This document shows positions 1 to 64,000 of a stretch of 64,000 bases of DNA, in pieces (positions within the stretch are counted from its first letter, which is position 1; the number at the start of each line of letters is the position of its first letter). The stretch comes from Thermocrinis minervae. GTDB taxonomy: Bacteria; Aquificota; Aquificia; Aquificales; Aquificaceae. The translations under genes and the position numbers were made by a program. The notes below the pieces were generated by a model. The model searched no databases, was not told the origin of the DNA, and saw nothing but the letters and a program-made list of their open reading frames with translations. Location of the stretch: positions 372,001-436,000 of the forward strand of contig NZ_LT670846.1 of NCBI RefSeq assembly GCF_900142435.1, given 5' to 3'.

Positions 1-54
1 GACATGATGAGAGAAATACAAAGGCAAATAAAAAGTGGAAAGATAAAGCTCTAA
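1..54 (+). CDS. C-terminal tail of an unidentified protein (partial)
   Basis: Reading frame 1 is open from the window edge to a TAA at 52-54 and gives a 17-residue basic tail (DMMREIQRQ then SGKIKL at the end). It is followed 18 bases later by the aminopeptidase gene on the same strand, so it could be the end of an upstream operon gene. Too short to assign a family; it may also be chance. Confidence 0.4.
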   Translation, partial: DMMREIQRQIKSGKIKL

Positions 55-72
55 AGCTTAAAATTATAGATT

Positions 73-1149
73 ATGTACCAGGAGTACATACGCAGGCTCT
101 ACACTGTCAACCTGGCACTAAGAGAAGGGGAAAAGCTCCTACTTCTCACAGATGATGAGAAACCTTACCTTGTAGACCTAATGGAGGAGTTCTACGAAGT
201 GGCTTTGGACATAACACCCCACGTGGAAAAAGTCATCTACCCTTCTCTAAAGGGCCATGGGAAGGAGCCGCCTGCTGAAGTTTGGGAGAAAACCTTCTCA
301 AAAAAAGCTGTGGAAGTCCTTAAAGAAAAAGGTCTTCTGGATAGAGTTCTAAACAAAGAACCCTATTCAGAGGATGAAGTCATAGACATACTGCTTTCTT
401 ATTCTCAGGGTACACCGGATGTAGTAGTTGCTTTTGCCCATTACTCTACCACCCATACCTTCTACAGGAAGGTTCTTACCAACCACTTTGGCACCAGGTA
501 TGCCTCTATGCCTCTGTTTGAACCCCAGATGTTCTTGGGCCCTATGAATGTAGACTGGGACTATGTGGCCAAGCTAAGCACAGACCTGGCTGAAATACTA
601 TCAGAGGCAGAATGGGCAGAGGTTGTTGCAGAGGGCACAAAGATAGAGTTCTCCCTGTCTGGTAGAAAGGCTATAGCAGACACAGGACTCTTCCATCAAA
701 AAGGACAGTACGGGAACCTTCCTGCTGGAGAGGCTTTTATAGCACCATTGGAAACATCTGCTTTTGGGAGCTTAACCGTGTTCTATGGACCAGACAGACC
801 CCTAGAAAGACCCATAACTTTAAGGTTTAGAAACGGGCAGGTGGAGGAGATAGAAGGGATAGAACCATACAGGGATTTCTTGGAAGATGTGTTCAAGCAG
901 TACGAAGGGGCCCGTTTTATAGCGGAGTTTGGCGTAGGCACCAACCCAGGAGCCAGAAGACCAGACAACGTTCTGGAAGCTGAGAAGATCCTAGGGACCA
1001 TCCACATAGCCATAGGAGACAACCATAGCTTTGGTGGTGTCAACAAAGTACCCTTTCACACGGATTATGTAGTCTTTGAACCATACGTGGTAGTAGGAGG
1101 TAAGGGATGGCATACGAAGCTTTTAGAGAAAGGCCTGCTAAGAGTTTAA
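73..1149 (+). CDS. M29-family metallo-aminopeptidase (aminopeptidase T type)
   Basis: A 358-residue protein of the peptidase M29 family, which uses two metal ions to remove N-terminal amino acids in the cytoplasm and is common in thermophiles. The C-terminal third has the family block: FGVGTNP near residues 287-293, a glutamate-rich E.EKILGT, then IHIAIGDN.SFGG and the PFHTDYV segment, which supply Glu, His and Asp metal ligands. The N-terminus (LREGEKLLLLTDD) matches the usual M29 opening. No clear Shine-Dalgarno sequence precedes the ATG. The end overlaps the following Crp-type regulator by 43 bases. The family is certain from motifs; substrate preference cannot be read. Confidence 0.85.
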   Translation: MYQEYIRRLYTVNLALREGEKLLLLTDDEKPYLVDLMEEFYEVALDITPHVEKVIYPSLKGHGKEPPAEVWEKTFSKKAVEVLKEKGLLDRVLNKEPYSEDEVIDILLSYSQGTPDVVVAFAHYSTTHTFYRKVLTNHFGTRYASMPLFEPQMFLGPMNVDWDYVAKLSTDLAEILSEAEWAEVVAEGTKIEFSLSGRKAIADTGLFHQKGQYGNLPAGEAFIAPLETSAFGSLTVFYGPDRPLERPITLRFRNGQVEEIEGIEPYRDFLEDVFKQYEGARFIAEFGVGTNPGARRPDNVLEAEKILGTIHIAIGDNHSFGGVNKVPFHTDYVVFEPYVVVGGKGWHTKLLEKGLLRV

Positions 1150-1826
1150 ATATAGAGACTCTTAAAAAGATCCATCTCTTTGAGGACCTTTCTGAGCAAG
1201 AGATAAAGGCGGCCCTGGAGTACATGAGTTTAAGGGAATTCAAGAAGAACGAGTACCTCTTTTTTGAGGAAGAAGGAGAGCCTGGTATATACATACTATT
1301 AGATGGTCTTATTAAATTGATAAAAGAGACCCACGATGCTCGCTCTGTAATAGTCAGGCTCGTATTTCCTGGAGATGTTTTTGGCTGGATAGAGTGGGGT
1401 AAGAGAACACCAAAGAATACTTACACGGCAAAGGCTGTAACACCCTCCAAGACCCTTTACATATCCAACAAGGACTTTATAAACCTTGCCATCAAGCATC
1501 CCAGCATAGCCATAAAGATGACATGCGAAGCTACCGCTATCCTTATGCAAACCTACGAAACGCTAAAGAGCATAGCAGGCGGTAAGGTGGAGGAACGCAT
1601 AGCAAAGGTACTCCTGGACATAGCCGACCGGATAGGTAAGATACAGGATGATGTAATCATAATAGACGCCCCTCTCACACGTATGGACATAGCGGAGATG
1701 ACTGGCACAACCGTGGAGACCACCATAAGGACCCTGAGCAAATGGAAGAAGATGGGTATCATAAACACGGACAGAGGTTACATAGAGATACTCAAAAGGA
1801 GAGAGCTGGAGAAGCTAGCCATCTAA
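1107..1826 (+). CDS. Crp/Fnr-family transcriptional regulator
   Basis: A 239-residue regulator with a cyclic-nucleotide-binding-type beta-roll (about residues 20-140, with the turn FPGDVFGW) and a C-terminal winged helix-turn-helix (about 190-235, TRMDIAEMTGTTVETTIR). The FNR iron-sulfur cysteines are absent: the only cysteine is in MTCEA of the long dimer helix, so it is not a 4Fe-4S oxygen sensor. The effector is unknown. The ATG at 1107 lies inside the aminopeptidase end but has a strong TAGGAGGT 5-6 bases upstream, which justifies the start and the 43-base overlap. Its stop overlaps, tail to tail, a 43-aa ORF on the other strand. Confidence 0.88.
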   Translation: MAYEAFRERPAKSLNIETLKKIHLFEDLSEQEIKAALEYMSLREFKKNEYLFFEEEGEPGIYILLDGLIKLIKETHDARSVIVRLVFPGDVFGWIEWGKRTPKNTYTAKAVTPSKTLYISNKDFINLAIKHPSIAIKMTCEATAILMQTYETLKSIAGGKVEERIAKVLLDIADRIGKIQDDVIIIDAPLTRMDIAEMTGTTVETTIRTLSKWKKMGIINTDRGYIEILKRRELEKLAI

Positions 1827-1954
1827 TCTTTAAAAACTTTTCTGTATATGAAATTAGAGATAAGGGCTATAAGTATAAAAAGGGGTATACCTAAGACTAC
1901 AAGGACTATTAAAAGCTTCAGGAAGAAGAAAAGCCAGGCGAGAAAGGTCTCCAT
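1823..1954 (-). CDS. Small hydrophobic membrane protein (43 aa), coupled to hemB
   Basis: Below the usual length cut-off but well supported. The ATG (1954-1952) shares one base with the hemB stop (TGATG junction), and the frame runs 43 codons to a TAG. The product starts [13 protein letters not shown] and is one long hydrophobic helix (IVLVVLGIPLFILIALI) ending in a basic tail (YRKVFKD), that is, a single- or hairpin-spanning inner membrane peptide with positive charges on one side. It ends 3 bases inside the end of the Crp-type gene, so it fills the gap exactly. Function unknown; the coupling suggests co-translation with HemB. I do not recognise a family. Confidence 0.6.
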   Translation of the reverse strand: METFLAWLFFFLKLLIVLVVLGIPLFILIALISNFIYRKVFKD

Positions 1955-2937
1955 CAGATCTCACCCTTTATTATCATCTTGGCCACATCCTTAGCAAAAT
2001 AAGTGATGATCATGTCAGCCCCTGCTCTCTTCATGGACAGGAGAGTTTCTACCATGACCTTCTTTTCATCTATCCACCCGAGCCTTCCTGCTGCCTTTAT
2101 CATGGAGTACTCACCGCTGACGTTGTAGGCACATACGGGTAGAAGAATCATCTCCTTAACCTTGGATATTATGTCCAGGTACGCTAAAGCTGGTTTTACC
2201 ATGACTATGTCAGCACCTTCCTGTACGTCCAAGAGAACTTCCTTCAAGGCCTCCCTTGCATTGGCTGGATCCATCTGGTAGCTTCTTCTGTCTCCAAAGC
2301 TGGGCGCTGACTCGGCAGCTTCCCTAAAAGGTCCGTAAAAGGCCGAAGCAAATTTGGCCGAGTAGGACATTATGGGTATATGAGAAAAACCAGCTTCATC
2401 CAAGGCTTCTCTTATGGCCTTTACCATGCCGTCCATCATGCCAGAAGGTGCCACCATGTCAGCACCGTTTTTAGCATGCGAAACTACCTGTTTTTTTAAG
2501 TTTTCCAAAGTTTCGTCGTTGCACACCGTATCCCCGCATAAGACACCACAGTGTCCGTGGGTAGTGTACTCGCAGAAGCATACGTCGGTTATGAGGTACA
2601 TCTCTGGTACCTCTTTTTTTAGCAGCCTGAGAGCCCTTTGGATTATACCGTCATCGCTCCACGTGTCTGATCCCACTTCGTCCTTTTTCTCCGGTATACC
2701 AAAGAGGATTACGGCCTTTATACCAAGGTCCGCTACCTCCTTAACAGCATCTGCCAGTTTGTCAAGGCTGTAGCGGAAAACTCCAGGCATGGAGGGGACT
2801 TCTTCCACTACGTTGTGTCCATATCTGACGAAAATGGGGTATATGATGTCATCCAGGGTGAGGGTAGTTTCTCTTACGAGCCTCCTTATGTTCTCCTTTA
2901 GCCTAAGTCTTCTGGGTCTTAACTTGGGAAACTCCAT
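1954..2937 (-). CDS. hemB: Delta-aminolevulinic acid dehydratase (porphobilinogen synthase)
   Basis: A 327-residue HemB, the enzyme that condenses two 5-aminolevulinate molecules to porphobilinogen in the tetrapyrrole pathway. Full length for the family. The cysteine cluster VCFCEYT...HCGVLCGD (around residues 118-132) is the zinc-type metal site, and the Schiff-base lysines sit in [15 protein letters not shown] and [13 protein letters not shown]. The start ([12 protein letters not shown]) has no Shine-Dalgarno; a TAAAAT box ends 6 bases upstream, suggesting a leaderless message. The stop is fused with the start of a 43-aa membrane ORF. hemA and hemD are elsewhere in this window, so heme genes are dispersed. 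Confidence 0.97.
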
Positions 2938-2943
2938 GGGTAA

Positions 2944-2972
2944 ATTTTAACACCCCTCTTATGTCTTAAAAT
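2944..2972. promoter_or_regulatory. Back-to-back -10 boxes for hemB (minus) and biotin carboxylase (plus)
   Basis: The 42-base gap between the divergent starts has TTAAAATTTA on each strand. The minus-strand TAAAAT is at 2949-2944, ending 6 bases before the hemB ATG; the plus-strand TAAAAT is at 2967-2972, ending 7 bases before the carboxylase ATG. Neither gene has a Shine-Dalgarno sequence. This spacing predicts that transcription starts at or next to the A of ATG. Inferred from sequence only. Confidence 0.45.
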
Positions 2973-2979
2973 TTAGTCT

Positions 2980-4407
2980 ATGTTTAACAAGGTCCTGATA
3001 GCAAACAGAGGAGAGGTAGCTCTAAGGATAATCAGAGCTTGTAAAGAGTTAGGTATAAAGACTGTGGCTATATACTCCGAAGCGGATGCTCGATCTTTGT
3101 ACGTAAAGAAGGCTGACGAGAGCTACCTGATTCCTGGGGATCCCATAAGGGCTTACCTTGATTATGTACGCATAGTGGATCTAGCCAAGTCTGTGGGAGC
3201 AGATGCCATACACCCAGGTTATGGCTTCCTGGCAGAGAATGCAGAGTTTGCCCGCTACTGTCAGAAGATGGGCATTACCTTCATAGGTCCAAAGCCGGAG
3301 CACATAGAAACCTTTGGAGACAAGGTAAAAGCTAAAAAGGTGATGCAAGAGCTAGGAATACCCACTGTTCCAGGTGTTACAGAACCCTTAAGGGATTACA
3401 GAGATGCACTACACTACGCAAGGCAGATAGGCTTTCCCGTGATCCTAAAATCTGCTTATGGTGGTGGTGGTAGGGGTATGAGGGTGGTCAAGTCTGAGGA
3501 GGAGTTGCCCGGGCTCTTTGAATCCGCGTACAGGGAAGCGGAGACCTTTTTCGGAAAGGGAGACCTGTTCATAGAGAAGTATCTGGACAATCCAAAGCAC
3601 ATAGAGGTTCAAATACTGGCAGACAAATACGGCAACGTGGTTCATCTAGGTGAAAGAGACTGCTCTGTTCAGAGAAAGCACCAGAAGATTATAGAGGTAA
3701 CGCCTTGTCCTGTACTTCCTAAGGAGATAAGAAACAAGATGCTTGGCCTTAGTGTAAGGGCTATGATGCAGATGGGCTATGAGAACGCCGGCACCCTTGA
3801 GTTCCTCGTAGATCTAAGAACGGGAGAGTTTTACTTCATAGAGATGAACACACGTCTACAGGTGGAGCACACCATAACGGAGATGGTTACAGGTGTGGAC
3901 ATAGTCCAGCAGATGATAAGGATAGCGGCGGGAGAGCCTCTACCTTTCACTCAGAACGAGATTACCTTCAGGGGTTATGCCCTTGAGTTTAGGATAAACG
4001 CAGAAGATCCTAAGAGGAACTTTGCACCGTCTCCTGGCAAGATTACAGCTTACTACTCACCCGGTGGCCCTGGTGTGAGGATGGACGCAGGAGTTTACAA
4101 AGACTTTGTCATACCACCCTACTACGACTCTATGATAGCAAAGCTTAGCGTGTGGGCTATGAGCTGGGAAAGCCTGCTTGCCAGAGCAAGAAGAGCCATA
4201 GACGAATTCATCATAAGGGGCGTTCCCACCAACATACCCCTACACAGGGAGATAATAAGGGATCCAGACTTCATAAGCGGGTACTTTGGCATAAGGTTCC
4301 TGGAGGAGAAGCTACCCACCTACGACTTTGAGGTGGAAGACCTTTTGGATCCAGAAGATCTAGCCCTCGCGGTGGCTGCGGCCATAGCGGGTTACTACGG
4401 TCTGTAG
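2980..4407 (+). CDS. Biotin carboxylase subunit (acetyl-CoA/pyruvate/2-oxoglutarate carboxylase type)
   Basis: A 475-residue ATP-grasp biotin carboxylase that carboxylates biotin on a carrier protein using ATP and bicarbonate. Seen: ANRGEVALRIIRA at the N-terminus, HPGYGFLAEN, the glycine-rich nucleotide loop YGGGGRGM (about 161-168), ERDCSVQRKHQK, and the catalytic EMNTRLQVEHTITE (about 288-301). Length equals the free-standing subunit. No carrier or carboxyltransferase gene is adjacent, so the substrate (acetyl-CoA, pyruvate, or 2-oxoglutarate as in the Aquificaceae reductive TCA cycle) cannot be decided here. The usual CfiB-like and PycA-like paralogues differ mainly in details I cannot score by eye. 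The end overlaps a convergent lipoprotein gene by 13 bases. Confidence 0.93.
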   Translation: MFNKVLIANRGEVALRIIRACKELGIKTVAIYSEADARSLYVKKADESYLIPGDPIRAYLDYVRIVDLAKSVGADAIHPGYGFLAENAEFARYCQKMGITFIGPKPEHIETFGDKVKAKKVMQELGIPTVPGVTEPLRDYRDALHYARQIGFPVILKSAYGGGGRGMRVVKSEEELPGLFESAYREAETFFGKGDLFIEKYLDNPKHIEVQILADKYGNVVHLGERDCSVQRKHQKIIEVTPCPVLPKEIRNKMLGLSVRAMMQMGYENAGTLEFLVDLRTGEFYFIEMNTRLQVEHTITEMVTGVDIVQQMIRIAAGEPLPFTQNEITFRGYALEFRINAEDPKRNFAPSPGKITAYYSPGGPGVRMDAGVYKDFVIPPYYDSMIAKLSVWAMSWESLLARARRAIDEFIIRGVPTNIPLHREIIRDPDFISGYFGIRFLEEKLPTYDFEVEDLLDPEDLALAVAAAIAGYYGL

Positions 4408-5141
4408 GTTATGCTAACGCCTCTGCTCTCTGTACCGTACTTGCTCAACACCTTCACCGTGTAGATGGTCTCCTTATTGGGTCTTTCATCCACAAACATG
4501 TAGCCTTTGAGGGTTGCTACCTTTTTCCCATCCTTGTACACTACGAAAGCCTCAAAGTGTTCATCGGCTTCATAAGACCAAAGGATGTATATGTTCTTTT
4601 CATCTACTACGTACTCAAGCCTTTGTACGTCTTTTAACTCAAGGGGTATGGCCTTAAGGCAGATCCTCTCGGGTGAGCTTTCAACCCTAGGTCTTATCTC
4701 TCCTGTTACAAGAAAGCATACAGGCACGTAATCTTTTCTAACGATGGTCTTTCCTTCAAAGGCTTCTCCTGAGAAGGGATCAAAGGGTTCTCTGTAGATG
4801 TAGTACCTAGTAAAACCTTGCGCCTTTATGATGGCTTGCGATGGGCCTTCTTCAACGATCAGGAGTGGTTTTTCTTTTGGAGCTTCTGGAAGGCATTCTT
4901 TCCTTGTCTTTCCTTCTTGCCTTGTTATCTTAAAGCAGAAGGGTCTTTCCTCCTCCTTTACGTATAGACTTCCTTCTTTTCTAAAGCCTTGGGCCACCGA
5001 AGAACCATCCAAGGGCCTAAAATAAACAGAAGACCCTATCCTCTTTACCTGGTAGCTGGGTTCTAGGAGGGGCATGGTGTCTGCTTTTATGCCGCACGAA
5101 AGAAGGGGCAAAAGAGAGAGAAATAAGCAAATCCTTTTCAT
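4395..5141 (-). CDS. Putative lipoprotein with fibronectin type III-like C-terminus
   Basis: A 248-residue exported protein. The N-terminus MKRICLFLSLLPLLSCG is a lipoprotein signal with lipobox LLSC, cleaved before Cys16. The last ~75 residues (RLEYVVDEKNIYILWSY ... IYTVKVLSKYG) have the W/Y pattern of a fibronectin type III beta-sandwich; the middle part is beta-rich and unassigned. It is the last gene of a tatB-tatC-SDR-lipoprotein operon and overlaps the SDR by 4 bases (ATGA). The role is unknown; likely a periplasm-facing adhesion or scaffold domain. Confidence 0.75.
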   Translation of the reverse strand: MKRICLFLSLLPLLSCGIKADTMPLLEPSYQVKRIGSSVYFRPLDGSSVAQGFRKEGSLYVKEEERPFCFKITRQEGKTRKECLPEAPKEKPLLIVEEGPSQAIIKAQGFTRYYIYREPFDPFSGEAFEGKTIVRKDYVPVCFLVTGEIRPRVESSPERICLKAIPLELKDVQRLEYVVDEKNIYILWSYEADEHFEAFVVYKDGKKVATLKGYMFVDERPNKETIYTVKVLSKYGTESRGVSITYRP

Positions 5142-6067
5142 CTTATGGACTTTTCAAACTCCTCAAGGCTCCACATAAGGGACTCTTCGTAAGGGATGGG
5201 ATCCCTTCCGCACAGGGCCTTAACACCTTCAGACACAACGCCTTCGTCAAGCCCACACACGTTGTCCCTCCACATCATAAGCACCTGGTCGGAGCTTATC
5301 AGAGGCTCATCCATGATCCTCTCCGCAAGAAGACCACCCACAAAGGCGAAACTCTTGGGTATGGGTAGGATGAGCACCTTCCTTCTCCAAAAGTTGAATA
5401 TGTCCTCAAGGAGATCTCTAAATCTTACCCTCTTGGTTCCACAGAGCTCGTACATACCTGTTTGTGGATCCTTTAAAGCTTCCGAAAAGGCGCATGCCAC
5501 GTCCCTTACGTCTACAGGTTGGAAAAGAAGGTCTGGCTTTGGTATGGCCAAAAGCCTAATGTACTTGGTTATTACCCACATCTGGCTAAAGAGTTTCTGT
5601 TCTGGGCCAAGGATTATGGAAGGTCTCATTATGGCATAGCTTATGCCAGAGTTTATGAGCTCCTGCTCTGCCATGTACTTGGTCTGGTGGTAGTCGGAGG
5701 GAGCTCTTGGATGCGTACCCAAGGAGCTCATGTGAACAACCCTCTTGACTTGAAACTCTCTACACACCTCGTACAGGAGCTTAGAATAGAGGTAGTGGAC
5801 CTTTTTAAAGGTTATACCCTTCCTCCTGCTTTCTGTGAGTATGCCTATGAGATGGACAACTCCTTCAGGTCTAAAGGATTCAAAGGCTTGCCTTAGGCTT
5901 TCCCTGCTTTCAAAGTTTACTTGGTAGACCTTTACCCTCTCACCGAAGATTCTTTGGGCCTTTTCCTTGTTTCTCACGAGAAGAGCAACCTCATGGGAAT
6001 CTTCTAGCAGCTTTCTCACTATGTACCTACCCACAAAGCCTGTGGCTCCTGTGACTATTACCTTCAT
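5138..6067 (-). CDS. NAD(P)-dependent sugar-epimerase/NDUFA9-like SDR protein
   Basis: A 309-residue extended/atypical short-chain dehydrogenase. The Rossmann start VTGATGFVGRYIVRKL holds the GxxGxxG loop, and DYHQTKYMAE carries the YxxxK pair. The C-terminal half resembles complex I NDUFA9-like/NAD-epimerase proteins, which bind NAD(P)H and often act in quinone, isoprenoid or respiratory-complex contexts. It overlaps tatC by 4 bases upstream and the lipoprotein by 4 bases downstream, so it is co-translated in the Tat operon. The substrate cannot be told. Confidence 0.85.
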   Translation of the reverse strand: MKVIVTGATGFVGRYIVRKLLEDSHEVALLVRNKEKAQRIFGERVKVYQVNFESRESLRQAFESFRPEGVVHLIGILTESRRKGITFKKVHYLYSKLLYEVCREFQVKRVVHMSSLGTHPRAPSDYHQTKYMAEQELINSGISYAIMRPSIILGPEQKLFSQMWVITKYIRLLAIPKPDLLFQPVDVRDVACAFSEALKDPQTGMYELCGTKRVRFRDLLEDIFNFWRRKVLILPIPKSFAFVGGLLAERIMDEPLISSDQVLMMWRDNVCGLDEGVVSEGVKALCGRDPIPYEESLMWSLEEFEKSIR

Positions 6068-6816
6068 GTCTGAACCTTCTGCAGAGCCTTCTCCTTCTTC
6101 TTGGCAAGCCTACCAAAAAGTAAGGATATCTCATAGAGGGCTATTAGTGGTATGGCCATCAGCACCTGTGTGCTCACATCAGGGGCCACCAGGGCACCTA
6201 TCACGAAGGCTATGACTATGAAGTACTTTCTGAAAGACTTTAGCTGCCCTTCTGACACTATACCAGCCCTCAGGAGAAGGTAGTTCACTATAGGAAGCTG
6301 GAAGGCTATACCAAAGGCCACGATCATCTTAAGCAGAAAGGATATGTACAGGTCAACAGAAAGGAAAGGGCTTATCTGGAGCTGCTCCACACCTATGCCG
6401 AGGAGGAACCGTAGAGCCAAAGGGAGTACAAAAAAGTAAGAGAAGAGGCTACCCATAATAAAAAGAAGCAGGGATAGGATGGATAAGGGGAGAACAAGCT
6501 TTTTTTCATGTGGATAAAGACCAGGTTCTACGAACCTCCAGACCTGGTAGACTATTACAGGAAAGGCTATTATAAAGCCGAAGACTAGGGAGATCTTTAT
6601 GTAGATGTAAAAGGGCTCCATGGGCGATATGGTGATGAGCTGAACTTTGGGATAGCTCTTGAGGAGTGGCTCCTTGAGGAGTTCAAATATGTCCTTCACA
6701 AAGTAGAAGGAGATGCCAGCACCTATAAGATAGGCTACTATGGACTTAATCAGCCTGCTTCTTAGTTCCCTCAGGTGTTCCGTCAGTGGCATCTTGGGGA
6801 GTTCCTGCTGGTTCAT
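6064..6816 (-). CDS. tatC: Twin-arginine translocase subunit TatC
   Basis: A 250-residue polytopic membrane protein with six helices. Family landmarks: MPLTEHLRELRSRLI at the cytoplasmic N-terminus, FVEPGLYPHEKK after the second helix, and a conserved middle with PLALRFLL. TatC recognises twin-arginine signal peptides and exports folded proteins. The chosen ATG (6816, MNQQELPK...) has GGAGG 9 bases upstream; an internal ATG at 6792 is the alternative. Either start lies inside the tatB reading frame, an unusually long 47-71 base overlap. Confidence 0.95.
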   Translation of the reverse strand: MNQQELPKMPLTEHLRELRSRLIKSIVAYLIGAGISFYFVKDIFELLKEPLLKSYPKVQLITISPMEPFYIYIKISLVFGFIIAFPVIVYQVWRFVEPGLYPHEKKLVLPLSILSLLLFIMGSLFSYFFVLPLALRFLLGIGVEQLQISPFLSVDLYISFLLKMIVAFGIAFQLPIVNYLLLRAGIVSEGQLKSFRKYFIVIAFVIGALVAPDVSTQVLMAIPLIALYEISLLFGRLAKKKEKALQKVQT

Positions 6817-7045
6817 CCTGCCTTTCCTCCATGGTAGAGTATAAGCCCTCTTCCGGCTTTTGGTCCTTAGTCTCCTCGTATATCTTTCTGTTTAGCTCCT
6901 CGAGGTAGAGTTGATAGCGCAGCTCATCCCATGCCTCCCTTACCTTCCTGAGGGCCTCTCCTAGCATTCCTGCGAGCTCTACCATCTTCTCAGGACCAAG
7001 CACTACAAAGGCTATGGCCAGGATCAACAAAAGCTGTAGCTCCAT
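6746..7045 (-). CDS. tatB: Sec-independent translocase TatB/TatA-type subunit
   Basis: A 99-residue protein with one N-terminal membrane helix (LQLLLILAIAFVVLG), the hinge GPEK, then an amphipathic helix and a long acidic/threonine-rich tail. This is the TatA/TatB architecture; FVVLGPEKMVELAG and the charged tail fit TatB better than TatA. It opens the tat operon. The tail (QDATDGTPEGT) is encoded by the same DNA that begins tatC in another frame. A TatA paralogue is not in the window. Confidence 0.85.
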   Translation of the reverse strand: MELQLLLILAIAFVVLGPEKMVELAGMLGEALRKVREAWDELRYQLYLEELNRKIYEETKDQKPEEGLYSTMEERQDEPAGTPQDATDGTPEGTKKQAD

Positions 7046-7110
7046 AGATAATAGTTTAAGCCTGATGGTAAACGATGCGTGAGGAATAAAAAAAGAAGGT
7101 ATCTGGGATT

Positions 7111-7134
7111 ATAAAAGCGGGCCCGAAGGCCCGC
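7111..7134 (-). terminator. Rho-independent terminator of the porin gene
   Basis: On the minus strand GCGGGCC-TTCG-GGCCCGC (7134-7117) forms a perfect 7-bp GC stem closed by a UUCG tetraloop, followed by TTTTAT (7116-7111). It lies 13 bases after the porin stop codon. Confidence 0.85.
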
Positions 7135-7146
7135 GGGGGAGAGGTC

Positions 7147-8418
7147 TTAGAATTGGGTTTGGAGTGCCAGAGTCCAGTCGGTGAAGTTCTTGCCGTTTGG
7201 TACGTTTGCCTTGGCGTCGCTGTTGAGGTTGACAAAGTCAGCACCCAGCTGTATCTTAGCGTCTTGACCCTTTATGTAGTAGTTAAGGAACACACCAGTC
7301 CTGGTTACCTTAGGAGTACCAGCGACAGCTGTTACTGTACCGGTAGTTGTGTCATACTGAGCAAGGCTCTTGTTCTTATTTTGCTCCCACCTTATGGCAA
7401 GAGCTGGCTTACCAAGACCTACAACCTGGTCGTAGAGTAGCTGACCCTGAACGTAGAAGGCTTCAGCCTTGCCATAGTTTACATTAGGTAAAGCAGCATT
7501 AGCTACATCCTTTTGGTTTATGTAGCCAAGCTGTAGGTTGGGGACGAAGTCTTGGAACTTCTGCTCCCACATGGCGTCCACTGTCCAAGCCTTGGCGTTC
7601 TTGCTGTAGTTAAATGGTTGGCCAGTGGTCTGTGCCTTCTGGAAGGTGTAGCCAAGACCTATGGTGAGGACATTTTGGGTTCCCAGGTATGTGTCAGCAA
7701 GGGTAAAGCCCTTTTCTGCCTTGTAACCTAGCATGGTGGGTGTGAACTGTATCCTACCTGCAAAGGCAAGCTTATCCTTTGGCCCAAGAGCACCGGTGGC
7801 GTGGTCGTACCTTCCGTCAAAGACACCAAGTTGGTACTTTACAAGACCGTCGGCTATATTACCCCAGAGGGTCACTCCCGCATCCCTGTAGATGTTGCCC
7901 AGAGCTGTTCCTACGCTAAATGGTGCGTAGGGGTTTATAGCTAGAGCGTTACCAGCGCTTCCAGTAGCTATTCCCCAGCCGTATCCGGTGGGTATTATGT
8001 AGGTATAGCTGTCCGTCAGGCTTGCCCTGGAGAAGGGTACCCTGTAGAGACCTGCCATCAGCTGGACTTCATCCATAAGCTTAAGGTTGATAAAAGCATC
8101 GTTTACCCTGGTTTCGTTAGTACCAGAGTGTTGTGTCCTTCCCTGAAGATTGAGGTTTCTGCCCAGCCCAAAGTCAAGGTTTGCTCCAAACTGGACGTAC
8201 TTGTTTACCTGGCCGCTGAAGTATACCCTGGCGTTGGCTATGGAGAAATCCGTGTAGTCTTGTCCGCCGTTTTGTGCCTTACCAAGCCTTTGGGCCCATA
8301 TTTGGAGTTTTAGACCCGTGTTGGCAAAGGTGTCTTCATCCAACCTTATCATAGCTGCCTGAGATGGCAGTATGGCTACTCCCATGAGGGCTGCCATAGC
8401 CAAGAGGCTCTTCTTCAT
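7147..8418 (-). CDS. Outer-membrane porin-like beta-barrel protein
   Basis: A 423-residue protein with a Sec signal (MKKSLLAMAALMGVAILPSQA) and a mature part made of alternating beta strands rich in Y, W, N and G. It ends in LALQTQF, the terminal phenylalanine typical of outer-membrane barrels recognised by the BAM machinery. It resembles the phosphate-selective/Aquificales general porins, but specificity is not readable. It is a single-gene unit: consensus promoter upstream, AAGGAGGG Shine-Dalgarno 8 bases before the ATG, and a strong terminator downstream. This suggests high expression. Confidence 0.85.
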   Translation of the reverse strand: MKKSLLAMAALMGVAILPSQAAMIRLDEDTFANTGLKLQIWAQRLGKAQNGGQDYTDFSIANARVYFSGQVNKYVQFGANLDFGLGRNLNLQGRTQHSGTNETRVNDAFINLKLMDEVQLMAGLYRVPFSRASLTDSYTYIIPTGYGWGIATGSAGNALAINPYAPFSVGTALGNIYRDAGVTLWGNIADGLVKYQLGVFDGRYDHATGALGPKDKLAFAGRIQFTPTMLGYKAEKGFTLADTYLGTQNVLTIGLGYTFQKAQTTGQPFNYSKNAKAWTVDAMWEQKFQDFVPNLQLGYINQKDVANAALPNVNYGKAEAFYVQGQLLYDQVVGLGKPALAIRWEQNKNKSLAQYDTTTGTVTAVAGTPKVTRTGVFLNYYIKGQDAKIQLGADFVNLNSDAKANVPNGKNFTDWTLALQTQF

Positions 8419-8469
8419 TTCCGTACCCTCCTTAAGTTATTCCTCTCCTCTTTGGAGAGGTCAAAGATA

Positions 8470-8498
8470 ATATTACTATAAGGAAAATGGCTTGTCAA
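8470..8498 (-). promoter_or_regulatory. Sigma-70-type promoter of the porin gene
   Basis: On the minus strand TTGACA (8498-8493), 17-base spacer, TAATAT (8475-8470). The predicted transcript has a ~45-base leader containing a CCTCTC...GAGAGG inverted repeat and ending in AAGGAGGG before the porin ATG at 8418. The best promoter match in the window. Confidence 0.75.
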
Positions 8499-8604
8499 GA
8501 GGTTTTTATAAGTTTTCCTCCTTTTGCAATTTTACCAAAGCCTTTTGAACAAAGTTTCCGATTTTTGCAAAAATGCAAAAGTTATTAAGTTATAAAATAT
8601 AACT

Positions 8605-9303
8605 ATGGATTTTAGGCCACTTCTTGAGTTCCAAAACACGGAAGAAGAGCTCCTCAGGTTGAACAAAACCCTTCTACGTACACAAGAAGAAAAGAAAAGA
8701 ATCCAAGGGCAGATTACATCCATAAAGCAGGAGCTGGACGATATGGAGTCCAAACTTCGAGACCTTGAGGAAAGACAGAAGTTTATAAGGGAAGAGGTAG
8801 AAGAATGTAGAAGGGCCCTAAGCAGAGCCCAAGAGAGGCTAAACATGGTAAAAAAGGCAGAGGAGTACAAGGCTGCCTTAAGGGAAAAGGCAAGGAGTGA
8901 AGACTGTATATTCAAAAAGGAGAAGCTTTTGGATGAGCTAAACCAAGAGAAGAAGAGGCTTGAGGAGAGTTTGCAGGAGCTTAGAAAGAAGAAGGAGAAG
9001 TATTTGCAAGAACTAAAGGAAGAGCTTGAAGACCTTAATTCCGAAGAGAAAAAGCTGCAGGAGAGGATAAGGCTGACCGAGGAGAAGCTTGAAAGACTAA
9101 AGGAAAACCTTAGAGAGCTTGTCAGAGAGTACGAAAGCCTAAAGGCTAAGGTGGGCTTTCCTGTTTTTGTAAGGCTTGAAGAGTTCGGCGTCTGTGGTGG
9201 ATGTGGTACCAAGCTCCCGGCTGGCTTGGTCTCCGAGGTGTTAAGGGGAAACATAGTCAGGTGTCCCACATGCTCCAAGTATGTCTATTATGAGATTTCT
9301 TAA
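8605..9303 (+). CDS. Coiled-coil protein with C-terminal C4 zinc ribbon
   Basis: A 232-residue protein. Residues ~8-185 are one long charged coiled coil (repeated EEKKRI, ELEDL, LEERIR-type heptads). The C-terminus has CGGCGTKLPAGL...RCPTCSKYVYYE, two CxxC pairs forming a zinc ribbon of the zf-RING_7 type (PF02591 family). Members are widespread, often annotated as nucleic-acid-binding or CdsZ-like, and their role is poorly defined. An AT-rich TATAAA ends 8 bases before the ATG and there is no Shine-Dalgarno. Its end overlaps rodA by 23 bases, so the two are likely co-expressed. Confidence 0.85.
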   Translation: MDFRPLLEFQNTEEELLRLNKTLLRTQEEKKRIQGQITSIKQELDDMESKLRDLEERQKFIREEVEECRRALSRAQERLNMVKKAEEYKAALREKARSEDCIFKKEKLLDELNQEKKRLEESLQELRKKKEKYLQELKEELEDLNSEEKKLQERIRLTEEKLERLKENLRELVREYESLKAKVGFPVFVRLEEFGVCGGCGTKLPAGLVSEVLRGNIVRCPTCSKYVYYEIS

Positions 9304-10399
9304 GGATTACGACCTTAAGCTTGTGGGTGCTCTTTTTGGGGTACAGCTTATAGGCCTTCTTGGAGTATACAGTGCAAGCTTTAAGGGTTCGCATCCTCCC
9401 TCTCTCTTTGTAAAACAGCTCCTTTACATGGTCTTTGGTTGGTTTATCATGCTAGGGCTCTCCCGTGTAAACTTCAGGCTTCTGCTGGATCTTTCCCTTA
9501 GCGTGTACCTTTTTAACCTCTTTCTCTTGGTCCTGGTGCCTGTCTTTGGCAAAACTATTTACGGAGCCAAAAGATGGATAGACATAGGGCCTGTTAACAT
9601 CCAACCCTCTGAGTTTATGAAGTTTTCCCTACTCCTATTTCTGTCTTACTTCATGGTACACACCCAGAGGATATGGAGTAAGGAAAGCCTTATAGTATTT
9701 CTCTCTGTTGCCCTTCCCTTTGTTCTTACCTATGAGCAGCCAGACCTTGGTACGGCTGTAACTTACCCAGTGCTGCTTGTGTTCCTTCTCTTCCTAAGGG
9801 GGGTAAAGATTAGGTACTTTGTCATAAGCTTTCTTACCTTTGTACTTGCGTCTCCACTACTGTGGCACAAGCTTAGAGACTACCAAAAGGAGAGAATACT
9901 AGCCCTCCTTGATCCTTACAAAGACTACATGGGAAGTGGATACCAGCTTGTACAGTCTATGGTGGCAATAGGTTCAGGTGGTCTTCTGGGAAAGGGCTTT
10001 TTAAAGGGTACGCAAGCTCATCTTCTCTTTCTACCAGAGAAGCATACGGACTTTATCTTCTCCGTCATAGCTGAGGAGTGGGGCTTTTTAGGTGCTTTCC
10101 TCTTGGTAAGCCTCTACCTCTACGTCATAAAAAGGCTTCTGGACTATGCTAGGAGTACTCCAGATATTCAGGAAGCCATCTTTATAGGTGGTCTGGCCTC
10201 TCTGCTTATGTTTCAGGCCTTTGTTAACCTCTTCATGACCATGGGGCTTGCTCCTGTAGTGGGTGTACCCATACCTATGGTGAGTTTTGGGGGCAGCAGT
10301 ATAATCACCTTTAGCCTAGCCTTTGGCTGTACCTTCAGCATAGTAAGGGAGCAGAAGGCAAGGTTTTTAAGGTTTGAGGAGTCAGCCCAGAAGGCTTGA
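9281..10399 (+). CDS. rodA: Peptidoglycan glycosyltransferase RodA/FtsW family
   Basis: A 372-residue SEDS-family membrane protein (about 10 helices) that polymerises lipid II into glycan strands during cell elongation. Seen: IGLLGVYSASF in the first helix, GAKRWIDIGPVNIQPSEFMK in the signature loop, DLGTAVTYP with the catalytic Asp region, and PVVGVPIPMVSFGGSS at the end. RodA is preferred to FtsW by the short N-terminus and the WIDIGPVNIQPSE form. The start at 9281 overlaps the zinc-ribbon gene; ATG 9290 is an equally possible start. The 3' end overlaps fliI on the other strand by 18 bases. Confidence 0.92.
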   Translation: MSIMRFLKDYDLKLVGALFGVQLIGLLGVYSASFKGSHPPSLFVKQLLYMVFGWFIMLGLSRVNFRLLLDLSLSVYLFNLFLLVLVPVFGKTIYGAKRWIDIGPVNIQPSEFMKFSLLLFLSYFMVHTQRIWSKESLIVFLSVALPFVLTYEQPDLGTAVTYPVLLVFLLFLRGVKIRYFVISFLTFVLASPLLWHKLRDYQKERILALLDPYKDYMGSGYQLVQSMVAIGSGGLLGKGFLKGTQAHLLFLPEKHTDFIFSVIAEEWGFLGAFLLVSLYLYVIKRLLDYARSTPDIQEAIFIGGLASLLMFQAFVNLFMTMGLAPVVGVPIPMVSFGGSSIITFSLAFGCTFSIVREQKARFLRFEESAQKA

Positions 10400-11650
10400 G
10401 TAAAGCCTTTCAAGTGCTCTCACAGACTCTTCAAAACTTACTCTTTCGTCTACAGATTGTCTGAAGAAATCATCAACAATCTGTCTATTTTGCATAAACC
10501 TATCTAGGATCGGATTACTACCCGGTGTGTAAAGACCCATGTTTATAAGGTCTTCCATGGATTCATAGAGACTTAAAACCTCCCTTATAGCCGTTGCCAT
10601 CTTCATGTGTTCCTTGGATACTAACTGTGGCATTATCCTGCTAAGGCTTTTGACGGGATCTATGGCTGGGTATATGCTGGCGTTTGCCCTTTTACGGGAT
10701 AGGATTATATGTCCATCCATCATACCCATAAGAGCATCAGCCACAGGGTCTAGAGATACATCATCCCCCTCTACAAGTACGCTGAAGATACCTGTAATGC
10801 TTCCCTCTCTGAAGTTTCCACAGCTTTCCACTACTTTTGACATGAGGTAGAAGACAGAGGGTGTAAAGCCTTTAAGGGTTGGAGGTTCTCCCACGGCTAG
10901 TCCTATCTCCCTCTGAGCCTGAGCCAACCTAGTCATAGAATCCATTACCAGAAGTACCCTATACCCCTTCTGAGCAAAGTACCTTGCATGGACGACAGCA
11001 CTCACGGCACTCTTTACCTTCACTATGGGAGGGTCTTCGGCTGTGGATACTACTACCAGGCTCCTGTTTATAGCATCCCCCAACACATCCTCCACGAACT
11101 CCCTAACTTCCCTACCGCGTTCCCCCACCAACGAGAGTACCACCACGTCAGCGGTGGCGTGACTGGTGATCATACCTAGAAGTGTAGTCTTTCCTACACC
11201 TGCACCAGCGAATATGCCTACTTTCTGGCCTACACCCAAAGTCAAAAGGGCGTTTATGCTCCTTATGCCAGTATCGAAGACTTCTCTTATCCTTTCTCTG
11301 TGTAGAGGGTTTATGCTTTGTAGTTCTATGGGTCTTTCCTCGGTGGATAGCCTTTTGCCTGTGAGTATGTCCCTACCCATAAAGTCCACCACACGACCCA
11401 GCAGCTCTTTACCTACGGCTGTGGAGACCTTCTTCCTGTCTAAGAGCACTTTATCCTTGTAGCTTACACCCATAAGACTACCGAAAGGCATTATGATGCA
11501 TCTGTCTTGGTTAAAGCCTACTACCTCACCCTCTAAAAAGCCCCCGTCTTCTTTCTCTATGACCACTCTATCCCCTACGCTCGCGCCTATGTTGTAAGCT
11601 TCCAGGTAAACGCCGCTCGCTCTAAGTACCTTGCTGTAGACTTTTAGCAT
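10382..11650 (-). CDS. fliI: Flagellar protein export ATPase FliI
   Basis: A 422-residue F1-type ATPase that powers type III export of flagellar subunits. Walker A GAGVGKTTL sits at about residues 160-170, VVLSLVGERGREVREF follows, and LLVMDSMTRLAQAQREIGLAVGEPP is the FliI/YscN segment that separates it from AtpA/AtpD. Length is normal. It overlaps fliH by 29 bases and forms the end of the fliG-fliH-fliI unit; no fliJ follows, because the gene converges on rodA. Confidence 0.96.
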   Translation of the reverse strand: MLKVYSKVLRASGVYLEAYNIGASVGDRVVIEKEDGGFLEGEVVGFNQDRCIIMPFGSLMGVSYKDKVLLDRKKVSTAVGKELLGRVVDFMGRDILTGKRLSTEERPIELQSINPLHRERIREVFDTGIRSINALLTLGVGQKVGIFAGAGVGKTTLLGMITSHATADVVVLSLVGERGREVREFVEDVLGDAINRSLVVVSTAEDPPIVKVKSAVSAVVHARYFAQKGYRVLLVMDSMTRLAQAQREIGLAVGEPPTLKGFTPSVFYLMSKVVESCGNFREGSITGIFSVLVEGDDVSLDPVADALMGMMDGHIILSRKRANASIYPAIDPVKSLSRIMPQLVSKEHMKMATAIREVLSLYESMEDLINMGLYTPGSNPILDRFMQNRQIVDDFFRQSVDERVSFEESVRALERLYSSLLG

Positions 11651-12296
11651 CCTTCAACTTTTCTTCTAGGATCGCTTCCAGGTTGTCCAAATGCTTGCTC
11701 ACAAGGGTAAACCTATGGCTGTCTATTATCAACTCTCCTTCCATGAGGTCTTCCCTTGGTAAGATCTGAACCTCTATACTTTCCAACTGTAAGCCATTCC
11801 ACAGCTTTTTAAGAGTCTCTACGTTTTTAGGGTTTGTGTACATCTTCAAGGTTCCATCTATCTCTAAGGATAACTCAAAGAACTCTTTTAAAGCTTTTTC
11901 AAGGGCCTTTTCTTTGGGGAGCTCCCAGATATCCAAAAGCTTCTTCATCGCATCAACTATGAGTTCCTTTAGCTCAATGGCTATTTTTTCCTTCTCAAAA
12001 GCTATCTTTTTTAGGATTTCTTCTTTCAGGTTTTGCATAAGCTCTTCTATTTTTGCCCTTTTTGCAAGCTCCTCCAGGAGCAGTTCTTTTTCCCTCTTTA
12101 GATCTAAAAGCTCCTGAGAGAACTTTTCCTTTTCCTCTTGAAGTTCCTGGATCCTCGTTGAAAGCTCTTGGTTCTTCAGTAGAAGCTGGTCTAACGTATC
12201 TTTGTACTCCTGGCAGTCTTCCTTTTCCTTTGGTTCCTCCTTTTTTTCTACTGGTTGATCGTGAAGATGGTGTATGGGTATGAAGTCTCTATACAT
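11622..12296 (-). CDS. fliH: Flagellar assembly protein FliH (stator of the export ATPase)
   Basis: About 224 residues. Starts MYRDFIPIHHL, followed by a highly charged coiled coil (LLLKNQELSTRIQELQEEKEK) and a C-terminal domain (EIDGTLKMYTNP...SIEVQILPREDLMEGEL) as in FliH/YscL, which holds FliI near the export gate. An in-frame GTG at 12308 gives 4 more residues, but the ATG at 12296 has GGGGAG just upstream and overlaps the fliG stop by 8 bases, so I prefer it. Position between fliG and fliI confirms the call. Confidence 0.9.
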   Translation of the reverse strand: MYRDFIPIHHLHDQPVEKKEEPKEKEDCQEYKDTLDQLLLKNQELSTRIQELQEEKEKFSQELLDLKREKELLLEELAKRAKIEELMQNLKEEILKKIAFEKEKIAIELKELIVDAMKKLLDIWELPKEKALEKALKEFFELSLEIDGTLKMYTNPKNVETLKKLWNGLQLESIEVQILPREDLMEGELIIDSHRFTLVSKHLDNLEAILEEKLKDAKSLQQGT

Positions 12297-13293
12297 AGCT
12301 CTCCCCACCCCTTATGTCTATTATTCCCTGATCCGCCAAGTTTTTTATAACTCTGATGACTTCCTTCTGTGCCTTTTCTACTTCCGATACCCTGACGGGT
12401 CCGAGGGCTTCCATGTCCTCCATGAATATTTGGGCTGCACGCTTGGACATGTTAGAGAGGAACTTCTCTTTTATATCTTCCGGAGCACCTTTTAAAGCTA
12501 GCAGGAGTACGTTTTTGTCCACGGCTTTGAGTATTTCTACTATTGCTCTATTGTCAAGCTTCCTTATGTCTTCAAAGGTAAACATCTTTTCTTTTATCTT
12601 CTCAGAGAGGTAAGGATCTTCCTCATCAAGCCTTGACAGTATGGTGTTAGCCATATCTTTGTCCATAAGGTTTAGCACCTCGGCTGCTAAGCTAATGCCC
12701 TCCATCTTCTGTGTTATACCGCTTATACCTATAGACTTTATCTCTTCTGCAATCTGTTCTATGAGCTCTCCCAAGTACTCGGGTGACAGATTTTCCAGCG
12801 TGGCCAGGCGTTTTACCACGTCTACCTTTAAGGTATCTGGAAGAAGTTTAAGCACTTCCGTGGATTTAGATGGACTAAGTTGGGAGAGTACTACAGCAAT
12901 AGTCTGGGGGTGTTCTTTCACCAGTATACTAGCCAGGAGCTTTGGATCTACCTTTTCAAGTTCCTGAAAGCTTTTTATGAGGTTAGAACTACTCAAAAAC
13001 TCGTAGAGTTTAGTAAACTTTTCAGGTGGTAAGGACTTTCTAGCTATTTCAAGCAGGGAATTTATGTCTGGCGATATATAAGACACGTTTTTAAGCTCTG
13101 CTAGGAATTCCTTTGCTATTTCTTCTAAATCTTTAAGGGTTATTCCTTCTAAACTTGTAGCGTACATAAGAACCTTCTGAAGTTCTTCGTCTGTAAGCTC
13201 TTTCATTATTTCCACAGAAACCTGAGGTGGTAAAGCCATAAGGAGTATGGCAGCTTTATGAGCTTTTGTTAGCTTTTCCTTTACATCAGCCAT
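12289..13293 (-). CDS. fliG: Flagellar motor switch protein FliG
   Basis: A 334-residue FliG from ATG 13293 (MADVKEKLTKAHKAAILLMALPP). The frame is open 44 codons further upstream, but that part lies over the divergent gene and does not look like FliG, so the long start is rejected. Seen: the middle-domain motif EHPQTIAVVLSQL (EHPQ) at about 150 and the C-terminal torque helix with FEDIRKLDNRAIVEIL. FliG links the MS ring to the rotor and contacts the stator. A perfect TATAAT lies at 13314-13309. fliF is not adjacent. Confidence 0.96.
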   Translation of the reverse strand: MADVKEKLTKAHKAAILLMALPPQVSVEIMKELTDEELQKVLMYATSLEGITLKDLEEIAKEFLAELKNVSYISPDINSLLEIARKSLPPEKFTKLYEFLSSSNLIKSFQELEKVDPKLLASILVKEHPQTIAVVLSQLSPSKSTEVLKLLPDTLKVDVVKRLATLENLSPEYLGELIEQIAEEIKSIGISGITQKMEGISLAAEVLNLMDKDMANTILSRLDEEDPYLSEKIKEKMFTFEDIRKLDNRAIVEILKAVDKNVLLLALKGAPEDIKEKFLSNMSKRAAQIFMEDMEALGPVRVSEVEKAQKEVIRVIKNLADQGIIDIRGGESYV

Positions 13294-13308
13294 ACCATCG
13301 GTTTTAAA

Positions 13309-13314
13309 ATTATA
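13309..13314 (-). promoter_or_regulatory. TATAAT -10 box of the fliG operon
   Basis: Minus-strand TATAAT ends 15 bases before the fliG ATG at 13293, inside a 28-base gap to the divergent glycosyltransferase start (GTG 13322). No clear -35 match is seen, and no sigma-28-type element was recognised. Confidence 0.4.
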
Positions 13315-13321
13315 CCCTTCA

Positions 13322-14542
13322 GTGAAGAAGCTATTGCTGTCGGTCTTTTTCTTTATCTTTGGTAACTGGCTGCTCAGTTTCACGTCCCTGGATGAAGGTA
13401 GGAATATGTCTGCTGTACTCAACATGTTGCAAACAGGTGATTTTCTAAGGCCCTTTTATAACTGCAGCCTTCGCTTTGAAAAGCCACCTCTACTTTACTG
13501 GCTTGTGGCAATAAGCTCCATGCTCTTTGGCCTTAACGAGTTCTCTGCAAGGTTAGTCTCTGGCCTTTCAGCCATAGGGACAGCCTTCTTAACCTACACC
13601 ATAGCAAAGGATCACGTAGACAAGGAAACGGCCGAAAAGTCTTTCTTAGTGATGTTGACCTTTCCACACCTCTGGATAGAGTCTCGGGCGGTGGTTCCTG
13701 AGTTCCTTCTAACCTTCTTTATGACCCTGTCTTTGTACTTTTTTTTGAAGGGAAAGTACCTTCTTGGTTGGATTTCTGTAGGCCTTGCCTTCCTTACCAA
13801 GGGTCCTGTGGGCCTTGTACTTCCACTACTTGTTTACACTCTTTGGAAGAAGGATATAAAAGTGTTCAGACCTGTATATCTTTTAGTCTTCTTTCTTGTT
13901 GGTGGAAGCTGGTACTTTTACATGCTTCACGAGTACGGTCTTGAGTACTTTTACAAGTTCTTCGTGTATGAAAACGTCATGAGGTTTACAGGTCAAAGAC
14001 AGACACACCCTTACGGTCTTTATTACTATCCTCTCGTTTTGTTTGTTTCTACTATCTTTTACCTCCCCGTCTACCGGAAGGTTATATTGAGCATAAAGGG
14101 AAAGCTCCTCCCTTTCTTCATCTGGTTTTCGGTAGTCTTTGTATTTTTTAGCCTCTCTAAAAACAAGCTCCACCATTACATACTTTTCGCATATCCACCT
14201 CTAGCTGTGCTAATAGCTTACAACGTAAGCCAAACCTACATAAAGAGGATCCTTACTGTATCCTTCTTGCTTCTATGCGGACTTCTGCTCTTTGCATACA
14301 GATGGGAGCAAGAGAGGTTTGTTCACAAGCTGAGGAAGTTTCCAGATGTTCAAAGGATAGAACTGCATTTTTACAAAGCAGAAAACTCTAGCCTCGTCTT
14401 CTACCTGGGTAGATGTATACCCCAGACGGAAAGGCCAGAGGGTTATGTGGTGTCAAAAGAGGTTTCCAATGGGTGCAGTGTGCTTTTGGAAGGTAAAGAG
14501 TTTGATGGCAATTACTACCTCTTACGCTGCTTGCCTTATTAA
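13322..14542 (+). CDS. ArnT/PMT-like membrane glycosyltransferase (GT39/GT83 family)
   Basis: A 406-residue polytopic protein with a GTG start. The signature of lipid-linked sugar transferases is present: DEGRNMSAVLNMLQTGDF, then LRFEKPPLLYWLVAISSMLFG in the first large periplasmic loop, with Asp/Glu as catalytic candidates. About 10-11 hydrophobic helices follow. Relatives move a sugar from a polyprenyl phosphate to lipid A or to a protein. Shorter than E. coli ArnT (550) because the C-terminal periplasmic domain is small. The acceptor is unknown. Divergent from fliG, convergent with the LptF/G-like gene (21-base overlap). Confidence 0.85.
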   Translation: MKKLLLSVFFFIFGNWLLSFTSLDEGRNMSAVLNMLQTGDFLRPFYNCSLRFEKPPLLYWLVAISSMLFGLNEFSARLVSGLSAIGTAFLTYTIAKDHVDKETAEKSFLVMLTFPHLWIESRAVVPEFLLTFFMTLSLYFFLKGKYLLGWISVGLAFLTKGPVGLVLPLLVYTLWKKDIKVFRPVYLLVFFLVGGSWYFYMLHEYGLEYFYKFFVYENVMRFTGQRQTHPYGLYYYPLVLFVSTIFYLPVYRKVILSIKGKLLPFFIWFSVVFVFFSLSKNKLHHYILFAYPPLAVLIAYNVSQTYIKRILTVSFLLLCGLLLFAYRWEQERFVHKLRKFPDVQRIELHFYKAENSSLVFYLGRCIPQTERPEGYVVSKEVSNGCSVLLEGKEFDGNYYLLRCLPY

Positions 14543-15382
14543 AAGCAACAGGCCGTGGTAGATTAATAGCGCTATAGTTGTAAGATAGTAGAACTGACTT
14601 ATGTGCCTTACCCTTGTGTGTATCAGAAAGAGGAAAACAGGCATTAATACTAAGGTTATGGTGTAGTTGATCAAGTTTAGAAGTTTGTCCCTTTTTAGTT
14701 TTTTCTTATCAAAAGATACCTCTAAAAGGCTGTTTAACTCTAGGGTGTATCTACCAAACTTTACGCTGTAGAACTTGTTATCTTCTAAAAGCAATAAGGA
14801 TCCTTCTTGAAAGCTTACCGTATTTTGTTCAATAGTTGCCCTGTGAGCGTATACGACTCTGTCTTTCAGTTTAAACATTACATCCTTTAGGACTTGACCC
14901 TCTTTGTCTTTTATGTATACGGTAGCATCGGAAAAGCTGGAGAAGGTCCGGATAGGTACTGAAAAGATGAAGTTTACGTAATTCTTTAGCATGAGGTACT
15001 TTCTTAAGAAGCTTACGTGCTGGTCTGTAAGTACATGCCCGCATACACCCATGAGGAACAGGAAGGGTAGCAACAGGATAAAAAGCCTTGATATGAGTTT
15101 AAAAGGACTTACACCAAAAGACTGTATGACTTCAAGCTTCCTGTGCTCTTTTAGTTCAAAGAAGGTAAAGCCTATGGAGACAAGCAAAGAAGTGGGAAAG
15201 AAGTAAGCGAACAGGTTGAGGAGAAAGGCCGTAAGGTAGAGGAGGGAGCTCTCCAAGGAGAAGGAGAAGATAAACTCGCCTATCCTAAAAAACTGGATTA
15301 CCAGGATGGCAAGGCTGAATATGAAGCTGAGGAGAAAGGCAAGCCTTAGCACTTTTCTGGACAGGTATATCCAGAGCATCAC
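14522..15382 (-). CDS. LptF/LptG-family permease (YjgP/YjgQ), short form
   Basis: A 286-residue inner-membrane protein. Helices 1-3 (LAFLLSFIFSLAILVIQFF, LYLTAFLLNLFAYFFPTSLLVSIG), the cytoplasmic FELKEHRKLEVIQSFGVSPF coupling helix, a periplasmic beta-rich part and two or three C-terminal helices match the LptF/G family, which with LptB extracts lipopolysaccharide from the inner membrane. It is about 70 residues shorter than usual, mostly in the periplasmic jellyroll. Its start overlaps the TPR gene by 4 bases; last gene of the pgk operon. Confidence 0.82.
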   Translation of the reverse strand: MMLWIYLSRKVLRLAFLLSFIFSLAILVIQFFRIGEFIFSFSLESSLLYLTAFLLNLFAYFFPTSLLVSIGFTFFELKEHRKLEVIQSFGVSPFKLISRLFILLLPFLFLMGVCGHVLTDQHVSFLRKYLMLKNYVNFIFSVPIRTFSSFSDATVYIKDKEGQVLKDVMFKLKDRVVYAHRATIEQNTVSFQEGSLLLLEDNKFYSVKFGRYTLELNSLLEVSFDKKKLKRDKLLNLINYTITLVLMPVFLFLIHTRVRHISQFYYLTTIALLIYHGLLLLIRQAA

Positions 15383-17010
15383 TCCTTGATCTTTTTCAAG
15401 ATCCTCTTCTCCTGGTCAGGCTCACCGGTCTTACCGCTCCTTAGAAGCTCTAAAGCCTTCTTGTAATGGTACATAGCTTGATCTTCTTTTCCAAGAGCTT
15501 TTAGCACGTCTCCCATGTGTTCGTGGATAACTGGATCGTTGCCTTCCTTCGCCAAGGCCTTCTTTAGGTACTCGTAAGCCTGCTGGTAGTCTCCTTTGTA
15601 GTAGAGCACCCAAGCCCAGCTGTCAAGATAGGCTGGATTTTCTGGATCCTTCTCCAAAGCTTTTTTTATGAGCTCTTCAGCTTCGGACAGCCTTGAACCA
15701 TCGTACCAGAGCAGGAGCGAGTAGCCAAGGTGGTTAAGCAGGTTTGGATCTTCTGGATTCAAAGAAAGGGCCTGCCTTAAATCCTTCTCCGCATCCACTA
15801 TCCTACCAAGCTTGTCGTAGACTATAGCTCTGGTAAAGTATGCTCTATAGTCCCGCGGGTTTATCTGAATGGCTTTATCTAGGTAGGGTATAGCCTGTTG
15901 AGGATCTCCAGTGTCGATGATAAGACTTGCTTTCAGAAGGTTAAAGGTGTAGCTTTCTTTGTCTATAGACAGACCTTTATCTATGTACTCTTTGGCCCTC
16001 TTGTAATCTTTTAGATCTAGACTCACAACTGCGAGCCTTTCAAGAATGCTCAAGTTGTTTGGTCTTTCCTTGAGGAGTGATTCATATATACTGAGAGCTT
16101 GTTTCTTTTCATCAGTCATCTCAAGGCTGTAAGCGTACATGAAAGCTACATCAAAGCTTGGCTTTTGTTGGTAGAGTTCCTTTAAAACCTTCTTAGCTTC
16201 TTCAAACTTTTGATTGTTGATGAGCACAAGTGCGTACTTGTACTGGTAGTCTTCTCCTGGGTACAGATTGGAAAGCTTTTTGTAGATCTCTTGAGCTTCT
16301 ATCAGCCTACCTGTAAGCACGTAGAGGTTTGCAAGCCTCTCTAGGGCTACTCTGTTTTCAGGATCCTTCTTTATGGCTGCTTTGTATATTTCCTCCGCCT
16401 TACTCCACTCTCCTCTTTGTTGGTATATGTTACCGAGGGTTATAACTCCAGCCTCAAAGGAAGGGTTAACGCTAAGGGATTTTTTCAAGTACTCTATAGC
16501 GGTATCTACTTGATTCCTGTTTAAGTATATCCTTGCAAGCATATAGTAAGGGTATGGATTGTCTGGAGCTAACTTAGACAGATCTTGAAGAACCATCTCT
16601 GTTTTCTGATAGTCGTTTAACCTTAGGTACTCATCCGAGAGAAAGAGAAGGATTTCCTTTGACTTTACACCCTTCTCGTAAGCTTCTTGGAGTGTGTTCA
16701 GAGCCTTTTCCTTCTGTCCCAGAAGTGTGTACACGCTGTAAAGAGTCATGTAGGCATCTGGGTTTTGTGGATATGCTCTTTTGAAGCTTACCGCAAGTGT
16801 TAGCGCTTTCTGTCTGGCTCCCATCTGGAGGTAAGCTCTTATGGTGTCTAAGTAGAGGCTTGGGCTTGGAGATACGCGCAGGGCTCTCCCGCAGTGGTGA
16901 ATAGCCTTAGCTGGGCTTGACTTTCTGAGGTATGCACACATAGCCATATCCTGGTAGACATTGTAAGAGAAGGAGAGGCTAACAAAGAAGAGGAAAAGCA
17001 CGATGTTCAT
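15379..17010 (-). CDS. Exported tetratricopeptide-repeat protein
   Basis: A 543-residue protein with a short signal-like N-terminus (MNIVLFLFFVSLSFSYNV) and about fourteen TPR units through to residue ~520 (examples YYMLARIYLNRNQVDTAIEYLKKSL and LNHLGYSLLLWYDGSRL with the usual W-L-G-Y-A-Y-A-P spacing). TPR superhelices hold protein complexes together. Located between the Usp gene and the LptF/G-like gene with 4-base overlaps on both sides, so it could be part of envelope assembly, as TPR proteins often are. Partner unknown. Confidence 0.85.
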   Translation of the reverse strand: MNIVLFLFFVSLSFSYNVYQDMAMCAYLRKSSPAKAIHHCGRALRVSPSPSLYLDTIRAYLQMGARQKALTLAVSFKRAYPQNPDAYMTLYSVYTLLGQKEKALNTLQEAYEKGVKSKEILLFLSDEYLRLNDYQKTEMVLQDLSKLAPDNPYPYYMLARIYLNRNQVDTAIEYLKKSLSVNPSFEAGVITLGNIYQQRGEWSKAEEIYKAAIKKDPENRVALERLANLYVLTGRLIEAQEIYKKLSNLYPGEDYQYKYALVLINNQKFEEAKKVLKELYQQKPSFDVAFMYAYSLEMTDEKKQALSIYESLLKERPNNLSILERLAVVSLDLKDYKRAKEYIDKGLSIDKESYTFNLLKASLIIDTGDPQQAIPYLDKAIQINPRDYRAYFTRAIVYDKLGRIVDAEKDLRQALSLNPEDPNLLNHLGYSLLLWYDGSRLSEAEELIKKALEKDPENPAYLDSWAWVLYYKGDYQQAYEYLKKALAKEGNDPVIHEHMGDVLKALGKEDQAMYHYKKALELLRSGKTGEPDQEKRILKKIKE

Positions 17011-17891
17011 GCTGTCTCTCTGTGTATTAGGATGGGTATCTCTGACCTCCTCAAGACCTTTTCGGATACGCTTCCCAAAAGTACTCTTTCTAAGGCAGAC
17101 ATTCCTTTACTTCCTAAGACGATAAGGTCCACATCTTCCTCCTTGGCTTGGTTTACTATAGCTTCCCACACGGAAAGATAAAGACCTGTCTCTACGAACT
17201 TGTAGCTTGCCGTAATACCTTCGGCTTGTAAAGATTCCACCCTATTCCTTAGATAGACTTCCTTTTCCCTTTCGTAGACTTCACTCACAGAGCTCTTTAT
17301 GTGCTCTACAAGGGGAATTTCTAAGGTTTCTTTCACATGAAGTAATATAATCTCTGGCTTCATAGGCCTTAAGAGTTTGACAGCAAACTCCAAAGCCTTC
17401 TCCGAATAGGATGAATAGTCAAAGGCTATCAGGACCTTTCTAAAGCTTTCTACGAGCTTACCCTTTAGTATGAGCACGGGTTTTTTGGAGTACCTTGCTA
17501 CCTTCTCTGCTGTAGAGCCTATAAGAACTCTTTCTATCAGACCTTTCTTATGAGAGCCCATGAGTACAAGGTCTGCCATATCTTCCTTTTGTAATATCAC
17601 CTCTACGGGGTCGCCCACTTCTACTATGGTTTGTACTTCCAGCGGTGACAAGTAATTTACCAAACCTTTTAACTTTTCCTCGGCTAGCTTTTTACTCTTT
17701 TCCTGAGCTTCTGCAACGAGTTGAAAGTCTATGGTGCTTATGGAAAAGCTCTCGGGTAAAGGAAAAAGTAAAATGGGCTCTACCGCGTGCAGTAGGTAGA
17801 CCTTGCCACTGTGTAGGGAGGCTATGCTTTTAGCAAGTTGGAGGAGTGGATTTGTAAGGTCTGTAAAGTCAACTGCCACGAGCAGGTTCAT
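17007..17891 (-). CDS. Tandem universal stress protein (two Usp domains)
   Basis: A 294-residue protein with two UspA domains. Domain 1 (1-~140): start LLVAVDFTDLTNPLLQLA and ending ADLVLMGSHKKGLIERVLIGSTAEKVARYSK-type ATP loop. Domain 2 (~150-294): VLIAFDYSSYSEKALEFA and VLGSKGMSALERVLLGSVSEKVL. The G-2x-G-9x-G(S/T) nucleotide motif is present in both halves. Such proteins bind ATP and help survival under stress. Overlaps the inositol-phosphatase gene by 23 bases and the TPR gene by 4. Confidence 0.92.
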   Translation of the reverse strand: MNLLVAVDFTDLTNPLLQLAKSIASLHSGKVYLLHAVEPILLFPLPESFSISTIDFQLVAEAQEKSKKLAEEKLKGLVNYLSPLEVQTIVEVGDPVEVILQKEDMADLVLMGSHKKGLIERVLIGSTAEKVARYSKKPVLILKGKLVESFRKVLIAFDYSSYSEKALEFAVKLLRPMKPEIILLHVKETLEIPLVEHIKSSVSEVYEREKEVYLRNRVESLQAEGITASYKFVETGLYLSVWEAIVNQAKEEDVDLIVLGSKGMSALERVLLGSVSEKVLRRSEIPILIHRETA

Positions 17892-18678
17892 AATCTTCCC
17901 CTAACTTTAAGTATATTACATCCTTTATGTAAGAGAAGGCTGTTTTGTTCCCAGCCACTATATCGGTTCTGAGAGCAAGGCCTTTTGACAGCCAAACTTC
18001 TCCTCCGGCTTCTTGGACTATGACCATGCCAGCGCATACGTCCCAAGGGTTTAGTTCAAACTCCGCAAGGCCATCAAACACACCCTCTGCCAGCAAGCAC
18101 AAGTCTACCGCTGCTGCTCCTGGCCTCCTCATAGCTGAGACTTTGTCAAAGATATCCCTAAAGATCTCCCAGTATATGCTTAAGTTCCTCTTTGCTCTTG
18201 ATGGAAAGCCGTATGCTACAAAGCAATGCTTTAGGTTCTCCTTTTGTTTTACTTGTATTCTTTTTCCGTTTTTGTAAGCCCCTTCTCCTTTGCACGCCCA
18301 GTAGAGGTTGTCAAAGTAAGGCAGGTACACACATCCCAGTATAGGTTGGCCTTTGTAAACCAATCCTACAGATACACCGAATATAGGAAAGCCAGCTATG
18401 TAATTCTTAGTTCCGTCAAGAGGATCCACGTACCAGACATAATCGCTCTCCTGGCTGCCACCGCTCTCCTCGCCAACTACAGAGTGATCTGGAAAGTTTT
18501 TGAGAATATGCTCCTTTATCCTTTCTTCCGAAAGCCTGTCCACGTAGCTTACAAAGTCCTTCTCTGCCTTCTCTTCTATCTTATCCGTGGACACCTTTAG
18601 AAAGTTTTCCTTAAGTACCAATCCACCGAGGAGTGCACTCTCTTTTGCAATCCTCAAAAGCTTGTCACTCTTTATCAT
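17869..18678 (-). CDS. suhB: Inositol monophosphatase family protein
   Basis: A 269-residue Mg-dependent phosphatase. Motif 1 GEESGG (metal Glu), motif 2 WYVDPLDGTKNYIAGFP (metal Asp and the catalytic Thr), motif 3 NPWDVCAGMVIVQEAGG. Members hydrolyse inositol-1-phosphate, or fructose-1,6-bisphosphate in archaea and Aquificales. Since it is directly downstream of pgk (14-base overlap), a role in gluconeogenesis as a fructose-1,6-bisphosphatase is possible; this is inference from context. Confidence 0.9.
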   Translation of the reverse strand: MIKSDKLLRIAKESALLGGLVLKENFLKVSTDKIEEKAEKDFVSYVDRLSEERIKEHILKNFPDHSVVGEESGGSQESDYVWYVDPLDGTKNYIAGFPIFGVSVGLVYKGQPILGCVYLPYFDNLYWACKGEGAYKNGKRIQVKQKENLKHCFVAYGFPSRAKRNLSIYWEIFRDIFDKVSAMRRPGAAAVDLCLLAEGVFDGLAEFELNPWDVCAGMVIVQEAGGEVWLSKGLALRTDIVAGNKTAFSYIKDVIYLKLGEDYEPARGS

Positions 18679-19858
18679 CTAAAACCTCTATGCAGGGTAG
18701 GGTTTTACCCTCAAGCAGTTCCAGGAAGGCACCACCACCTGTAGATACGAAGTCTATGGAGTTGTAGACGCCTGCCCTGTGTATGGCGTGGTCTGTGTCT
18801 CCACCTCCGGCTATGGTGAGGGCATGAGAATCAGCTACTATTTTGGCCGTCTCGTAGGTTCCATCTTTGAATCTGTCAAGCTCAAAAACCCCCATTGGGC
18901 CGTTCCAGACTATAGTCTGAGCATCCGATACTATTTCTCTGAGTAGATATATGGACACGGGTCCTATGTCAAGGCCCATCCAGCCATCTGGTATCTCTTG
19001 CCATGGGACTATCTTGGTGGGTGTGTTGTCAGATACCTCTTTACCAACGACAAAGTCTACAGGGAAGTAAAGCTTTACACCAAGTTTTTTGGCTATCTCT
19101 ATTATGTCCCTAGCTTCGTTTAGGAGTTCATCCTCCACCAACGAATTGCCTACAGGATAACCCATGGACTTTATGAAGGTAAAGGCCATGGCTCCGCCTA
19201 TGAATATCTTATCTACCCTCTTTAGAAGGTTCTTTACTATGCCCAGCTTGGAAGATACTTTGGCACCACCTAGGATGGCTACCACAGGCCTCTGCGGATT
19301 TATCATAGCTTTTTCAAAGTAGGATATTTCCTTTTCCAACAGAAAACCCATCACGGCAGGCTTTAGGTACTTGCCCACAAGATAGACGGAAGCATGTTTT
19401 CTGTGGCACGTACCGAAGGCATCATTCACATACACATCTCCAAGCTTTGCTAGCTCCTTGGCAAACTCTTCGTCCTTTCCTTCCTCTCCCTTGCAGAACC
19501 TTATGTTTTCCAGCAAGACTACGTCTCCCTCCTTCATGCTGTTTACTATCCTTTCCACTTCTGGACCTATGCAGTCGGGTGCCAGTATGACCTCTTTACC
19601 TATGTACCTTGACAGTCTTTTAGCTACAGGGAGAAGACTGTATCGCGGATCTCTGTCTTTTGGCCTTCCCAGGTGGCTTACCAGGATTACCTTAGCCTTT
19701 GCATCAAGAAGGTAAAGGATTGTAGGGAGTGCGGCCTTTATGCGCGTATCATCTTCTATGTTGCCCTGTTCGTCTATGGGTACGTTAAAGTCTACTCTTA
19801 CCAAGACCCTTTTTCCGGAAACATCCACGTCCTTTAAGGTTTTTTTACCGAGGGGCAT
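18665..19858 (-). CDS. pgk: Phosphoglycerate kinase
   Basis: A 397-residue Pgk, interconverting 1,3-bisphosphoglycerate + ADP and 3-phosphoglycerate + ATP in glycolysis/gluconeogenesis. Seen: VLVRVDFNVPIDEQG, SHLGRPK, NDAFGTCHRKHAS, AILGGAKVSSKLGI, NGPMGVFE, GGGDTDHAI and TGGGAFLELLEG. Length is standard. Strong Shine-Dalgarno AAGGAGGT ahead of the ATG. Third gene of the minus-strand operon starting at 21048. Confidence 0.98.
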   Translation of the reverse strand: MPLGKKTLKDVDVSGKRVLVRVDFNVPIDEQGNIEDDTRIKAALPTILYLLDAKAKVILVSHLGRPKDRDPRYSLLPVAKRLSRYIGKEVILAPDCIGPEVERIVNSMKEGDVVLLENIRFCKGEEGKDEEFAKELAKLGDVYVNDAFGTCHRKHASVYLVGKYLKPAVMGFLLEKEISYFEKAMINPQRPVVAILGGAKVSSKLGIVKNLLKRVDKIFIGGAMAFTFIKSMGYPVGNSLVEDELLNEARDIIEIAKKLGVKLYFPVDFVVGKEVSDNTPTKIVPWQEIPDGWMGLDIGPVSIYLLREIVSDAQTIVWNGPMGVFELDRFKDGTYETAKIVADSHALTIAGGGDTDHAIHRAGVYNSIDFVSTGGGAFLELLEGKTLPCIEVLDDKE

Positions 19859-19870
19859 AGGCGACCTCCT

Positions 19871-20203
19871 TTATAGGTCAAAGTCTATGTCCTCGTCGTC
19901 AAACTCAATCCTATCTTGTGGGCTTGGATACACTCCCCTAAGGCTAAGGGATAGGGTTTTCAACATCTCTAGGTAGGTCAGTACATCTTCGTACATTTGG
20001 AGAAGGGTCTTGTATCTGTTTGCTTCTTCATAGGTGAGCTTTTTGTTCCTGAGTATCTTCTTTACAGCTATACGGGACATGTAAGCTCTGGAGAACTTCT
20101 CCTGCCACTCAGCCCAAAAGTCCTTGGATACTACAGGAGACTTGACTATGAAGTACTCAAGGTTTGAGAGCTCCTCAACAAGGTTTACATCCAGATGTTT
20201 CAT
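19871..20203 (-). CDS. Uncharacterised small helical protein with acidic tail
   Basis: 110 residues from ATG 20203 (MKHLDVNLVEEL). A longer start at 20221 (MKRRKD...) exists, but the AAAGGAGGAAAG there is better read as the Shine-Dalgarno for 20203. Predicted mostly helical (RIAVKKILRNKKLTYEEANRYK and a leucine-rich LTYLEMLKTLSLSLRG), ending in EFDDEDIDFDL. Lies between the PilT-like pseudo-ATPase and pgk, co-directional. No family recognised. Confidence 0.7.
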   Translation of the reverse strand: MKHLDVNLVEELSNLEYFIVKSPVVSKDFWAEWQEKFSRAYMSRIAVKKILRNKKLTYEEANRYKTLLQMYEDVLTYLEMLKTLSLSLRGVYPSPQDRIEFDDEDIDFDL

Positions 20204-20223
20204 ATCTTTCCTCCTTTTCATAA

Positions 20224-21048
20224 CTAGAGCTTTACTTCTAACATACCATCTTTATCTTTTTCTACTACCACATAATACTTTATGTGTTTTTTAAGGTATG
20301 GAAACTCCTTAAGAAAGTGGTCCTTTTCCAAGTATGGAGCGTGTATGAACACGACAGTATCCGTATCTACCAACCTTAGTACGTTCTTTGCATCCTTCTC
20401 TGATATGAACTCCCTATAACCTATGTATACAATATCAGGATCTATCAAAAAGGCATTCCTTAATGCTTCTTCAAAGGTTTCCACGTCCACACCTGCCTCG
20501 ACTTGGACGACTATGGATCTTTCATGTCTTAACAGGAAGCTTATAGGTTTTTCTATTATGTATATGATCCTATAATAGTTTTGGGCTACATGCTGTAGGT
20601 AAGAGTAAACAAAAGTGGATACGGCTACGGGTGTTTGACCAGTTACTACCACTATACCAGAGCTCCTAAGGTTTACAAGATCTTCTATGGGTTGGAGGGC
20701 TTTTACGTTCGTCAGAAGGTTTTCAAGTTTTGGTATTTCATACGGAGTTTTTACTATGCAGATAAGGTAACTTCCTCTTTGTGTTAAGTAAGAGACTCTA
20801 AACCTCCCTATGCCCTGCAGGCCAAAGGAAAAGGTTCCTTCTCTCCCAAGAGAACTACCCGAATAGTAAGCATAACTTTTGAGGGCTATAAGAGTATCTC
20901 TTACATCATCTGGAGTAAAGATAACATCCATTATCTTTACAAACTTATCTTCCTTCTTTTCTACAGGTACAGACTTTGGAGCTATGTATATCTCCCTTAT
21001 ACCTTCGGAGCTTCTAAGGTAATTGAGTATCTGCGGTGCATAGTTCAT
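20224..21048 (-). CDS. PilT/PilB-family protein lacking Walker A lysine (pseudo-ATPase)
   Basis: A 274-residue protein with the order of the secretion/twitching ATPase family: GIGRFRVSYLTQRG (~79-92, like PilT RFRVN), GIVVVTGQTPVAVST at 131-145 where Walker A should be, IIYIIEKPISF (~162-171, Asp box IEDPIE), VEAGVDVETFEEALRNAFLIDPDIVYIGYREF (183-214, Walker B region). The P-loop glycines and lysine (GxTGSGKST) are replaced by QTPVAVST and the Walker B Glu by Tyr, so nucleotide hydrolysis is unlikely. Probably a structural or regulatory paralogue. First gene of the operon; a TATAAT lies 10 bases upstream. Confidence 0.65.
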   Translation of the reverse strand: MNYAPQILNYLRSSEGIREIYIAPKSVPVEKKEDKFVKIMDVIFTPDDVRDTLIALKSYAYYSGSSLGREGTFSFGLQGIGRFRVSYLTQRGSYLICIVKTPYEIPKLENLLTNVKALQPIEDLVNLRSSGIVVVTGQTPVAVSTFVYSYLQHVAQNYYRIIYIIEKPISFLLRHERSIVVQVEAGVDVETFEEALRNAFLIDPDIVYIGYREFISEKDAKNVLRLVDTDTVVFIHAPYLEKDHFLKEFPYLKKHIKYYVVVEKDKDGMLEVKL

Positions 21049-21058
21049 TTTCTCAAAT

Positions 21059-21079
21059 ATTATAACTGTGAGTTAAATT
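21059..21079. promoter_or_regulatory. Divergent -10 boxes for the PilT-like gene and the ALDH gene
   Basis: Minus-strand TATAAT at 21064-21059 ends 10 bases before ATG 21048; plus-strand TAAATT at 21074-21079 ends 7 bases before ATG 21087. Both genes lack a Shine-Dalgarno sequence. Only 38 bases separate the two starts. Confidence 0.4.
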
Positions 21080-21086
21080 TTTATGT

Positions 21087-22520
21087 ATGCAAGTCAAGCC
21101 CTTTTTGCTAGGTGGAAGGTGGGTAGAGAGCAACGAAACTATTGACGTGATTTATCCTTACACAGGAGAGCTGATCGCTAAGGTAAGTAGAGCTACTCCC
21201 GAACATGTGAACGAGGCCATAGAGCTTGCTAAGGAGGGGTACAAAGAGTGGAGTTCTTACACTCCCTATGAAAAGTACAAGGTACTCATGAAGGCAGCTG
21301 AGCTTCTTCAGGATAGGGCAGAGGAGTTCGCAAAGAGCTTGGTACTTGAAGTAGGTAAGACCATAAGAGAGGCCCGTGTAGAGGTTCAGAGAGCAATCCA
21401 GACTCTTATCTTTTCCGCTGAGGAGACCAAAAGGATAGGTGGTGAAGTAATCCCCATAGATGCACATCCCAACGGTAAGGGTAAGGTAGGCTTCTACATA
21501 AGGGAGCCAGTGGGTATAGTATCCGCCATAACACCTTTTAACTTTCCTTTAAACCTCTCCATGCATAAGGTGGCTCCAGCTTTGGCAGCAGGAAACGCTG
21601 TCATCCTAAAGCCTTCCGAAAGGACGCCTATCACACCCCTTATGATGGCTGAGCTCTTCTTGGAGGCAGGCCTTCCGCCTAAGGCCCTTTCGGTACTCCC
21701 TGGGTATGGTGATGTAGGTAAAGCCATGACAGAACACCCTGACGTTAGGGTGGTTTCCTTCACAGGAAGTAGGAAGATTGGAGAGATAATAACCAGACAG
21801 GCTGGCATAAAGAAGGTGGTCCTTGAGCTTGGCTCCAATTCTGCCTTAGTTCTCCATAAGGATGGTGACCTAAAGAAGGCTGTCCAGAAGACCATAGCTG
21901 GTGGTTATGCCATAGCTGGACAAGTGTGCATATCCATACAGAGGGTTCTTGTTCACGAAGAGCTTTTTGATACCTTTTTGGCTAAACTTGAAGAAGAAGT
22001 ATCCAAACTGAAAGTGGGTGATCCTATGCTAGAAGAAACGGACGTAGGGCCTATGATAAGCGTGAGCGAGGTGGAGAGAATCCAAAGCTGGATAGACGAG
22101 TCTCTTGAGAAAGGAGCAAAGCTCGTTACAGGTGGAGTATCCTGTGGTGATAAGGTTTCGTCCGTACTTACACCCACTATAGTCTCTTTAGTTCCACGTG
22201 ATGCCAAGCTCTGGAGAGAGGAGGCCTTTGCTCCCGTAGTACTTGTAAATCCTTACAGTACAGTAGAGGAGTGCATACAGATGGTGAACGACAGCGTGTA
22301 CGGTTTGCAAGTAGGTGTCTTTACAAACGATCTAAAGGTAGCTTGGGAGTTTATAAGAAAAGTGAAGGCTGGTGGTGTACTCATAAATGAAGGTCCTAAC
22401 TTTAGGGTGGACCATATGCCTTATGGAGGTGTGAAGGAATCAGGTATAGGTAGAGAAGGACCTCGCTTCGCCATAGAGGATTACACAGAAATAAAGATGG
22501 TCATCTTTGACTTGACGTGA
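21087..22520 (+). CDS. NAD(P)-dependent aldehyde dehydrogenase
   Basis: A 477-residue ALDH superfamily protein. Seen: ITPFNFPLNLSMHKVAPALAAGNAVILKPSE (coenzyme fold), FTGSRKIGE, LELGSNSALV with the catalytic Glu, and GQVCISIQRV with the nucleophilic Cys at about residue 279. The closest subfamilies by look are lactaldehyde/phosphonoformaldehyde and non-phosphorylating glyceraldehyde-3-phosphate dehydrogenases; the substrate is not determined. Downstream hemD starts inside its stop (GTGA overlap), an odd functional pairing. Confidence 0.9.
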   Translation: MQVKPFLLGGRWVESNETIDVIYPYTGELIAKVSRATPEHVNEAIELAKEGYKEWSSYTPYEKYKVLMKAAELLQDRAEEFAKSLVLEVGKTIREARVEVQRAIQTLIFSAEETKRIGGEVIPIDAHPNGKGKVGFYIREPVGIVSAITPFNFPLNLSMHKVAPALAAGNAVILKPSERTPITPLMMAELFLEAGLPPKALSVLPGYGDVGKAMTEHPDVRVVSFTGSRKIGEIITRQAGIKKVVLELGSNSALVLHKDGDLKKAVQKTIAGGYAIAGQVCISIQRVLVHEELFDTFLAKLEEEVSKLKVGDPMLEETDVGPMISVSEVERIQSWIDESLEKGAKLVTGGVSCGDKVSSVLTPTIVSLVPRDAKLWREEAFAPVVLVNPYSTVEECIQMVNDSVYGLQVGVFTNDLKVAWEFIRKVKAGGVLINEGPNFRVDHMPYGGVKESGIGREGPRFAIEDYTEIKMVIFDLT

Positions 22521-23224
22521 CTAAGGTACTCCTAACAAGAGAAGAGGAAGACATTGAAAGGGACAGGCACATCTTTGAAAGCTTTGGTCTTGAGGTAGTA
22601 AGCCTACCCCTGATAGAGACTAAGTATTTACCCTTTGAAGAGCCAAGTGACTATGATTGCATAGTCTTCCAAAGTCAAAAGGCGGTAAAGGCCTTTTTAA
22701 GTAGAGCAAGTATAAAGGAGTCTGCCAGGGTGTTTGCAGTAGGCAGGAAAACAGCGGAGATTCTTGAGAAGTTTGGTATTAAGGCACAGTATCCTGAAGA
22801 GGCCTATGCAGAAAAACTCCTGGAGATGATAAAAGGCTTTGGTTCATGTAAGATTGTAGTTCCTAGGTCTGAGATAGGAAGGGATGAGTTAATACAGGGT
22901 TTAAAAGCCATCGGCTTTGAGGTCATAGACATACACGTCTATACAACAGTTCCGAGGATCTATCCGCCGGAGGTGGTGGAGCGTAAACTGAAAGCTTCTG
23001 ACTTCGTGGTCTTTGCCAGCCCATCTTCGGTACATGCACTTTTTGCAAATTTACCAAAACAAAAAGTTACAGACCTTCTAGAAGGCAAAAAAGTAGTATG
23101 CATTGGTAAAACTACCAAAGGAGCATGGGTCCAAGAAACAGGTATGGACTGTCTTATACCTGAAGAACAAAGCATGCGCTCCATAGCCCTCCTTATAAAG
23201 GATTTGGCACGAAGTTTGCACTAA
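22517..23224 (+). CDS. hemD: Uroporphyrinogen-III synthase
   Basis: A 235-residue HemD-type protein with GTG start overlapping the ALDH stop. HemD is poorly conserved, but the pattern is typical: VLLTREEED at the start, CIVFQSQKAVKAFL, FAVGRKTAEIL, IVVPRSEIGRDEL, VIDIHVYTTVPR and FASPSSVHAL...VVCIGKTTKGA. It cyclises hydroxymethylbilane to uroporphyrinogen III, the branch point for heme and siroheme. A siroheme synthase remnant elsewhere in the window shows only the heme branch is supported here. Confidence 0.88.
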   Translation: MTKVLLTREEEDIERDRHIFESFGLEVVSLPLIETKYLPFEEPSDYDCIVFQSQKAVKAFLSRASIKESARVFAVGRKTAEILEKFGIKAQYPEEAYAEKLLEMIKGFGSCKIVVPRSEIGRDELIQGLKAIGFEVIDIHVYTTVPRIYPPEVVERKLKASDFVVFASPSSVHALFANLPKQKVTDLLEGKKVVCIGKTTKGAWVQETGMDCLIPEEQSMRSIALLIKDLARSLH

Positions 23225-23237
23225 TATAAATAAAGCT

Positions 23238-24047
23238 ATGGAAAAACAGGCCACCATTAGGGAGGACATCACCTTTGAAGGTATAGGGCTCCATACTGGG
23301 CAGAGCTGCAAAATAGTTTTGCATCCAGCAAAAGAAAACACAGGAATAGTCTTCTACAAAAAGGGAACTTACATACCTGCAAATTACAAGCATGTGGTAA
23401 ATACAGACCACTCTACAGACTTAGGGAAGGATGGACAGATAGTGAAAACCGTTGAACATCTTATGGCTGTGTTGTATATGTTAGGTATAGACAATCTTAT
23501 CATAGAAGTTCAGAAGGGTACTGAGATTCCGGCGTACGACGGAAGTGGATATCACTTCTACAAAGAGTTAAAATCCAAAGTTTTATACCTTCCAGAATAT
23601 AAAGACTATCTGGTCATAGATAGACCTTTGGAAACACTAAACTGCCAAGCTAAGATAGTAGCAGAACCTTATGAAGACCTATTGGTTATTTACTCAGGTT
23701 ATGTAAAAGGTTTTATAGAAAGTTCACAGGTAGTATACAGAGGTGATGCAAGACAAGTAGTCTTTGCTAGGACCTTTTGCTACGACTATGAAGTGGAGCA
23801 TCTCCGAAGGAAAGGCTTGGCTAAGGGTGGAAGCCTAAAAAACGCAGTGGTGTTAGGAGAGGGTTTTGTCTACAACAAGGAAGGTCTTAGGTCTAAGGAT
23901 GAACCAATAAGGCATAAACTTCTTGACTTACTCGGAGATCTTTCCTTGCTCGGCAAGAGGATAAGAGGGAAGGTCGTCTCTTACGGTGGTGGACATTCAC
24001 TAAACGTCGCCTTTGTGAAGAATCTAGTAGATCTCTACCTTCTGTAG
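23238..24047 (+). CDS. lpxC: UDP-3-O-acyl-N-acetylglucosamine deacetylase
   Basis: A 269-residue zinc deacetylase, the committed step of lipid A synthesis. Seen: EGIGLHTGQSC at the start, TVEHLMAVLYMLGIDN (zinc His), EIPAYDGSGYHF, and DEPIRHKLLDLLGDLSLLG with the second zinc His and Asp, then GGHSLNVAF with the catalytic His. Slightly short at the C-terminus. TATAAA (23225-23230) ends 7 bases before the ATG, right at the hemD stop, and no Shine-Dalgarno is seen. The end overlaps mltG by 13 bases, tail to tail. Confidence 0.96.
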   Translation: MEKQATIREDITFEGIGLHTGQSCKIVLHPAKENTGIVFYKKGTYIPANYKHVVNTDHSTDLGKDGQIVKTVEHLMAVLYMLGIDNLIIEVQKGTEIPAYDGSGYHFYKELKSKVLYLPEYKDYLVIDRPLETLNCQAKIVAEPYEDLLVIYSGYVKGFIESSQVVYRGDARQVVFARTFCYDYEVEHLRRKGLAKGGSLKNAVVLGEGFVYNKEGLRSKDEPIRHKLLDLLGDLSLLGKRIRGKVVSYGGGHSLNVAFVKNLVDLYLL

Positions 24048-24997
24048 AGCCTTACCTTCCTTAGGTGATCCTGGTAGTCAACGCTGAAGGAGTGTTTTCC
24101 TGTACCATCTGCCACAAAGTAAAGATAGGGTACATTTGCTGGATAGAGGGCTGCCTTTAATGAATCCAGCCCTGGATTGCATATGGGTGTGGGTGGAAGC
24201 CCGTAGTATACATAAGTGTTGTAAGGATCTTCAAAGTTAAGGTCTTTTTTGGTCAGGATACCCTCCCACATACCTCTTCTCTTCAGAGCGTATATAACTG
24301 TGGGGTCTATTTGGAGTTTCATGTTCTCTTTAATTCGGTTGTATATGACTGCTGCCACAAGAGGTTTTTCTGAAGGCAATGCTGTTTCTTTCTCTATCAT
24401 GGAAGCTATTATGACCCATTTTTCTAAGGTTAGTCCTTTCTTGGGTAACTCCTGACGGAGTTGAGCTGTTTTTTTCATGAAGTTTTTAAACATCACGTCT
24501 ACTATATGCGAAGGGTGGGTGTTCTTTGAGAAGAAGTATGTGTCTGGGAATAAAAAGCCTTCCATGCTGTAGGTTGCAAGGCCATACTTTTTAACAGTCT
24601 TTGGAGAAAGAGCGTACTCCAAGAAGTCTTTAGAAGAGCATATCTTTTTTTCCTCCAATAGCTTAGCTATGTCATAAAGATCATACCCTTCTGGAACGGT
24701 GATCTTGTAAAGCTTTCTAAGGCCGTACCTTATCTTCCTGTAGGCATCCCACGGAAAGACTATGCCATCAAACTCGTACTCACCAGCCTCAAGCTTACCT
24801 CTAAAAAGTGCATGTATAGTTAGAAAAGAAAAGGGGCTTCTTATTATGCCCTCCCTATAGAGGCGTATAGCTGTATCCAAGCTGCTCTCACCGTAAGGTA
24901 TCTCCACAGTCTTTTTATACACCCTGACGGGCATAAACTGGTAAAGGATTCCCCAAAATGACAGTATAGAAAGGACTATTAGTAGCTTTATCCTCAT
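24035..24997 (-). CDS. mltG: Endolytic transglycosylase MltG
   Basis: A 320-residue YceG/MltG protein with an N-terminal membrane helix (LLIVLSILSFWGILYQF), a LysM-like segment (KITVPEGYDLYDIAKLLEEK) and the catalytic core: MEGFLFPDTYFF, VIIASMIEKETALPSEKPLVAAVIYNR with the catalytic Glu, MKLQIDPTVIYAL, YNTYVYYGLPPTPICNPG. It cleaves nascent glycan strands and terminates peptidoglycan polymerisation. ruvX overlaps its start by 4 bases. Confidence 0.95.
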   Translation of the reverse strand: MRIKLLIVLSILSFWGILYQFMPVRVYKKTVEIPYGESSLDTAIRLYREGIIRSPFSFLTIHALFRGKLEAGEYEFDGIVFPWDAYRKIRYGLRKLYKITVPEGYDLYDIAKLLEEKKICSSKDFLEYALSPKTVKKYGLATYSMEGFLFPDTYFFSKNTHPSHIVDVMFKNFMKKTAQLRQELPKKGLTLEKWVIIASMIEKETALPSEKPLVAAVIYNRIKENMKLQIDPTVIYALKRRGMWEGILTKKDLNFEDPYNTYVYYGLPPTPICNPGLDSLKAALYPANVPYLYFVADGTGKHSFSVDYQDHLRKVRLYRR

Positions 24998-25398
24998 CCA
25001 TCTAAACCAAGGTACTCTTTGAGTATGACATAAGCAGCCATGGCGTCCTTTATCTCTTTTCTCTTCTTTGAAGGAAGCTGAGCTATGTACGAGTAAGCTT
25101 CCTTAGTGGTAAACCTTTCATCCCACAGGACTATCTGCACAGAATCCTTTAGGTATTCCCTAAGTTTTCTTACAAACTCTTTTACTTCCTGAGCCCTTTG
25201 ACCCTCCTTACCCCTAAGGGTTAAGGGAAGACCTACTACCACTAAAGAGACGTTGTACTGTTCTACAAGGTTTTTAAAGTAAGAAAAAAAAGCCTCACCG
25301 TTCTTAAAAGAAGTTAGAGGTGAGGCTATCTTAAGTTCTGTGTCTCCTATAGCTACACCTATCTTTTTGCTTCCGTAGTCCAGGGCTAAAACTTTCAA
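24994..25398 (-). CDS. ruvX: Putative Holliday junction resolvase RuvX/YqgF
   Basis: A 134-residue RNase H-fold protein: VLALDYGSKKIGVAIGD (first catalytic Asp), VVGLPLTLRG, LWDERFTTKEA (Glu), and KKRKEIKDAMAAYVIL (last Asp). Family role: processing of 16S rRNA 5' end and/or Holliday junctions. Commonly next to mltG, as here. Confidence 0.93.
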   Translation of the reverse strand: MKVLALDYGSKKIGVAIGDTELKIASPLTSFKNGEAFFSYFKNLVEQYNVSLVVVGLPLTLRGKEGQRAQEVKEFVRKLREYLKDSVQIVLWDERFTTKEAYSYIAQLPSKKRKEIKDAMAAYVILKEYLGLDG

Positions 25399-25580
25399 CC
25401 TGTCCTAAAGCCAAGAACCTTGTATAGAGGACAGAAGCCGATGGCTGAGGTTATGAGAAAGACTATCCCTATTATTCCCAGTATCCAGTAAGCACCGCCG
25501 TGAGTAACGGCTAGATACAAAAACACAAGTGCAAGAACTATCCTAACGAGCCTGTCCCAAGTGGCCATGTTCTTTTCCAT
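25395..25580 (-). CDS. DUF2892-type small membrane protein
   Basis: 61 residues from ATG 25580 (MEKNMATWDRLVRIV), with an AAGGAGGTG Shine-Dalgarno 7 bases upstream that rules out the longer frame to 25619. Two helices (LALVFLYLAVTHGGAYWILGIIG, FLITSAIGFCPLYKVLGF) and the GFCPLY(K)LLG ending of DUF2892 (YgaP C-terminal-like) proteins, often near rhodanese or sulfur genes. Overlaps ruvX by 4 bases. Confidence 0.8.
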   Translation of the reverse strand: MEKNMATWDRLVRIVLALVFLYLAVTHGGAYWILGIIGIVFLITSAIGFCPLYKVLGFRTG

Positions 25581-25625
25581 GATTAACACCTCCTTATAGA
25601 GTAAAAATATACTATACATTACCCC

Positions 25626-25654
25626 TTGACAAACTTAAATTAGTTCACTAAATT
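25626..25654 (+). promoter_or_regulatory. Candidate promoter of hsp20 with inverted repeat in the spacer
   Basis: TTGACA at 25626-25631, a 17-base spacer, TAAATT at 25649-25654. The inverted repeat TTAGT-TC-ACTAA (25641-25652) spans the spacer end and the -10 box, so a repressor bound there would block the promoter. It is not CIRCE. Predicted leader ~30 bases, ending in AAAGGAGGTGAT. Confidence 0.55.
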
Positions 25655-25689
25655 TATTTGTGTAAACTACTATAAAGGAGGTGATAGCC

Positions 25690-26127
25690 ATGAAGAGAGG
25701 AATGATGCTTTGGAGTCCCTTTGCAGAGCTGGAGCGTATAAGAAAGGAGTTTGATAGGTTGTTGGAAGAGTTTCTACCAGCCAGGGCTGAGGAAGTAGAA
25801 GTACGTTTTATGCCAGCTGTTGAAGTCTATGAAACGGACGGAGAGCTTGTAGTAAAGGCAGAGGTACCGGGTGTAAAGAAGGAGGACATAGAGGTAGTTG
25901 TCAAGGATAACACCCTCTACATAAGGGGTGAGAAGAAGGAAGAGAAAGAGGAGAAGACTCAAACTGTCCACAGGATAGAAAGGGTGTACGGAAAGTTTGA
26001 AAGAGCCATACCTCTACCTACAGAAGTTAACCTTGAGGGTGTGAAGGCAGAATACAAGGACGGAGTCATAGAAATAAGGTTCCCAAAGGCTCAAAGTGCA
26101 AAAGAGACAAAGATAGAGCTCAAGTAA
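25690..26127 (+). CDS. Small heat shock protein, Hsp20/alpha-crystallin family
   Basis: 145 residues from ATG 25690 (MKRGMMLWSPFAELERIR); the GTG at 25681 lies inside the AAAGGAGGTGAT Shine-Dalgarno and is rejected. The alpha-crystallin domain spans ~40-130 (MPAVEVYETDGELVVKAEVPGVKKEDIEV, FERAIPLPTEVN, AEYKDGVIEIRFPK). ATP-independent holdase chaperone. Monocistronic with its own promoter; the IxI-type C-terminal anchor is not obvious (ends KETKIELK). The end overlaps murA by 8 bases, tail to tail. Confidence 0.95.
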   Translation: MKRGMMLWSPFAELERIRKEFDRLLEEFLPARAEEVEVRFMPAVEVYETDGELVVKAEVPGVKKEDIEVVVKDNTLYIRGEKKEEKEEKTQTVHRIERVYGKFERAIPLPTEVNLEGVKAEYKDGVIEIRFPKAQSAKETKIELK

Positions 26128-27412
26128 GCCCCTCTTCCCCCCTTTCCCTTTTTACACAAGCTCCTAGCTGATTCAGCTTTTCCTCAAGCCTTTCGTAACC
26201 CCTGTCCAGGTGATACACATCCCTAACTATGGTGGTTCCCTCGGCTACTAAGCCTGCCAGTACTAAAGATGCGGAAGCTCTAAGGTCTGTGGAGAAAACC
26301 TCAGCACCTGTAAGTTTCTTTACGCCATTAACTATTGCGAGTCTGCCATGAACCTCTATCTTAGCTCCCATACGGTTGAGCTCAGCCACATGTTGAAATC
26401 TGTTTTCAAATATATTCTCTTGAATCTTTGACACACCATCAGCTAGACACAACATAGCCATAAACTGGGCTTGCATATCCGTCGGAAACCCTGGGTACTC
26501 AGCCGTTGATATCTCCAATGGGAATATCCTACCTCTTGACCTTATCCTAATACTATCCCTAGAGATTACGTCTATTAGAGCACCAGCTTCCTTGAGCTTT
26601 TCAAGAACGCTTCCCATATGGTCTACCCTTACGTTCTGCAAGGTAACATCTCCTCCTGTCATAAAGGCACCTACAAGCAATGTACCAGCTTCTATCCTGT
26701 CTGGAATCACCCTATGATGGAAACCTTTTAGTTCTCTTGATCCCTTTATTATGGCAGTTCTGTCATCTATGTGAATTTCCACTCCCATACTCTTTAAAAC
26801 TTCTACTAAATCCATTACCTCTGGTTCCAAGGCTATATTCCTAAGTACGCTCGTCCTTTCACACATACTTAGGAACATAAGGGCGTTCTCAGTCCCTGTA
26901 ACTGTTATGACTTCGAAGGTGTATTCTACAGGCCTTATTTTCTCTACTGTAGCCTTTATGTAGCCATGCTCTACGCTTATTCTAGCCCCACCCTTCTCAA
27001 AGACCTTAAGGTGCTGATCTATGGCCCTTACACCTATGGCACACCCACCAGGCATGGACACGTAAGCTCTTCCAAACCTTGCTAGCAGTGGTCCCATGCA
27101 GAGGATGGAAGCTCTCATTCTGCGTACCAGGGAGTCTGGTGCTGTAAAACTGTTCACTTCCTTAGCGTTTAGAAGGACAGAGTTTCCACTGATTTCAAGT
27201 CTTGCACCCAGATGTTTTAGAAGTTCGTAGGCGTTTTTTACGTCAAGGAGGTCTGGGACATCCTCCAGGAAACAGTCTTCTTCGGTGAGAAGGCTTGCCA
27301 TCAGTATGGGAAGGGTAGCGTTCTTGGACCCAGATACACGTACTGTTCCTTTTAAGGGCTTACCACCCTCTACTACGAAGTACTCAGAGGTATATGAGGT
27401 TGTGCTTATCAT
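26120..27412 (-). CDS. murA: UDP-N-acetylglucosamine 1-carboxyvinyltransferase
   Basis: A 430-residue EPSP-synthase-fold enzyme, first committed step of peptidoglycan synthesis. Seen: VEGGKPLKGTVRVSGSKNATLPIL, MRASILCMGPLLARFG, PGGCAIGVRAIDQHL with the fosfomycin-sensitive Cys, TEYPGFPTDMQAQ-like segment (AEYPGFPTDMQAQFMAML), and DLRASASLVLAGLVAEG. The start overlaps a 57-aa ORF by 29 bases, placing murA as last gene of the hemA operon. Confidence 0.96.
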   Translation of the reverse strand: MISTTSYTSEYFVVEGGKPLKGTVRVSGSKNATLPILMASLLTEEDCFLEDVPDLLDVKNAYELLKHLGARLEISGNSVLLNAKEVNSFTAPDSLVRRMRASILCMGPLLARFGRAYVSMPGGCAIGVRAIDQHLKVFEKGGARISVEHGYIKATVEKIRPVEYTFEVITVTGTENALMFLSMCERTSVLRNIALEPEVMDLVEVLKSMGVEIHIDDRTAIIKGSRELKGFHHRVIPDRIEAGTLLVGAFMTGGDVTLQNVRVDHMGSVLEKLKEAGALIDVISRDSIRIRSRGRIFPLEISTAEYPGFPTDMQAQFMAMLCLADGVSKIQENIFENRFQHVAELNRMGAKIEVHGRLAIVNGVKKLTGAEVFSTDLRASASLVLAGLVAEGTTIVRDVYHLDRGYERLEEKLNQLGACVKRERGEEGLT

Positions 27413-27557
27413 CCCTTGGTATGATTATCTTTACTGGCTCCCACATTTTTGAATAGAAGATGAGAAGTCCGTCATCTTCTTCACAGTACTCAGCTTCTTT
27501 ATCCGAGTATATTACCACTATCTTATCTTCTTCCTCTCTGATGATTGGGTAAATCAT
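27384..27557 (-). CDS. Small acidic protein (57 aa) between the RAM-domain gene and murA
   Basis: Too short for standard ORF lists but convincing. ATG 27557 overlaps the stop of the upstream RAM-domain gene as ATGA, and the frame ends with TGA inside murA after 57 codons. The product (MIYPIIREEEDKIVVIYSD...) alternates beta-strand-like and acidic stretches (EAEYCEEDDG), then LLIFYSKMWEPVKIIIPRDD. It looks like a small folded beta-rich domain rather than noise. No family recognised; operon position suggests co-expression with hemA and murA. Confidence 0.6.
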   Translation of the reverse strand: MIYPIIREEEDKIVVIYSDKEAEYCEEDDGLLIFYSKMWEPVKIIIPRDDKHNLIYL

Positions 27558-27853
27558 ATCCTGACTACCACGCAGGTGAGAGCTTCTTTCACACCTTCCA
27601 AAGAGTGTATCTTGTTTATAACAAGCCTGCCTAGTTCATCCTGGTTTTTAACTTCTGCGAAGACTATTATGTCATAAGGACCAGTGACTACGTCTGCTGT
27701 TCTTACACCTTCAAAGGTGGAAAGGGCCAGCATTATTGAGGGTATTTCCCTTGGGTCTGCCTTTATAAGTATGTACGCCTTTACGGAGTATTCTGATTCA
27801 AGCTCCATAAGCTCTGTTATGGACATAGGGTAGTTTTCGTGTCTCGTTTCCAT
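27554..27853 (-). CDS. Stand-alone Lrp/AsnC ligand-binding (RAM) domain protein
   Basis: A 99-residue protein: about 20 leading residues, then YSVKAYILIKADPREI, GVRTADVVTGPYDIIVFAEVKN and a final CVVVRI, the alpha-beta RAM/AsnC_trans_reg fold, with no helix-turn-helix. Such single-domain proteins bind amino acids and can modulate Lrp-type partners. The ATG at 27853 has GGAGG 6 bases upstream, which gives a 56-base overlap with hemA; shorter starts at 27826 or 27808 lack a good site. Confidence 0.85.
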   Translation of the reverse strand: METRHENYPMSITELMELESEYSVKAYILIKADPREIPSIMLALSTFEGVRTADVVTGPYDIIVFAEVKNQDELGRLVINKIHSLEGVKEALTCVVVRI

Positions 27854-29021
27854 CTGCTTCCTCCTCCATGAATATTTTAAGCAACTTAGGGGCTTCTTCG
27901 GGGTTTTTCTTTACCTCTTCCATAAGCCTGTGTATGAGCCTCCTTACTCTTGGACTTCTTATTTCCTCTTCCCTCCAACTCTCTTTTAACCTTTTGAGCT
28001 GTTCTTCTATATCCAAGAGTTTTAACCATCTTAAGAACTTTTCTACTTCATCCCATACTATCATTTCGCCTTTTTCCTTTTCTTTCTGCCTTTGGAAAAG
28101 GTTCTTCTGAGCTATCTCCTTAAGGTCATCTATGTCATAAAGGAACACCTCGTCCACCTGGTTTACTTCGGGGTTTACGTTTCTAGGTACAGATATGTCA
28201 ATAATAAACATGGGTTGGTATCTTCTCTTCTTTATGGCTTTCTTTACATCCTCGGGGTTAAGGAGGTACTCTTTAGATGCTGTAGAGAAAATAAGCACGT
28301 CAAACTCGTGCAGATGATCTTTGAAGCTCTCAAACTGAAGCGCATGCCCACCTAATCTCTGGGCAAGCTCCACAGCCTTTGAATAGGTCCTGTTAGTTAT
28401 GTATACGTCGGCCTTTAGCTTTTTCAGGTATCCTGCTGAGAGTTCAGCCATCTCTCCAGCACCCACCAAAAGCACCTTTATGCCATGTAGGTTTCCAAAG
28501 ATCTTCCTTGACAACTCTACGGCTACCCAGCTTACTGACACGGCGCTCTTGCTTATACCTGTCTCGGTCCTTACCCTTTTGGCTGTTCTCATGGCAAAGT
28601 CAAAGAGTCTGTTGAGGATTTTCCCAGTTGTGCCGAAAGCTTTAGCCATAAAGAAAGCCTGCTTAAACTGTGAAGTTATCTGGGTCTCACCCACTACCAT
28701 TGAATCTAGACTTGAGGCTACCCTTAGTATGTGAGCTACGGCTTCCTTTCCTTCTTTTAAAAAGGCTTTAAGCTTATGTTTGTTGTGTATTCCTTTAAAG
28801 CTCAAGAAGGTATCCACGGTGCTTTTTAGCTGCTCTTCTGTGCCGTACGCATAGATCTCAACCCTGTTACACGTAGAAAGAAGGAAAAACTCTAGATCTT
28901 CAGATAAAACCTTTAGCTTTGGTAGTAGATGTTCAAGGTCTTTGTCTGTGCACGCCAGTAGCTCCCTCTCCTCCACAGGAGCAGTCTTGAAGTTAAGCCC
29001 CCATACGAATATGCTTTTCAT
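27798..29021 (-). CDS. hemA: Glutamyl-tRNA reductase
   Basis: A 407-residue enzyme that reduces glutamyl-tRNA to glutamate-1-semialdehyde, the first step of C5 heme synthesis. Seen: LLSTCNRVEIYA with the active-site Cys, VGETQITSQFKQAF, AVSVSWVAVELSRK, VLLVGAGEMAELSAGYL (NADPH), and FIIDISVPRNVNPE. The C-terminal dimerisation helix is highly charged. TATATT ends 8 bases before the ATG with no Shine-Dalgarno. Heads the operon hemA-RAM-57 aa ORF-murA. Confidence 0.97.
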   Translation of the reverse strand: MKSIFVWGLNFKTAPVEERELLACTDKDLEHLLPKLKVLSEDLEFFLLSTCNRVEIYAYGTEEQLKSTVDTFLSFKGIHNKHKLKAFLKEGKEAVAHILRVASSLDSMVVGETQITSQFKQAFFMAKAFGTTGKILNRLFDFAMRTAKRVRTETGISKSAVSVSWVAVELSRKIFGNLHGIKVLLVGAGEMAELSAGYLKKLKADVYITNRTYSKAVELAQRLGGHALQFESFKDHLHEFDVLIFSTASKEYLLNPEDVKKAIKKRRYQPMFIIDISVPRNVNPEVNQVDEVFLYDIDDLKEIAQKNLFQRQKEKEKGEMIVWDEVEKFLRWLKLLDIEEQLKRLKESWREEEIRSPRVRRLIHRLMEEVKKNPEEAPKLLKIFMEEEADGNETRKLPYVHNRAYGA

Positions 29022-29040
29022 CAGGTATTAATATAACTCA

Positions 29041-29346
29041 TCACTGACATATGAAGGCCATCACCACAAGTCTTTCTTCTGCAAAGAATCCGTGTGGTTC
29101 GTTAGGCTCGTACTGCAGAGCCTGACCCTTTTCTAGCCTTATTCCGTTTTCTTCTGAGCCAGCAAAAAACACACCTTTCCCTTCCAACACTACGGTTATC
29201 ACGTGGTAAGGAGATGTGTGCAGGTTTATCTTCTGCCCCGGCTCGAGGTAAAAGCATATTACTCTCACTTTATCGCCTTTTGCCAGAAGCTCCTTCTGCG
29301 GAATGAGAGGTGAGAAGTTTACATTTGGTGATAGGATCTGAGCCAT
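29041..29346 (-). CDS. Cupin-domain protein
   Basis: A 101-residue single-cupin protein. KINLHTSPYHVITVVLEGKGVFFAG carries the first cupin motif (with H residues), and LEKGQALQYEPNEPHGFFAEE the second (P-x-x-x-P-H-G). Metal binding by these histidines is likely. Function unknown. GGAGG lies about 10 bases before the ATG. Follows the membrane protein gene by 5 bases. Confidence 0.88.
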   Translation of the reverse strand: MAQILSPNVNFSPLIPQKELLAKGDKVRVICFYLEPGQKINLHTSPYHVITVVLEGKGVFFAGSEENGIRLEKGQALQYEPNEPHGFFAEERLVVMAFICQ

Positions 29347-29351
29347 ATTTT

Positions 29352-29807
29352 TTAGCCTCCGAACCTCAATTTTGCAGCAAGGAAGACTATAAGAAGGCTG
29401 AGAACAAGGTTTATAAAACCTAGGACTCTAGCCATAAAGCGATGAAACTTAGATTCTATGGCCTTCTTACCAAAGTAAAGGTCATGGACCAAGGAAACTA
29501 TCACTACGAAGACGAAAAGCCCTATTTTTTCCCAAAGGGTCTTTGTGTAAGGGTTGGAAAAGTCAAGGATGTTTTCAAAACCGAGTATGTAATGTATGTT
29601 CCCTAAACCTGTTACGAAGAGCAAAAATAGGGCTCCAAAGGTCCCATAAAAGCTAAACCTTTTGCCCACTTCTTGGAAGGCCTGATCCCTTATGGGAAGC
29701 TTCCTTATGTATGGTGATACTACGAAGACAAGGAACAGCATACCACCAACCCAGAGGCTTGCAAGGATAATATGCACGAACAGCACAAGCTCTCTAAGAG
29801 TAGTCAT
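29352..29807 (-). CDS. Four-helix membrane protein, CopD/DUF4149-like
   Basis: A 151-residue integral membrane protein with four helices: LVLFVHIILASLWVGGMLFLVFVV, FYGTFGALFLLFVTGLGNIHYILG, KIGLFVFVVIVSLVHDLYFG, VLGFINLVLSLLIVFLAA. The HIILASLWVGG start and the internal histidines resemble CopD-like (copper resistance) and other heme/copper-linked four-helix proteins. TATAAT ends 9 bases before the ATG. Substrate unclear. Confidence 0.75.
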   Translation of the reverse strand: MTTLRELVLFVHIILASLWVGGMLFLVFVVSPYIRKLPIRDQAFQEVGKRFSFYGTFGALFLLFVTGLGNIHYILGFENILDFSNPYTKTLWEKIGLFVFVVIVSLVHDLYFGKKAIESKFHRFMARVLGFINLVLSLLIVFLAAKLRFGG

Positions 29808-29824
29808 TTACTTACTATTATAGT

Positions 29825-30169
29825 CTATCCTTTGAGGATGGCAAGGTAAAGCTCTTCAAGACACAGTATCCATCTGGGTGGAGTAAGACTTGTGGAACAT
29901 CCAAGGGAAGAAGTATCGTAGAACTTGAAGGCTCTTGGGTTTGAAGGATCATGCACGAAGGCAAAGACAGTACCCTGAGATAGGTAGCCGAGGCTTTTTT
30001 TCCAGTCTTTTATCTGGTTGGCTATCTGTGCTAGCTTCTGGATGGCTCCCTCTCTGTCTAAAGTTTCCTTTTTTCCTTCCTTCAGGTCTTCAAAGATCCA
30101 CCTTCCCTCTGGCAGTTCTTTGGAAAGTTCAACGAGCCTCTCCTCTGACATAAGACCATAGAACCTCAT
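29825..30169 (-). CDS. Uncharacterised protein (114 aa)
   Basis: Soluble, mixed alpha/beta: MRFYGLMSEERLVELSKELPEG, a central charged helix (IANQIKDWKKSLGYL), FAFVHDPSNPRAFKFYD, then a cysteine-containing end (LGCSTSL, LCLEELYLAIL). No family recognised. TATAGT (30183-30178) ends 8 bases before the ATG; it is the first gene of a probable unit with the four-helix membrane protein and the cupin. Confidence 0.65.
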   Translation of the reverse strand: MRFYGLMSEERLVELSKELPEGRWIFEDLKEGKKETLDREGAIQKLAQIANQIKDWKKSLGYLSQGTVFAFVHDPSNPRAFKFYDTSSLGCSTSLTPPRWILCLEELYLAILKG

Positions 30170-30174
30170 AACTG

Positions 30175-30183
30175 TATACTATA
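30175..30183. promoter_or_regulatory. Overlapping divergent -10 boxes (TATACTATA)
   Basis: The 9-base element reads TATACT (30175-30180) on plus, ending 7 bases before ATG 30188, and TATAGT (30183-30178) on minus, ending 8 bases before ATG 30169. The two cores overlap by 3 bases in an 18-base intergenic gap, so only one could be used at a time. Confidence 0.45.
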
Positions 30184-30187
30184 AACC

Positions 30188-30895
30188 ATGTTCGTGCTTG
30201 AAGAACCTAACAAGGAAAGGCTTTTAATACACCTACATGGCTTTGCATCAAGCGTAAGGTCGAACAAGGTAAACCTTCTAAGGGAGCTAAGCCTTTCCAC
30301 TGGTGCCTTTTCCTTTTTTGCCATGGACATGGACTACCATACAACTACAACCACTAGGGTGCTCTCCTTGCTCGAGGCTCTTATCGTTGGCTTTTCAAAG
30401 AGATACAACCACATAGTGCTTAGCGGAAGTTCCCACGGCGCTTATGTGGTCCTTAACTTTTTAAGGTATAGAGAATTTCCAAGGAACCTAAAAGCTGCTA
30501 TTCTTTTGTCTCCTTCTTACTCTACTCTGGCTCTCATAATAAAGGAGTATGGAGAAGAATACTGTAAGGTTTGGTTGGAAGGGAAGGAGGATCTGTACAT
30601 AAAAGAATGTGACACAGGGATGGAGCTTGCCATAAACAGAGAGTTTGCTGTGGACATAATCCAAAGGGGCTACGAGATAATAAAAGGTCAGGAGGTTGAC
30701 TTTCCTCAAAAGCCACCCGTTAAGCTGTACGTGGTACACGGTACTGAGGATAAGGTTGTGCCAGTGGAACACTCACGCCTGTTTACTAAAAGGGTTGAGT
30801 CAGTATACATAGAAGTAGAGGACGATCATAGACTTGATGCAACCTTTCAGAGGCTTTTAAAAGAGGGATTTTTTGAAGGATCATTCCTCGGTTGA
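30188..30895 (+). CDS. Alpha/beta hydrolase (YqiA/UPF0227-like esterase)
   Basis: A 235-residue hydrolase: LIHLHGFASSVRSNK (oxyanion segment), LSGSSHGAYVVLNF with nucleophile Ser in GSSHG, VVHGTEDKVVPVEHS with the acid Asp, and EVEDDHRLD with the catalytic His. Resembles small esterases of the YqiA type. Substrate unknown. No Shine-Dalgarno; TATACT sits 7 bases upstream of the start. Confidence 0.85.
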   Translation: MFVLEEPNKERLLIHLHGFASSVRSNKVNLLRELSLSTGAFSFFAMDMDYHTTTTTRVLSLLEALIVGFSKRYNHIVLSGSSHGAYVVLNFLRYREFPRNLKAAILLSPSYSTLALIIKEYGEEYCKVWLEGKEDLYIKECDTGMELAINREFAVDIIQRGYEIIKGQEVDFPQKPPVKLYVVHGTEDKVVPVEHSRLFTKRVESVYIEVEDDHRLDATFQRLLKEGFFEGSFLG

Positions 30896-30937
30896 TTGAT
30901 AAATCTCATAGCATACAAACTTTTGTAGCATACCTTC

Positions 30938-30953
30938 ATTTTCTGTAGAAAAT
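30938..30953 (+). promoter_or_regulatory. Palindrome upstream of iscU (candidate operator)
   Basis: ATTTTCT-GT-AGAAAAT, a perfect 7+2+7 inverted repeat, 21 bases before the iscU ATG and just before its AGGAGGTG Shine-Dalgarno. It could be an operator of an Fe-S-responsive repressor or just AT-rich symmetry; it does not match the IscR consensus I know. Confidence 0.35.
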
Positions 30954-30974
30954 ACTGTTTAGGAGGTGTGAGCC

Positions 30975-31436
30975 ATGTTTGAATACAGTGAGAAGGTGCT
31001 TGATCACTTCTTGAACCCCAGGAACGTGGGTGTGCTTGAGGATGCCAACGCTGTAGGTCAGTGTGGTAATCCAGCCTGTGGTGATGCCATGCTCTTTACT
31101 CTCAAGATAAATCCAGAGACTGATATAATAGAAGATGTGAGGTTCAAGACCTTTGGGTGTGGCTCAGCCATAGCCGTATCCTCACAGCTAACCGAGATGA
31201 TAAAGGGCAAGCCCATAAGCTATGCACTGAACCTCACCTACAAGGATATATTTGACGAGCTTGGCGGACTCCCACCCCAGAAGATACACTGCACCAACCT
31301 AGGTCTTGAGACCCTTCACGTAGCCATAAAGGACTACCTCATAAAGCAAGGAAGGCTTGAGGAAGCTGCTAAGATACCGGACTGCTACGAAGAGGAAGAA
31401 GAAGAAAGCAGGGAGTTTGAGTTCCTATCCACATGA
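30975..31436 (+). CDS. iscU: Iron-sulfur cluster scaffold IscU/NifU-N
   Basis: A 153-residue scaffold: start MFEYSEKVLDHFLNPRNVGV, the three cluster cysteines in QCGNPACGD, FKTFGCGSAIAVSSQL and IHCTNLGLETLHVAI, and the Asp of ACGD. IscU assembles 2Fe-2S and 4Fe-4S clusters from sulfide and iron. C-terminal tail of acidic residues (EEEEEESREF). Strong Shine-Dalgarno AGGAGGTG. It starts the cassette IscU, PP-loop enzyme, TusA, DUF1858-like, Nfu; iscS is not in the window. Confidence 0.95.
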   Translation: MFEYSEKVLDHFLNPRNVGVLEDANAVGQCGNPACGDAMLFTLKINPETDIIEDVRFKTFGCGSAIAVSSQLTEMIKGKPISYALNLTYKDIFDELGGLPPQKIHCTNLGLETLHVAIKDYLIKQGRLEEAAKIPDCYEEEEEESREFEFLST

Positions 31437-32473
31437 AAAGGCCGAGGGCTGTCGCTCTTCTTTCTGGAGGCTTGGATAGTTCTTTAGCTGTCCGCCTCCT
31501 TTTAGACCAAGGTGTTGAAGTAAAGGCTCTACATTTCTACACGGGGTTCTGCATAACGGAACATAAGAGGCGCCTTGGTCTTAGGAGAGAAGACGGACAG
31601 CCTTATATGAATCCTGCTTTAAAAGCGGCAGCCCAGTTGGGTGTACCCATAGAGATAGTGGATATATCGGAGGAGTACTTTAACATTGTCTTGAATCCAA
31701 AGTATGGCTATGGTAAGAACGTAAACCCGTGCGTTGATTGCAGGGCCTTCATGCTCAAAAAGGCCAAAGAGATAATGGAAAAGGAAGGGTACGACTTTGT
31801 GGTGACGGGAGAAGTGCTAGGGCAGAGGCCTATGAGTCAAACCCTTCCTAGACTAAAACTGATAGAGAAAGAGGCTGGTCTAGAAGGTCTGGTACTTAGA
31901 CCACTCTCCGCCAAGTGTTTACCCCCCACTATACCTGAAAAGATGGGATGGGTAGATAGGTCAAAGCTTTTGTGCATAAAGGGTAGGAGTAGGAAAGTTC
32001 AGATAGCCTTGGCCCAGAAGTATGGGCTTGACTACGAACAGCCTGCAGGTGGATGTTGCTACCTTACAGACGAAAACTACGCCATTAAATTTAAAGAAGC
32101 TCTGCAGGTAGAAGGTTTTATAACCAGGGATGACCTAATTCTTTTCTCTGTAGGTAGGCATCTAAGACTTCCATCAGGTGTAAAGCTTATAGTTGCAAGG
32201 AACGAAGGAGAAGTGAGATTTTTGAAGGGATTTACCAACAGGTATGCTCATGCTTACAGAGAGGACGGAAAGGGAACCCTATCCCTAATAAAGGGCAATC
32301 TTTCCGAAGAAGACGCTAAAAAGGTAGCGGCTATAGTAGCAAGGTACTCCAAGAGAGAACCCTGTAGGGTTGTGATAAATACTTTAGATAAAACTATAGT
32401 GTTGGATGCAGAGCCTATGAGCGATCAAGAGCTTGAGAATTATAAGATAGTAAGGGAGGTGGTTGGTACATGA
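31433..32473 (+). CDS. PP-loop tRNA thiolation-type enzyme (MnmA/TtuA-like) with NFACT-R-like C-terminus
   Basis: A 346-residue ATP pyrophosphatase. N-terminal PP-loop: LLSGGLDSSLAVRLL (SGGxDS, ~11-25). Cysteines include NPCVDCRAF (~101-109) and PAGGCCYLTDEN (~202-213), as in 2-thiouridine synthases where cysteines carry persulfide or a cluster. The C-terminal ~100 residues (LFSVGRHLRLPSG, RNEGEVRFL) resemble the NFACT-R domain. Genes on each side encode IscU and TusA, both sulfur donors, so tRNA 2-thiolation is a reasonable but unproved role. It overlaps iscU and tusA by 4 bases each. Confidence 0.8.
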   Translation: MKRPRAVALLSGGLDSSLAVRLLLDQGVEVKALHFYTGFCITEHKRRLGLRREDGQPYMNPALKAAAQLGVPIEIVDISEEYFNIVLNPKYGYGKNVNPCVDCRAFMLKKAKEIMEKEGYDFVVTGEVLGQRPMSQTLPRLKLIEKEAGLEGLVLRPLSAKCLPPTIPEKMGWVDRSKLLCIKGRSRKVQIALAQKYGLDYEQPAGGCCYLTDENYAIKFKEALQVEGFITRDDLILFSVGRHLRLPSGVKLIVARNEGEVRFLKGFTNRYAHAYREDGKGTLSLIKGNLSEEDAKKVAAIVARYSKREPCRVVINTLDKTIVLDAEPMSDQELENYKIVREVVGT

Positions 32474-32721
32474 ATCTGGAAGATATAAAACCTGATGTGG
32501 TTCACGATGTGGTTGGTACTTTTTGCCCAGTACCAGTAGCTGAGACTGCAAAGATGATAAAGCAGATGCAAATAGGACAGGTGCTTGAACTTATAGCAGA
32601 CGATCCGGGCGTTGTTGAAGATATACCGGCATGGTGTAAGGCAACATCGCAGGAGTTTTTGGGTATGTACGAAGAAGATGGTGAATACCACCTGTTTATA
32701 AGGAAGGTAAAGGAGCTATGA
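32470..32721 (+). CDS. tusA: Sulfur carrier protein TusA family
   Basis: An 83-residue TusA-fold protein. TFCPVPVAETAKMIKQM holds the CPxP motif with the sulfur-carrying Cys (about residue 19), followed by the amphipathic helix and IADDPGVVEDIPAWCKAT with a second Cys. TusA relays sulfur to tRNA modification or molybdenum cofactor enzymes. Preceded by the PP-loop enzyme and followed by a DUF1858-like gene with ATGA overlaps. Confidence 0.9.
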   Translation: MNLEDIKPDVVHDVVGTFCPVPVAETAKMIKQMQIGQVLELIADDPGVVEDIPAWCKATSQEFLGMYEEDGEYHLFIRKVKEL

Positions 32722-32963
32722 GGGACCGTCTTACTATGGACATAAGCCTTAAGGAACTTCTAGAGGAAGTTCCACGTGCCAAGGATATACTGTACGAGTA
32801 TGGACTAAACAGGCTTGAGGAAGAAGACATACTGGACGTAGTAGTAGACAAACTCACTCTTAAGGGTTTTTTCCGTCTCATGGACTTAGATGATGAAACT
32901 CAGGGTGAAATATGGAAAAAGTTACAAGATTTATACAGAGGTTCGGAGGACTGTCATGGATAG
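32718..32963 (+). CDS. DUF1858-like small protein without cysteines
   Basis: An 81-residue protein. TMDISLKELLEEVPRAKDILYEYGLNRLE follows the DUF1858 pattern (I-x-x-hh-x-x-hP-x-x-x-xhL-x-x-xG), but the usual Cys after the Gly is replaced, so no disulfide or metal role is apparent. The only cysteine is in the tail (SEDCHG). Function unknown; it lies inside the TusA-Nfu cassette and overlaps both. Confidence 0.65.
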   Translation: MRDRLTMDISLKELLEEVPRAKDILYEYGLNRLEEEDILDVVVDKLTLKGFFRLMDLDDETQGEIWKKLQDLYRGSEDCHG

Positions 32964-33201
32964 GTTCAAAGAGGTTGAGGAGATCTTGGAAAAGGTAAGG
33001 CCTGCTTTGAAAGAACACCATGGAAACCTACGTGTAGTAGACATAAGGGATGGAGATGTGTACCTTCAGTTTGAAGGTGGATGCACAGACTGCCCCATAG
33101 TTGACGCCAGCCTCAAAGAGGTCATAGCTCTCACCATCAAAGGAAACCTGCACTGGGTAAAAAACGTAGAAGTGGTACAACCAAAGTACCAAATTGGTTA
33201 A
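32956..33201 (+). CDS. Nfu-type iron-sulfur carrier (NifU C-terminal domain)
   Basis: 81 residues from ATG 32956 (MDRFKEVEEILEKVRPALKEHHG). The longer frame to 32890 is rejected since 32956 has GGAGG 6 bases upstream and a short overlap with the previous stop. The domain has GNLRVVDIRDGDVYLQFEGGCTDCPIVDASL; the CxxC pair in GCTDCP binds a 4Fe-4S cluster between two monomers. Works as a cluster carrier downstream of IscU. Confidence 0.92.
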   Translation: MDRFKEVEEILEKVRPALKEHHGNLRVVDIRDGDVYLQFEGGCTDCPIVDASLKEVIALTIKGNLHWVKNVEVVQPKYQIG

Positions 33202-34015
33202 GCTTTCGGGAAAAACGAAAGTATACGGTGTAATAGGTTACCCCATAGAGCATTCTCTTTCACCAGTTTTCCAAAACATCTTCTTTAGCCGTTTAGGAAT
33301 AGATGCTGTTTATGTACCTTTCAGTGTTCCTCCTGAGGACTTGCAAACTGCTATAGAAGGGCTTAAGGCTTTAGGTGTTAAGGGTGTAAACGTTACCATA
33401 CCTCATAAAGAAAGAGTTTTACAGTTTGTAGACTTTGTTGACGAGCATGTAGAAAAGATAGGATCATCCAACACTCTAAAGTTTGTTGATGGAAAGGTAT
33501 ACGCATACAATACAGACTGGATTGGATTTCTCAAAGCTGTGCAGGGTCTCATAGAACCTGGTAAGAGAGTTCTCCTCCTTGGAGCTGGAGGAGCTGCGAG
33601 AGCGGTGCTATATGCGCTGCTGCAAAGAAAGGACAGAGTGTTTATATTCAACAGAAGCAAGGAAAAGGCCTACAAACTAGCGGAAACATTTGGAGCAGAA
33701 GTAATAGACAGACCAGAGGATGTACTTAAAGATGTAGATCTTATTGTGAATGCAACATCTGTAGGGCTTGTAGACAAAAGCTGGCTCTTTGATTACACCC
33801 TCATAGAAGACAGGCACGTGGTTTACGATATAGTGTATGGTCAGACGGAGCTTATAAGACGGGCCAAGAGCAAAGGGGCCAAGTGTGAGGATGGTCTCTC
33901 TATGTTAGTTCACCAGGGAGCAGAGTCCTTTAAAATATGGACTGGTATGGAAGTTCCACAGGATCTTGTAGACGAATGCATAAAGACTCTTAGGGAATCA
34001 TGGGTATCTTCCTAG
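33194..34015 (+). CDS. aroE: Shikimate dehydrogenase
   Basis: A 273-residue enzyme for NADPH-dependent reduction of 3-dehydroshikimate. Seen: VIGYPIEHSLSPVFQN (substrate loop), NVTIPHKERVLQF with the catalytic Lys, YNTDWIGFL with the Asp, LLLGAGGAARAVLYALLQ (NADP), FNRSKEKA. Start is a TTG overlapping the Nfu end by 8 bases, the only in-frame choice ahead of the conserved start. Next in line overlaps an OppA-like gene by 16 bases. Confidence 0.95.
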   Translation: MVKLSGKTKVYGVIGYPIEHSLSPVFQNIFFSRLGIDAVYVPFSVPPEDLQTAIEGLKALGVKGVNVTIPHKERVLQFVDFVDEHVEKIGSSNTLKFVDGKVYAYNTDWIGFLKAVQGLIEPGKRVLLLGAGGAARAVLYALLQRKDRVFIFNRSKEKAYKLAETFGAEVIDRPEDVLKDVDLIVNATSVGLVDKSWLFDYTLIEDRHVVYDIVYGQTELIRRAKSKGAKCEDGLSMLVHQGAESFKIWTGMEVPQDLVDECIKTLRESWVSS

Positions 34016-35733
34016 GAATACTCGTATTTATTCTGTCTTTTTTACCCTTTCACATGCTTAGCTCTCCTTTGGAGAAGCACATAAGCTTTATAAGATTAAG
34101 ACCCGATGAGTTTATAGTACAAAAGGGTGTGGAGGGCGGCACCCTTAGGTATACTCTCAACGGTGATCCCAAAACCCTGAACCCTGCTGTTGCACAAGAG
34201 ACCACTTCTACTGCTGTTGTTGGTGATCTTTTTACAGGTCTTACCAGGATAGACCTCAAGACTATGGAGCCAGTACCAGACCTAGCTCAGAGTTGGGAAG
34301 TCTACGAGGAGGGAAGGAGGTACGTTTTCCATCTAAGAAAGGATGTCCGTTGGTCTGATGGAGAACCTTTTTCAGCCGATGATGTGGTGTTTACGTACAG
34401 GGATGTATATCTTAACGAGAAAATACCCAACTCTACTATGGACATGCTCAGGGGTGTACTCAAGACTCCTGAGGATATTAGGAACTTTGTGAGAAAGTTG
34501 GACGACTATACGGTAGAGTTCAGACTTCCCAGCCCCTTTGCACCCTTCTTGGGTGTACTCAGCTCTCCCATACTACCAAAACACAAACTAGAAAAGTATG
34601 TAAAAGACGGAAACTTTATGAGCGCCTGGAACGTAAACACAGACCCTAAGGATTTGGTGGGTACAGGACCCTACGTCATAGAGAGATACATAAAGGGTCA
34701 GGTGGTGGAGTATACAGCCAACCCTTACTATTACATGAAACCCTTACCTTACATCAAGCATAAGGTAGCTTACATAGTCCAGGATCCTGACACAGCTCTT
34801 ATAAAGTTCTCCCAAGGTGCTGTTGATTACGTAGGTATAAGGCCTCAAGACCTTAACCAAGTGACCTCACTCAAGGGTATAAACCTATACGACCTTGGCA
34901 CAACCCCTGCCATAAACTTTCTTGTCTTTAATCAGAATCCAAAAGCCAAGATACCACCGTACAAGTTAAAGTGGTTCCAGAACAGAGATTTCAGAGTTGC
35001 TCTGTCTCATGCCATAGATAGAGAAGGCATATGCTATTTAGTATACAACGGTCTGGCAGAACCTCTATATGGTCCAATAACACCTGCCAACAGACCTTAC
35101 TACGAAGAAGGTCTGTTTCCAAAGTATGAGTATGACCTTAAAAAGGCCCGCTCTATGTTGGAGAAACTCGGTTTTAAGGACCGAGATGGTGATGGCATTT
35201 TGGAGGATAATCAAGGGCACAAGCTTGAGATAGTTATATTGACCAATGCAGGCAACAGAGAAAGAGAGATGATAGGCAACATGATAAAGGAAGACTTTGA
35301 GAAGATAGGTGTAAAGGTAATCTTTAGGAGTATAGACTTTAACACCCTTGTGTCTAAACTAACTTCACCACCCTACGACTGGGAGGCCGTGATAATAGGC
35401 TTAACAGGTTCCATGGATCCTTACTTTGGGAGGAATGTGTGGCATTCAAGTGGAACCCTCCACGTGTGGAATCCTATGCAGAAATCTCCTACTACCCAAT
35501 GGGAACAACAGGTAGACAAGCTTATAGACGATGCTGCCAGAGAACTTGATTTTAAAAAGAGGCTTGAACTTTACAGAGAAGCCTTCAGGATAATAGCCTG
35601 GCAACAGCCTATGCTATTTATAGCTGCGCCTAAAAGTATGCTAGCCTCTTATCCTAAGTTTGGCAACTTCTTCCCTACTGTGTGGGGATGGTACCAAGAA
35701 GAGCATATGTTCATTACGAGATTAGCTCCCTAA
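34000..35733 (+). CDS. ABC transporter substrate-binding protein, family 5 (oligopeptide type)
   Basis: A 577-residue extracytoplasmic protein. The N-terminus (MGIFLGILVFILSFLPFHML) is an uncleaved-type anchor or signal. GGTLRYTLNGDPKTLNPA, VVGDLFTGLTRID, PDLAQSWEVYEEGRRYVFHLRKDVRWSDGEPFSADDVVFTY and the later GTGPYVIERY are the SBP_bac_5 signatures. Oligopeptide or dipeptide binding is likely. No permease genes adjacent. The 3' end overlaps the receiver-like gene by 20 bases, tail to tail. Confidence 0.92.
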   Translation: MGIFLGILVFILSFLPFHMLSSPLEKHISFIRLRPDEFIVQKGVEGGTLRYTLNGDPKTLNPAVAQETTSTAVVGDLFTGLTRIDLKTMEPVPDLAQSWEVYEEGRRYVFHLRKDVRWSDGEPFSADDVVFTYRDVYLNEKIPNSTMDMLRGVLKTPEDIRNFVRKLDDYTVEFRLPSPFAPFLGVLSSPILPKHKLEKYVKDGNFMSAWNVNTDPKDLVGTGPYVIERYIKGQVVEYTANPYYYMKPLPYIKHKVAYIVQDPDTALIKFSQGAVDYVGIRPQDLNQVTSLKGINLYDLGTTPAINFLVFNQNPKAKIPPYKLKWFQNRDFRVALSHAIDREGICYLVYNGLAEPLYGPITPANRPYYEEGLFPKYEYDLKKARSMLEKLGFKDRDGDGILEDNQGHKLEIVILTNAGNREREMIGNMIKEDFEKIGVKVIFRSIDFNTLVSKLTSPPYDWEAVIIGLTGSMDPYFGRNVWHSSGTLHVWNPMQKSPTTQWEQQVDKLIDDAARELDFKKRLELYREAFRIIAWQQPMLFIAAPKSMLASYPKFGNFFPTVWGWYQEEHMFITRLAP

Positions 35734-37090
35734 GCCTTTCCCTCAGAGCTTTGGAAGCTTCCTCTCTTATGATACTGGCTATGTCTAGTGTATTCATAAT
35801 CTTTGATACTTCTTCCATCAGTACTTTTTCTACCTTTTCTGACAGTACTTGATTTATGACAGACTTCATTAGATCTTCCGTGATTGTATTCTTTATAGCC
35901 TCTTCTATCAATCTAGGTACATCTTCTTTGACGAATTTTTCTATGTACTCTGTTTGGTACGCTGATGCCTGGTGTACCGGTGGTGTCAGGATGTGTTCAG
36001 CAACAGGTTTTTCCTCCGTGTGGTAGAAAGATTCTTCCTTTTGAGTTATTTCAGGAATAGATTCACTGATAGGTGCTTTTTCAAAGATCTTCTCAACTTC
36101 AGGAACTTGTTCTACAACTTGACTGACAGCTGGTAATTCGCTAGGTACTTCTTCCTCATGATGAACAAGTTTTTCTTTTTGGGTCATCTCGAGTAGCAGT
36201 TCTATTAAATCTTTACTGATATCTTTCTTTTCCACTAAAAGCTCCTCTACCTTCTGTAATGCGTTAGTTAATTCTCTTTCCCTAGAGTATGTGTATTTGT
36301 GTTGTAAATCTATGGAGTCTACATCTATGGCAAAGAGTTCATCTAGCAGGAGTACGTAAGGCTTTTTGGAAAGTACAGGATTCTTTGAAAACTCCGTTAG
36401 AGTTCTTTGAGCTACAGCCCCTGATATAGTGTCAAAGACCACTACATCTGCGTCGTGAACTTTCTCTCTAGCTTCCCTTACGTTTTTTGCTACTATAATC
36501 TGTGCTGTATTGCCAAGTCTCTCGGAGAAGAAGTTTATTATGTTGCTATCAAAGGATACTATCAATACCTTTTTATTTTCTTTTTGAGTTTGTTCTACAT
36601 GACTTTCCAATTGCTTAGGCTCCGAGGGAAAGGTGCTTTCTATCACATATTCTTTGAGTTGAGACTCTTCCAGAATGTGCTCTTCTTGTGGTTTAAGTTC
36701 TAAACTAGACCTACCTTCTACTTCGTACTTTGGTAAATTTATTTCTTCTGGAACATAACCACCTTCTATAACATGAGGTACCTTTTCCAAGGCTTCATCC
36801 CTTTTTATTAGAGTTTTTTTAGTGACGAGAAGATTTTTGGGATCTATAGGGAAGAGGTCATCCACTAGAACTATGTAGTGGCTATCCTTAAATTTTTTTG
36901 TGTACAGTTGGTTTATATCTTCCTCGGATATGGAACCTGATATAGCGTCATAAACCACAAAGTCTACCTTAGTATCCACCAAATTTATAGCCTCGTCGCC
37001 GTTTCTAACGTCTATGACTTCATAGTTACTCAGTCTCTCCTTGAGCTGATCTACTAACCCTTTGTCAAAGGAAACTAGAAGTATCTTCAT
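35714..37090 (-). CDS. Protein with two receiver-like domains and helical C-terminus
   Basis: A 458-residue protein. Two repeats: 1-~95 (MKILLVSFDKG..., DFVVYDAISG with Asp48, YIVLVDDLF) and ~172-285 (KKVLIVSFDSN, DVVVFDTISG with Asp220, YVLLLDELF). The strand-Asp and Asp-Ser/Thr-Gly spacing copies response-regulator receivers, but the acidic pair is reduced to one Asp and the Thr and Lys of the switch are missing or replaced. A low-complexity linker (P/E/H-rich) and a C-terminal helix (LMKSVINQVLSEKVEKVL) follow. A divergent receiver or pseudo-receiver scaffold; function unknown. Confidence 0.7.
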   Translation of the reverse strand: MKILLVSFDKGLVDQLKERLSNYEVIDVRNGDEAINLVDTKVDFVVYDAISGSISEEDINQLYTKKFKDSHYIVLVDDLFPIDPKNLLVTKKTLIKRDEALEKVPHVIEGGYVPEEINLPKYEVEGRSSLELKPQEEHILEESQLKEYVIESTFPSEPKQLESHVEQTQKENKKVLIVSFDSNIINFFSERLGNTAQIIVAKNVREAREKVHDADVVVFDTISGAVAQRTLTEFSKNPVLSKKPYVLLLDELFAIDVDSIDLQHKYTYSRERELTNALQKVEELLVEKKDISKDLIELLLEMTQKEKLVHHEEEVPSELPAVSQVVEQVPEVEKIFEKAPISESIPEITQKEESFYHTEEKPVAEHILTPPVHQASAYQTEYIEKFVKEDVPRLIEEAIKNTITEDLMKSVINQVLSEKVEKVLMEEVSKIMNTLDIASIIREEASKALRERLRELIS

Positions 37091-37698
37091 TGCCTTCCCC
37101 CAACGGATTTTAGTATATCATCTAAAATCTTTTTTGCCTCTTGTAGACTTTCTTCTGGTAGGAGTTTTGCAGTACCAATAGTAAGTCTGAGGGCTTTTAA
37201 CTTATTTATTATATATTCGTCAGACAATAACTTCCTTTCCGTTTCCACTTTTATCTGATCGCTTCTGGAGACAAGGTTGAACAAACCTAATGCCAGCAGT
37301 ATAAATCCAGAGAAGAATATACCAGTCCAAGCTGGGTTATCCATAAGGACGTTGGTAAACTCTCCTATAGAGAAGCTCTTCGTATAAACGGAAAACACAG
37401 CTGCTGTTGATTTCTGCTGAGTGTAGGTAAAGGCCTGTATATCTAAGGTATTGATGGTGTTGAGGGTAGCTATAACTTTACCCGTGTTGTCCCTTAATAC
37501 AAATATGTTTATATCCTCGTAAGGGAGTTTTACGGATGAAGCTCCACTATAAACATCCAACATATATTTAGCAAAGTTAGTGTTTACCTTTTTTAGTTTA
37601 TTGTTGGCGTACAGTGTGAAGGCAGATATAGACCCAAGGACGGACAACGCCATCCCAAGGATCACAAGTATAAGACTTAAGACTGTGTTGCTTTTCAT
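37087..37698 (-). CDS. Two-helix membrane protein with extracytoplasmic loop
   Basis: A 203-residue protein. Helix 1 is LSLILVILGMALSVLGSISAFTLY; a ~80-residue periplasmic-type loop follows (NIFVLRDNTGKVIATLNTI); helix 2 is GIFFSGFILLALGLFNLVS; then a charged cytoplasmic tail (DQIKVETERKLLSDEYI). Topology resembles a minimal sensor (single-layer dCACHE/4HB type) without a recognised signalling domain. Overlaps the receiver-like gene by 4 bases, so the pair is co-translated. Confidence 0.7.
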   Translation of the reverse strand: MKSNTVLSLILVILGMALSVLGSISAFTLYANNKLKKVNTNFAKYMLDVYSGASSVKLPYEDINIFVLRDNTGKVIATLNTINTLDIQAFTYTQQKSTAAVFSVYTKSFSIGEFTNVLMDNPAWTGIFFSGFILLALGLFNLVSRSDQIKVETERKLLSDEYIINKLKALRLTIGTAKLLPEESLQEAKKILDDILKSVGGRQ

Positions 37699-37701
37699 AC
37701 C

Positions 37702-39027
37702 CTATGCCCCCACGGTTAATCTCTCTACAAGTACAGAAGGACTGCCCACGTTACCATAAAAGACAAGATCATTACCTACTGCTCTTATATTCTTGAGTAC
37801 TTCCAAAAAGTTTCCGCTGATGGTGATACCCCTCACCCTTTTAACCTCTTTTCCTTCCTTTAATATTATACCGCTCGCCCCCAAGGAAAAATCACCTGAT
37901 ATGGGGTCTACTGTATGAAGTCCCATGAGGTCTAGGACCAGAAGGGTTTCCGGGAAAAAGGTGGTCAAGTCTTCAAAGCTTGTGTTAGAGGGTTCAACAA
38001 AAAGGTTTGTGATACCAGAAGTGGGCAAGGTTTTGAATGAGTCCCTGACAGAATTACCTGTAGGTTCTTGGCCAGACTTTAAAGCGGTACGGTAACTGTG
38101 TAAAAAACCTTTGAAAACTCCGTTTTTTACTACCAGGTTCCTTCTCGTAAGTATACCCTCCGCATCTACGGGAGAGGAAGCCAGGCCTTTTTCTATGGTT
38201 CCATCGTCTATAAGGGTAAACACTTCGGATGCTATAATCTGTCCCTCTTTTCCCTTCAACATAGTCTTGTCTTTTATCAGGGAATCACCCAGGAAGACGG
38301 AGGAAAAAGCCTCCAGGAGAGACGCGAAAGCGTCTCTGAAGAATACAGTAGGCATAACCTTACTTTCAAAATCTGAAGGGTTCAGTTGAGAAACTGCCTT
38401 AAATACAGCATCCTTTACCATGTCTTCTAAGGGAAGGTCTGCTAAGTACCTGGAGGCTCTAAAGTCGTAGGATATACTACTATCCTCACCTTCCTGGGCA
38501 AGGACACCTATGGTGGAAATGAAGCTACTGCTAGCGTAGTGGTAGTCTATACCGCACGTGTTAAAATGGTACACTTCCGAGTAAACACCTTTTAAACTGA
38601 GTTTTCTAACACCCTTTATCCTGTTGTCTAGGGTTTTGGCGAACCCCTCCAGCTGTATACACCTTTGGGCAAGATCTTGAGGTGTCACGTATAAGACGGT
38701 GCTATCGTAAGGGTTGTTTAGCTCACCCTCTACACGAGCGCAGAAGGGTTTGTTTGTATCATCCTCGGGAGACAGTTCACAAATCTCCACAGCGCGTTTG
38801 TAGCATTCTATAAGAGATTCCTCCGATAGATCTGTAGTGTAGGCAAAACCTATCTTCCCATTGCGGAATACTCTTATACCTATACCTGTGTCTTGAGCTT
38901 TGAGCAGACTTTCTACACTTTCGGAGGATGTTTCTGCTAGGACTTTAATGGCTGTATGTATGTAAAGCTCGTACTCGTAGCCTGGCTTTGCTACCCTTTC
39001 AATGGTTCTTTTTACTTTTTCCATCAA
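37702..39027 (-). CDS. pmbA: TldD/PmbA-family peptidase homologue (TldE/PmbA)
   Basis: A 441-residue TldE/PmbA protein. Seen: KAQDTGIGIRVFRNGKIGFAYTTDL, LKGVYSEVYHFNTCGIDYHYAS, the ASGIILKEGKEVKRVRGI C-terminus and NFLEVLKNIRAVGNDL. No HExxxH motif, as expected for TldE, which works with the metal-bearing TldD in peptide or quinone-modification maturation. No TldD is in the window. A 4-base overlap with cdsA. Confidence 0.92.
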   Translation of the reverse strand: MMEKVKRTIERVAKPGYEYELYIHTAIKVLAETSSESVESLLKAQDTGIGIRVFRNGKIGFAYTTDLSEESLIECYKRAVEICELSPEDDTNKPFCARVEGELNNPYDSTVLYVTPQDLAQRCIQLEGFAKTLDNRIKGVRKLSLKGVYSEVYHFNTCGIDYHYASSSFISTIGVLAQEGEDSSISYDFRASRYLADLPLEDMVKDAVFKAVSQLNPSDFESKVMPTVFFRDAFASLLEAFSSVFLGDSLIKDKTMLKGKEGQIIASEVFTLIDDGTIEKGLASSPVDAEGILTRRNLVVKNGVFKGFLHSYRTALKSGQEPTGNSVRDSFKTLPTSGITNLFVEPSNTSFEDLTTFFPETLLVLDLMGLHTVDPISGDFSLGASGIILKEGKEVKRVRGITISGNFLEVLKNIRAVGNDLVFYGNVGSPSVLVERLTVGA

Positions 39028-39740
39028 CTTACTATTTTAAGGTAATGCAAGTATACAGGTGCGCACATAAGCAGGGAGTCAAGTCTGTCTGTGAAACCTC
39101 CATGCTCGCCTAGGATGTTGGAAAAGTCCTTTATGCCTACCTGTCTTTTTATAAAGCTTTTGAAGAGGTCACCACCTAGAGCTACGAGGGCTAATAGAGC
39201 TCCCAAATAGGGGTTTTTAAACGCAAAAAAGCTATACAACATTCCTGCTAGGATCCCTCCGAGAAGACCTTCCCACGTTTTTTTAGGAGATAGCCTAGAA
39301 GCCAGGGGAGTTTTGCCAAAGGTTTTCCCTACGTAGTAGGAAGCTGTATCTACAACCCATACAAAGAAGAGCAGCTTTATAAGGTGTAAGCCACCAAAGC
39401 TTTTTATGGCAAAGATGTAAGAGGGTAATAGTCCACAGTAAGCCTGTATAAAGAACGTTTTAAAGAAGGTGTCCAGATCCCACCTTCTCGAGGATATCCA
39501 AAGGGTTGACATAAAAAGAGCTACTGTTCCCATCTCCAAGCTATAGGCCGACATAAGAAGCACTACAGGTGCTAAAGGGTATAGTTCAAAAGAGAGAGCT
39601 TTAGAGAGCTCCCAGCTCATAACAAGGCTAACTCCTGCCAGAGCTATTAGGAAAATCCAAGGTGGTGCTAAGGAAAGCCCTAAGGCTGTGAAGACAAAAG
39701 TTATACCGATGAGTTCTCTACTTTTCCACGATGGCCCCAA
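39024..39740 (-). CDS. cdsA: Phosphatidate cytidylyltransferase
   Basis: A 238-residue integral membrane enzyme making CDP-diacylglycerol for phospholipids. The signature SRLSPKKTWEGLLGGILAG is at ~147-165 and ALGGDLFKSFIKRQVGIKDFSNILGEHGGFTDRLDS is the catalytic C-terminal block. Overlaps uppS by 23 bases, the usual uppS-cdsA pairing; dxr, which often follows, is instead at 59-60 kb. Confidence 0.95.
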   Translation of the reverse strand: MGPSWKSRELIGITFVFTALGLSLAPPWIFLIALAGVSLVMSWELSKALSFELYPLAPVVLLMSAYSLEMGTVALFMSTLWISSRRWDLDTFFKTFFIQAYCGLLPSYIFAIKSFGGLHLIKLLFFVWVVDTASYYVGKTFGKTPLASRLSPKKTWEGLLGGILAGMLYSFFAFKNPYLGALLALVALGGDLFKSFIKRQVGIKDFSNILGEHGGFTDRLDSLLMCAPVYLHYLKIVS

Positions 39741-40407
39741 ACTTCCTGATCCTCCTTGAAAACTCCTTCAATGCTTTTAAGAGCTCCTTTTCGTCGAAGT
39801 CTGGCCAGAAAGTATCAGTAAAGTAGAGTTCTGTATAGGCTATGTACCAAAGGAGGAAGTTGGATATCCTCTTTTCTCCTCCTGTGCGTATTAAGAGATC
39901 GGGCTCTGGAGCATCTCCCATATCCAAAAAATGTCTAAAGGTCTCTTCATCGATGAAGTTAAGGCCTGCTTTGATGGCCTTGTTTACAGCCCTTACTATC
40001 TCGTCCCTCCCTCCGTAGTCTACTGCCAGAAAAAGCTTCAATCTATTGCACGACGCTGTGGTTTCTTCCACTTGCCTTATAACCTCCAAGAGGTTGGTTG
40101 GAAGTCTGTCCCTCCTCCCTATAAACTTAACCCTAACACCTTTTTCTCTCAGCTCATCCTTCTTCTTCATAAGATAGGCTTCAAACATGGAAAAAAGGGC
40201 TCTTACCTCTTCCTTAGGTCTCTTCCAGTTTTCCGTTGAAAAGGTAAAAAGAGTAAGGTACTCTATGCCGAGCTTTAGGCAGCTATCCACCAGCTCTTCA
40301 GCCCTCTTTACTCCCTCGTAGTGACCTTGTATTCTCTCCAACCCCCGCGCCCTGGCCCACCTTCCATTACCATCCATTATCACTGCCAGATGCCGCGGGA
40401 TTTTCAT
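39718..40407 (-). CDS. uppS: Undecaprenyl diphosphate synthase (isoprenyl transferase)
   Basis: A 229-residue cis-prenyltransferase: HLAVIMDGNGRWARARGLERIQGH (catalytic Asp and Gly-Arg-Trp), LTLFTFSTENWKRPK, AVDYGGRDEIVRAV, LLIRTGGEKRISNFLLWYIAYTEL and FTDTFWPDF. Makes the C55 lipid carrier for peptidoglycan and lipopolysaccharide. Overlaps the cpoB-like gene by 4 bases. Confidence 0.97.
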   Translation of the reverse strand: MKIPRHLAVIMDGNGRWARARGLERIQGHYEGVKRAEELVDSCLKLGIEYLTLFTFSTENWKRPKEEVRALFSMFEAYLMKKKDELREKGVRVKFIGRRDRLPTNLLEVIRQVEETTASCNRLKLFLAVDYGGRDEIVRAVNKAIKAGLNFIDEETFRHFLDMGDAPEPDLLIRTGGEKRISNFLLWYIAYTELYFTDTFWPDFDEKELLKALKEFSRRIRKFGAIVEK

Positions 40408-41132
40408 CTCTGTTCTAATTTCTGTTTGGCTATCTGAGCCTCTGTAGATAGAGGATACTCGGAAACTATGGCATTATAGAGCTCCATAGCTTTGTTTCTT
40501 TGGTTGGACTGTTCATAATACTTTGCTAGCTGTAGCATTGCGGATGGAGCTTTGTTGCAGTCTGGAAGCTCCTTTTTTCTACACTTTTCTATGAGTGTTA
40601 GCCAAACGGCTTCCATCTTCTTGTTATCGCCGAGATCTTTGTAAACGACTCCAAGCCAGAAGTAGGCGTTGTCTGTAAGGGGAGTGTTAGGATATTTTTT
40701 TATGAAATCTATAAAAGCACTTTTAGCTTGGTTGAGTCTTCTAAGGTTGTACAGCTCAAAGGCGGATTCGTAAGCTTTCTGGTAGTCTTCTTTAGGTTGT
40801 TGCTCCACTTTTGCTGTAGGAGTTTCTGAAGGCATAGGTGTTGTAGGTACAGTTACAGGAGATGTTACAGGAGATATATCCGTGTTTACCTTGTTTGAGG
40901 ATTCAAGCTTTAACTTTAGGCTTTCTAGGTCTATGCTCAGTCTGGTAAGTCTGTTGGCTATGTTGTCTACTCTTTCTTCTGTCTTGACGTTTTTCTCCTC
41001 CAGCAGCTTTTGTCTTTCTTCCAGTGCGCTTATGCGTGACCTTAACTCGCCTATGGTTCTGTTGTACTCTTCTTGGCTTACGGTTACACAAGAGGATACA
41101 AATACGAGGCCGAGGAGTAGAAATCTCTTCAT
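40404..41132 (-). CDS. cpoB: CpoB/YbgF-like TPR lipoprotein
   Basis: A 242-residue protein with lipoprotein signal MKRFLLLGLVFVSSCV (lipobox SSC), a coiled coil (RSRISALEERQKLLEEKN), a proline/threonine linker with a tandem SPVT repeat (12-base DNA repeat at 40852-40875), and a TPR/Tol-Pal-system domain (YQKAYESAFELYNLRRLNQAK, DNAYFWLGVVYKDLGDN). This layout matches CpoB, linked to the Tol-Pal system and peptidoglycan synthesis; here it is fused to a lipobox. TATAAT (41147-41142, minus) ends 9 bases before the ATG. First gene of the uppS-cdsA-pmbA unit. Confidence 0.85.
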   Translation of the reverse strand: MKRFLLLGLVFVSSCVTVSQEEYNRTIGELRSRISALEERQKLLEEKNVKTEERVDNIANRLTRLSIDLESLKLKLESSNKVNTDISPVTSPVTVPTTPMPSETPTAKVEQQPKEDYQKAYESAFELYNLRRLNQAKSAFIDFIKKYPNTPLTDNAYFWLGVVYKDLGDNKKMEAVWLTLIEKCRKKELPDCNKAPSAMLQLAKYYEQSNQRNKAMELYNAIVSEYPLSTEAQIAKQKLEQR

Positions 41133-41135
41133 GAG

Positions 41136-41163
41136 TTGATAATTATAACACCTGTGGTATGAT
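41136..41163 (+). promoter_or_regulatory. lysC promoter, with the cpoB -10 box on the opposite strand
   Basis: Plus strand TTGATA (41136-41141), 16-base spacer, TATGAT (41158-41163), ending 8 bases before the lysC ATG at 41172. Inside the spacer, TATAAT on the minus strand (41147-41142) with an upstream TG (extended -10) serves the divergent cpoB gene. The two promoters physically overlap. Confidence 0.55.
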
Positions 41164-41171
41164 ACTCAAGG

Positions 41172-42410
41172 ATGAAAAGGGTAGTCCTAAAGTTTGGTGG
41201 GACCTCCGTAGGTTCTTTGGAGAGGATAGAGAACGCTGCAAGAAGGGTGATAAAGAAGGTTCAAGAAGGCTATCAGGTGGTGGTGGTCTCCTCGGCTATG
41301 GCTGGGGAAACGGACAGGCTCATAGAGCTAGCTAAGAAGATAATGCCCCTACCGCCTGAGAGAGAGTTGGATATGCTTTTAGCTACGGGAGAGCAGCAAG
41401 CTATAGCTCTGTTTGCGATGACTTTGACCAAGCTCGGTTATCCTGCTGTAAGCCTGTGTGGCTGGCAAGTCCCTATAGTGACCGACAAAGTTCACACGAA
41501 GGCAAAGATACTAAGGATAGGTGTCCAAAGGATTAAAAACCTCCTGGAGGAAGGTTATATACCTGTAGTAGCAGGCTTTCAGGGCGTGACGGAAGATTGG
41601 GAGATAACTACCTTAGGAAGGGGTGGCTCTGACCTCTCAGCGGTAGCCTTGGCATACGCCTTGGGTGCAGATTGTGAGATATATACGGATGTGGAAGGTG
41701 TGTTTACCACAGACCCACGCATAACGGACAGAGCGAAGAAGATACCCTACATATCCTACGAGGAGATGCTTGAAATGGCATCTTTGGGTGCCAAGGTTAT
41801 GCAGGCCAGGAGTATAGAGTTTGCCATGAAGTACGGAGTTAGAATACATGTAAGGAGCTCCTTCTCGGAGGAGGAGGGAACATGGATAGTACCGGAGGAA
41901 GAGGTTATGGAGAAGGTAGCTGTAAGGGCTATAACCCTTGATACAAAAGAGTCGCGTATAACTGTGGTCAAGGTACCAGACAGACCAGGTATAGCCTACA
42001 GGATTTTCAAAGCTTTAGGTGATGCCCACATAGTTGTGGATATGATTGTGCAAAACGTCTCCCACCAGGGCTACACAGATCTTTCCTTTACAGTAAGTAA
42101 GGCTGATGCGCCTAAGGCGGAGGAGATAGTGAAAAGGGTGGCTCAGGAGATAGGAGCTGAACAGGTAGTAAGGGATGATCATGTGGCCAAGATATCCGTG
42201 GTGGGTATTGGGATGAGAAGCTCTTACGGAACGGCCGCTAAGATGTTTGAGGTGCTCTACAAGAACAACATAAACATAATGGCCATATCCACCTCGGAGA
42301 TAAAGATATCCTGTCTGATAGAGGACAAGTACGCAGAGTTGGCCGTCAGAGAACTCCACTCAGCTTTCATAGAGGAAGGAGAGGATATCAAGGTGGTCAA
42401 CGAGGGGTGA
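41172..42410 (+). CDS. lysC: Aspartate kinase
   Basis: A 412-residue kinase for the first step of lysine, threonine and methionine synthesis. Kinase domain: [70 protein letters not shown]. Two C-terminal ACT domains (~260-412, [17 protein letters not shown] and [19 protein letters not shown]) bind allosteric amino acids. Single-gene unit with its own promoter; no Shine-Dalgarno. Abuts malQ tail to tail. Confidence 0.97.
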
Positions 42411-43718
42411 CTACGGATACCTTCCGTAGACAATGGTAAAGTCTTTTAGCCTCTGAGCTAATTCCTGAGAGGGGAGGTCTTTGAGCTTCCACCTCCAGTT
42501 TCCTTTAGGTTTTCCTGGTGTATTCATCCTGGCCTTAATACCTAGGTTTAGAAGGTCTTGCATTTGCACTATTGCATACCTACATACAGACATGTAGACA
42601 AGCCTTATACACTCCCAAGCTACACTCTCCTGGCTTACCTTTTTTCCCAGGTACTTTATAAGCCTCTGTCTTCCAGTTGGTTCTAAGGCTTTAAACCATC
42701 CCTTTAGAGGTGGATTGTCGTGCGTACCCGTGTAGTAAACGCAGTTTTCTTTGAGGTTGTGAGGAAGGTAAGGACTGTCTTTCTCGTCAAAGGCAAACTC
42801 AAGGACTGCCATGCCAGTAAGTTGGTAATGCTCTCTGTAGTAGTGAACTTTTTCGTCTAGGTAACCGAGATCCTCAACCCAAAGGCGTTCCCTCGGAATT
42901 ACCTTCAGAAGGGTCTCCAAAAACTCCTTGGTAGGCACCTCTACCCACCTTCCCTTTACAGCAGTCTTTTCTCCCCTTGGTACCTCCCAATAGGCACAGT
43001 AACCTCTAAAGTGATCGAGCCTTACCACATCAAAAAGCTTTAGTTGATGCTTTATCCTTTCCACGTGGTACTTAAAACCCTCTTTTGCAAGCTTCTCCCA
43101 GTTGTAAACGGGTGTACCCCAAAGTTGCCCTGTAGGGCTAAAGCTATCAGGTGGAACACCAGACACCACGTCAAGCTTAAAAAGGTGTCTTTTTGTGTAA
43201 ACCTCCACGCTCTCCATAGCTGGGTACATGGGTAGATCTCCTACTATGAGTACACCCTTTGAGTTGGCATACTCTTTCAGAGTCTTCCACTGTTTGTAAA
43301 AGACAAACTGTTCAAAGTAAAACCTTTCCTTGATGGTTTTCTCTCTTCTCGACATGTAAGTAGCGTAATCTTCAAGCCAGCCTCTGTTTTCTTCGTAGAA
43401 ACTTTCAAAATCACAACCGGGTTTGAAACGCGAAAAGGCTAGATCGAGAAGAACCTTTTTGTCTTTTATGGTCTTTACCTCGTGGTCCTTCAGCAGACCT
43501 TCCTGCATAAGGAGGATAGGACTTATAAACAGGTAGTTTCCGGCAAAGAAGGATATGGGTTCATAGAAGAGGTATCCTTTCCTGCACGCGTTGATGGGGA
43601 GGACCTGCCATAGGCTCTGTCCTGCCTGCTGCAAAAAGTCCACAAAGGCATAGGCGGATGGTCCTAAGTCCGAAGAAGGTAGAGAGCTTACATGCAGGAG
43701 GATGCCGGCTCTTCGCAT
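42411..43718 (-). CDS. malQ: 4-alpha-glucanotransferase
   Basis: A 435-residue GH77 amylomaltase: [73 protein letters not shown] (nucleophile Asp), LWVEDLGYL (acid/base Glu), [14 protein letters not shown]. Shorter than the usual ~490-500 residues, mostly in the first third where a loop after NACRKGYL is missing. Disproportionates alpha-glucans; overlaps glgB by 31 bases, so it works in glycogen turnover. Confidence 0.94.
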
Positions 43719-45559
43719 GGCTTCAGTATAAGTACGGCTAAGGGTGGTAGGGTCAGCTTTAAAGAGTATGGTCTTGAGTGAAAGGGTACAGGCTCAGCCC
43801 AAACTCCCCCTAGGTTACCCACTCCGCTTCCACCGTACTCCTTGGCATCCGTGTTTATGAGCTCCCTCCAGAAGCCTCCCTTCGGTACACCTATGCGGTA
43901 ACCCTCTCTGACCACAGGCGTAAAGTTACAGACTACGAGCACCATGTCCCCATCTTTTGACTTTCTAAGATAGCTTATTATGCTCTTTTCCCAGTCAGAA
44001 AAGTCTACCCACTCAAACCCCTCGGGTGAGAAATCAAGCTCGTGGAGGGCTTTTTCTTTCCTGTAGAGCCTGTTTAGATCCTTTATAAGAAGTTGTATAC
44101 CCCTGTGAAGGTCGTAGTCAAGAAGGTACCAGTCTAAGCTCTTTTCGTGGTTCCACTCCTCCCACTGAGCAAGCTCACCGCCCATGAACAGGAGTTTTTT
44201 ACCCGGGTGCGTCCACATGTAGGCATAAAGTGCCCTTAGGTTTGCAAACTTCTGCCAGACATCTCCGTGCATTTTGGATATGAGAGATCCCTTCCCATGT
44301 ACTACCTCATCATGGGATAGTGGTAGAACAAAGTTCTCAGAGAAAGCATAGAAGATACTAAAGGTAAGACAATCATGATGGTACTTCCTGTATATGGGAT
44401 CTTTAGAGAAATAGAAGAGAGTGTCGTGCATCCATCCCATCTTCCACTTCATCCCAAAGCCAAGACCACCAAGGTAAACGGGCCTTGATACCATAGGCCA
44501 GGCAGTAGACTCTTCGGCTACTGTTTGAACCCCTTCAAAGTCCCTGTATATACTCTTGTTTAGCTCTCTTAGGAACTCTATGGCTTCTAGATTCTCCCTC
44601 CCACCGTACACGTTGGGAACCCAGTCCTTCCTTGAGTAGTCTAAGTAGAGCATGGAAGCTACAGCGTCTACCCTTAGACCATCAGCGTGATAGACATCAA
44701 GCCAAAAGTGGGCGGAGGAGATGAGGAAGGACCTTACTTCGCCCTTTGAGTAGTCAAACACGAAGCTAGTCCAGTCTGGGTGGTATCTTTTCCTCCAGTC
44801 CTCGTACTCATAGAGTGCAGTCCCGTCAAAGTAGGCAAGTCCATGGGGATCTGTGGGAAAGTGGGAGGGTACCCAGTCCAGGTATACGCCTATACCCTCC
44901 TTGTGCAGCGCATCTATAAGGTACATAAAGTCCTGAGGTGTTCCGTACCTGCTCGTGGGTGCAAAGTAGCCCGTTATCTGGTAGCCCCAGGATCCGTAAA
45001 AAGGATGTTCCATCACGGGCAAGAACTCCACATGTGTAAAGCCCAAGTCCTTAACGTACTTGGGGAGCTCTTCAGCAAGCTGTCTGTAGCCTAGACCCTT
45101 TTTCCACGATCCTAGATGAACCTCGTATATGCTTATAGGAGACTCTAAGGAGTTTTTCTCCCTCCTTGATCTCATCCACTCATGGTCTTGCCAGTTGTAG
45201 CTTAAGTCCCAGACTATGGAAGCATTGCCAGGTGGTCCTTCGTGGAAGAATCCAAAAGGATCTGCCTTTTCAAGGCTCTTTGAGTCTCTTGTGATTATGT
45301 GATACTTGTACTTACAGCCTACCCAAACGCCCTCTACAAAGCCTTCCCATATACCAGAGGACTCGTCCCTCCTCTTTAGTGGGTGTGAAAACTTGTTCCA
45401 GTTGTTAAAGTCTCCCATCACGTAAACGGCTTGGGCGTTTGGTGCCCACACGGCAAAGTAAACCCCACCCTCTTTTACATGAGCTCCAAACTTCTTGTAG
45501 AGCCTCGTATGAGTCCCTTCCTTGAAAAGATACACGTCGTAATCGGAGAAGATGGACAT
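43688..45559 (-). CDS. glgB: 1,4-alpha-glucan branching enzyme
   Basis: About 623 residues from ATG 45559 ([17 protein letters not shown]). A TTG at 45595 would add 12 residues, but it falls in a TTGACA that is better read as a -35 box. CBM48 domain: [22 protein letters not shown]13 core: [16 protein letters not shown] (nucleophile Asp), [15 protein letters not shown] (Glu), [16 protein letters not shown], and the C-terminal all-beta domain. Introduces alpha-1,6 branches in glycogen. Glycogen synthase is not in the window. Confidence 0.95.
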
Positions 45560-45566
45560 GCCTAAA

Positions 45567-45595
45567 AAGTTATTAAAGCGCAAGACCTTTGTCAA
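45567..45595 (-). promoter_or_regulatory. glgB promoter
   Basis: Minus-strand TTGACA (45595-45590), 17-base spacer, TAACTT (45572-45567). The box ends 7 bases before the preferred glgB ATG at 45559, predicting a leaderless or near-leaderless message. Confidence 0.55.
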
Positions 45596-45626
45596 AGGTA
45601 GTCCAGAAGCTTAAATTCAAAATCCT

Positions 45627-47711
45627 ATGGAATCCTCCACTGTAAACAAACAGCTTGAAGAAATATTAGAAAGATGGGAGAAGGTAAGGAGGGCTTATGA
45701 GTTTGTAGAGGAAAAACACAGGGGTCAGAAGAGAGCATCGGGAGAGCCCTACATAAACCATCTTATTGAGACAGCCCTCATAGTTTACAACATAATAAAG
45801 GACGAGGACAGTGTAGCCGCCGCCTTACTGCATGATGTCTTAGAGGATACCCAGACCACCTACCAAGAGATAAAAGAACTCTTCGGCGTTGCGGTAGCTG
45901 ACATAGTGCAAGGCGTTACAAAGCTAAGCAAGCTCTCCTTTAAAGACGTTGAAAAACAAAAGGCAGAGAACTACAGGAAGCTCATCCTTGCCATGGCCAA
46001 GGACATAAGGGTGATAATCGTCAAGCTCGCCGATAGGCTACACAACATGCGCACGCTTCACTACCTTAGGAAGGACAAGCAGATAAGGATAGCCAAGGAG
46101 ACTTTAGAGATATACGTTCCTATAGCCAATAGGTTGGGCATTTGGCAAGTAAAGAACGAGCTTGAAGATCTTTGCTTTATGCACCTATACCCCAAAGAGT
46201 ACCATACTGTGAAAGAGTTTGTAGCTCAAACGCAGGAGGAGTTAAAGCTTTACCTTCAGAGGTACTTTATACCCGTCTTGAAGGAGGCTTTAGAGAAGGC
46301 CGGTTTAAAACCATACATAACTTATAGACCTAAACATTTGTATGGCATCTGGCAGAAGACCATAAGGAAGGGTATAAGGCTCGAAGATGTTCACGACATA
46401 CTAGGTGTTAGGGTATTACTTAACGAGGTAAGCGAATGCTACCTGGCCCTAGGTGTAGTCCACAGCATCTTTAAACCTGTCCCAGGAAGGTTTGATGACT
46501 ACATCTCCCTTCCCAAGGCCAACATGTACCAGTCTTTGCACACCACCGTCATAGGGCCGAAAGGTAGGATGGTGGAGGTCCAGATAAGGACATGGGAGAT
46601 GCACGAGAGGGCAGAGAAGGGAATAGCAGCACACTGGGCATACAAGGAAGGTAAATCTGTTAACGACAACAACATATATTCTTGGCTAAAAAACTTGGTG
46701 GAGAGCATAAAGGGAAGTAAAAACCCTCAAGAGCTTTTGGAAAACGTAAAGCTAGAGCTCTTCTCGGAGGAAGTGTTTGTCTTTACACCCAAGGGTGACC
46801 TAGTAGTACTTCCAAAAGGAGCCACACCAGTAGATTTTGCCTTCCATATTCACACGGACATAGGCATGCACTGCGCGGGTGCTAAGGTAAACGGTCGCAT
46901 AGTTCCCTTAGACTATAGACTGCAGAACGGCGATATGGTAGAGATAATCACTCACCCAAACAAAACTCCCAAGGTAGAATGGCTCAATTTTGTAGTCACT
47001 TCCAAAGCTAAGAGTAAGATAAAAGCCTACATAAGAGAGCTAGAGAAGGAGAGAACTTTACAAGAGGGAAAAAAGAAGCTTGAACTCTATGCCAAGGCTA
47101 TAGGTTTATCCAAAGAAGACCTTATCAAGAGGATCTCTCAAGAGCTTCAGGTTGACGAGGAGCGCCTGTACTTGCTAGTAGGAGAAGACAAGCTCACTAA
47201 AGAAAAACTCCTTTCCTTACTAGGCTACAAAAAGGAGAAGGTAAGGGATAAGGATCATAAGCCTGAAGCTCACCTGTCCCTTGCCGATGTGGGTGCCATC
47301 ATGCATCAGAGGGCAACTTGCTGCATGCCTGTACCTGGGGAAGAAGTTTACGGTGTTGTGGTAAAGGGTAAGGGTATAGTTATACACTCTTCTCAGTGTC
47401 CTAACCTTCAGTACATGCTCAAGAATCTACCTGAGAAGGTACTTAAAGTAGATTACAAAGGCTCCTCTGGAAGGTATCCAACGAGGATAAGGCTATCCGT
47501 TAAGGATAGGATAGGTATACTAGGAGATGTGACTTCCACCATAGCAAAACTTGGTGTGAACATACTTGAAGCCAAGACTAAAAGCCTCCAGGTGGGTCAG
47601 GCAATCATGGAGTTTACCGTTGAGGTGGAAAATTACAAAACGCTCAAAAACCTACTGGATGCCTTGAGGTCTGTGGAGGGTGTAGAGTACGTAGGGAGGC
47701 TGTTTGGATGA
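45627..47711 (+). CDS. spoT: Bifunctional (p)ppGpp synthetase/hydrolase (RelA/SpoT homologue)
   Basis: A 694-residue RSH protein. HD hydrolase: AALLHDVLEDTQTTYQEI and KLADRLHNMRTL. Synthetase domain: PKHLYGIWQKTIRKG, DILGVRVL, DYISLPKANMYQSLHTTVIGPKGRMVEVQIRT. TGS domain: VFVFTPKGDLVVLPKGATPVDFAFHIH. Zinc finger-like: QRATCCMPVPGEEVYG; ACT at the C-terminus. Length and HD motif (HDxxED) indicate both activities. TAAATT (45612-45617) ends 9 bases before the ATG. The stop overlaps the ATG of a siroheme synthase remnant (ATGA). Confidence 0.96.
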   Translation: MESSTVNKQLEEILERWEKVRRAYEFVEEKHRGQKRASGEPYINHLIETALIVYNIIKDEDSVAAALLHDVLEDTQTTYQEIKELFGVAVADIVQGVTKLSKLSFKDVEKQKAENYRKLILAMAKDIRVIIVKLADRLHNMRTLHYLRKDKQIRIAKETLEIYVPIANRLGIWQVKNELEDLCFMHLYPKEYHTVKEFVAQTQEELKLYLQRYFIPVLKEALEKAGLKPYITYRPKHLYGIWQKTIRKGIRLEDVHDILGVRVLLNEVSECYLALGVVHSIFKPVPGRFDDYISLPKANMYQSLHTTVIGPKGRMVEVQIRTWEMHERAEKGIAAHWAYKEGKSVNDNNIYSWLKNLVESIKGSKNPQELLENVKLELFSEEVFVFTPKGDLVVLPKGATPVDFAFHIHTDIGMHCAGAKVNGRIVPLDYRLQNGDMVEIITHPNKTPKVEWLNFVVTSKAKSKIKAYIRELEKERTLQEGKKKLELYAKAIGLSKEDLIKRISQELQVDEERLYLLVGEDKLTKEKLLSLLGYKKEKVRDKDHKPEAHLSLADVGAIMHQRATCCMPVPGEEVYGVVVKGKGIVIHSSQCPNLQYMLKNLPEKVLKVDYKGSSGRYPTRIRLSVKDRIGILGDVTSTIAKLGVNILEAKTKSLQVGQAIMEFTVEVENYKTLKNLLDALRSVEGVEYVGRLFG

Positions 47712-48075
47712 GTTCCTACTTTCCCGTATTCGTAAACCTTAGGAAAAGGTCTTTCGTTACTGTCAAAGGAAGGGAATCTTTTGCAACTCAGTAGACAGTC
47801 CAGACTTTTGCAATTTCCTCTTTCCAGCCTTGGTGGCGAGGGGAGAACTTGTAGTTGGCATAACCACCTCTGGGAAGGTACCAGCTCTGTCAAGGGTCGT
47901 TAGGGAGATGTTGGAAGACACTCTGCCGCAGGATTTAGAAGAGCATCTTGAGAGACTAAGCTCCTTAAGAAATGCACTACCCAAGGGTAAGAACAGACAA
48001 GAGAAATTACTGCAAGAGGCTAAGAAGACCCTTAAGGTTAAAAACGACTCCAGGCCGAAGGGCCCGGAGGGATGA
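47708..48075 (+). pseudogene. Siroheme synthase N-domain (precorrin-2 dehydrogenase) remnant
   Basis: Begins as a normal start coupled to spoT: MSSYFPVFVNLRKR is the conserved opening of CysG-N/Met8-type proteins, which continue with an NAD-binding GGG loop. Here that frame runs into TAG at 47792. A second frame, open from 47743, reads KVFRYCQRKGIFCNSVDSP, then FCNFLFPALVARGELVVGITTSGKVPALSR: the known second half (NAVDDP, ISTGGKSPAL) up to 48075. The NAD-binding core (~60 residues) is deleted and the halves are out of frame, so no active precorrin-2 dehydrogenase/ferrochelatase is made. The 3' end carries the atpA terminator on the other strand. Confidence 0.85.
48040..48067 (-). terminator. 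Rho-independent terminator of atpA
   Basis: Minus strand: CCGGGCC-CTTC-GGCCTGG (48067-48050), a 7-bp stem with one G-U pair, then AGTCG and five T (48044-48040). It starts 9 bases past the atpA stop and lies in the tail of the siroheme synthase remnant. Confidence 0.6.
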
Positions 48076-48076
48076 T

Positions 48077-49588
48077 TTAAGGTATGAACTTGCTCTTGAA
48101 GTCCTTCAAAGCGTCTTCAATTTTTTTCTTTAGCTCGTCGTCAAGAGCTTTCTTTTCCTTTATCTCCTTTAGGATGTCCGGTCTTTCCCTATCAAGGTAA
48201 GCGTATAGCTCCTTTTCAAACTTCCTTACCGACTCTACTGGCAGGTCATCCAGGTATCCGTTGGTTCCTGCGTATATGGCCACTATCTGCTTTTCTACGG
48301 GTATGGGGTTGTAGGGTTCTTGCTTTAGGAGTTCCACAAGCCTTAGACCTCTGTTTATAGTCTGCTGAGTTGCCTTGTCCAACTCTGATGCAAACTGAAC
48401 AAAGGCCTCAAGCTCTCTAAACTGTGCAAGGTCAAGCCTTAGCGAACCTGCCACCTGCTTCATAGCCTTTATTTGAGCAGCACCACCGACACGTGAGACG
48501 GACAGACCTACGTTTATGGCCGGCCTTACACCCTTGTTGAAGAGGTCTGGCTCAAGGTATATCTGACCGTCGGTTATGGATATCACGTTGGTAGGTATGT
48601 AGGCGGCAACGTCTCCCGCTTTAGTCTCTATTATAGGAAGAGCCGTCAAAGAACCTGCTCCCAGCTCATCGTTGAGTTTTGCTGCCCTCTCTAGTAGTCT
48701 TGAGTGTAGATAGAAGACGTCACCAGGGTAAGCTTCTCTTCCCGGTGGCCTCCTCATGAGAAGGGAGAGCTGCCTGTAAGCCTCAGCATGTTTAGAGAGG
48801 TCGTCGTATATTATGAGGGCGTGCTTTCCGTTGTCTCTAAAGTACTCACCTATGGTACATCCTACGAAGGGGGCTATGTACTGGAGGGATGCTGGATCTG
48901 TTGCGGATGCCACTACAACACATGTGTATTCCATAGCACCGCTCTTTTCTAAAAGCTCTATTATCCTTGCTGTGGTTGACCTTTTCTGACCTATGGCTAC
49001 ATATATGCAGTAAACGTCCGTATCCTTCTGGTTGAGTATAGTGTCTATACATATGGTAGTCTTTCCTGTAGACCTGTCACCTATGATGAGCTCCCTCTGA
49101 CCCCTTCCTATGGGTATCATGGCGTCTATGGCCTTTATGCCCGTCTGAAGGGGTTCGTGCACAGATTTCCTCTTTACCACACCTGGAGCTATCTTTTCTA
49201 TAGGTGATCTGTACTCGTACTTTATGGGTCCCTTTCCATCAAGAGGATTACCAAGAGGGTCTATGACCCTACCTATTAGCCCTTCGCCTACTGGAGCGTC
49301 CAGGATCCTTCCCGTCCTCCTTACTATGGATCCCTCCCTTATACCGCTCTCGGAGCCAAGTATTATGATACCTACGTTGTCTTCTTCCAAGTTGAAGGCC
49401 ACTCCCAGCGTTCCACCTTCAAACTCAACTACTTCATTGGACATTACATTTTCAAGACCATAAGCCCTGGCTACACCGTCACCCACGTAGTAGACAACGC
49501 CCACTTCTTCCATACGGGCTGCTGCTTCAAGATCCTTTACTTGTTGTTTTAAAAGTTCTAGAGCTTCCTCATAGCTAAGCGTTGCCAT
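48077..49588 (-). CDS. atpA: ATP synthase F1 subunit alpha
   Basis: A 503-residue alpha subunit: [50 protein letters not shown] (Walker A), [57 protein letters not shown]. Typical length. It is alone: no atpH, atpF or atpG next to it, while atpG and atpD are at 62-64 kb on the other strand. Strong Shine-Dalgarno GAGGAGGTAG before the ATG. Confidence 0.98.
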
Positions 49589-49617
49589 AGTCTACCTCCT
49601 CGGCTTTGCTTAAGTTA

Positions 49618-49623
49618 ATTATA
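49618..49623 (-). promoter_or_regulatory. TATAAT -10 box of atpA
   Basis: Minus-strand TATAAT (49623-49618) gives a ~22-base leader that carries the GAGGAGGTAG ribosome site of atpA. No clear -35. The other strand of the same AT-rich block has TATAAA (49620-49625) ending 10 bases before the divergent HDAC-like gene. Confidence 0.45.
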
Positions 49624-49635
49624 AAATAATTAGCG

Positions 49636-50565
49636 ATGAGAACAGGCTTTATTTACGATGAAATTTTTCTAAAACATAACGAACTACACCATCCAGAAAA
49701 CAAAGACAGGCTCATAAGTATAATGAGGGAGTTAGACTCTAAAGGTACTCTAAAGAAACTAATACTTCTAAAGACTAGGAGAGCCACACCGCAAGAAGTC
49801 GCTCTAAACCATGAACCATCTTACATCCAAGAGTTACACGACTTTTGTTCTGCAGGTGGGGGGTATTTGGATCCTGATACGTACGCTTACAAAGACAGTT
49901 ACGAGGTAGCTCTCCACGCCGTTGGAGCAATCCTTCAAGGAATAGACCATCTTCTGAATAAAGATGTGGAAGCTGTATTCTGCGCTGTAAGACCTCCTGG
50001 CCATCATGCGGAAAGGTCCAAAGCTATGGGTTTTTGTCTGTTTAACAACGTGGCCGTAGGAGGATGGTACCTACTCAACAAAGGCATTGAAAGAGTTTTT
50101 ATAGTAGACTTTGACGCACACCATGGAAATGGTACTCAAAGAAGCTTCTACGAAGAGGACAGAGTCTTTTACTTTTCCACCCACCAGTACCCCTTCTATC
50201 CAGGTACAGGATCCGCTGAGGAAAAGGGGGCAGGTAAGGGCTATGGGTATACTCACAACGTTCCCATGAAGGCCTACTCGGGTGATGAGGAGTACATAAA
50301 GGTATACCGAGAGATCCTTCCCGATCTAGTCTATTCCTACAGACCGCAGTTTATGCTAGTTTCAGCAGGGTACGACATCCACAAGGATGACCCGCTGACA
50401 TACCTAAACGTGAGCACCCAGGGCATAGGCAACATAGTGGAGTCCCTTGTGAGCATATCAAAGGACCTTTCTATCCCCGTACTCTTTGCACTGGAGGGTG
50501 GTTACAATCTTAGGGCACTTGCTGAAAGTGTAAACCTTACCCTTGAAATACTCCTAAAGTCTTAG
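49636..50565 (+). CDS. Histone deacetylase-family protein (AcuC/acetylpolyamine amidohydrolase type)
   Basis: A 309-residue zinc hydrolase: HNELHHPENKDRL at the start, VRPPGHHAERSKAMGFCLFNNVAVG (catalytic His pair), VFIVDFDAHHGNGTQRSFYEED (zinc Asp/His), FMLVSAGYDIHKDDPLTYL (second zinc Asp), ALEGGYN (Gly-Gly-Tyr). All active residues are present. Bacterial members deacetylate acetyl-polyamines or protein lysine (AcuC on acetyl-CoA synthetase); the substrate here is not known. Next, 18 bases on, is a DksA-like gene. Confidence 0.92.
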   Translation: MRTGFIYDEIFLKHNELHHPENKDRLISIMRELDSKGTLKKLILLKTRRATPQEVALNHEPSYIQELHDFCSAGGGYLDPDTYAYKDSYEVALHAVGAILQGIDHLLNKDVEAVFCAVRPPGHHAERSKAMGFCLFNNVAVGGWYLLNKGIERVFIVDFDAHHGNGTQRSFYEEDRVFYFSTHQYPFYPGTGSAEEKGAGKGYGYTHNVPMKAYSGDEEYIKVYREILPDLVYSYRPQFMLVSAGYDIHKDDPLTYLNVSTQGIGNIVESLVSISKDLSIPVLFALEGGYNLRALAESVNLTLEILLKS

Positions 50566-50570
50566 AAGTT

Positions 50571-50576
50571 TATAAT
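50571..50576 (+). promoter_or_regulatory. TATAAT -10 box of the dksA-like gene
   Basis: TATAAT at 50571-50576 ends 7 bases before ATG 50584, within the 18-base gap after the HDAC-like gene. No Shine-Dalgarno sequence fits between, so a leaderless message is predicted. Confidence 0.5.
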
Positions 50577-50583
50577 TAATCCG

Positions 50584-50949
50584 ATGGAGCACCTTACACC
50601 TGAGCAAGTAGAGGAGCTAAAGGATATCCTCCTTTCTATGAGAGAACAAGTACTTAAAAGGGCCCAGGAGCAGATAAAGGATCCTTCCAACGTAGCTTTT
50701 GAGGGAGGTGACGAAATAGACAGAGCCAACATAGAGGCAGAAAGATACCTCCTCCTTCAAAGGATAAGAACGAGAGAGCTCAAGCTTCTAAGGAAGATAG
50801 ACTACGCCCTTATGAAGATAGAAGCCGGCACTTACGGCATTTGCGAAAGTTGCGGCAAACTCATACCCTTCGAAAGGTTGAAGGCTCGCCCTGTTACGAC
50901 CATGTGCATAGATTGTAAAGAGCTTGAAGAGGAGAGAGAAAATGAGTAA
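50584..50949 (+). CDS. dksA: DksA/TraR-family zinc-finger regulator
   Basis: A 121-residue protein. Helical N-terminus ([27 protein letters not shown]), acidic tip region ([23 protein letters not shown] with the DxxDxA-like loop, here DEIDRAN), and zinc finger [29 protein letters not shown]. Binds RNA polymerase through the secondary channel; can work with ppGpp (the spoT-type gene is in the same window). Start has a TATAAT 7 bases upstream. Confidence 0.92.
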
Positions 50950-52165
50950 CCAGTGGATGTTTCCAAGAGTGGCAAAGCTTCCCAAGTACGTCTTTGCCAT
51001 GATAAACGAGCTTAAGTACAAACTGAGAAGAGAGGGAGAGGACATAGTTGACCTGGGTATGGGAAATCCTGATATGCCACCAGAGAAGCACATAATAGAC
51101 AAACTCTGCGAAGTAGCACAAAGGGATAACGTCCATGGTTACTCTGCCTCCAGAGGCATACCCAGGCTTAGGAAGGCTATATGCGACTTTTATTATAGAA
51201 GGTACGGAGTGGTGCTTGATCCCGAAGAAGAAGCCATACTTACCATAGGAGCAAAAGAGGGTTACTCACACCTTATGCTAGCCCTTTTGGAGCCTGGTGA
51301 TACCGTCTTAGTTCCCAACCCTACGTACCCCATACATTACTACGCACCCATAATAGCCGGTGGTGATGCCCTCTCCGTACCTATACCAGAAGAAAACTTT
51401 GAAGAGAGCTTCCTCCAAAAGGTAAACGATATCATAAAAGCTTCCTACAAGAAGCCCAAAGCTATAGTGGTGAGCTTTCCACACAACCCTACCACCCAAT
51501 GCGTGAGCTTAGATTTCTTCAAAGAGCTTATAAGGATAGCAAAAAAGGAGGAGATCTGGGTTATTCACGACTTTGCATACGCAGACTTGGGTTTTGACGG
51601 GTATGAGCCACCAAGCATCTTGCAGGTGGAAGGCGCAAAGGATGTAGCCGTTGAGATATACTCCATGAGTAAAGGCTTTTCCATGGCAGGCTGGAGAGTA
51701 GCCTTCATGGTAGGCAACAGCGTTCTTATAAAGAATCTGGCCCACCTTAAAAGCTATTTAGATTACGGCGTTTTTACACCCATACAGGTAGCTTCCATAA
51801 TAGCTTTAGAGAGCCCTTATGAAATAGTCATCAAAAAGAAGCTCGTTTACCAAAAGAGAAGGGACGTGTTGGTGGAAGGTTTGAACAGGGTAGGTTGGCA
51901 TGTAGAAAAACCAAAAGGTAGCATGTTTGTATGGGCAAAAATACCCGAATGGGTTGGTATGAACTCTTTAGACTTTTCTCTCTATCTCTTAAGGGAAGCA
52001 AAAGTAGCTGTATCACCTGGTGTAGGCTTTGGTGAGTACGGTGAAGGTTACGTAAGGTTTGCCCTAGTGGAGAACGAGCACAGGATAAGACAGGCCATAA
52101 GGGGTATAAAAAGAGCCCTTGAAAAGCTGGGTCACAAAGAAAAGGATCATAGTTTGAGTAAGTAG
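50942..52165 (+). CDS. alaC: Alanine-type class I/II aminotransferase (AlaC-like)
   Basis: 407 residues from ATG 50942, which overlaps the dksA stop by 8 bases and has GAGGAGAG upstream; the TTG at 50924 is rejected. PLP fold type [67 protein letters not shown] with the PLP lysine, and [17 protein letters not shown]. These match E. coli AlaC closely. Probably makes alanine or a related amino acid from pyruvate and glutamate; other class I substrates are possible. Confidence 0.88.
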
Positions 52166-53493
52166 GGTATAGTGCTTGCCAGAAGGCCTGCTAGCATAGA
52201 GAACTCCCACTTAAACACGTACTCAAAGGCAAACCAGACCGAAAAACCTATGAGCATTGAAGCAATAGCCTTATGTTCGCTCCTTGAGCCAAAGAAAAGA
52301 CCAGCTACCAGAGGAACAAAGAGAGAAACCAAACTCAGAGCTGAAGATGATGCCACAAGCTCGTAGATAGACTCTCCCATGAAGGCCAAGGAGAGGGAAA
52401 CTAAAGCAACCAGAAGCACGCACATCCTCGTGATCCAAAGAAAGAGCCTGTCTGAGATCCCCCTAAAGAAGGGTCTTATAAGGTTTTCACTCAAAACAGA
52501 AGATGGAGCCAAAAGAGCTCCGCTAGCCGTGCTCATCACTGCGGAGAGCAATGCCCCGAAGAAAAGAGTCTGGGTAAAGGTATTAGTGTTATTAACTATG
52601 TAGGTAGGCAAGAGCATTTGACTGTCATCAACGTTAATGCCTGATCTTTTGGCAAAAAGAGCTATAAGCAGAGGTATAAGTCCCACGCTCAGATACATAA
52701 AACCACCAAGTATGGAAGAAAGCACCGCAACCCTCTCCGACCTTGCAGACATAACCCTTTGAAAAACGTCCTGTTGAGGTATGGAACCTAAACCTATCAC
52801 GATCCAAGCAGATATATAAGCAAGGACATCATGCAGGTTCAAGTCTGGGAAGAACTTGTAGAAGCCCTCAGGTTGAGACGTAACTACGTAAGGTATGTCT
52901 CTAAAGCCGTTGGAAACCTCATACAGTACAACAATAAGACCCACTATTATCATGATGGTCTGTATAAAGTCTGTAAGAGAGACAGCCCACATACCGCCTA
53001 TGAAGGTGTAGAATAGAACCACAGCAAAACCAAGGAAGAGACCAACAGTCTTTGACACACCAAGTACCATCTGGAAGACTATACTAAGGGCCACAAGTTG
53101 AGCCGCTATCCAGCCTATGTAAGATATAGCTAACATAAAGCTTGCGATTATCTCCGCTTTCCTTCCATACACTACTCTGTAGAAGTCTCCGAAGGTAAGT
53201 AAGTTCATCCTGTAGAGAGGTTTAGCAAACAAAAGCCCTACAAGAAAAAGACAAAGGGATGCACCAAAGGGATCTTCTATAACACCATAAAGACCCTTTT
53301 GAACAAAAACAGACGGAGCCCCTAGGACTGTTTCTGAACCAAACCATGTAGCAAAAAGGGCAAAGGTGGATATGCTAAGGGGTAGTCTTCTTCCGGCTAG
53401 CATATAGTCCTTTGTACTTTTAATGAGAGTGCTAGCCAACACGCCCACAAAGAGTGTCAAAAGCATGTAGAGTACGATGAAGCCAACCAGCAT
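52147..53493 (-). CDS. Sodium:solute symporter family (SSS/SLC5) protein
   Basis: A 448-residue transporter with about 13 helices: [25 protein letters not shown] (first loop GRRL/S), [40 protein letters not shown] (the SSS signature W-A-V-x-x-T-D-x-I-Q), and [25 protein letters not shown] (Na+ site, S/T/A). Substrate (proline, pantothenate, acetate or other) is not clear. Divergent from folP; overlaps the AlaC-like gene by 19 bases, tail to tail. Confidence 0.9.
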
Positions 53494-53504
53494 AGTAATA
53501 TAAA

Positions 53505-53513
53505 TGTTATAAT
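53505..53513 (+). promoter_or_regulatory. Extended -10 promoter of folP
   Basis: TGTTATAAT (53505-53513), an extended -10 TGnTATAAT, ends 6 bases before the folP ATG at 53520; no Shine-Dalgarno is present. The start of the symporter gene lies 12 bases to the left. Confidence 0.55.
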
Positions 53514-53519
53514 CATTCC

Positions 53520-54704
53520 ATGCTAATAAAAAGCTTCCAACATCGGGATGCCTTCTACAAGTTTCTTAAGGAGAAGGTAGGCATATTCTTCAGAGAAGCA
53601 GAACAAAGATCATCGGAAGGCGTTTTTTACGTTATCTATTTAGAAAATCAGGAATTACAGCCAGATAAAGTATTTTTATGCGCAAAAGAAAGCTGTATTT
53701 CTGTATTTTTTAACGAAGGTAAATATGCACTGTGTGGAAGTGAAGCACGCCTTAAGGACTTTTTTGGATGTATGGCAAAGTATAAAAAAGACTTTGCTAT
53801 AGGAAGTCTTGAAAATCTTATAAACTATAGGAAAAGATCCTTTAAACTACAGTACAATTACAAAATTTTGCCTTTAGGCATAAAGACAGTCGTAATGGGT
53901 GTTCTCAACGTAACACCAGACTCCTTCTCTGATGGTGGTCTCTATTTAGACCCAAAGGAGGCTGTAAAAAGAGCCATCCAAATGGCAGAGGAAGGTGCTG
54001 ACATCATAGACATAGGAGGAGAGTCTACAAGACCTGGCTCAAAGAGGATAGGCTTGGAGGAAGAACTAAACAGGGTACTACCAGTCCTGCGGCAAGTCAG
54101 AAAGGAACTTCCAAAGGTTTGGATATCCGTAGACACTTACAAATCCCAGGTGGCTAAGGCCTGTCTTGATGAAGGTGCTGACATCATAAACGACATAAGC
54201 GGTGGGACCTTTGACGAGGATATGCTCAAAGTTATAGCCGAGTATAACTGCCCTTACGTACTCTGTCATACCAAAGGAAGGCCTGAAGAATGGAAGGAGA
54301 TACCCATAGTCTACGAGGACGTTGTAGAAGAGATAGTAAAGTTTTTCAGCGAAAGGATAGAAGTTCTCAGATCTTTAGGCTACACAGGCAACCTTATCCT
54401 CGATCCTGGTATAGGATTTGGAAAACTTCCAGAACATAACGTAGAAATACTAAAGAGATTCTCTGAGTTTAAGGTCTTTGGTCTACCTCTTGCAGTTGGC
54501 GTATCAAGGAAGTCTTTCATAGGGCTTATTCTGGAAGGATTGCTTAGAGTCAAAAGGGAGCCAAGGGAGAGGCTTTACGGAAGCTTGGGAGCCGTAGCTT
54601 ACGCGGTTGTACAGGGTGCTCACATAGTAAGAACCCATGACGTAAGGGAAACTAGAGAGTTTTTAGCCCTCTTGGATACAGTAAGGACCTATGGAGATTT
54701 TTAA
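53520..54704 (+). CDS. folP: Dihydropteroate synthase with an N-terminal extension
   Basis: A 394-residue protein. The catalytic DHPS barrel occupies ~120-390: VVMGVLNVTPDSFSDGGLY, IIDIGGESTRPGSKRI, WISVDTYKSQVAKACLDEGADIINDISGG, ILDPGIGFGKLPEHN, VGVSRKSFIGLIL, and GAHIVRTHDVRETREF. It joins p-aminobenzoate to dihydropterin pyrophosphate in folate synthesis. Residues 1-~118 (MLIKSFQHRDAFYKFL... ENQELQPDKVFLCAKESC) are an extra domain with no match I recognise. Overlaps cdaA by 14 bases. Confidence 0.95.
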   Translation: MLIKSFQHRDAFYKFLKEKVGIFFREAEQRSSEGVFYVIYLENQELQPDKVFLCAKESCISVFFNEGKYALCGSEARLKDFFGCMAKYKKDFAIGSLENLINYRKRSFKLQYNYKILPLGIKTVVMGVLNVTPDSFSDGGLYLDPKEAVKRAIQMAEEGADIIDIGGESTRPGSKRIGLEEELNRVLPVLRQVRKELPKVWISVDTYKSQVAKACLDEGADIINDISGGTFDEDMLKVIAEYNCPYVLCHTKGRPEEWKEIPIVYEDVVEEIVKFFSERIEVLRSLGYTGNLILDPGIGFGKLPEHNVEILKRFSEFKVFGLPLAVGVSRKSFIGLILEGLLRVKREPRERLYGSLGAVAYAVVQGAHIVRTHDVRETREFLALLDTVRTYGDF

Positions 54705-55446
54705 GTACATATCACCAAAGGACTTTCTGGACATATTCCTCCTGTCCATACTCATATACGGTGTTCTGTACTTTTTAAAGATCACAAAAGGCTTTCAGAT
54801 ACTGCTGGGATTCATCCCGTTGGTTGGTATGTGGGTATTGGCCGAGGTTTTCAACCTCAGGGCATTAAAGTGGATATTTGAGAAGCTATGGACCGTTGGT
54901 CTATTTTCTCTGATAATCATATTCCAGCCTGAGATAAGAAAGGCCCTAATGCAGTTGGGTCATAAAACGCGTATAAAGACCACAAAACCTGTAGAGGAGA
55001 TGGTAATAGAAAAGGTGGTACGTGCTTGCTTTTTTATGGCAGAAAGGCAGATAGGAGCCCTGATAGTCATAGAGAGGGGTCAAAACTTGGAGTTTCTTAT
55101 AGAAGGTTGCGTTTACATAGACAGCGCAGTCTCCGTTGAGCTTCTCATCACCATCTTCAACCCTCTGTCTCCCCTCCATGATGGTGCTGTAGTTATAAGG
55201 GGTGACAGGATAGCTTACGCCTCCTGTATACTACCCCTTTCTAAGTCACCAAACATACCCAAGAAGTACGGAACCAGACACAGAGCAGCCGTTGGTATAA
55301 CTGAAGAGAGTGACGCCATAGCCATTGTGGTTTCTGAAGAGACGGGAGAAGTGTCCATAGCTGTATCGGGAAAGCTCGAGAGGAACCTGGATCCTGAAAC
55401 GGCAAAGGGCATACTCTTCAGAGAGTTGGGTATGAGCAATGCTTAA
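54691..55446 (+). CDS. cdaA: Diadenylate cyclase CdaA (DisA_N domain)
   Basis: A 251-residue membrane enzyme. Three N-terminal helices (LDIFLLSILIYGVLYFL, LLGFIPLVGMWVLAEVF, TVGLFSLIIIFQPEIRKAL) followed by the DisA_N domain with DGAVVIRGDRI (DGA) and GTRHRAAVGITEES (RHR), the two ATP/c-di-AMP motifs. Makes cyclic di-AMP from two ATP, controlling cell-wall and osmotic homeostasis in relatives. Downstream is a YbbR-type gene as in classic cdaA-cdaR pairs. Confidence 0.95.
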   Translation: MEIFKYISPKDFLDIFLLSILIYGVLYFLKITKGFQILLGFIPLVGMWVLAEVFNLRALKWIFEKLWTVGLFSLIIIFQPEIRKALMQLGHKTRIKTTKPVEEMVIEKVVRACFFMAERQIGALIVIERGQNLEFLIEGCVYIDSAVSVELLITIFNPLSPLHDGAVVIRGDRIAYASCILPLSKSPNIPKKYGTRHRAAVGITEESDAIAIVVSEETGEVSIAVSGKLERNLDPETAKGILFRELGMSNA

Positions 55447-55813
55447 GAAGATCTTTGTTGTTGACTGGCACTATAAACTTGTATCTGTTCTCTTAGCAAC
55501 AGTCGTGTGGTTTTTTGTAAGTTACGGTGTGAGGACTCCTCTGTACGTAGAGAAAGAAATCCAGATAGTGCATCAAGATGCCAATTATACCTACAAGCTA
55601 AGCAAGAAAAAAGCGAGGGTAAAGCTTTTTGTGCTGGAAATAACAAACATTGAAGAAGTTGTGGAAGATGTTAAGGTCTATGTGGACGTAAAGGGCCTCT
55701 CAGAAGGTGAGTATATGCTTAAAGTAAATGCGGAAAGTCCAAATCCCTTCTTAGCCATACCCACAGAGGTGGAACCTAGTTCAGTGAGGGTATATGTAAA
55801 GAGGCGGGGCTAG
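55439..55813 (+). CDS. CdaR/YbbR-like regulator with a single YbbR-type domain
   Basis: A 124-residue protein overlapping cdaA by 8 bases. N-terminal membrane helix (WHYKLVSVLLATVVWFFVSYGV), then one extracytoplasmic beta domain (VKVYVDVKGLSEGEYMLKVNAES and VEPSSVRVYVKRR) of YbbR type. Firmicute CdaR has several such domains, so this is a minimal version. CdaR binds and tunes CdaA. Confidence 0.82.
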   Translation: MLKKIFVVDWHYKLVSVLLATVVWFFVSYGVRTPLYVEKEIQIVHQDANYTYKLSKKKARVKLFVLEITNIEEVVEDVKVYVDVKGLSEGEYMLKVNAESPNPFLAIPTEVEPSSVRVYVKRRG

Positions 55814-55819
55814 AGCCCC
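55806..55819. terminator. Possible bidirectional hairpin between cdaR-like and erpA-type genes
   Basis: GGGGC-TAGA-GCCCC is a 5-bp GC stem at the tail-to-tail junction. No clear T-run follows on either strand (minus gets CTCTTTAC), so it may only pause transcription. Confidence 0.3.
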
Positions 55820-55822
55820 AGA

Positions 55823-56167
55823 TCATCCGCAAGAGAAGGAGTTTCCGCAACCACAGCTACCTGTAACATTGGGGTTCTTTATGGTAAAGCCACCACCCAT
55901 GAAGTCTACCACGTAGTCAAGCTCTGCATTGTTCACGTAGGGCATGGAGAACTTGTCTATGGCTATCTTAAGGCCGTTGTATTCAAAGACGTAATCGCCT
56001 TCTTCTATGGTGTCATCAAAGCCCATGGCGTACTGAAAGCCAGAGCATCCACCTGGAACAACCCTTATCCTGAGTATAGGTTCTGTTATATTATTCTCTT
56101 GAGCTATCCTCAAAACTTCTTGGACAGCCTTCTCAGTTGCGAAGAAGTTCATCTCTACCTTCTGCAT
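55823..56167 (-). CDS. HesB/IscA/ErpA-family A-type Fe-S carrier
   Basis: A 114-residue A-type carrier: LRIRVVPGGCSGFQYAMGFD (first Cys), ending VTGSCGCGNSFSCG (CGC plus an extra Cys). Delivers Fe-S clusters to target enzymes after the IscU step. Could be called erpA or iscA; I cannot separate them by eye. Shine-Dalgarno AGGAGGTG before the ATG. Confidence 0.93.
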   Translation of the reverse strand: MQKVEMNFFATEKAVQEVLRIAQENNITEPILRIRVVPGGCSGFQYAMGFDDTIEEGDYVFEYNGLKIAIDKFSMPYVNNAELDYVVDFMGGGFTIKNPNVTGSCGCGNSFSCG

Positions 56168-56244
56168 CTTAAAGCACCTCCTGTAAAAGTATTTAGTCGC
56201 TTTTTATTCTATCCAAACTTTTATGGGTGGCAATGTGATTTTCC

Positions 56245-56679
56245 TCATCCTTTTAGTGCTTCCAGGACCAGGCTGTCTAATTCTGCCGCCTTTTGGAGGT
56301 TACCCGTATGCATGAAGGGGACCACTCCCAAAACTGTGCCACCAGGAAAGAGACAGTTTTCAACCTTTTGAACCTCCATCTCAAACACGTTTACAGGAAA
56401 CTTTACAGACTCTATCCGTTCCTTTACCAATCTTACGCTTCCATAGCATGCTATAGCTGTGTTGGGTGCAAAGAAGAAGAGGGATGCTTTCTGAGTCTGT
56501 ATCATATTCTGAGCACTTTTAGAATTAGAGCTTAAGGCCATCCTTATAAGGTTCTGCTCTATAGGATAAAGCCATGTTATGAAGGTCTGATGCATGTCTC
56601 CTCCTGCATCCACTGTGGCCAAGACGGCTGGAAATATGGATAGCTCTCTCATAAGGTCAAAAAGCTCCTTTGGAAGCAT
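56245..56679 (-). CDS. Pyridoxamine 5-phosphate oxidase-like FMN-binding protein
   Basis: 144 residues from ATG 56679 (MLPKELFDLMRELS); the GTG at 56688 is rejected because AGGAGGTG is the Shine-Dalgarno for 56679. Split-barrel fold: FPAVLATVDAGGDMHQTFITWLYPIEQNLIRMALS and ACYGSVRLVKERIES. Likely binds FMN or F420; substrate unknown. Next to an oxygen-binding-type di-iron protein, divergent, so possibly redox-linked. Confidence 0.8.
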   Translation of the reverse strand: MLPKELFDLMRELSIFPAVLATVDAGGDMHQTFITWLYPIEQNLIRMALSSNSKSAQNMIQTQKASLFFFAPNTAIACYGSVRLVKERIESVKFPVNVFEMEVQKVENCLFPGGTVLGVVPFMHTGNLQKAAELDSLVLEALKG

Positions 56680-56720
56680 GACAAACACCTCCTAAGGGAA
56701 GGACTTTAACGCAATTTTAA

Positions 56721-56744
56721 ACTTGTACTTGTTAATATACAAGT
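56721..56744 (+). promoter_or_regulatory. Palindromic operator candidate upstream of the di-iron MBL gene
   Basis: ACTTGT appears as two tandem copies (56721 and 56727), and the second pairs with ACAAGT (56739-56744) across a TAATAT spacer, giving an 18-base inverted repeat. ATACAAGG, a further imperfect half-site, follows at 56753-56760 and includes the start of the Shine-Dalgarno of ATG 56770. Located between the divergent FMN-type gene and the di-iron gene. Confidence 0.45.
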
Positions 56745-56769
56745 TAAAATATATACAAGGAGGCATAGG

Positions 56770-57528
56770 ATGCATAAGCTGCTTTATAAAGACAAAAACC
56801 ATCTGGTTGCTTACTATGAAGAGCTTACTCCTGCGAGTGCTGTTCAGGCAAACCAATACCTTATAGTTCATAAGGATGAGGGCATGCTCTTAGACCCAGG
56901 AGGACACAAAGTGTTTACCAAACTCCTATCCGATGTGTCTACACTCATCCCACCATCGCATATAAGGTACGTATTCCTTTCCCATCAAGATCCTGATATA
57001 GTGGCTGCCATAAACGGGTGGCTGATGACCACGGGGGCAGAGGCACTCATATCTAAGCTTTGGATAAGGTTCCTTCCTCACTTTGGTCTTGACTCCAAAC
57101 TGGAGAACAGGGTAGTACCTATAGACGACAGGGGGACGGTTGTAACGTTGGGTGGTGACTGTAAGATTTTGATAATCCCTGCCCACTTCATGCATTCGCC
57201 TGGGAACTTCCAGGTTTACGACCCGTGTTCCAAGATACTCTTCTCTGGTGACCTGGGAGCCTCTTTGGGACAGGACTACATATTCGTTGAGGACTTTGAT
57301 TCTCACATAAAGTACATGGAGCCTTTTCACAGAAGGTACATGGCAAGTAGCAAGGTACTTAAGCTTTGGGCAAAGATGGTAAGACAGCTGGACATAGAAA
57401 TAATAGCACCACAGCATGGAGCTATTTTTAAAGGTAAAAAGATGGTGGAAAGATTTATAAACTGGATCGAAAACCTTCAGGTGGGTGTAGACCTAGTCTC
57501 CGAAGAAACCTACAAGATTCCCGTATAA
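56770..57528 (+). CDS. Metallo-beta-lactamase-fold di-iron protein (ODP/FprA N-domain type)
   Basis: A 252-residue protein: the motif [13 protein letters not shown] is HxxxD-like (H-Q-D-P-D) as in oxygen-binding di-iron proteins rather than the usual HxHxDH; further ligands are in [30 protein letters not shown], and [12 protein letters not shown]. It resembles the lactamase half of flavodiiron proteins but lacks the flavodoxin domain. Expected role: O2 or NO binding or reduction. Shine-Dalgarno AAGGAGG; palindromic upstream site. Confidence 0.85.
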
Positions 57529-57550
57529 TATACCTTTTGGAGGTTTTATC

Positions 57551-58078
57551 ATGGATCTGAAGAAGATACCACCAGGCAAAAACCCACCAGAGGATGTGTA
57601 CGTGGTTGTAGAGATACCTAAGGATAGCTCCATAAAATACGAGGTGGACAAGGAATCTGGAGCTGTATTTGTAGACAGGTTTCTGTTTACCGCCATGCAT
57701 TACCCGTTCAACTATGGGTTTATACCTCAGACCCTGGCGGACGATGGAGACCCTGTAGACGTTTTAGTGATCTCAAGCAGTCCTGTGTTCCCTGGCTCTG
57801 TGATGAGATGTAGGCCTATTGGGGCACTCATAATGAGGGACGAAGAAGGAGAGGATACAAAGCTTATAGCCGTCCCACATTCTAAACTAGACCCTACATA
57901 CGACAACATTAGATCTGTTGAAGACCTTCCGAAACCTATTCTTGACAAGATAAAACACTTCTTTGAACACTACAAAGAGCTAGAGCCTGGTAAATGGGTG
58001 AAAGTAGAGGACTTTAAGGGTCCTGAGTTTGCCCACGAAGAGATAAAAAAGGGCATAGAAAACTACAAAAAGGCATAG
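57551..58078 (+). CDS. ppa: Inorganic pyrophosphatase
   Basis: A 175-residue family I pyrophosphatase: [55 protein letters not shown] (metal Asp), [15 protein letters not shown]. Hydrolyses PPi, drawing biosynthesis forward. Preceded by GGAGG at 57540-57544 and TATAAT at 57524-57529 across the end of the ODP-type gene. kdsD starts right after the stop. Confidence 0.98.
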
Positions 58079-59041
58079 ATGCAAGAGGTAATAGACTGGG
58101 CTCGCCAGGTTTTTGACATAGAGATAGAACAGGTAAAAAGACTGAGGGATTCTCTGGACGAGAACTTTGTAAAAGCTGTAGAGATAATATACAACTGCCA
58201 GGGTAAGGTAATACTCACGGGTGTGGGAAAGTCTGGACACATAGCCAGTAAGATAGCCAGTACCCTGTCAAGTACTGGCACGCCGGCCCACTTTTTACAC
58301 CCTGCTGAAGCTCTCCACGGGGACCTGGGAGTTATAGACAGCAAGGACGTGGTTCTTGCTATATCTAACAGCGGACAGTCCCAGGAGGTCCTAAGCCTTA
58401 TACCTTATGTAAAGCTCATGGGTGTACCCCTAATATCCATCACCAACAATCCAGAGTCTGAGCTTGCAAGAAGGTCGGACGTGCACATACACCTAATGGT
58501 GGAAAGAGAGGCATGCCCTTTAAACTTGGCACCTACCAGCTCAACTACCGCTGCCTTGGTCCTGGGTGATGCTATCGCTATGGTACTTTTAAGGCTGAGG
58601 GGATTTACCGAAAGAGACTTTGCCCTAAGGCATCCCGCAGGAAGTTTGGGGAGGAAGCTTAGACAGGTAAGGGAGATATACCATACGGGAGAGGAAGTCC
58701 CAGTGGTTCAAGAGGATACGCCCATGCCACAGGTGATAATAGAGATGACCAGCAAAGGATTTGGTGCCACCGCTGTGGTAGACAAAGAAGGAAAGCTGGT
58801 GGGCATCATCACAGACGGAGACCTAAGGAGGTTCATAAACAGGGGAGGAGATCTAAACAAGAGTCTTGCCAAAGATGTGATGACGAGAAATCCAAAGGTT
58901 ATAAAAGAAGACAGATTAGTAGCGGAGGCCTTAAGGCTCATGGAAGATCATAAGATTACTGTTCTGTTAGTCCCTGATGAGGAAGGAAGGATAAAGGGTA
59001 TAATACACATGCATGACATCCTGAGGTCTGGCCTTATATGA
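58079..59041 (+). CDS. kdsD: Arabinose-5-phosphate isomerase KdsD
   Basis: A 320-residue SIS-CBS protein. SIS domain: [43 protein letters not shown] and [14 protein letters not shown]. Two CBS repeats in 205-320 ([34 protein letters not shown]). Isomerises ribulose-5-phosphate to arabinose-5-phosphate for Kdo of lipopolysaccharide. Overlaps dxr by 4 bases. Confidence 0.96.
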
Positions 59042-60171
59042 AGAGGTTTTCCATCCTTGGCTCTACAGGTTCCGTAGGAACCCAAACCCTTGACATAATA
59101 AGGGAGTACAGACAAGAGTTTGAGCTCATAGGCCTTGTAGCCAGAAGGTCTTCGGAAAAACTCCTAAAACAGGCTATAGAGTTCAGGCCCAAGTATGTGG
59201 TTTCTTACGAAAAGCCTACAGAAGAATGGCTTAATGCCCTTCCAGAGGGCACGCTCTACCTGCATGGCGAAGAAGGTCTTATGGCTGTCTTGGAAGAGTC
59301 CCAGGAGATACTCAACGCCATATCCGGAGTGGATGGTATACTACCCACCTACCATATACTTACCATGGGTAAAAAGCTTCTTGCCAGCAACAAAGAGTCT
59401 GTAGTGTGCCTTCCTGATCTTATAAGAAAAAACAGGGAAAAAGTGGTGCCCGTGGACAGTGAACACAACGCTCTCTTTCAGCTTTTGCAGATGGTGAGAA
59501 AAGAACACATAAAGAAGGTTTACCTTACTGCTTCGGGTGGACCCTTTAAGGACCTTCCTGTAGAAGACCTTGAAAAGGTGACGGTGGAAGAGACTCTAAG
59601 ACATCCAAGGTGGAAGATGGGCTCTAAGATAACGGTAGATTCGGCCACCCTCATGAACAAGGGGATAGAGGTTTTGGAAGCTATGACGCTTTTTGATTTA
59701 GACCTTGACCACATAAGGGTGGTAATACATCCACAGAGCTACGTACATGGAGCTTTACAGCTCATAGACGGTAGCTTTATATTCCACGTTTCTGATACAG
59801 ACATGCGCATACCTGTACTGCATGCCCTCTTCTATCCTGAGAGGAAACCCTTTCCTTTTGAAGGGAAGGAAATAATTGATCTCTCGAACATAACCTTTGA
59901 AGAGGTAGACAGGAAGAAGTTTCCAGCCTTGGATCTGTGCAAATGGGTGGCTCAGATGGGCGGAGTCTATGTCCCTGTACTCATAGGTGCGGATGAGGCA
60001 GCTGTGGAGCTTTTTCTCAAAGGTAGGATAAAGTTTACACAGATACATCTGGTAGTTGAAGAGGTGTTGAGCTCTGTAACCTTTAAAGATCCAGAGAACA
60101 TAGAGGATCTGCTTAAAGTTATAGATTGGGCTTACCATAAGGGGTTGGCTGTGGGGGAAAAGCTGGCATGA
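59038..60171 (+). CDS. dxr: 1-deoxy-D-xylulose 5-phosphate reductoisomerase
   Basis: A 377-residue enzyme of the MEP isoprenoid pathway. Seen: [16 protein letters not shown] (NADPH), [80 protein letters not shown]. All core metal and substrate residues are present. Overlaps kdsD and purN by 4 bases each. In many genomes dxr follows cdsA; here it does not. Confidence 0.97.
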
Positions 60172-60815
60172 ACCTGGGAGTGTTGGTTTCAGGAAGAGGT
60201 TCCAACCTTCAAGCCATCATAGACGCTATAGAGTCAGGTAAGCTCCAAGACAGGATAAGCATAGTAATATCCAACAGAGAAAAAGCTTACGCTATAGAAA
60301 GATGTAAGAAGCACTCTATACCTTACGTAGTCATAAAGAGGAAGGACTTTCCCTCTAGAGAAGAGTTTGAAAGGGCTATGGTGGATATCCTCAAAGAAAG
60401 GGGTGTGGAGCTTGTAGTACTTGCTGGTTTTATGAGCATACTTACTAAGACTTTCCTATCTGCCTTTCCCATGAAGGTCATAAACATACACCCTTCCCTC
60501 ATTCCTGCTTTTCAAGGGCTCAACGCGCAGAAGCAGGCTTTAGAGTATGGAGCAAAAATAACGGGTTGTACAGTGCACTTTGTCACGGAAGAGTTGGACA
60601 ACGGGCCTGTGATAGTCCAGGCGTGCGTACCTGTACTGGATACCGATACGGAAGAGAGCCTTTCCGAGAGGATACTCTCCTACGAGCATCGCATACTCCC
60701 ACAGGCAATAAAGTGGATATCCCAGGGTAGGGTAAAGGTGGAAGGTAGGATAGTCAAAGTGGAGGGTGCCAAGTACGGTACTCTTCCAGTTAATCCTTCC
60801 TTAGAAGATTTCTAG
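60168..60815 (+). CDS. purN: Phosphoribosylglycinamide formyltransferase
   Basis: A 215-residue Pur[58 protein letters not shown] (catalytic His), [19 protein letters not shown] (Asp). Uses 10-formyl-THF for purine ring building. Last of the ppa-kdsD-dxr-purN run. Confidence 0.97.
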
Positions 60816-60861
60816 CTTTTATAATAGTTTTAGCGTTACTTTTTTGAAAGGAGGGAATAGT

Positions 60862-61254
60862 ATGTGGAGGTTTCTAAGAAATAGGCTGTTGGTGTTTTCT
60901 ATACTTGGATGGTTCACCTTCTTCGTTGGCTCACCTGCCATGGCTGGGTTGGTAGAGTCAAAAGCTCCTGACCAAATTAGCAACTACAACAGGGATGAAG
61001 ACATAAACAAGATAAGAAGGGCTCTTGAAAACAAGCTCGTACAGGAGAAGCTAAAAGCCTACGGCCTTACAAAGGAAGAGGTAGAGAAGAAGCTTTCTGA
61101 AATGAACGACGAGCAGATACGTATGCTTGCCAGTGCATCGGACAAGCTCTTGGCAGGTGGAGATGGCCTTGGTGTAGTGGTAACAGTGCTTGTAATACTT
61201 ATACTCCTCGTGATACTCCTTAAGCTTCTCAACAAAGAAATAATCATAAGGTGA
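60862..61254 (+). CDS. PA2779-family exported/membrane protein
   Basis: 130 residues from ATG 60862 (MWRFLRNRLLVFS), with GAAAGGAGGGAA as Shine-Dalgarno; the TTG at 60844 is rejected. Signal-like helix LLVFSILGWFTFFVGSPAMA, a charged middle (DEDINKIRRALENKLVQEKLKAYGLTKEEVEKKL) and a C-terminal membrane helix (GVVVTVLVILILLVILLKLL). Layout and the partner gene fit the PA2779 family, which pairs with PA2778 cysteine peptidase. TATAAT at 60820-60825. Confidence 0.8.
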   Translation: MWRFLRNRLLVFSILGWFTFFVGSPAMAGLVESKAPDQISNYNRDEDINKIRRALENKLVQEKLKAYGLTKEEVEKKLSEMNDEQIRMLASASDKLLAGGDGLGVVVTVLVILILLVILLKLLNKEIIIR

Positions 61255-61724
61255 TCCTCCTTCTCCTCCTGCCTTTCCTTTTTTCTTTTAAACTCCTTGA
61301 TGTTCCTTTTGTAAAGCAAGAGAAAGACTTCTGCGGGCCCTCTGCCCTGAGCAGCGTACTGGCCTACTATGGAATACACAAAAGTCAGCAGGAGATAGCC
61401 AAGTACGTCTACATACCGGCTCTAAAGGGAGCTCTTATAACAGACCTTGAGAACTACGCCAAAAGCTTAGGCCTAAGGACAGAGCTTTTCCAGGGTAGCT
61501 TAGAAAATATAAAGGAACAGATAGACAAAGGACATCCGGTCATACTGTTGGTAGACCTGGGTAACGCCTTTGTGAGCGTACCCCACTACTTGGTGGTCAT
61601 AGGTTACGATGAAAACTACTTTTATGTACATACTGGGTACAAACCAAGGGAAAAGATGAGCTACCAAGAACTTTACCGGATCTGGTCAAAGATGGGAAGG
61701 GTAGCCTTGGTGGTCTACCCATGA
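61251..61724 (+). CDS. C39-like cysteine peptidase, PA2778 family
   Basis: A 157-residue protein (GTG start inside the previous stop). Signal-like [13 protein letters not shown], then [23 protein letters not shown] with catalytic Cys, [20 protein letters not shown] with the His and the Asp, the C39-like papain fold. Probably acts outside the cytoplasm on a partner; the PA2778/PA2779 pair is often co-located. The selB remnant overlaps its stop by 4 bases. Confidence 0.85.
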
Positions 61725-62304
61725 TCTACGTCCCCATAGGAACGGCTGGACATGTAGACCACGGCAAGACAAGCTTGATAAAAGTCCTTACAGGCATAGA
61801 CACGGATAGGCTGCCTGAGGAGAAGTCCAGGGGTATGAGTATTGACATAGGTTTTGCTTTCTTAGACTTTCCAGAGGAAGGTATAAGGGTTGAATTCATA
61901 GACGTGCCGGGTCATGAAAGCTTTATTAAGAACACCATTTCCTACTGTGGGAAAACTCTCCCCTGTTTGAGGAAACCCAATCCTTCGGCGAGCTTATGAA
62001 CCTCCTCAAAGAACAGATAAGGGAGTATAAGGAGCTTTACGATTACAAGGACATCCTTAGCTACGCCGTACGAAAAGGATACGTGCACAGTCTAGGGAAC
62101 TATCTGTACATAAGCGACGGATTGCTCAGGGACTATGTAAAAAGGTTAAAAGAATTAGGAGAGACCTTTAGTGTGCAGGATGCAAAAAGCGTTTTAGGGC
62201 TGAGTAGAAAGTATCTTATACCCCTCCTTGAGTACCTGGATCGTACAGGAATAATAAGAAGGGAAGGAGATGTAAGGAGGTTCGTAAAAGGCTTTATGCT
62301 ATAA
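61721..62304 (+). pseudogene. selB: SelB (selenocysteine-specific elongation factor) remnant
   Basis: First part: [19 protein letters not shown] (G1), [22 protein letters not shown] (switch I), [12 protein letters not shown] (G3), then a stop at 61999 after an out-of-frame stretch. Second part, another frame, from 61996 (upstream-open): a 102-residue winged-helix end with YVKRLKEL...FSVQDAKSVLGLSRKYLIPLLEYLDRTGIIRREGDVRRF, the RNA-binding C-terminus of SelB. G4/G5, domains II-III and most winged helices are missing (~400-450 residues of a normal ~600). Not functional as a factor; probably lost with selenoprotein use. Its last codons carry the atpG promoter. Confidence 0.85.
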
Positions 62305-62305
62305 T
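62297..62305 (+). promoter_or_regulatory. Extended -10 promoter of atpG
   Basis: TGCTATAAT at 62297-62305, an extended -10, ends 7 bases before the atpG ATG (62313) and overlaps the stop of the selB remnant. No Shine-Dalgarno in the gap, so a leaderless transcript is predicted. The -35 position (62277-62282, GAGGTT) has no match. Confidence 0.6.
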
Positions 62306-62312
62306 TGTCTAC

Positions 62313-64000
<1,688 letters not shown>

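Follow-up and report, generated by a model that had tools for sequence, protein, structure and literature searches.

Probable loss of selB function by internal deletion, and apparent recent decay of selenium use, in Thermocrinis minervae

The selB gene of Thermocrinis minervae, which codes for the elongation factor of selenocysteine (Sec) decoding, has very probably become a pseudogene through one internal, frame-shifting deletion of ~1.15 kb, and the genome appears to have recently lost its whole selenium-use trait; we give this reading a probability of about 0.93. The genome is a single contig of 1,367,821 bp and 100% complete, and the window, i.e. the whole stretch of 64,000 nt that was analysed, covers genome positions 372001–436000. 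Coordinates below are those of the window unless the genome is named.

RESULTS

The selB remnant

The region 61721–62304 holds the first ~73 and the last ~120 codons of selB in differing frames, joined near 61939 (Table 1). TIGR00475 matched the 5′ piece at 61736–61945 (genome 433736–433945, model positions 3–70, E = 6.3e-33) and the 3′ piece at 61960–62280 (genome 433960–434280, model positions 469–578, E = 3.7e-19), and such E-values exclude chance. These matches agree with the original prediction that the G1–G3 motifs and the C-terminal part of SelB lie in different frames. The 5′ piece is in frame with the ATG at 61721 and belongs to an ORF of 61721–61999, and the 3′ piece is in another frame, open from 61930, with an ORF that runs from the ATG at 61996 to 62304, this ATG overlapping the TGA of the 5′ ORF.

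Table 1. Features of the selB remnant, in window coordinates
Feature	Position	Strand	Content and basis
5′ selB remnant	61721..61939	+	SelB residues 1 to ~73, GTPase-domain G1–G3; TIGR00475, identity to relatives, start of Pfam GTP_EFTU
selB deletion junction	61936..61960	+	~384 codons (~1.15 kb) gone, frame shifted; exact breakpoint ± some bases
3′ selB remnant	61939..62304	+	final ~120 codons with winged helices three and four; TIGR00475, Pfam, identity to relatives

Upon alignment with 17 intact SelBs, similarity jumps near 61939 from residue ~73 to residue ~458, and therefore ~384 codons have been deleted and the frame has been shifted; the size of the deletion, which the original prediction had left to such an alignment, is thus ~1.15 kb. 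G1–G3 are kept in the 5′ piece, and alignment to relatives confirms that G4, G5 and domains II–III are missing, as had been supposed. Pfam recognised the beginning of GTP_EFTU within the 5′ piece; the 3′ piece matched SelB_WHD3 (E = 1.1e-7) as well as SelB-wing_3 (E = 4.2e-19). Because the third and the last winged helix are both recognised there, two of them survive rather than one, and the earlier statement that three are missing has to be changed to two. A functional SelB has a complete GTPase domain (G1–G5), followed in one frame by domains II–III and four winged helices; here the alignment of the GTPase domain stops at residue ~73, and the two remaining helices are in a different frame. 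With clear similarity, a disrupted coding frame and no other copy, the gene is what is called a pseudogene.

Identity to the intact SelBs of relatives is mostly 69–78% for the 5′ piece and up to 60% for the 3′ piece. The 102-codon ORF of 61996–62304 is open and keeps both winged helices, the ATGA overlap would permit coupled translation, and selD retains a conserved hairpin sequence after its UGA (see below), all of which could be expected if the 3′ piece worked as a small RNA-binding protein, namely a pair of winged helices that binds SECIS on its own. We give this next to no credence: similar truncation has hit selA, fdhA and mnmH, positions invariant among intact SelBs are altered in both pieces (2 of 28 in one, 2 of 19 in the other), and no relative encodes a stand-alone piece among the loci examined.

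Directly 5′ of selB, at 60844–61724, are genes for a DUF6627 protein and a C39-like cysteine peptidase, which overlap one another as well as the start of selB and look like one transcription unit. When neighbourhoods of up to 15–16 kb were compared, the genes flanking selB here were shared by no relative's selB.

selB in the rest of the genome and in relatives

An intact selB elsewhere, named in the original prediction as the finding that would speak against it, was absent from the complete genome in a TIGR00475 search. The other matches, considered as candidates for a second full selB, all scored below the cut-off; two of them are near-identical frames of 406 codons, taken to be EF-Tu, and the rest look like other translation GTPases. 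That relatives keep selB holds for 17 of 60, which carry a full copy and all belong to the same family (Aquificaceae-type). The draft relative G005 (L130, L132) has selA, selC, a UGA-containing selD and a UGA-containing fdhA, yet no selB above the cut-off and no selB remnant in its selA and selC/selD neighbourhoods, which may reflect an assembly gap or a second loss of selB.

A tree built on the selB remnants placed our sequence at a distance of 0.98 from the outgroups, compared with 0.92–1.11 for the intact relatives, a soft bound given how short the remnants are. Since this value lies within the range of the intact genes, most of the remnants' history would have passed under selection, and since the remnants are not accelerated, the deletion looks recent, in line with the recent decay first proposed.

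selA and the client genes

If Sec decoding has decayed, as was originally proposed, damage should also be visible in selA and fdhA, and both are broken. There was no HMM match to selA in the genome, and a protein search for it gave only a stub of residues 1–72 on the minus strand (genome 1095295–1095510) that ends just before the conserved RVINATG motif. Thus the SelA that Sec decoding requires is represented by this 72-codon 5′ stub alone. Where the rest of selA would be expected, a cluster of small genes adjoins the stub (L197 239–1458; G000 near 1094033–1095252). It encodes an LprI-like protein and a secreted, paralogue-like protein whose leader is similar, and it also includes a short fragment resembling the cut start of a phage-type muramidase.

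The search for selenoproteins covered the families SelD and FdhA. In 12 relatives fdhA, coding for Sec formate dehydrogenase, is a UGA selenoprotein gene. Here it is reduced to scraps in two frames, which lie immediately upstream of selC and match residues 98–124, 151–162 and 285–372; the Sec codon, which in relatives is residue 196, lies in a deleted part. For mnmH, the gene for tRNA 2-selenouridine synthase, pieces of residues 20–53 and 105–288 were found with changing frames, a stop and a gap, so that the intact mnmH (ybbB) which the 2-selenouridine trait needs beside a working selD is missing.

Among 12 relatives with Sec machinery that were surveyed for the two clients, all keep fdhA or mnmH: six have both (G004, G008, G010, G018, G021 and G022), three have fdhA without mnmH (G002, G005 and G016), and three have mnmH without fdhA (G007, G013 and G015). 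Unlike these 12, our genome has neither client intact, and its machinery has fallen apart. This pattern, from few genomes of a single tree and with fdhA and mnmH as the clients, fits the view that the Sec machinery persists as long as one client does. In G007, G013 and G015, where the machinery is kept and no TIGR01553 formate dehydrogenase scored above the cut-off, the UGA-containing SelD may be the chief or even the sole selenoprotein, retained to serve mnmH. One genus (G001, G011 and G019; loci L093, L096 and L112) has mnmH, lacks selA, selB and selC, and encodes a SelD without in-frame UGA, the two complete copies having Cys in place of Sec; it is a case of selenouridine use without Sec.

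Lesions at four separate loci also bear on the quality of the assembly. There is a single assembly, the reads of which could not be examined, and an organism with an intact selB could in principle give our sequence by collapse or misjoining, the middle of the gene being lost in assembly. However, the lesions in selA, selB, fdhA and mnmH are independent and differ in kind, the complete genome is in one contig, and the loci read contain no N; thus such an error at selB is very unlikely.

tRNA-Sec and selD

The genome-wide check of sel genes that had been proposed bore out the decay for selA and fdhA, but selC and a UGA-containing selD turned out to be intact. The tRNA-Sec scored 73.6 bits, with anticodon TCA, an 8-bp acceptor stem and a 5-bp T stem, and so supplies the selC that Sec decoding requires. 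Its D stem departs at two positions that do not vary among 18 relatives. The two pair with each other, the change replacing G-C by A-U, so that structural constraint must have acted on this tRNA during some, at least, of the lineage's separate history.

The selD gene has a 341-codon frame interrupted only by UGA at codon 12, a site that is also UGA in Sec relatives, and differs at 2 of 113 otherwise invariant positions, relatives mostly differing at 0–4. Just downstream of the UGA, the hairpin-capable GGTCCGGCGGACC is identical in several relatives; in single-sequence folding of the 60-base selD stretch from our genome, its hairpin was not favoured over other structures, and for this reason we regard it as a putative SECIS. 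With SelA and SelB gone, the UGA can only act as a stop, and translation of selD should end at codon 12. The gene has probably just become untranslatable as the genetic code of the cell shrank.

If selC and selD were still in use, the UGA being decoded by some route without SelA or a full SelB and selection keeping both genes, they would likewise be free of lesions, as they are here in contrast to the four broken genes. We consider such continued use highly improbable, as SelA, the known bacterial enzyme for making Sec-tRNA, is a stub, the 8-bp acceptor stem of tRNA-Sec reportedly disfavours EF-Tu (a result attributed to Baron and Bock, 1991), the genome showed no client for SelD, mnmH being broken, and recent loss accounts more simply for the intactness. 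Genomes with an orphan SelD have been reported, for which an unknown SelD-based trait was proposed (PMC5029168), and these lend the idea of continued use some support.

Order of loss

Several lesions are visible in each client, one each in selA and selB, and none in selC and selD. The clients being more eroded than selA and selB, it is suggested that their loss preceded that of the machinery; this order rests on lesion counts from one genome. The proposed course would begin with decay of fdhA and mnmH, which would leave Sec decoding without purpose; selA would then have been shortened to a 5′ end of 72 codons and the middle of selB would have been lost, tRNA-Sec and selD being spared so far. 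With the UGA of selD acting as a stop, no selenophosphate synthetase and no selenoprotein would be expected, and we strongly infer that no selenoprotein is made.

DISCUSSION

Losses of Sec coding are usually deduced from absence. In this one compact genome, the trait's genes can still be seen, in differing states. Two clients are wrecked, two machinery genes are cut, and tRNA-Sec and the UGA-bearing selD are untouched, side by side, which makes the order of loss testable. Moreover, predictions of tRNA-Sec have been described in the Secmarker paper as a perfect marker for genomes that contain selenoproteins (PMC5330540); our genome is a warning for annotators that an intact tRNA-Sec together with selD is no proof of Sec use.

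Frequent independent loss of the selenium trait is established (PMC1273633, PMC5029168), and orphan SelD genomes (PMC5029168) resemble ours in having selD without any working pathway of selenium use. Unlike in those genomes, selD here has an undecodable UGA and remnants of its partners are recognisable, and thus we read it as a relic of recent origin that does not speak for a new trait. That one sel gene may outlast the rest of the trait is also seen in SelA of Helicobacter pylori after loss of Sec decoding (PMC4607533); there SelA lost its N-terminal region and was kept by selection, whereas here a short N-terminal stub is all that is left of selA.

The closest precedent is found in the 2005 survey of selenium-utilization traits, where Yersinia pestis CO92 and Mediaevalis have a frameshifted selB, keep selA, selC and selD, and carry a UGA-containing formate dehydrogenase gene that cannot be decoded (PMC1273633). 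In both cases selB is broken, other sel genes remain, a UGA gene is undecodable, and the loss is taken to be very recent. The difference is that Y. pestis has a frameshift in selB and retains selA, selC and selD, whereas in our genome selB has a large internal deletion, selA is cut, the clients are wrecked, and only selC and selD are intact. Given this published precedent, T. minervae represents a further, well-preserved instance of a known process, in which more of the partners are visible in the middle of their decay.
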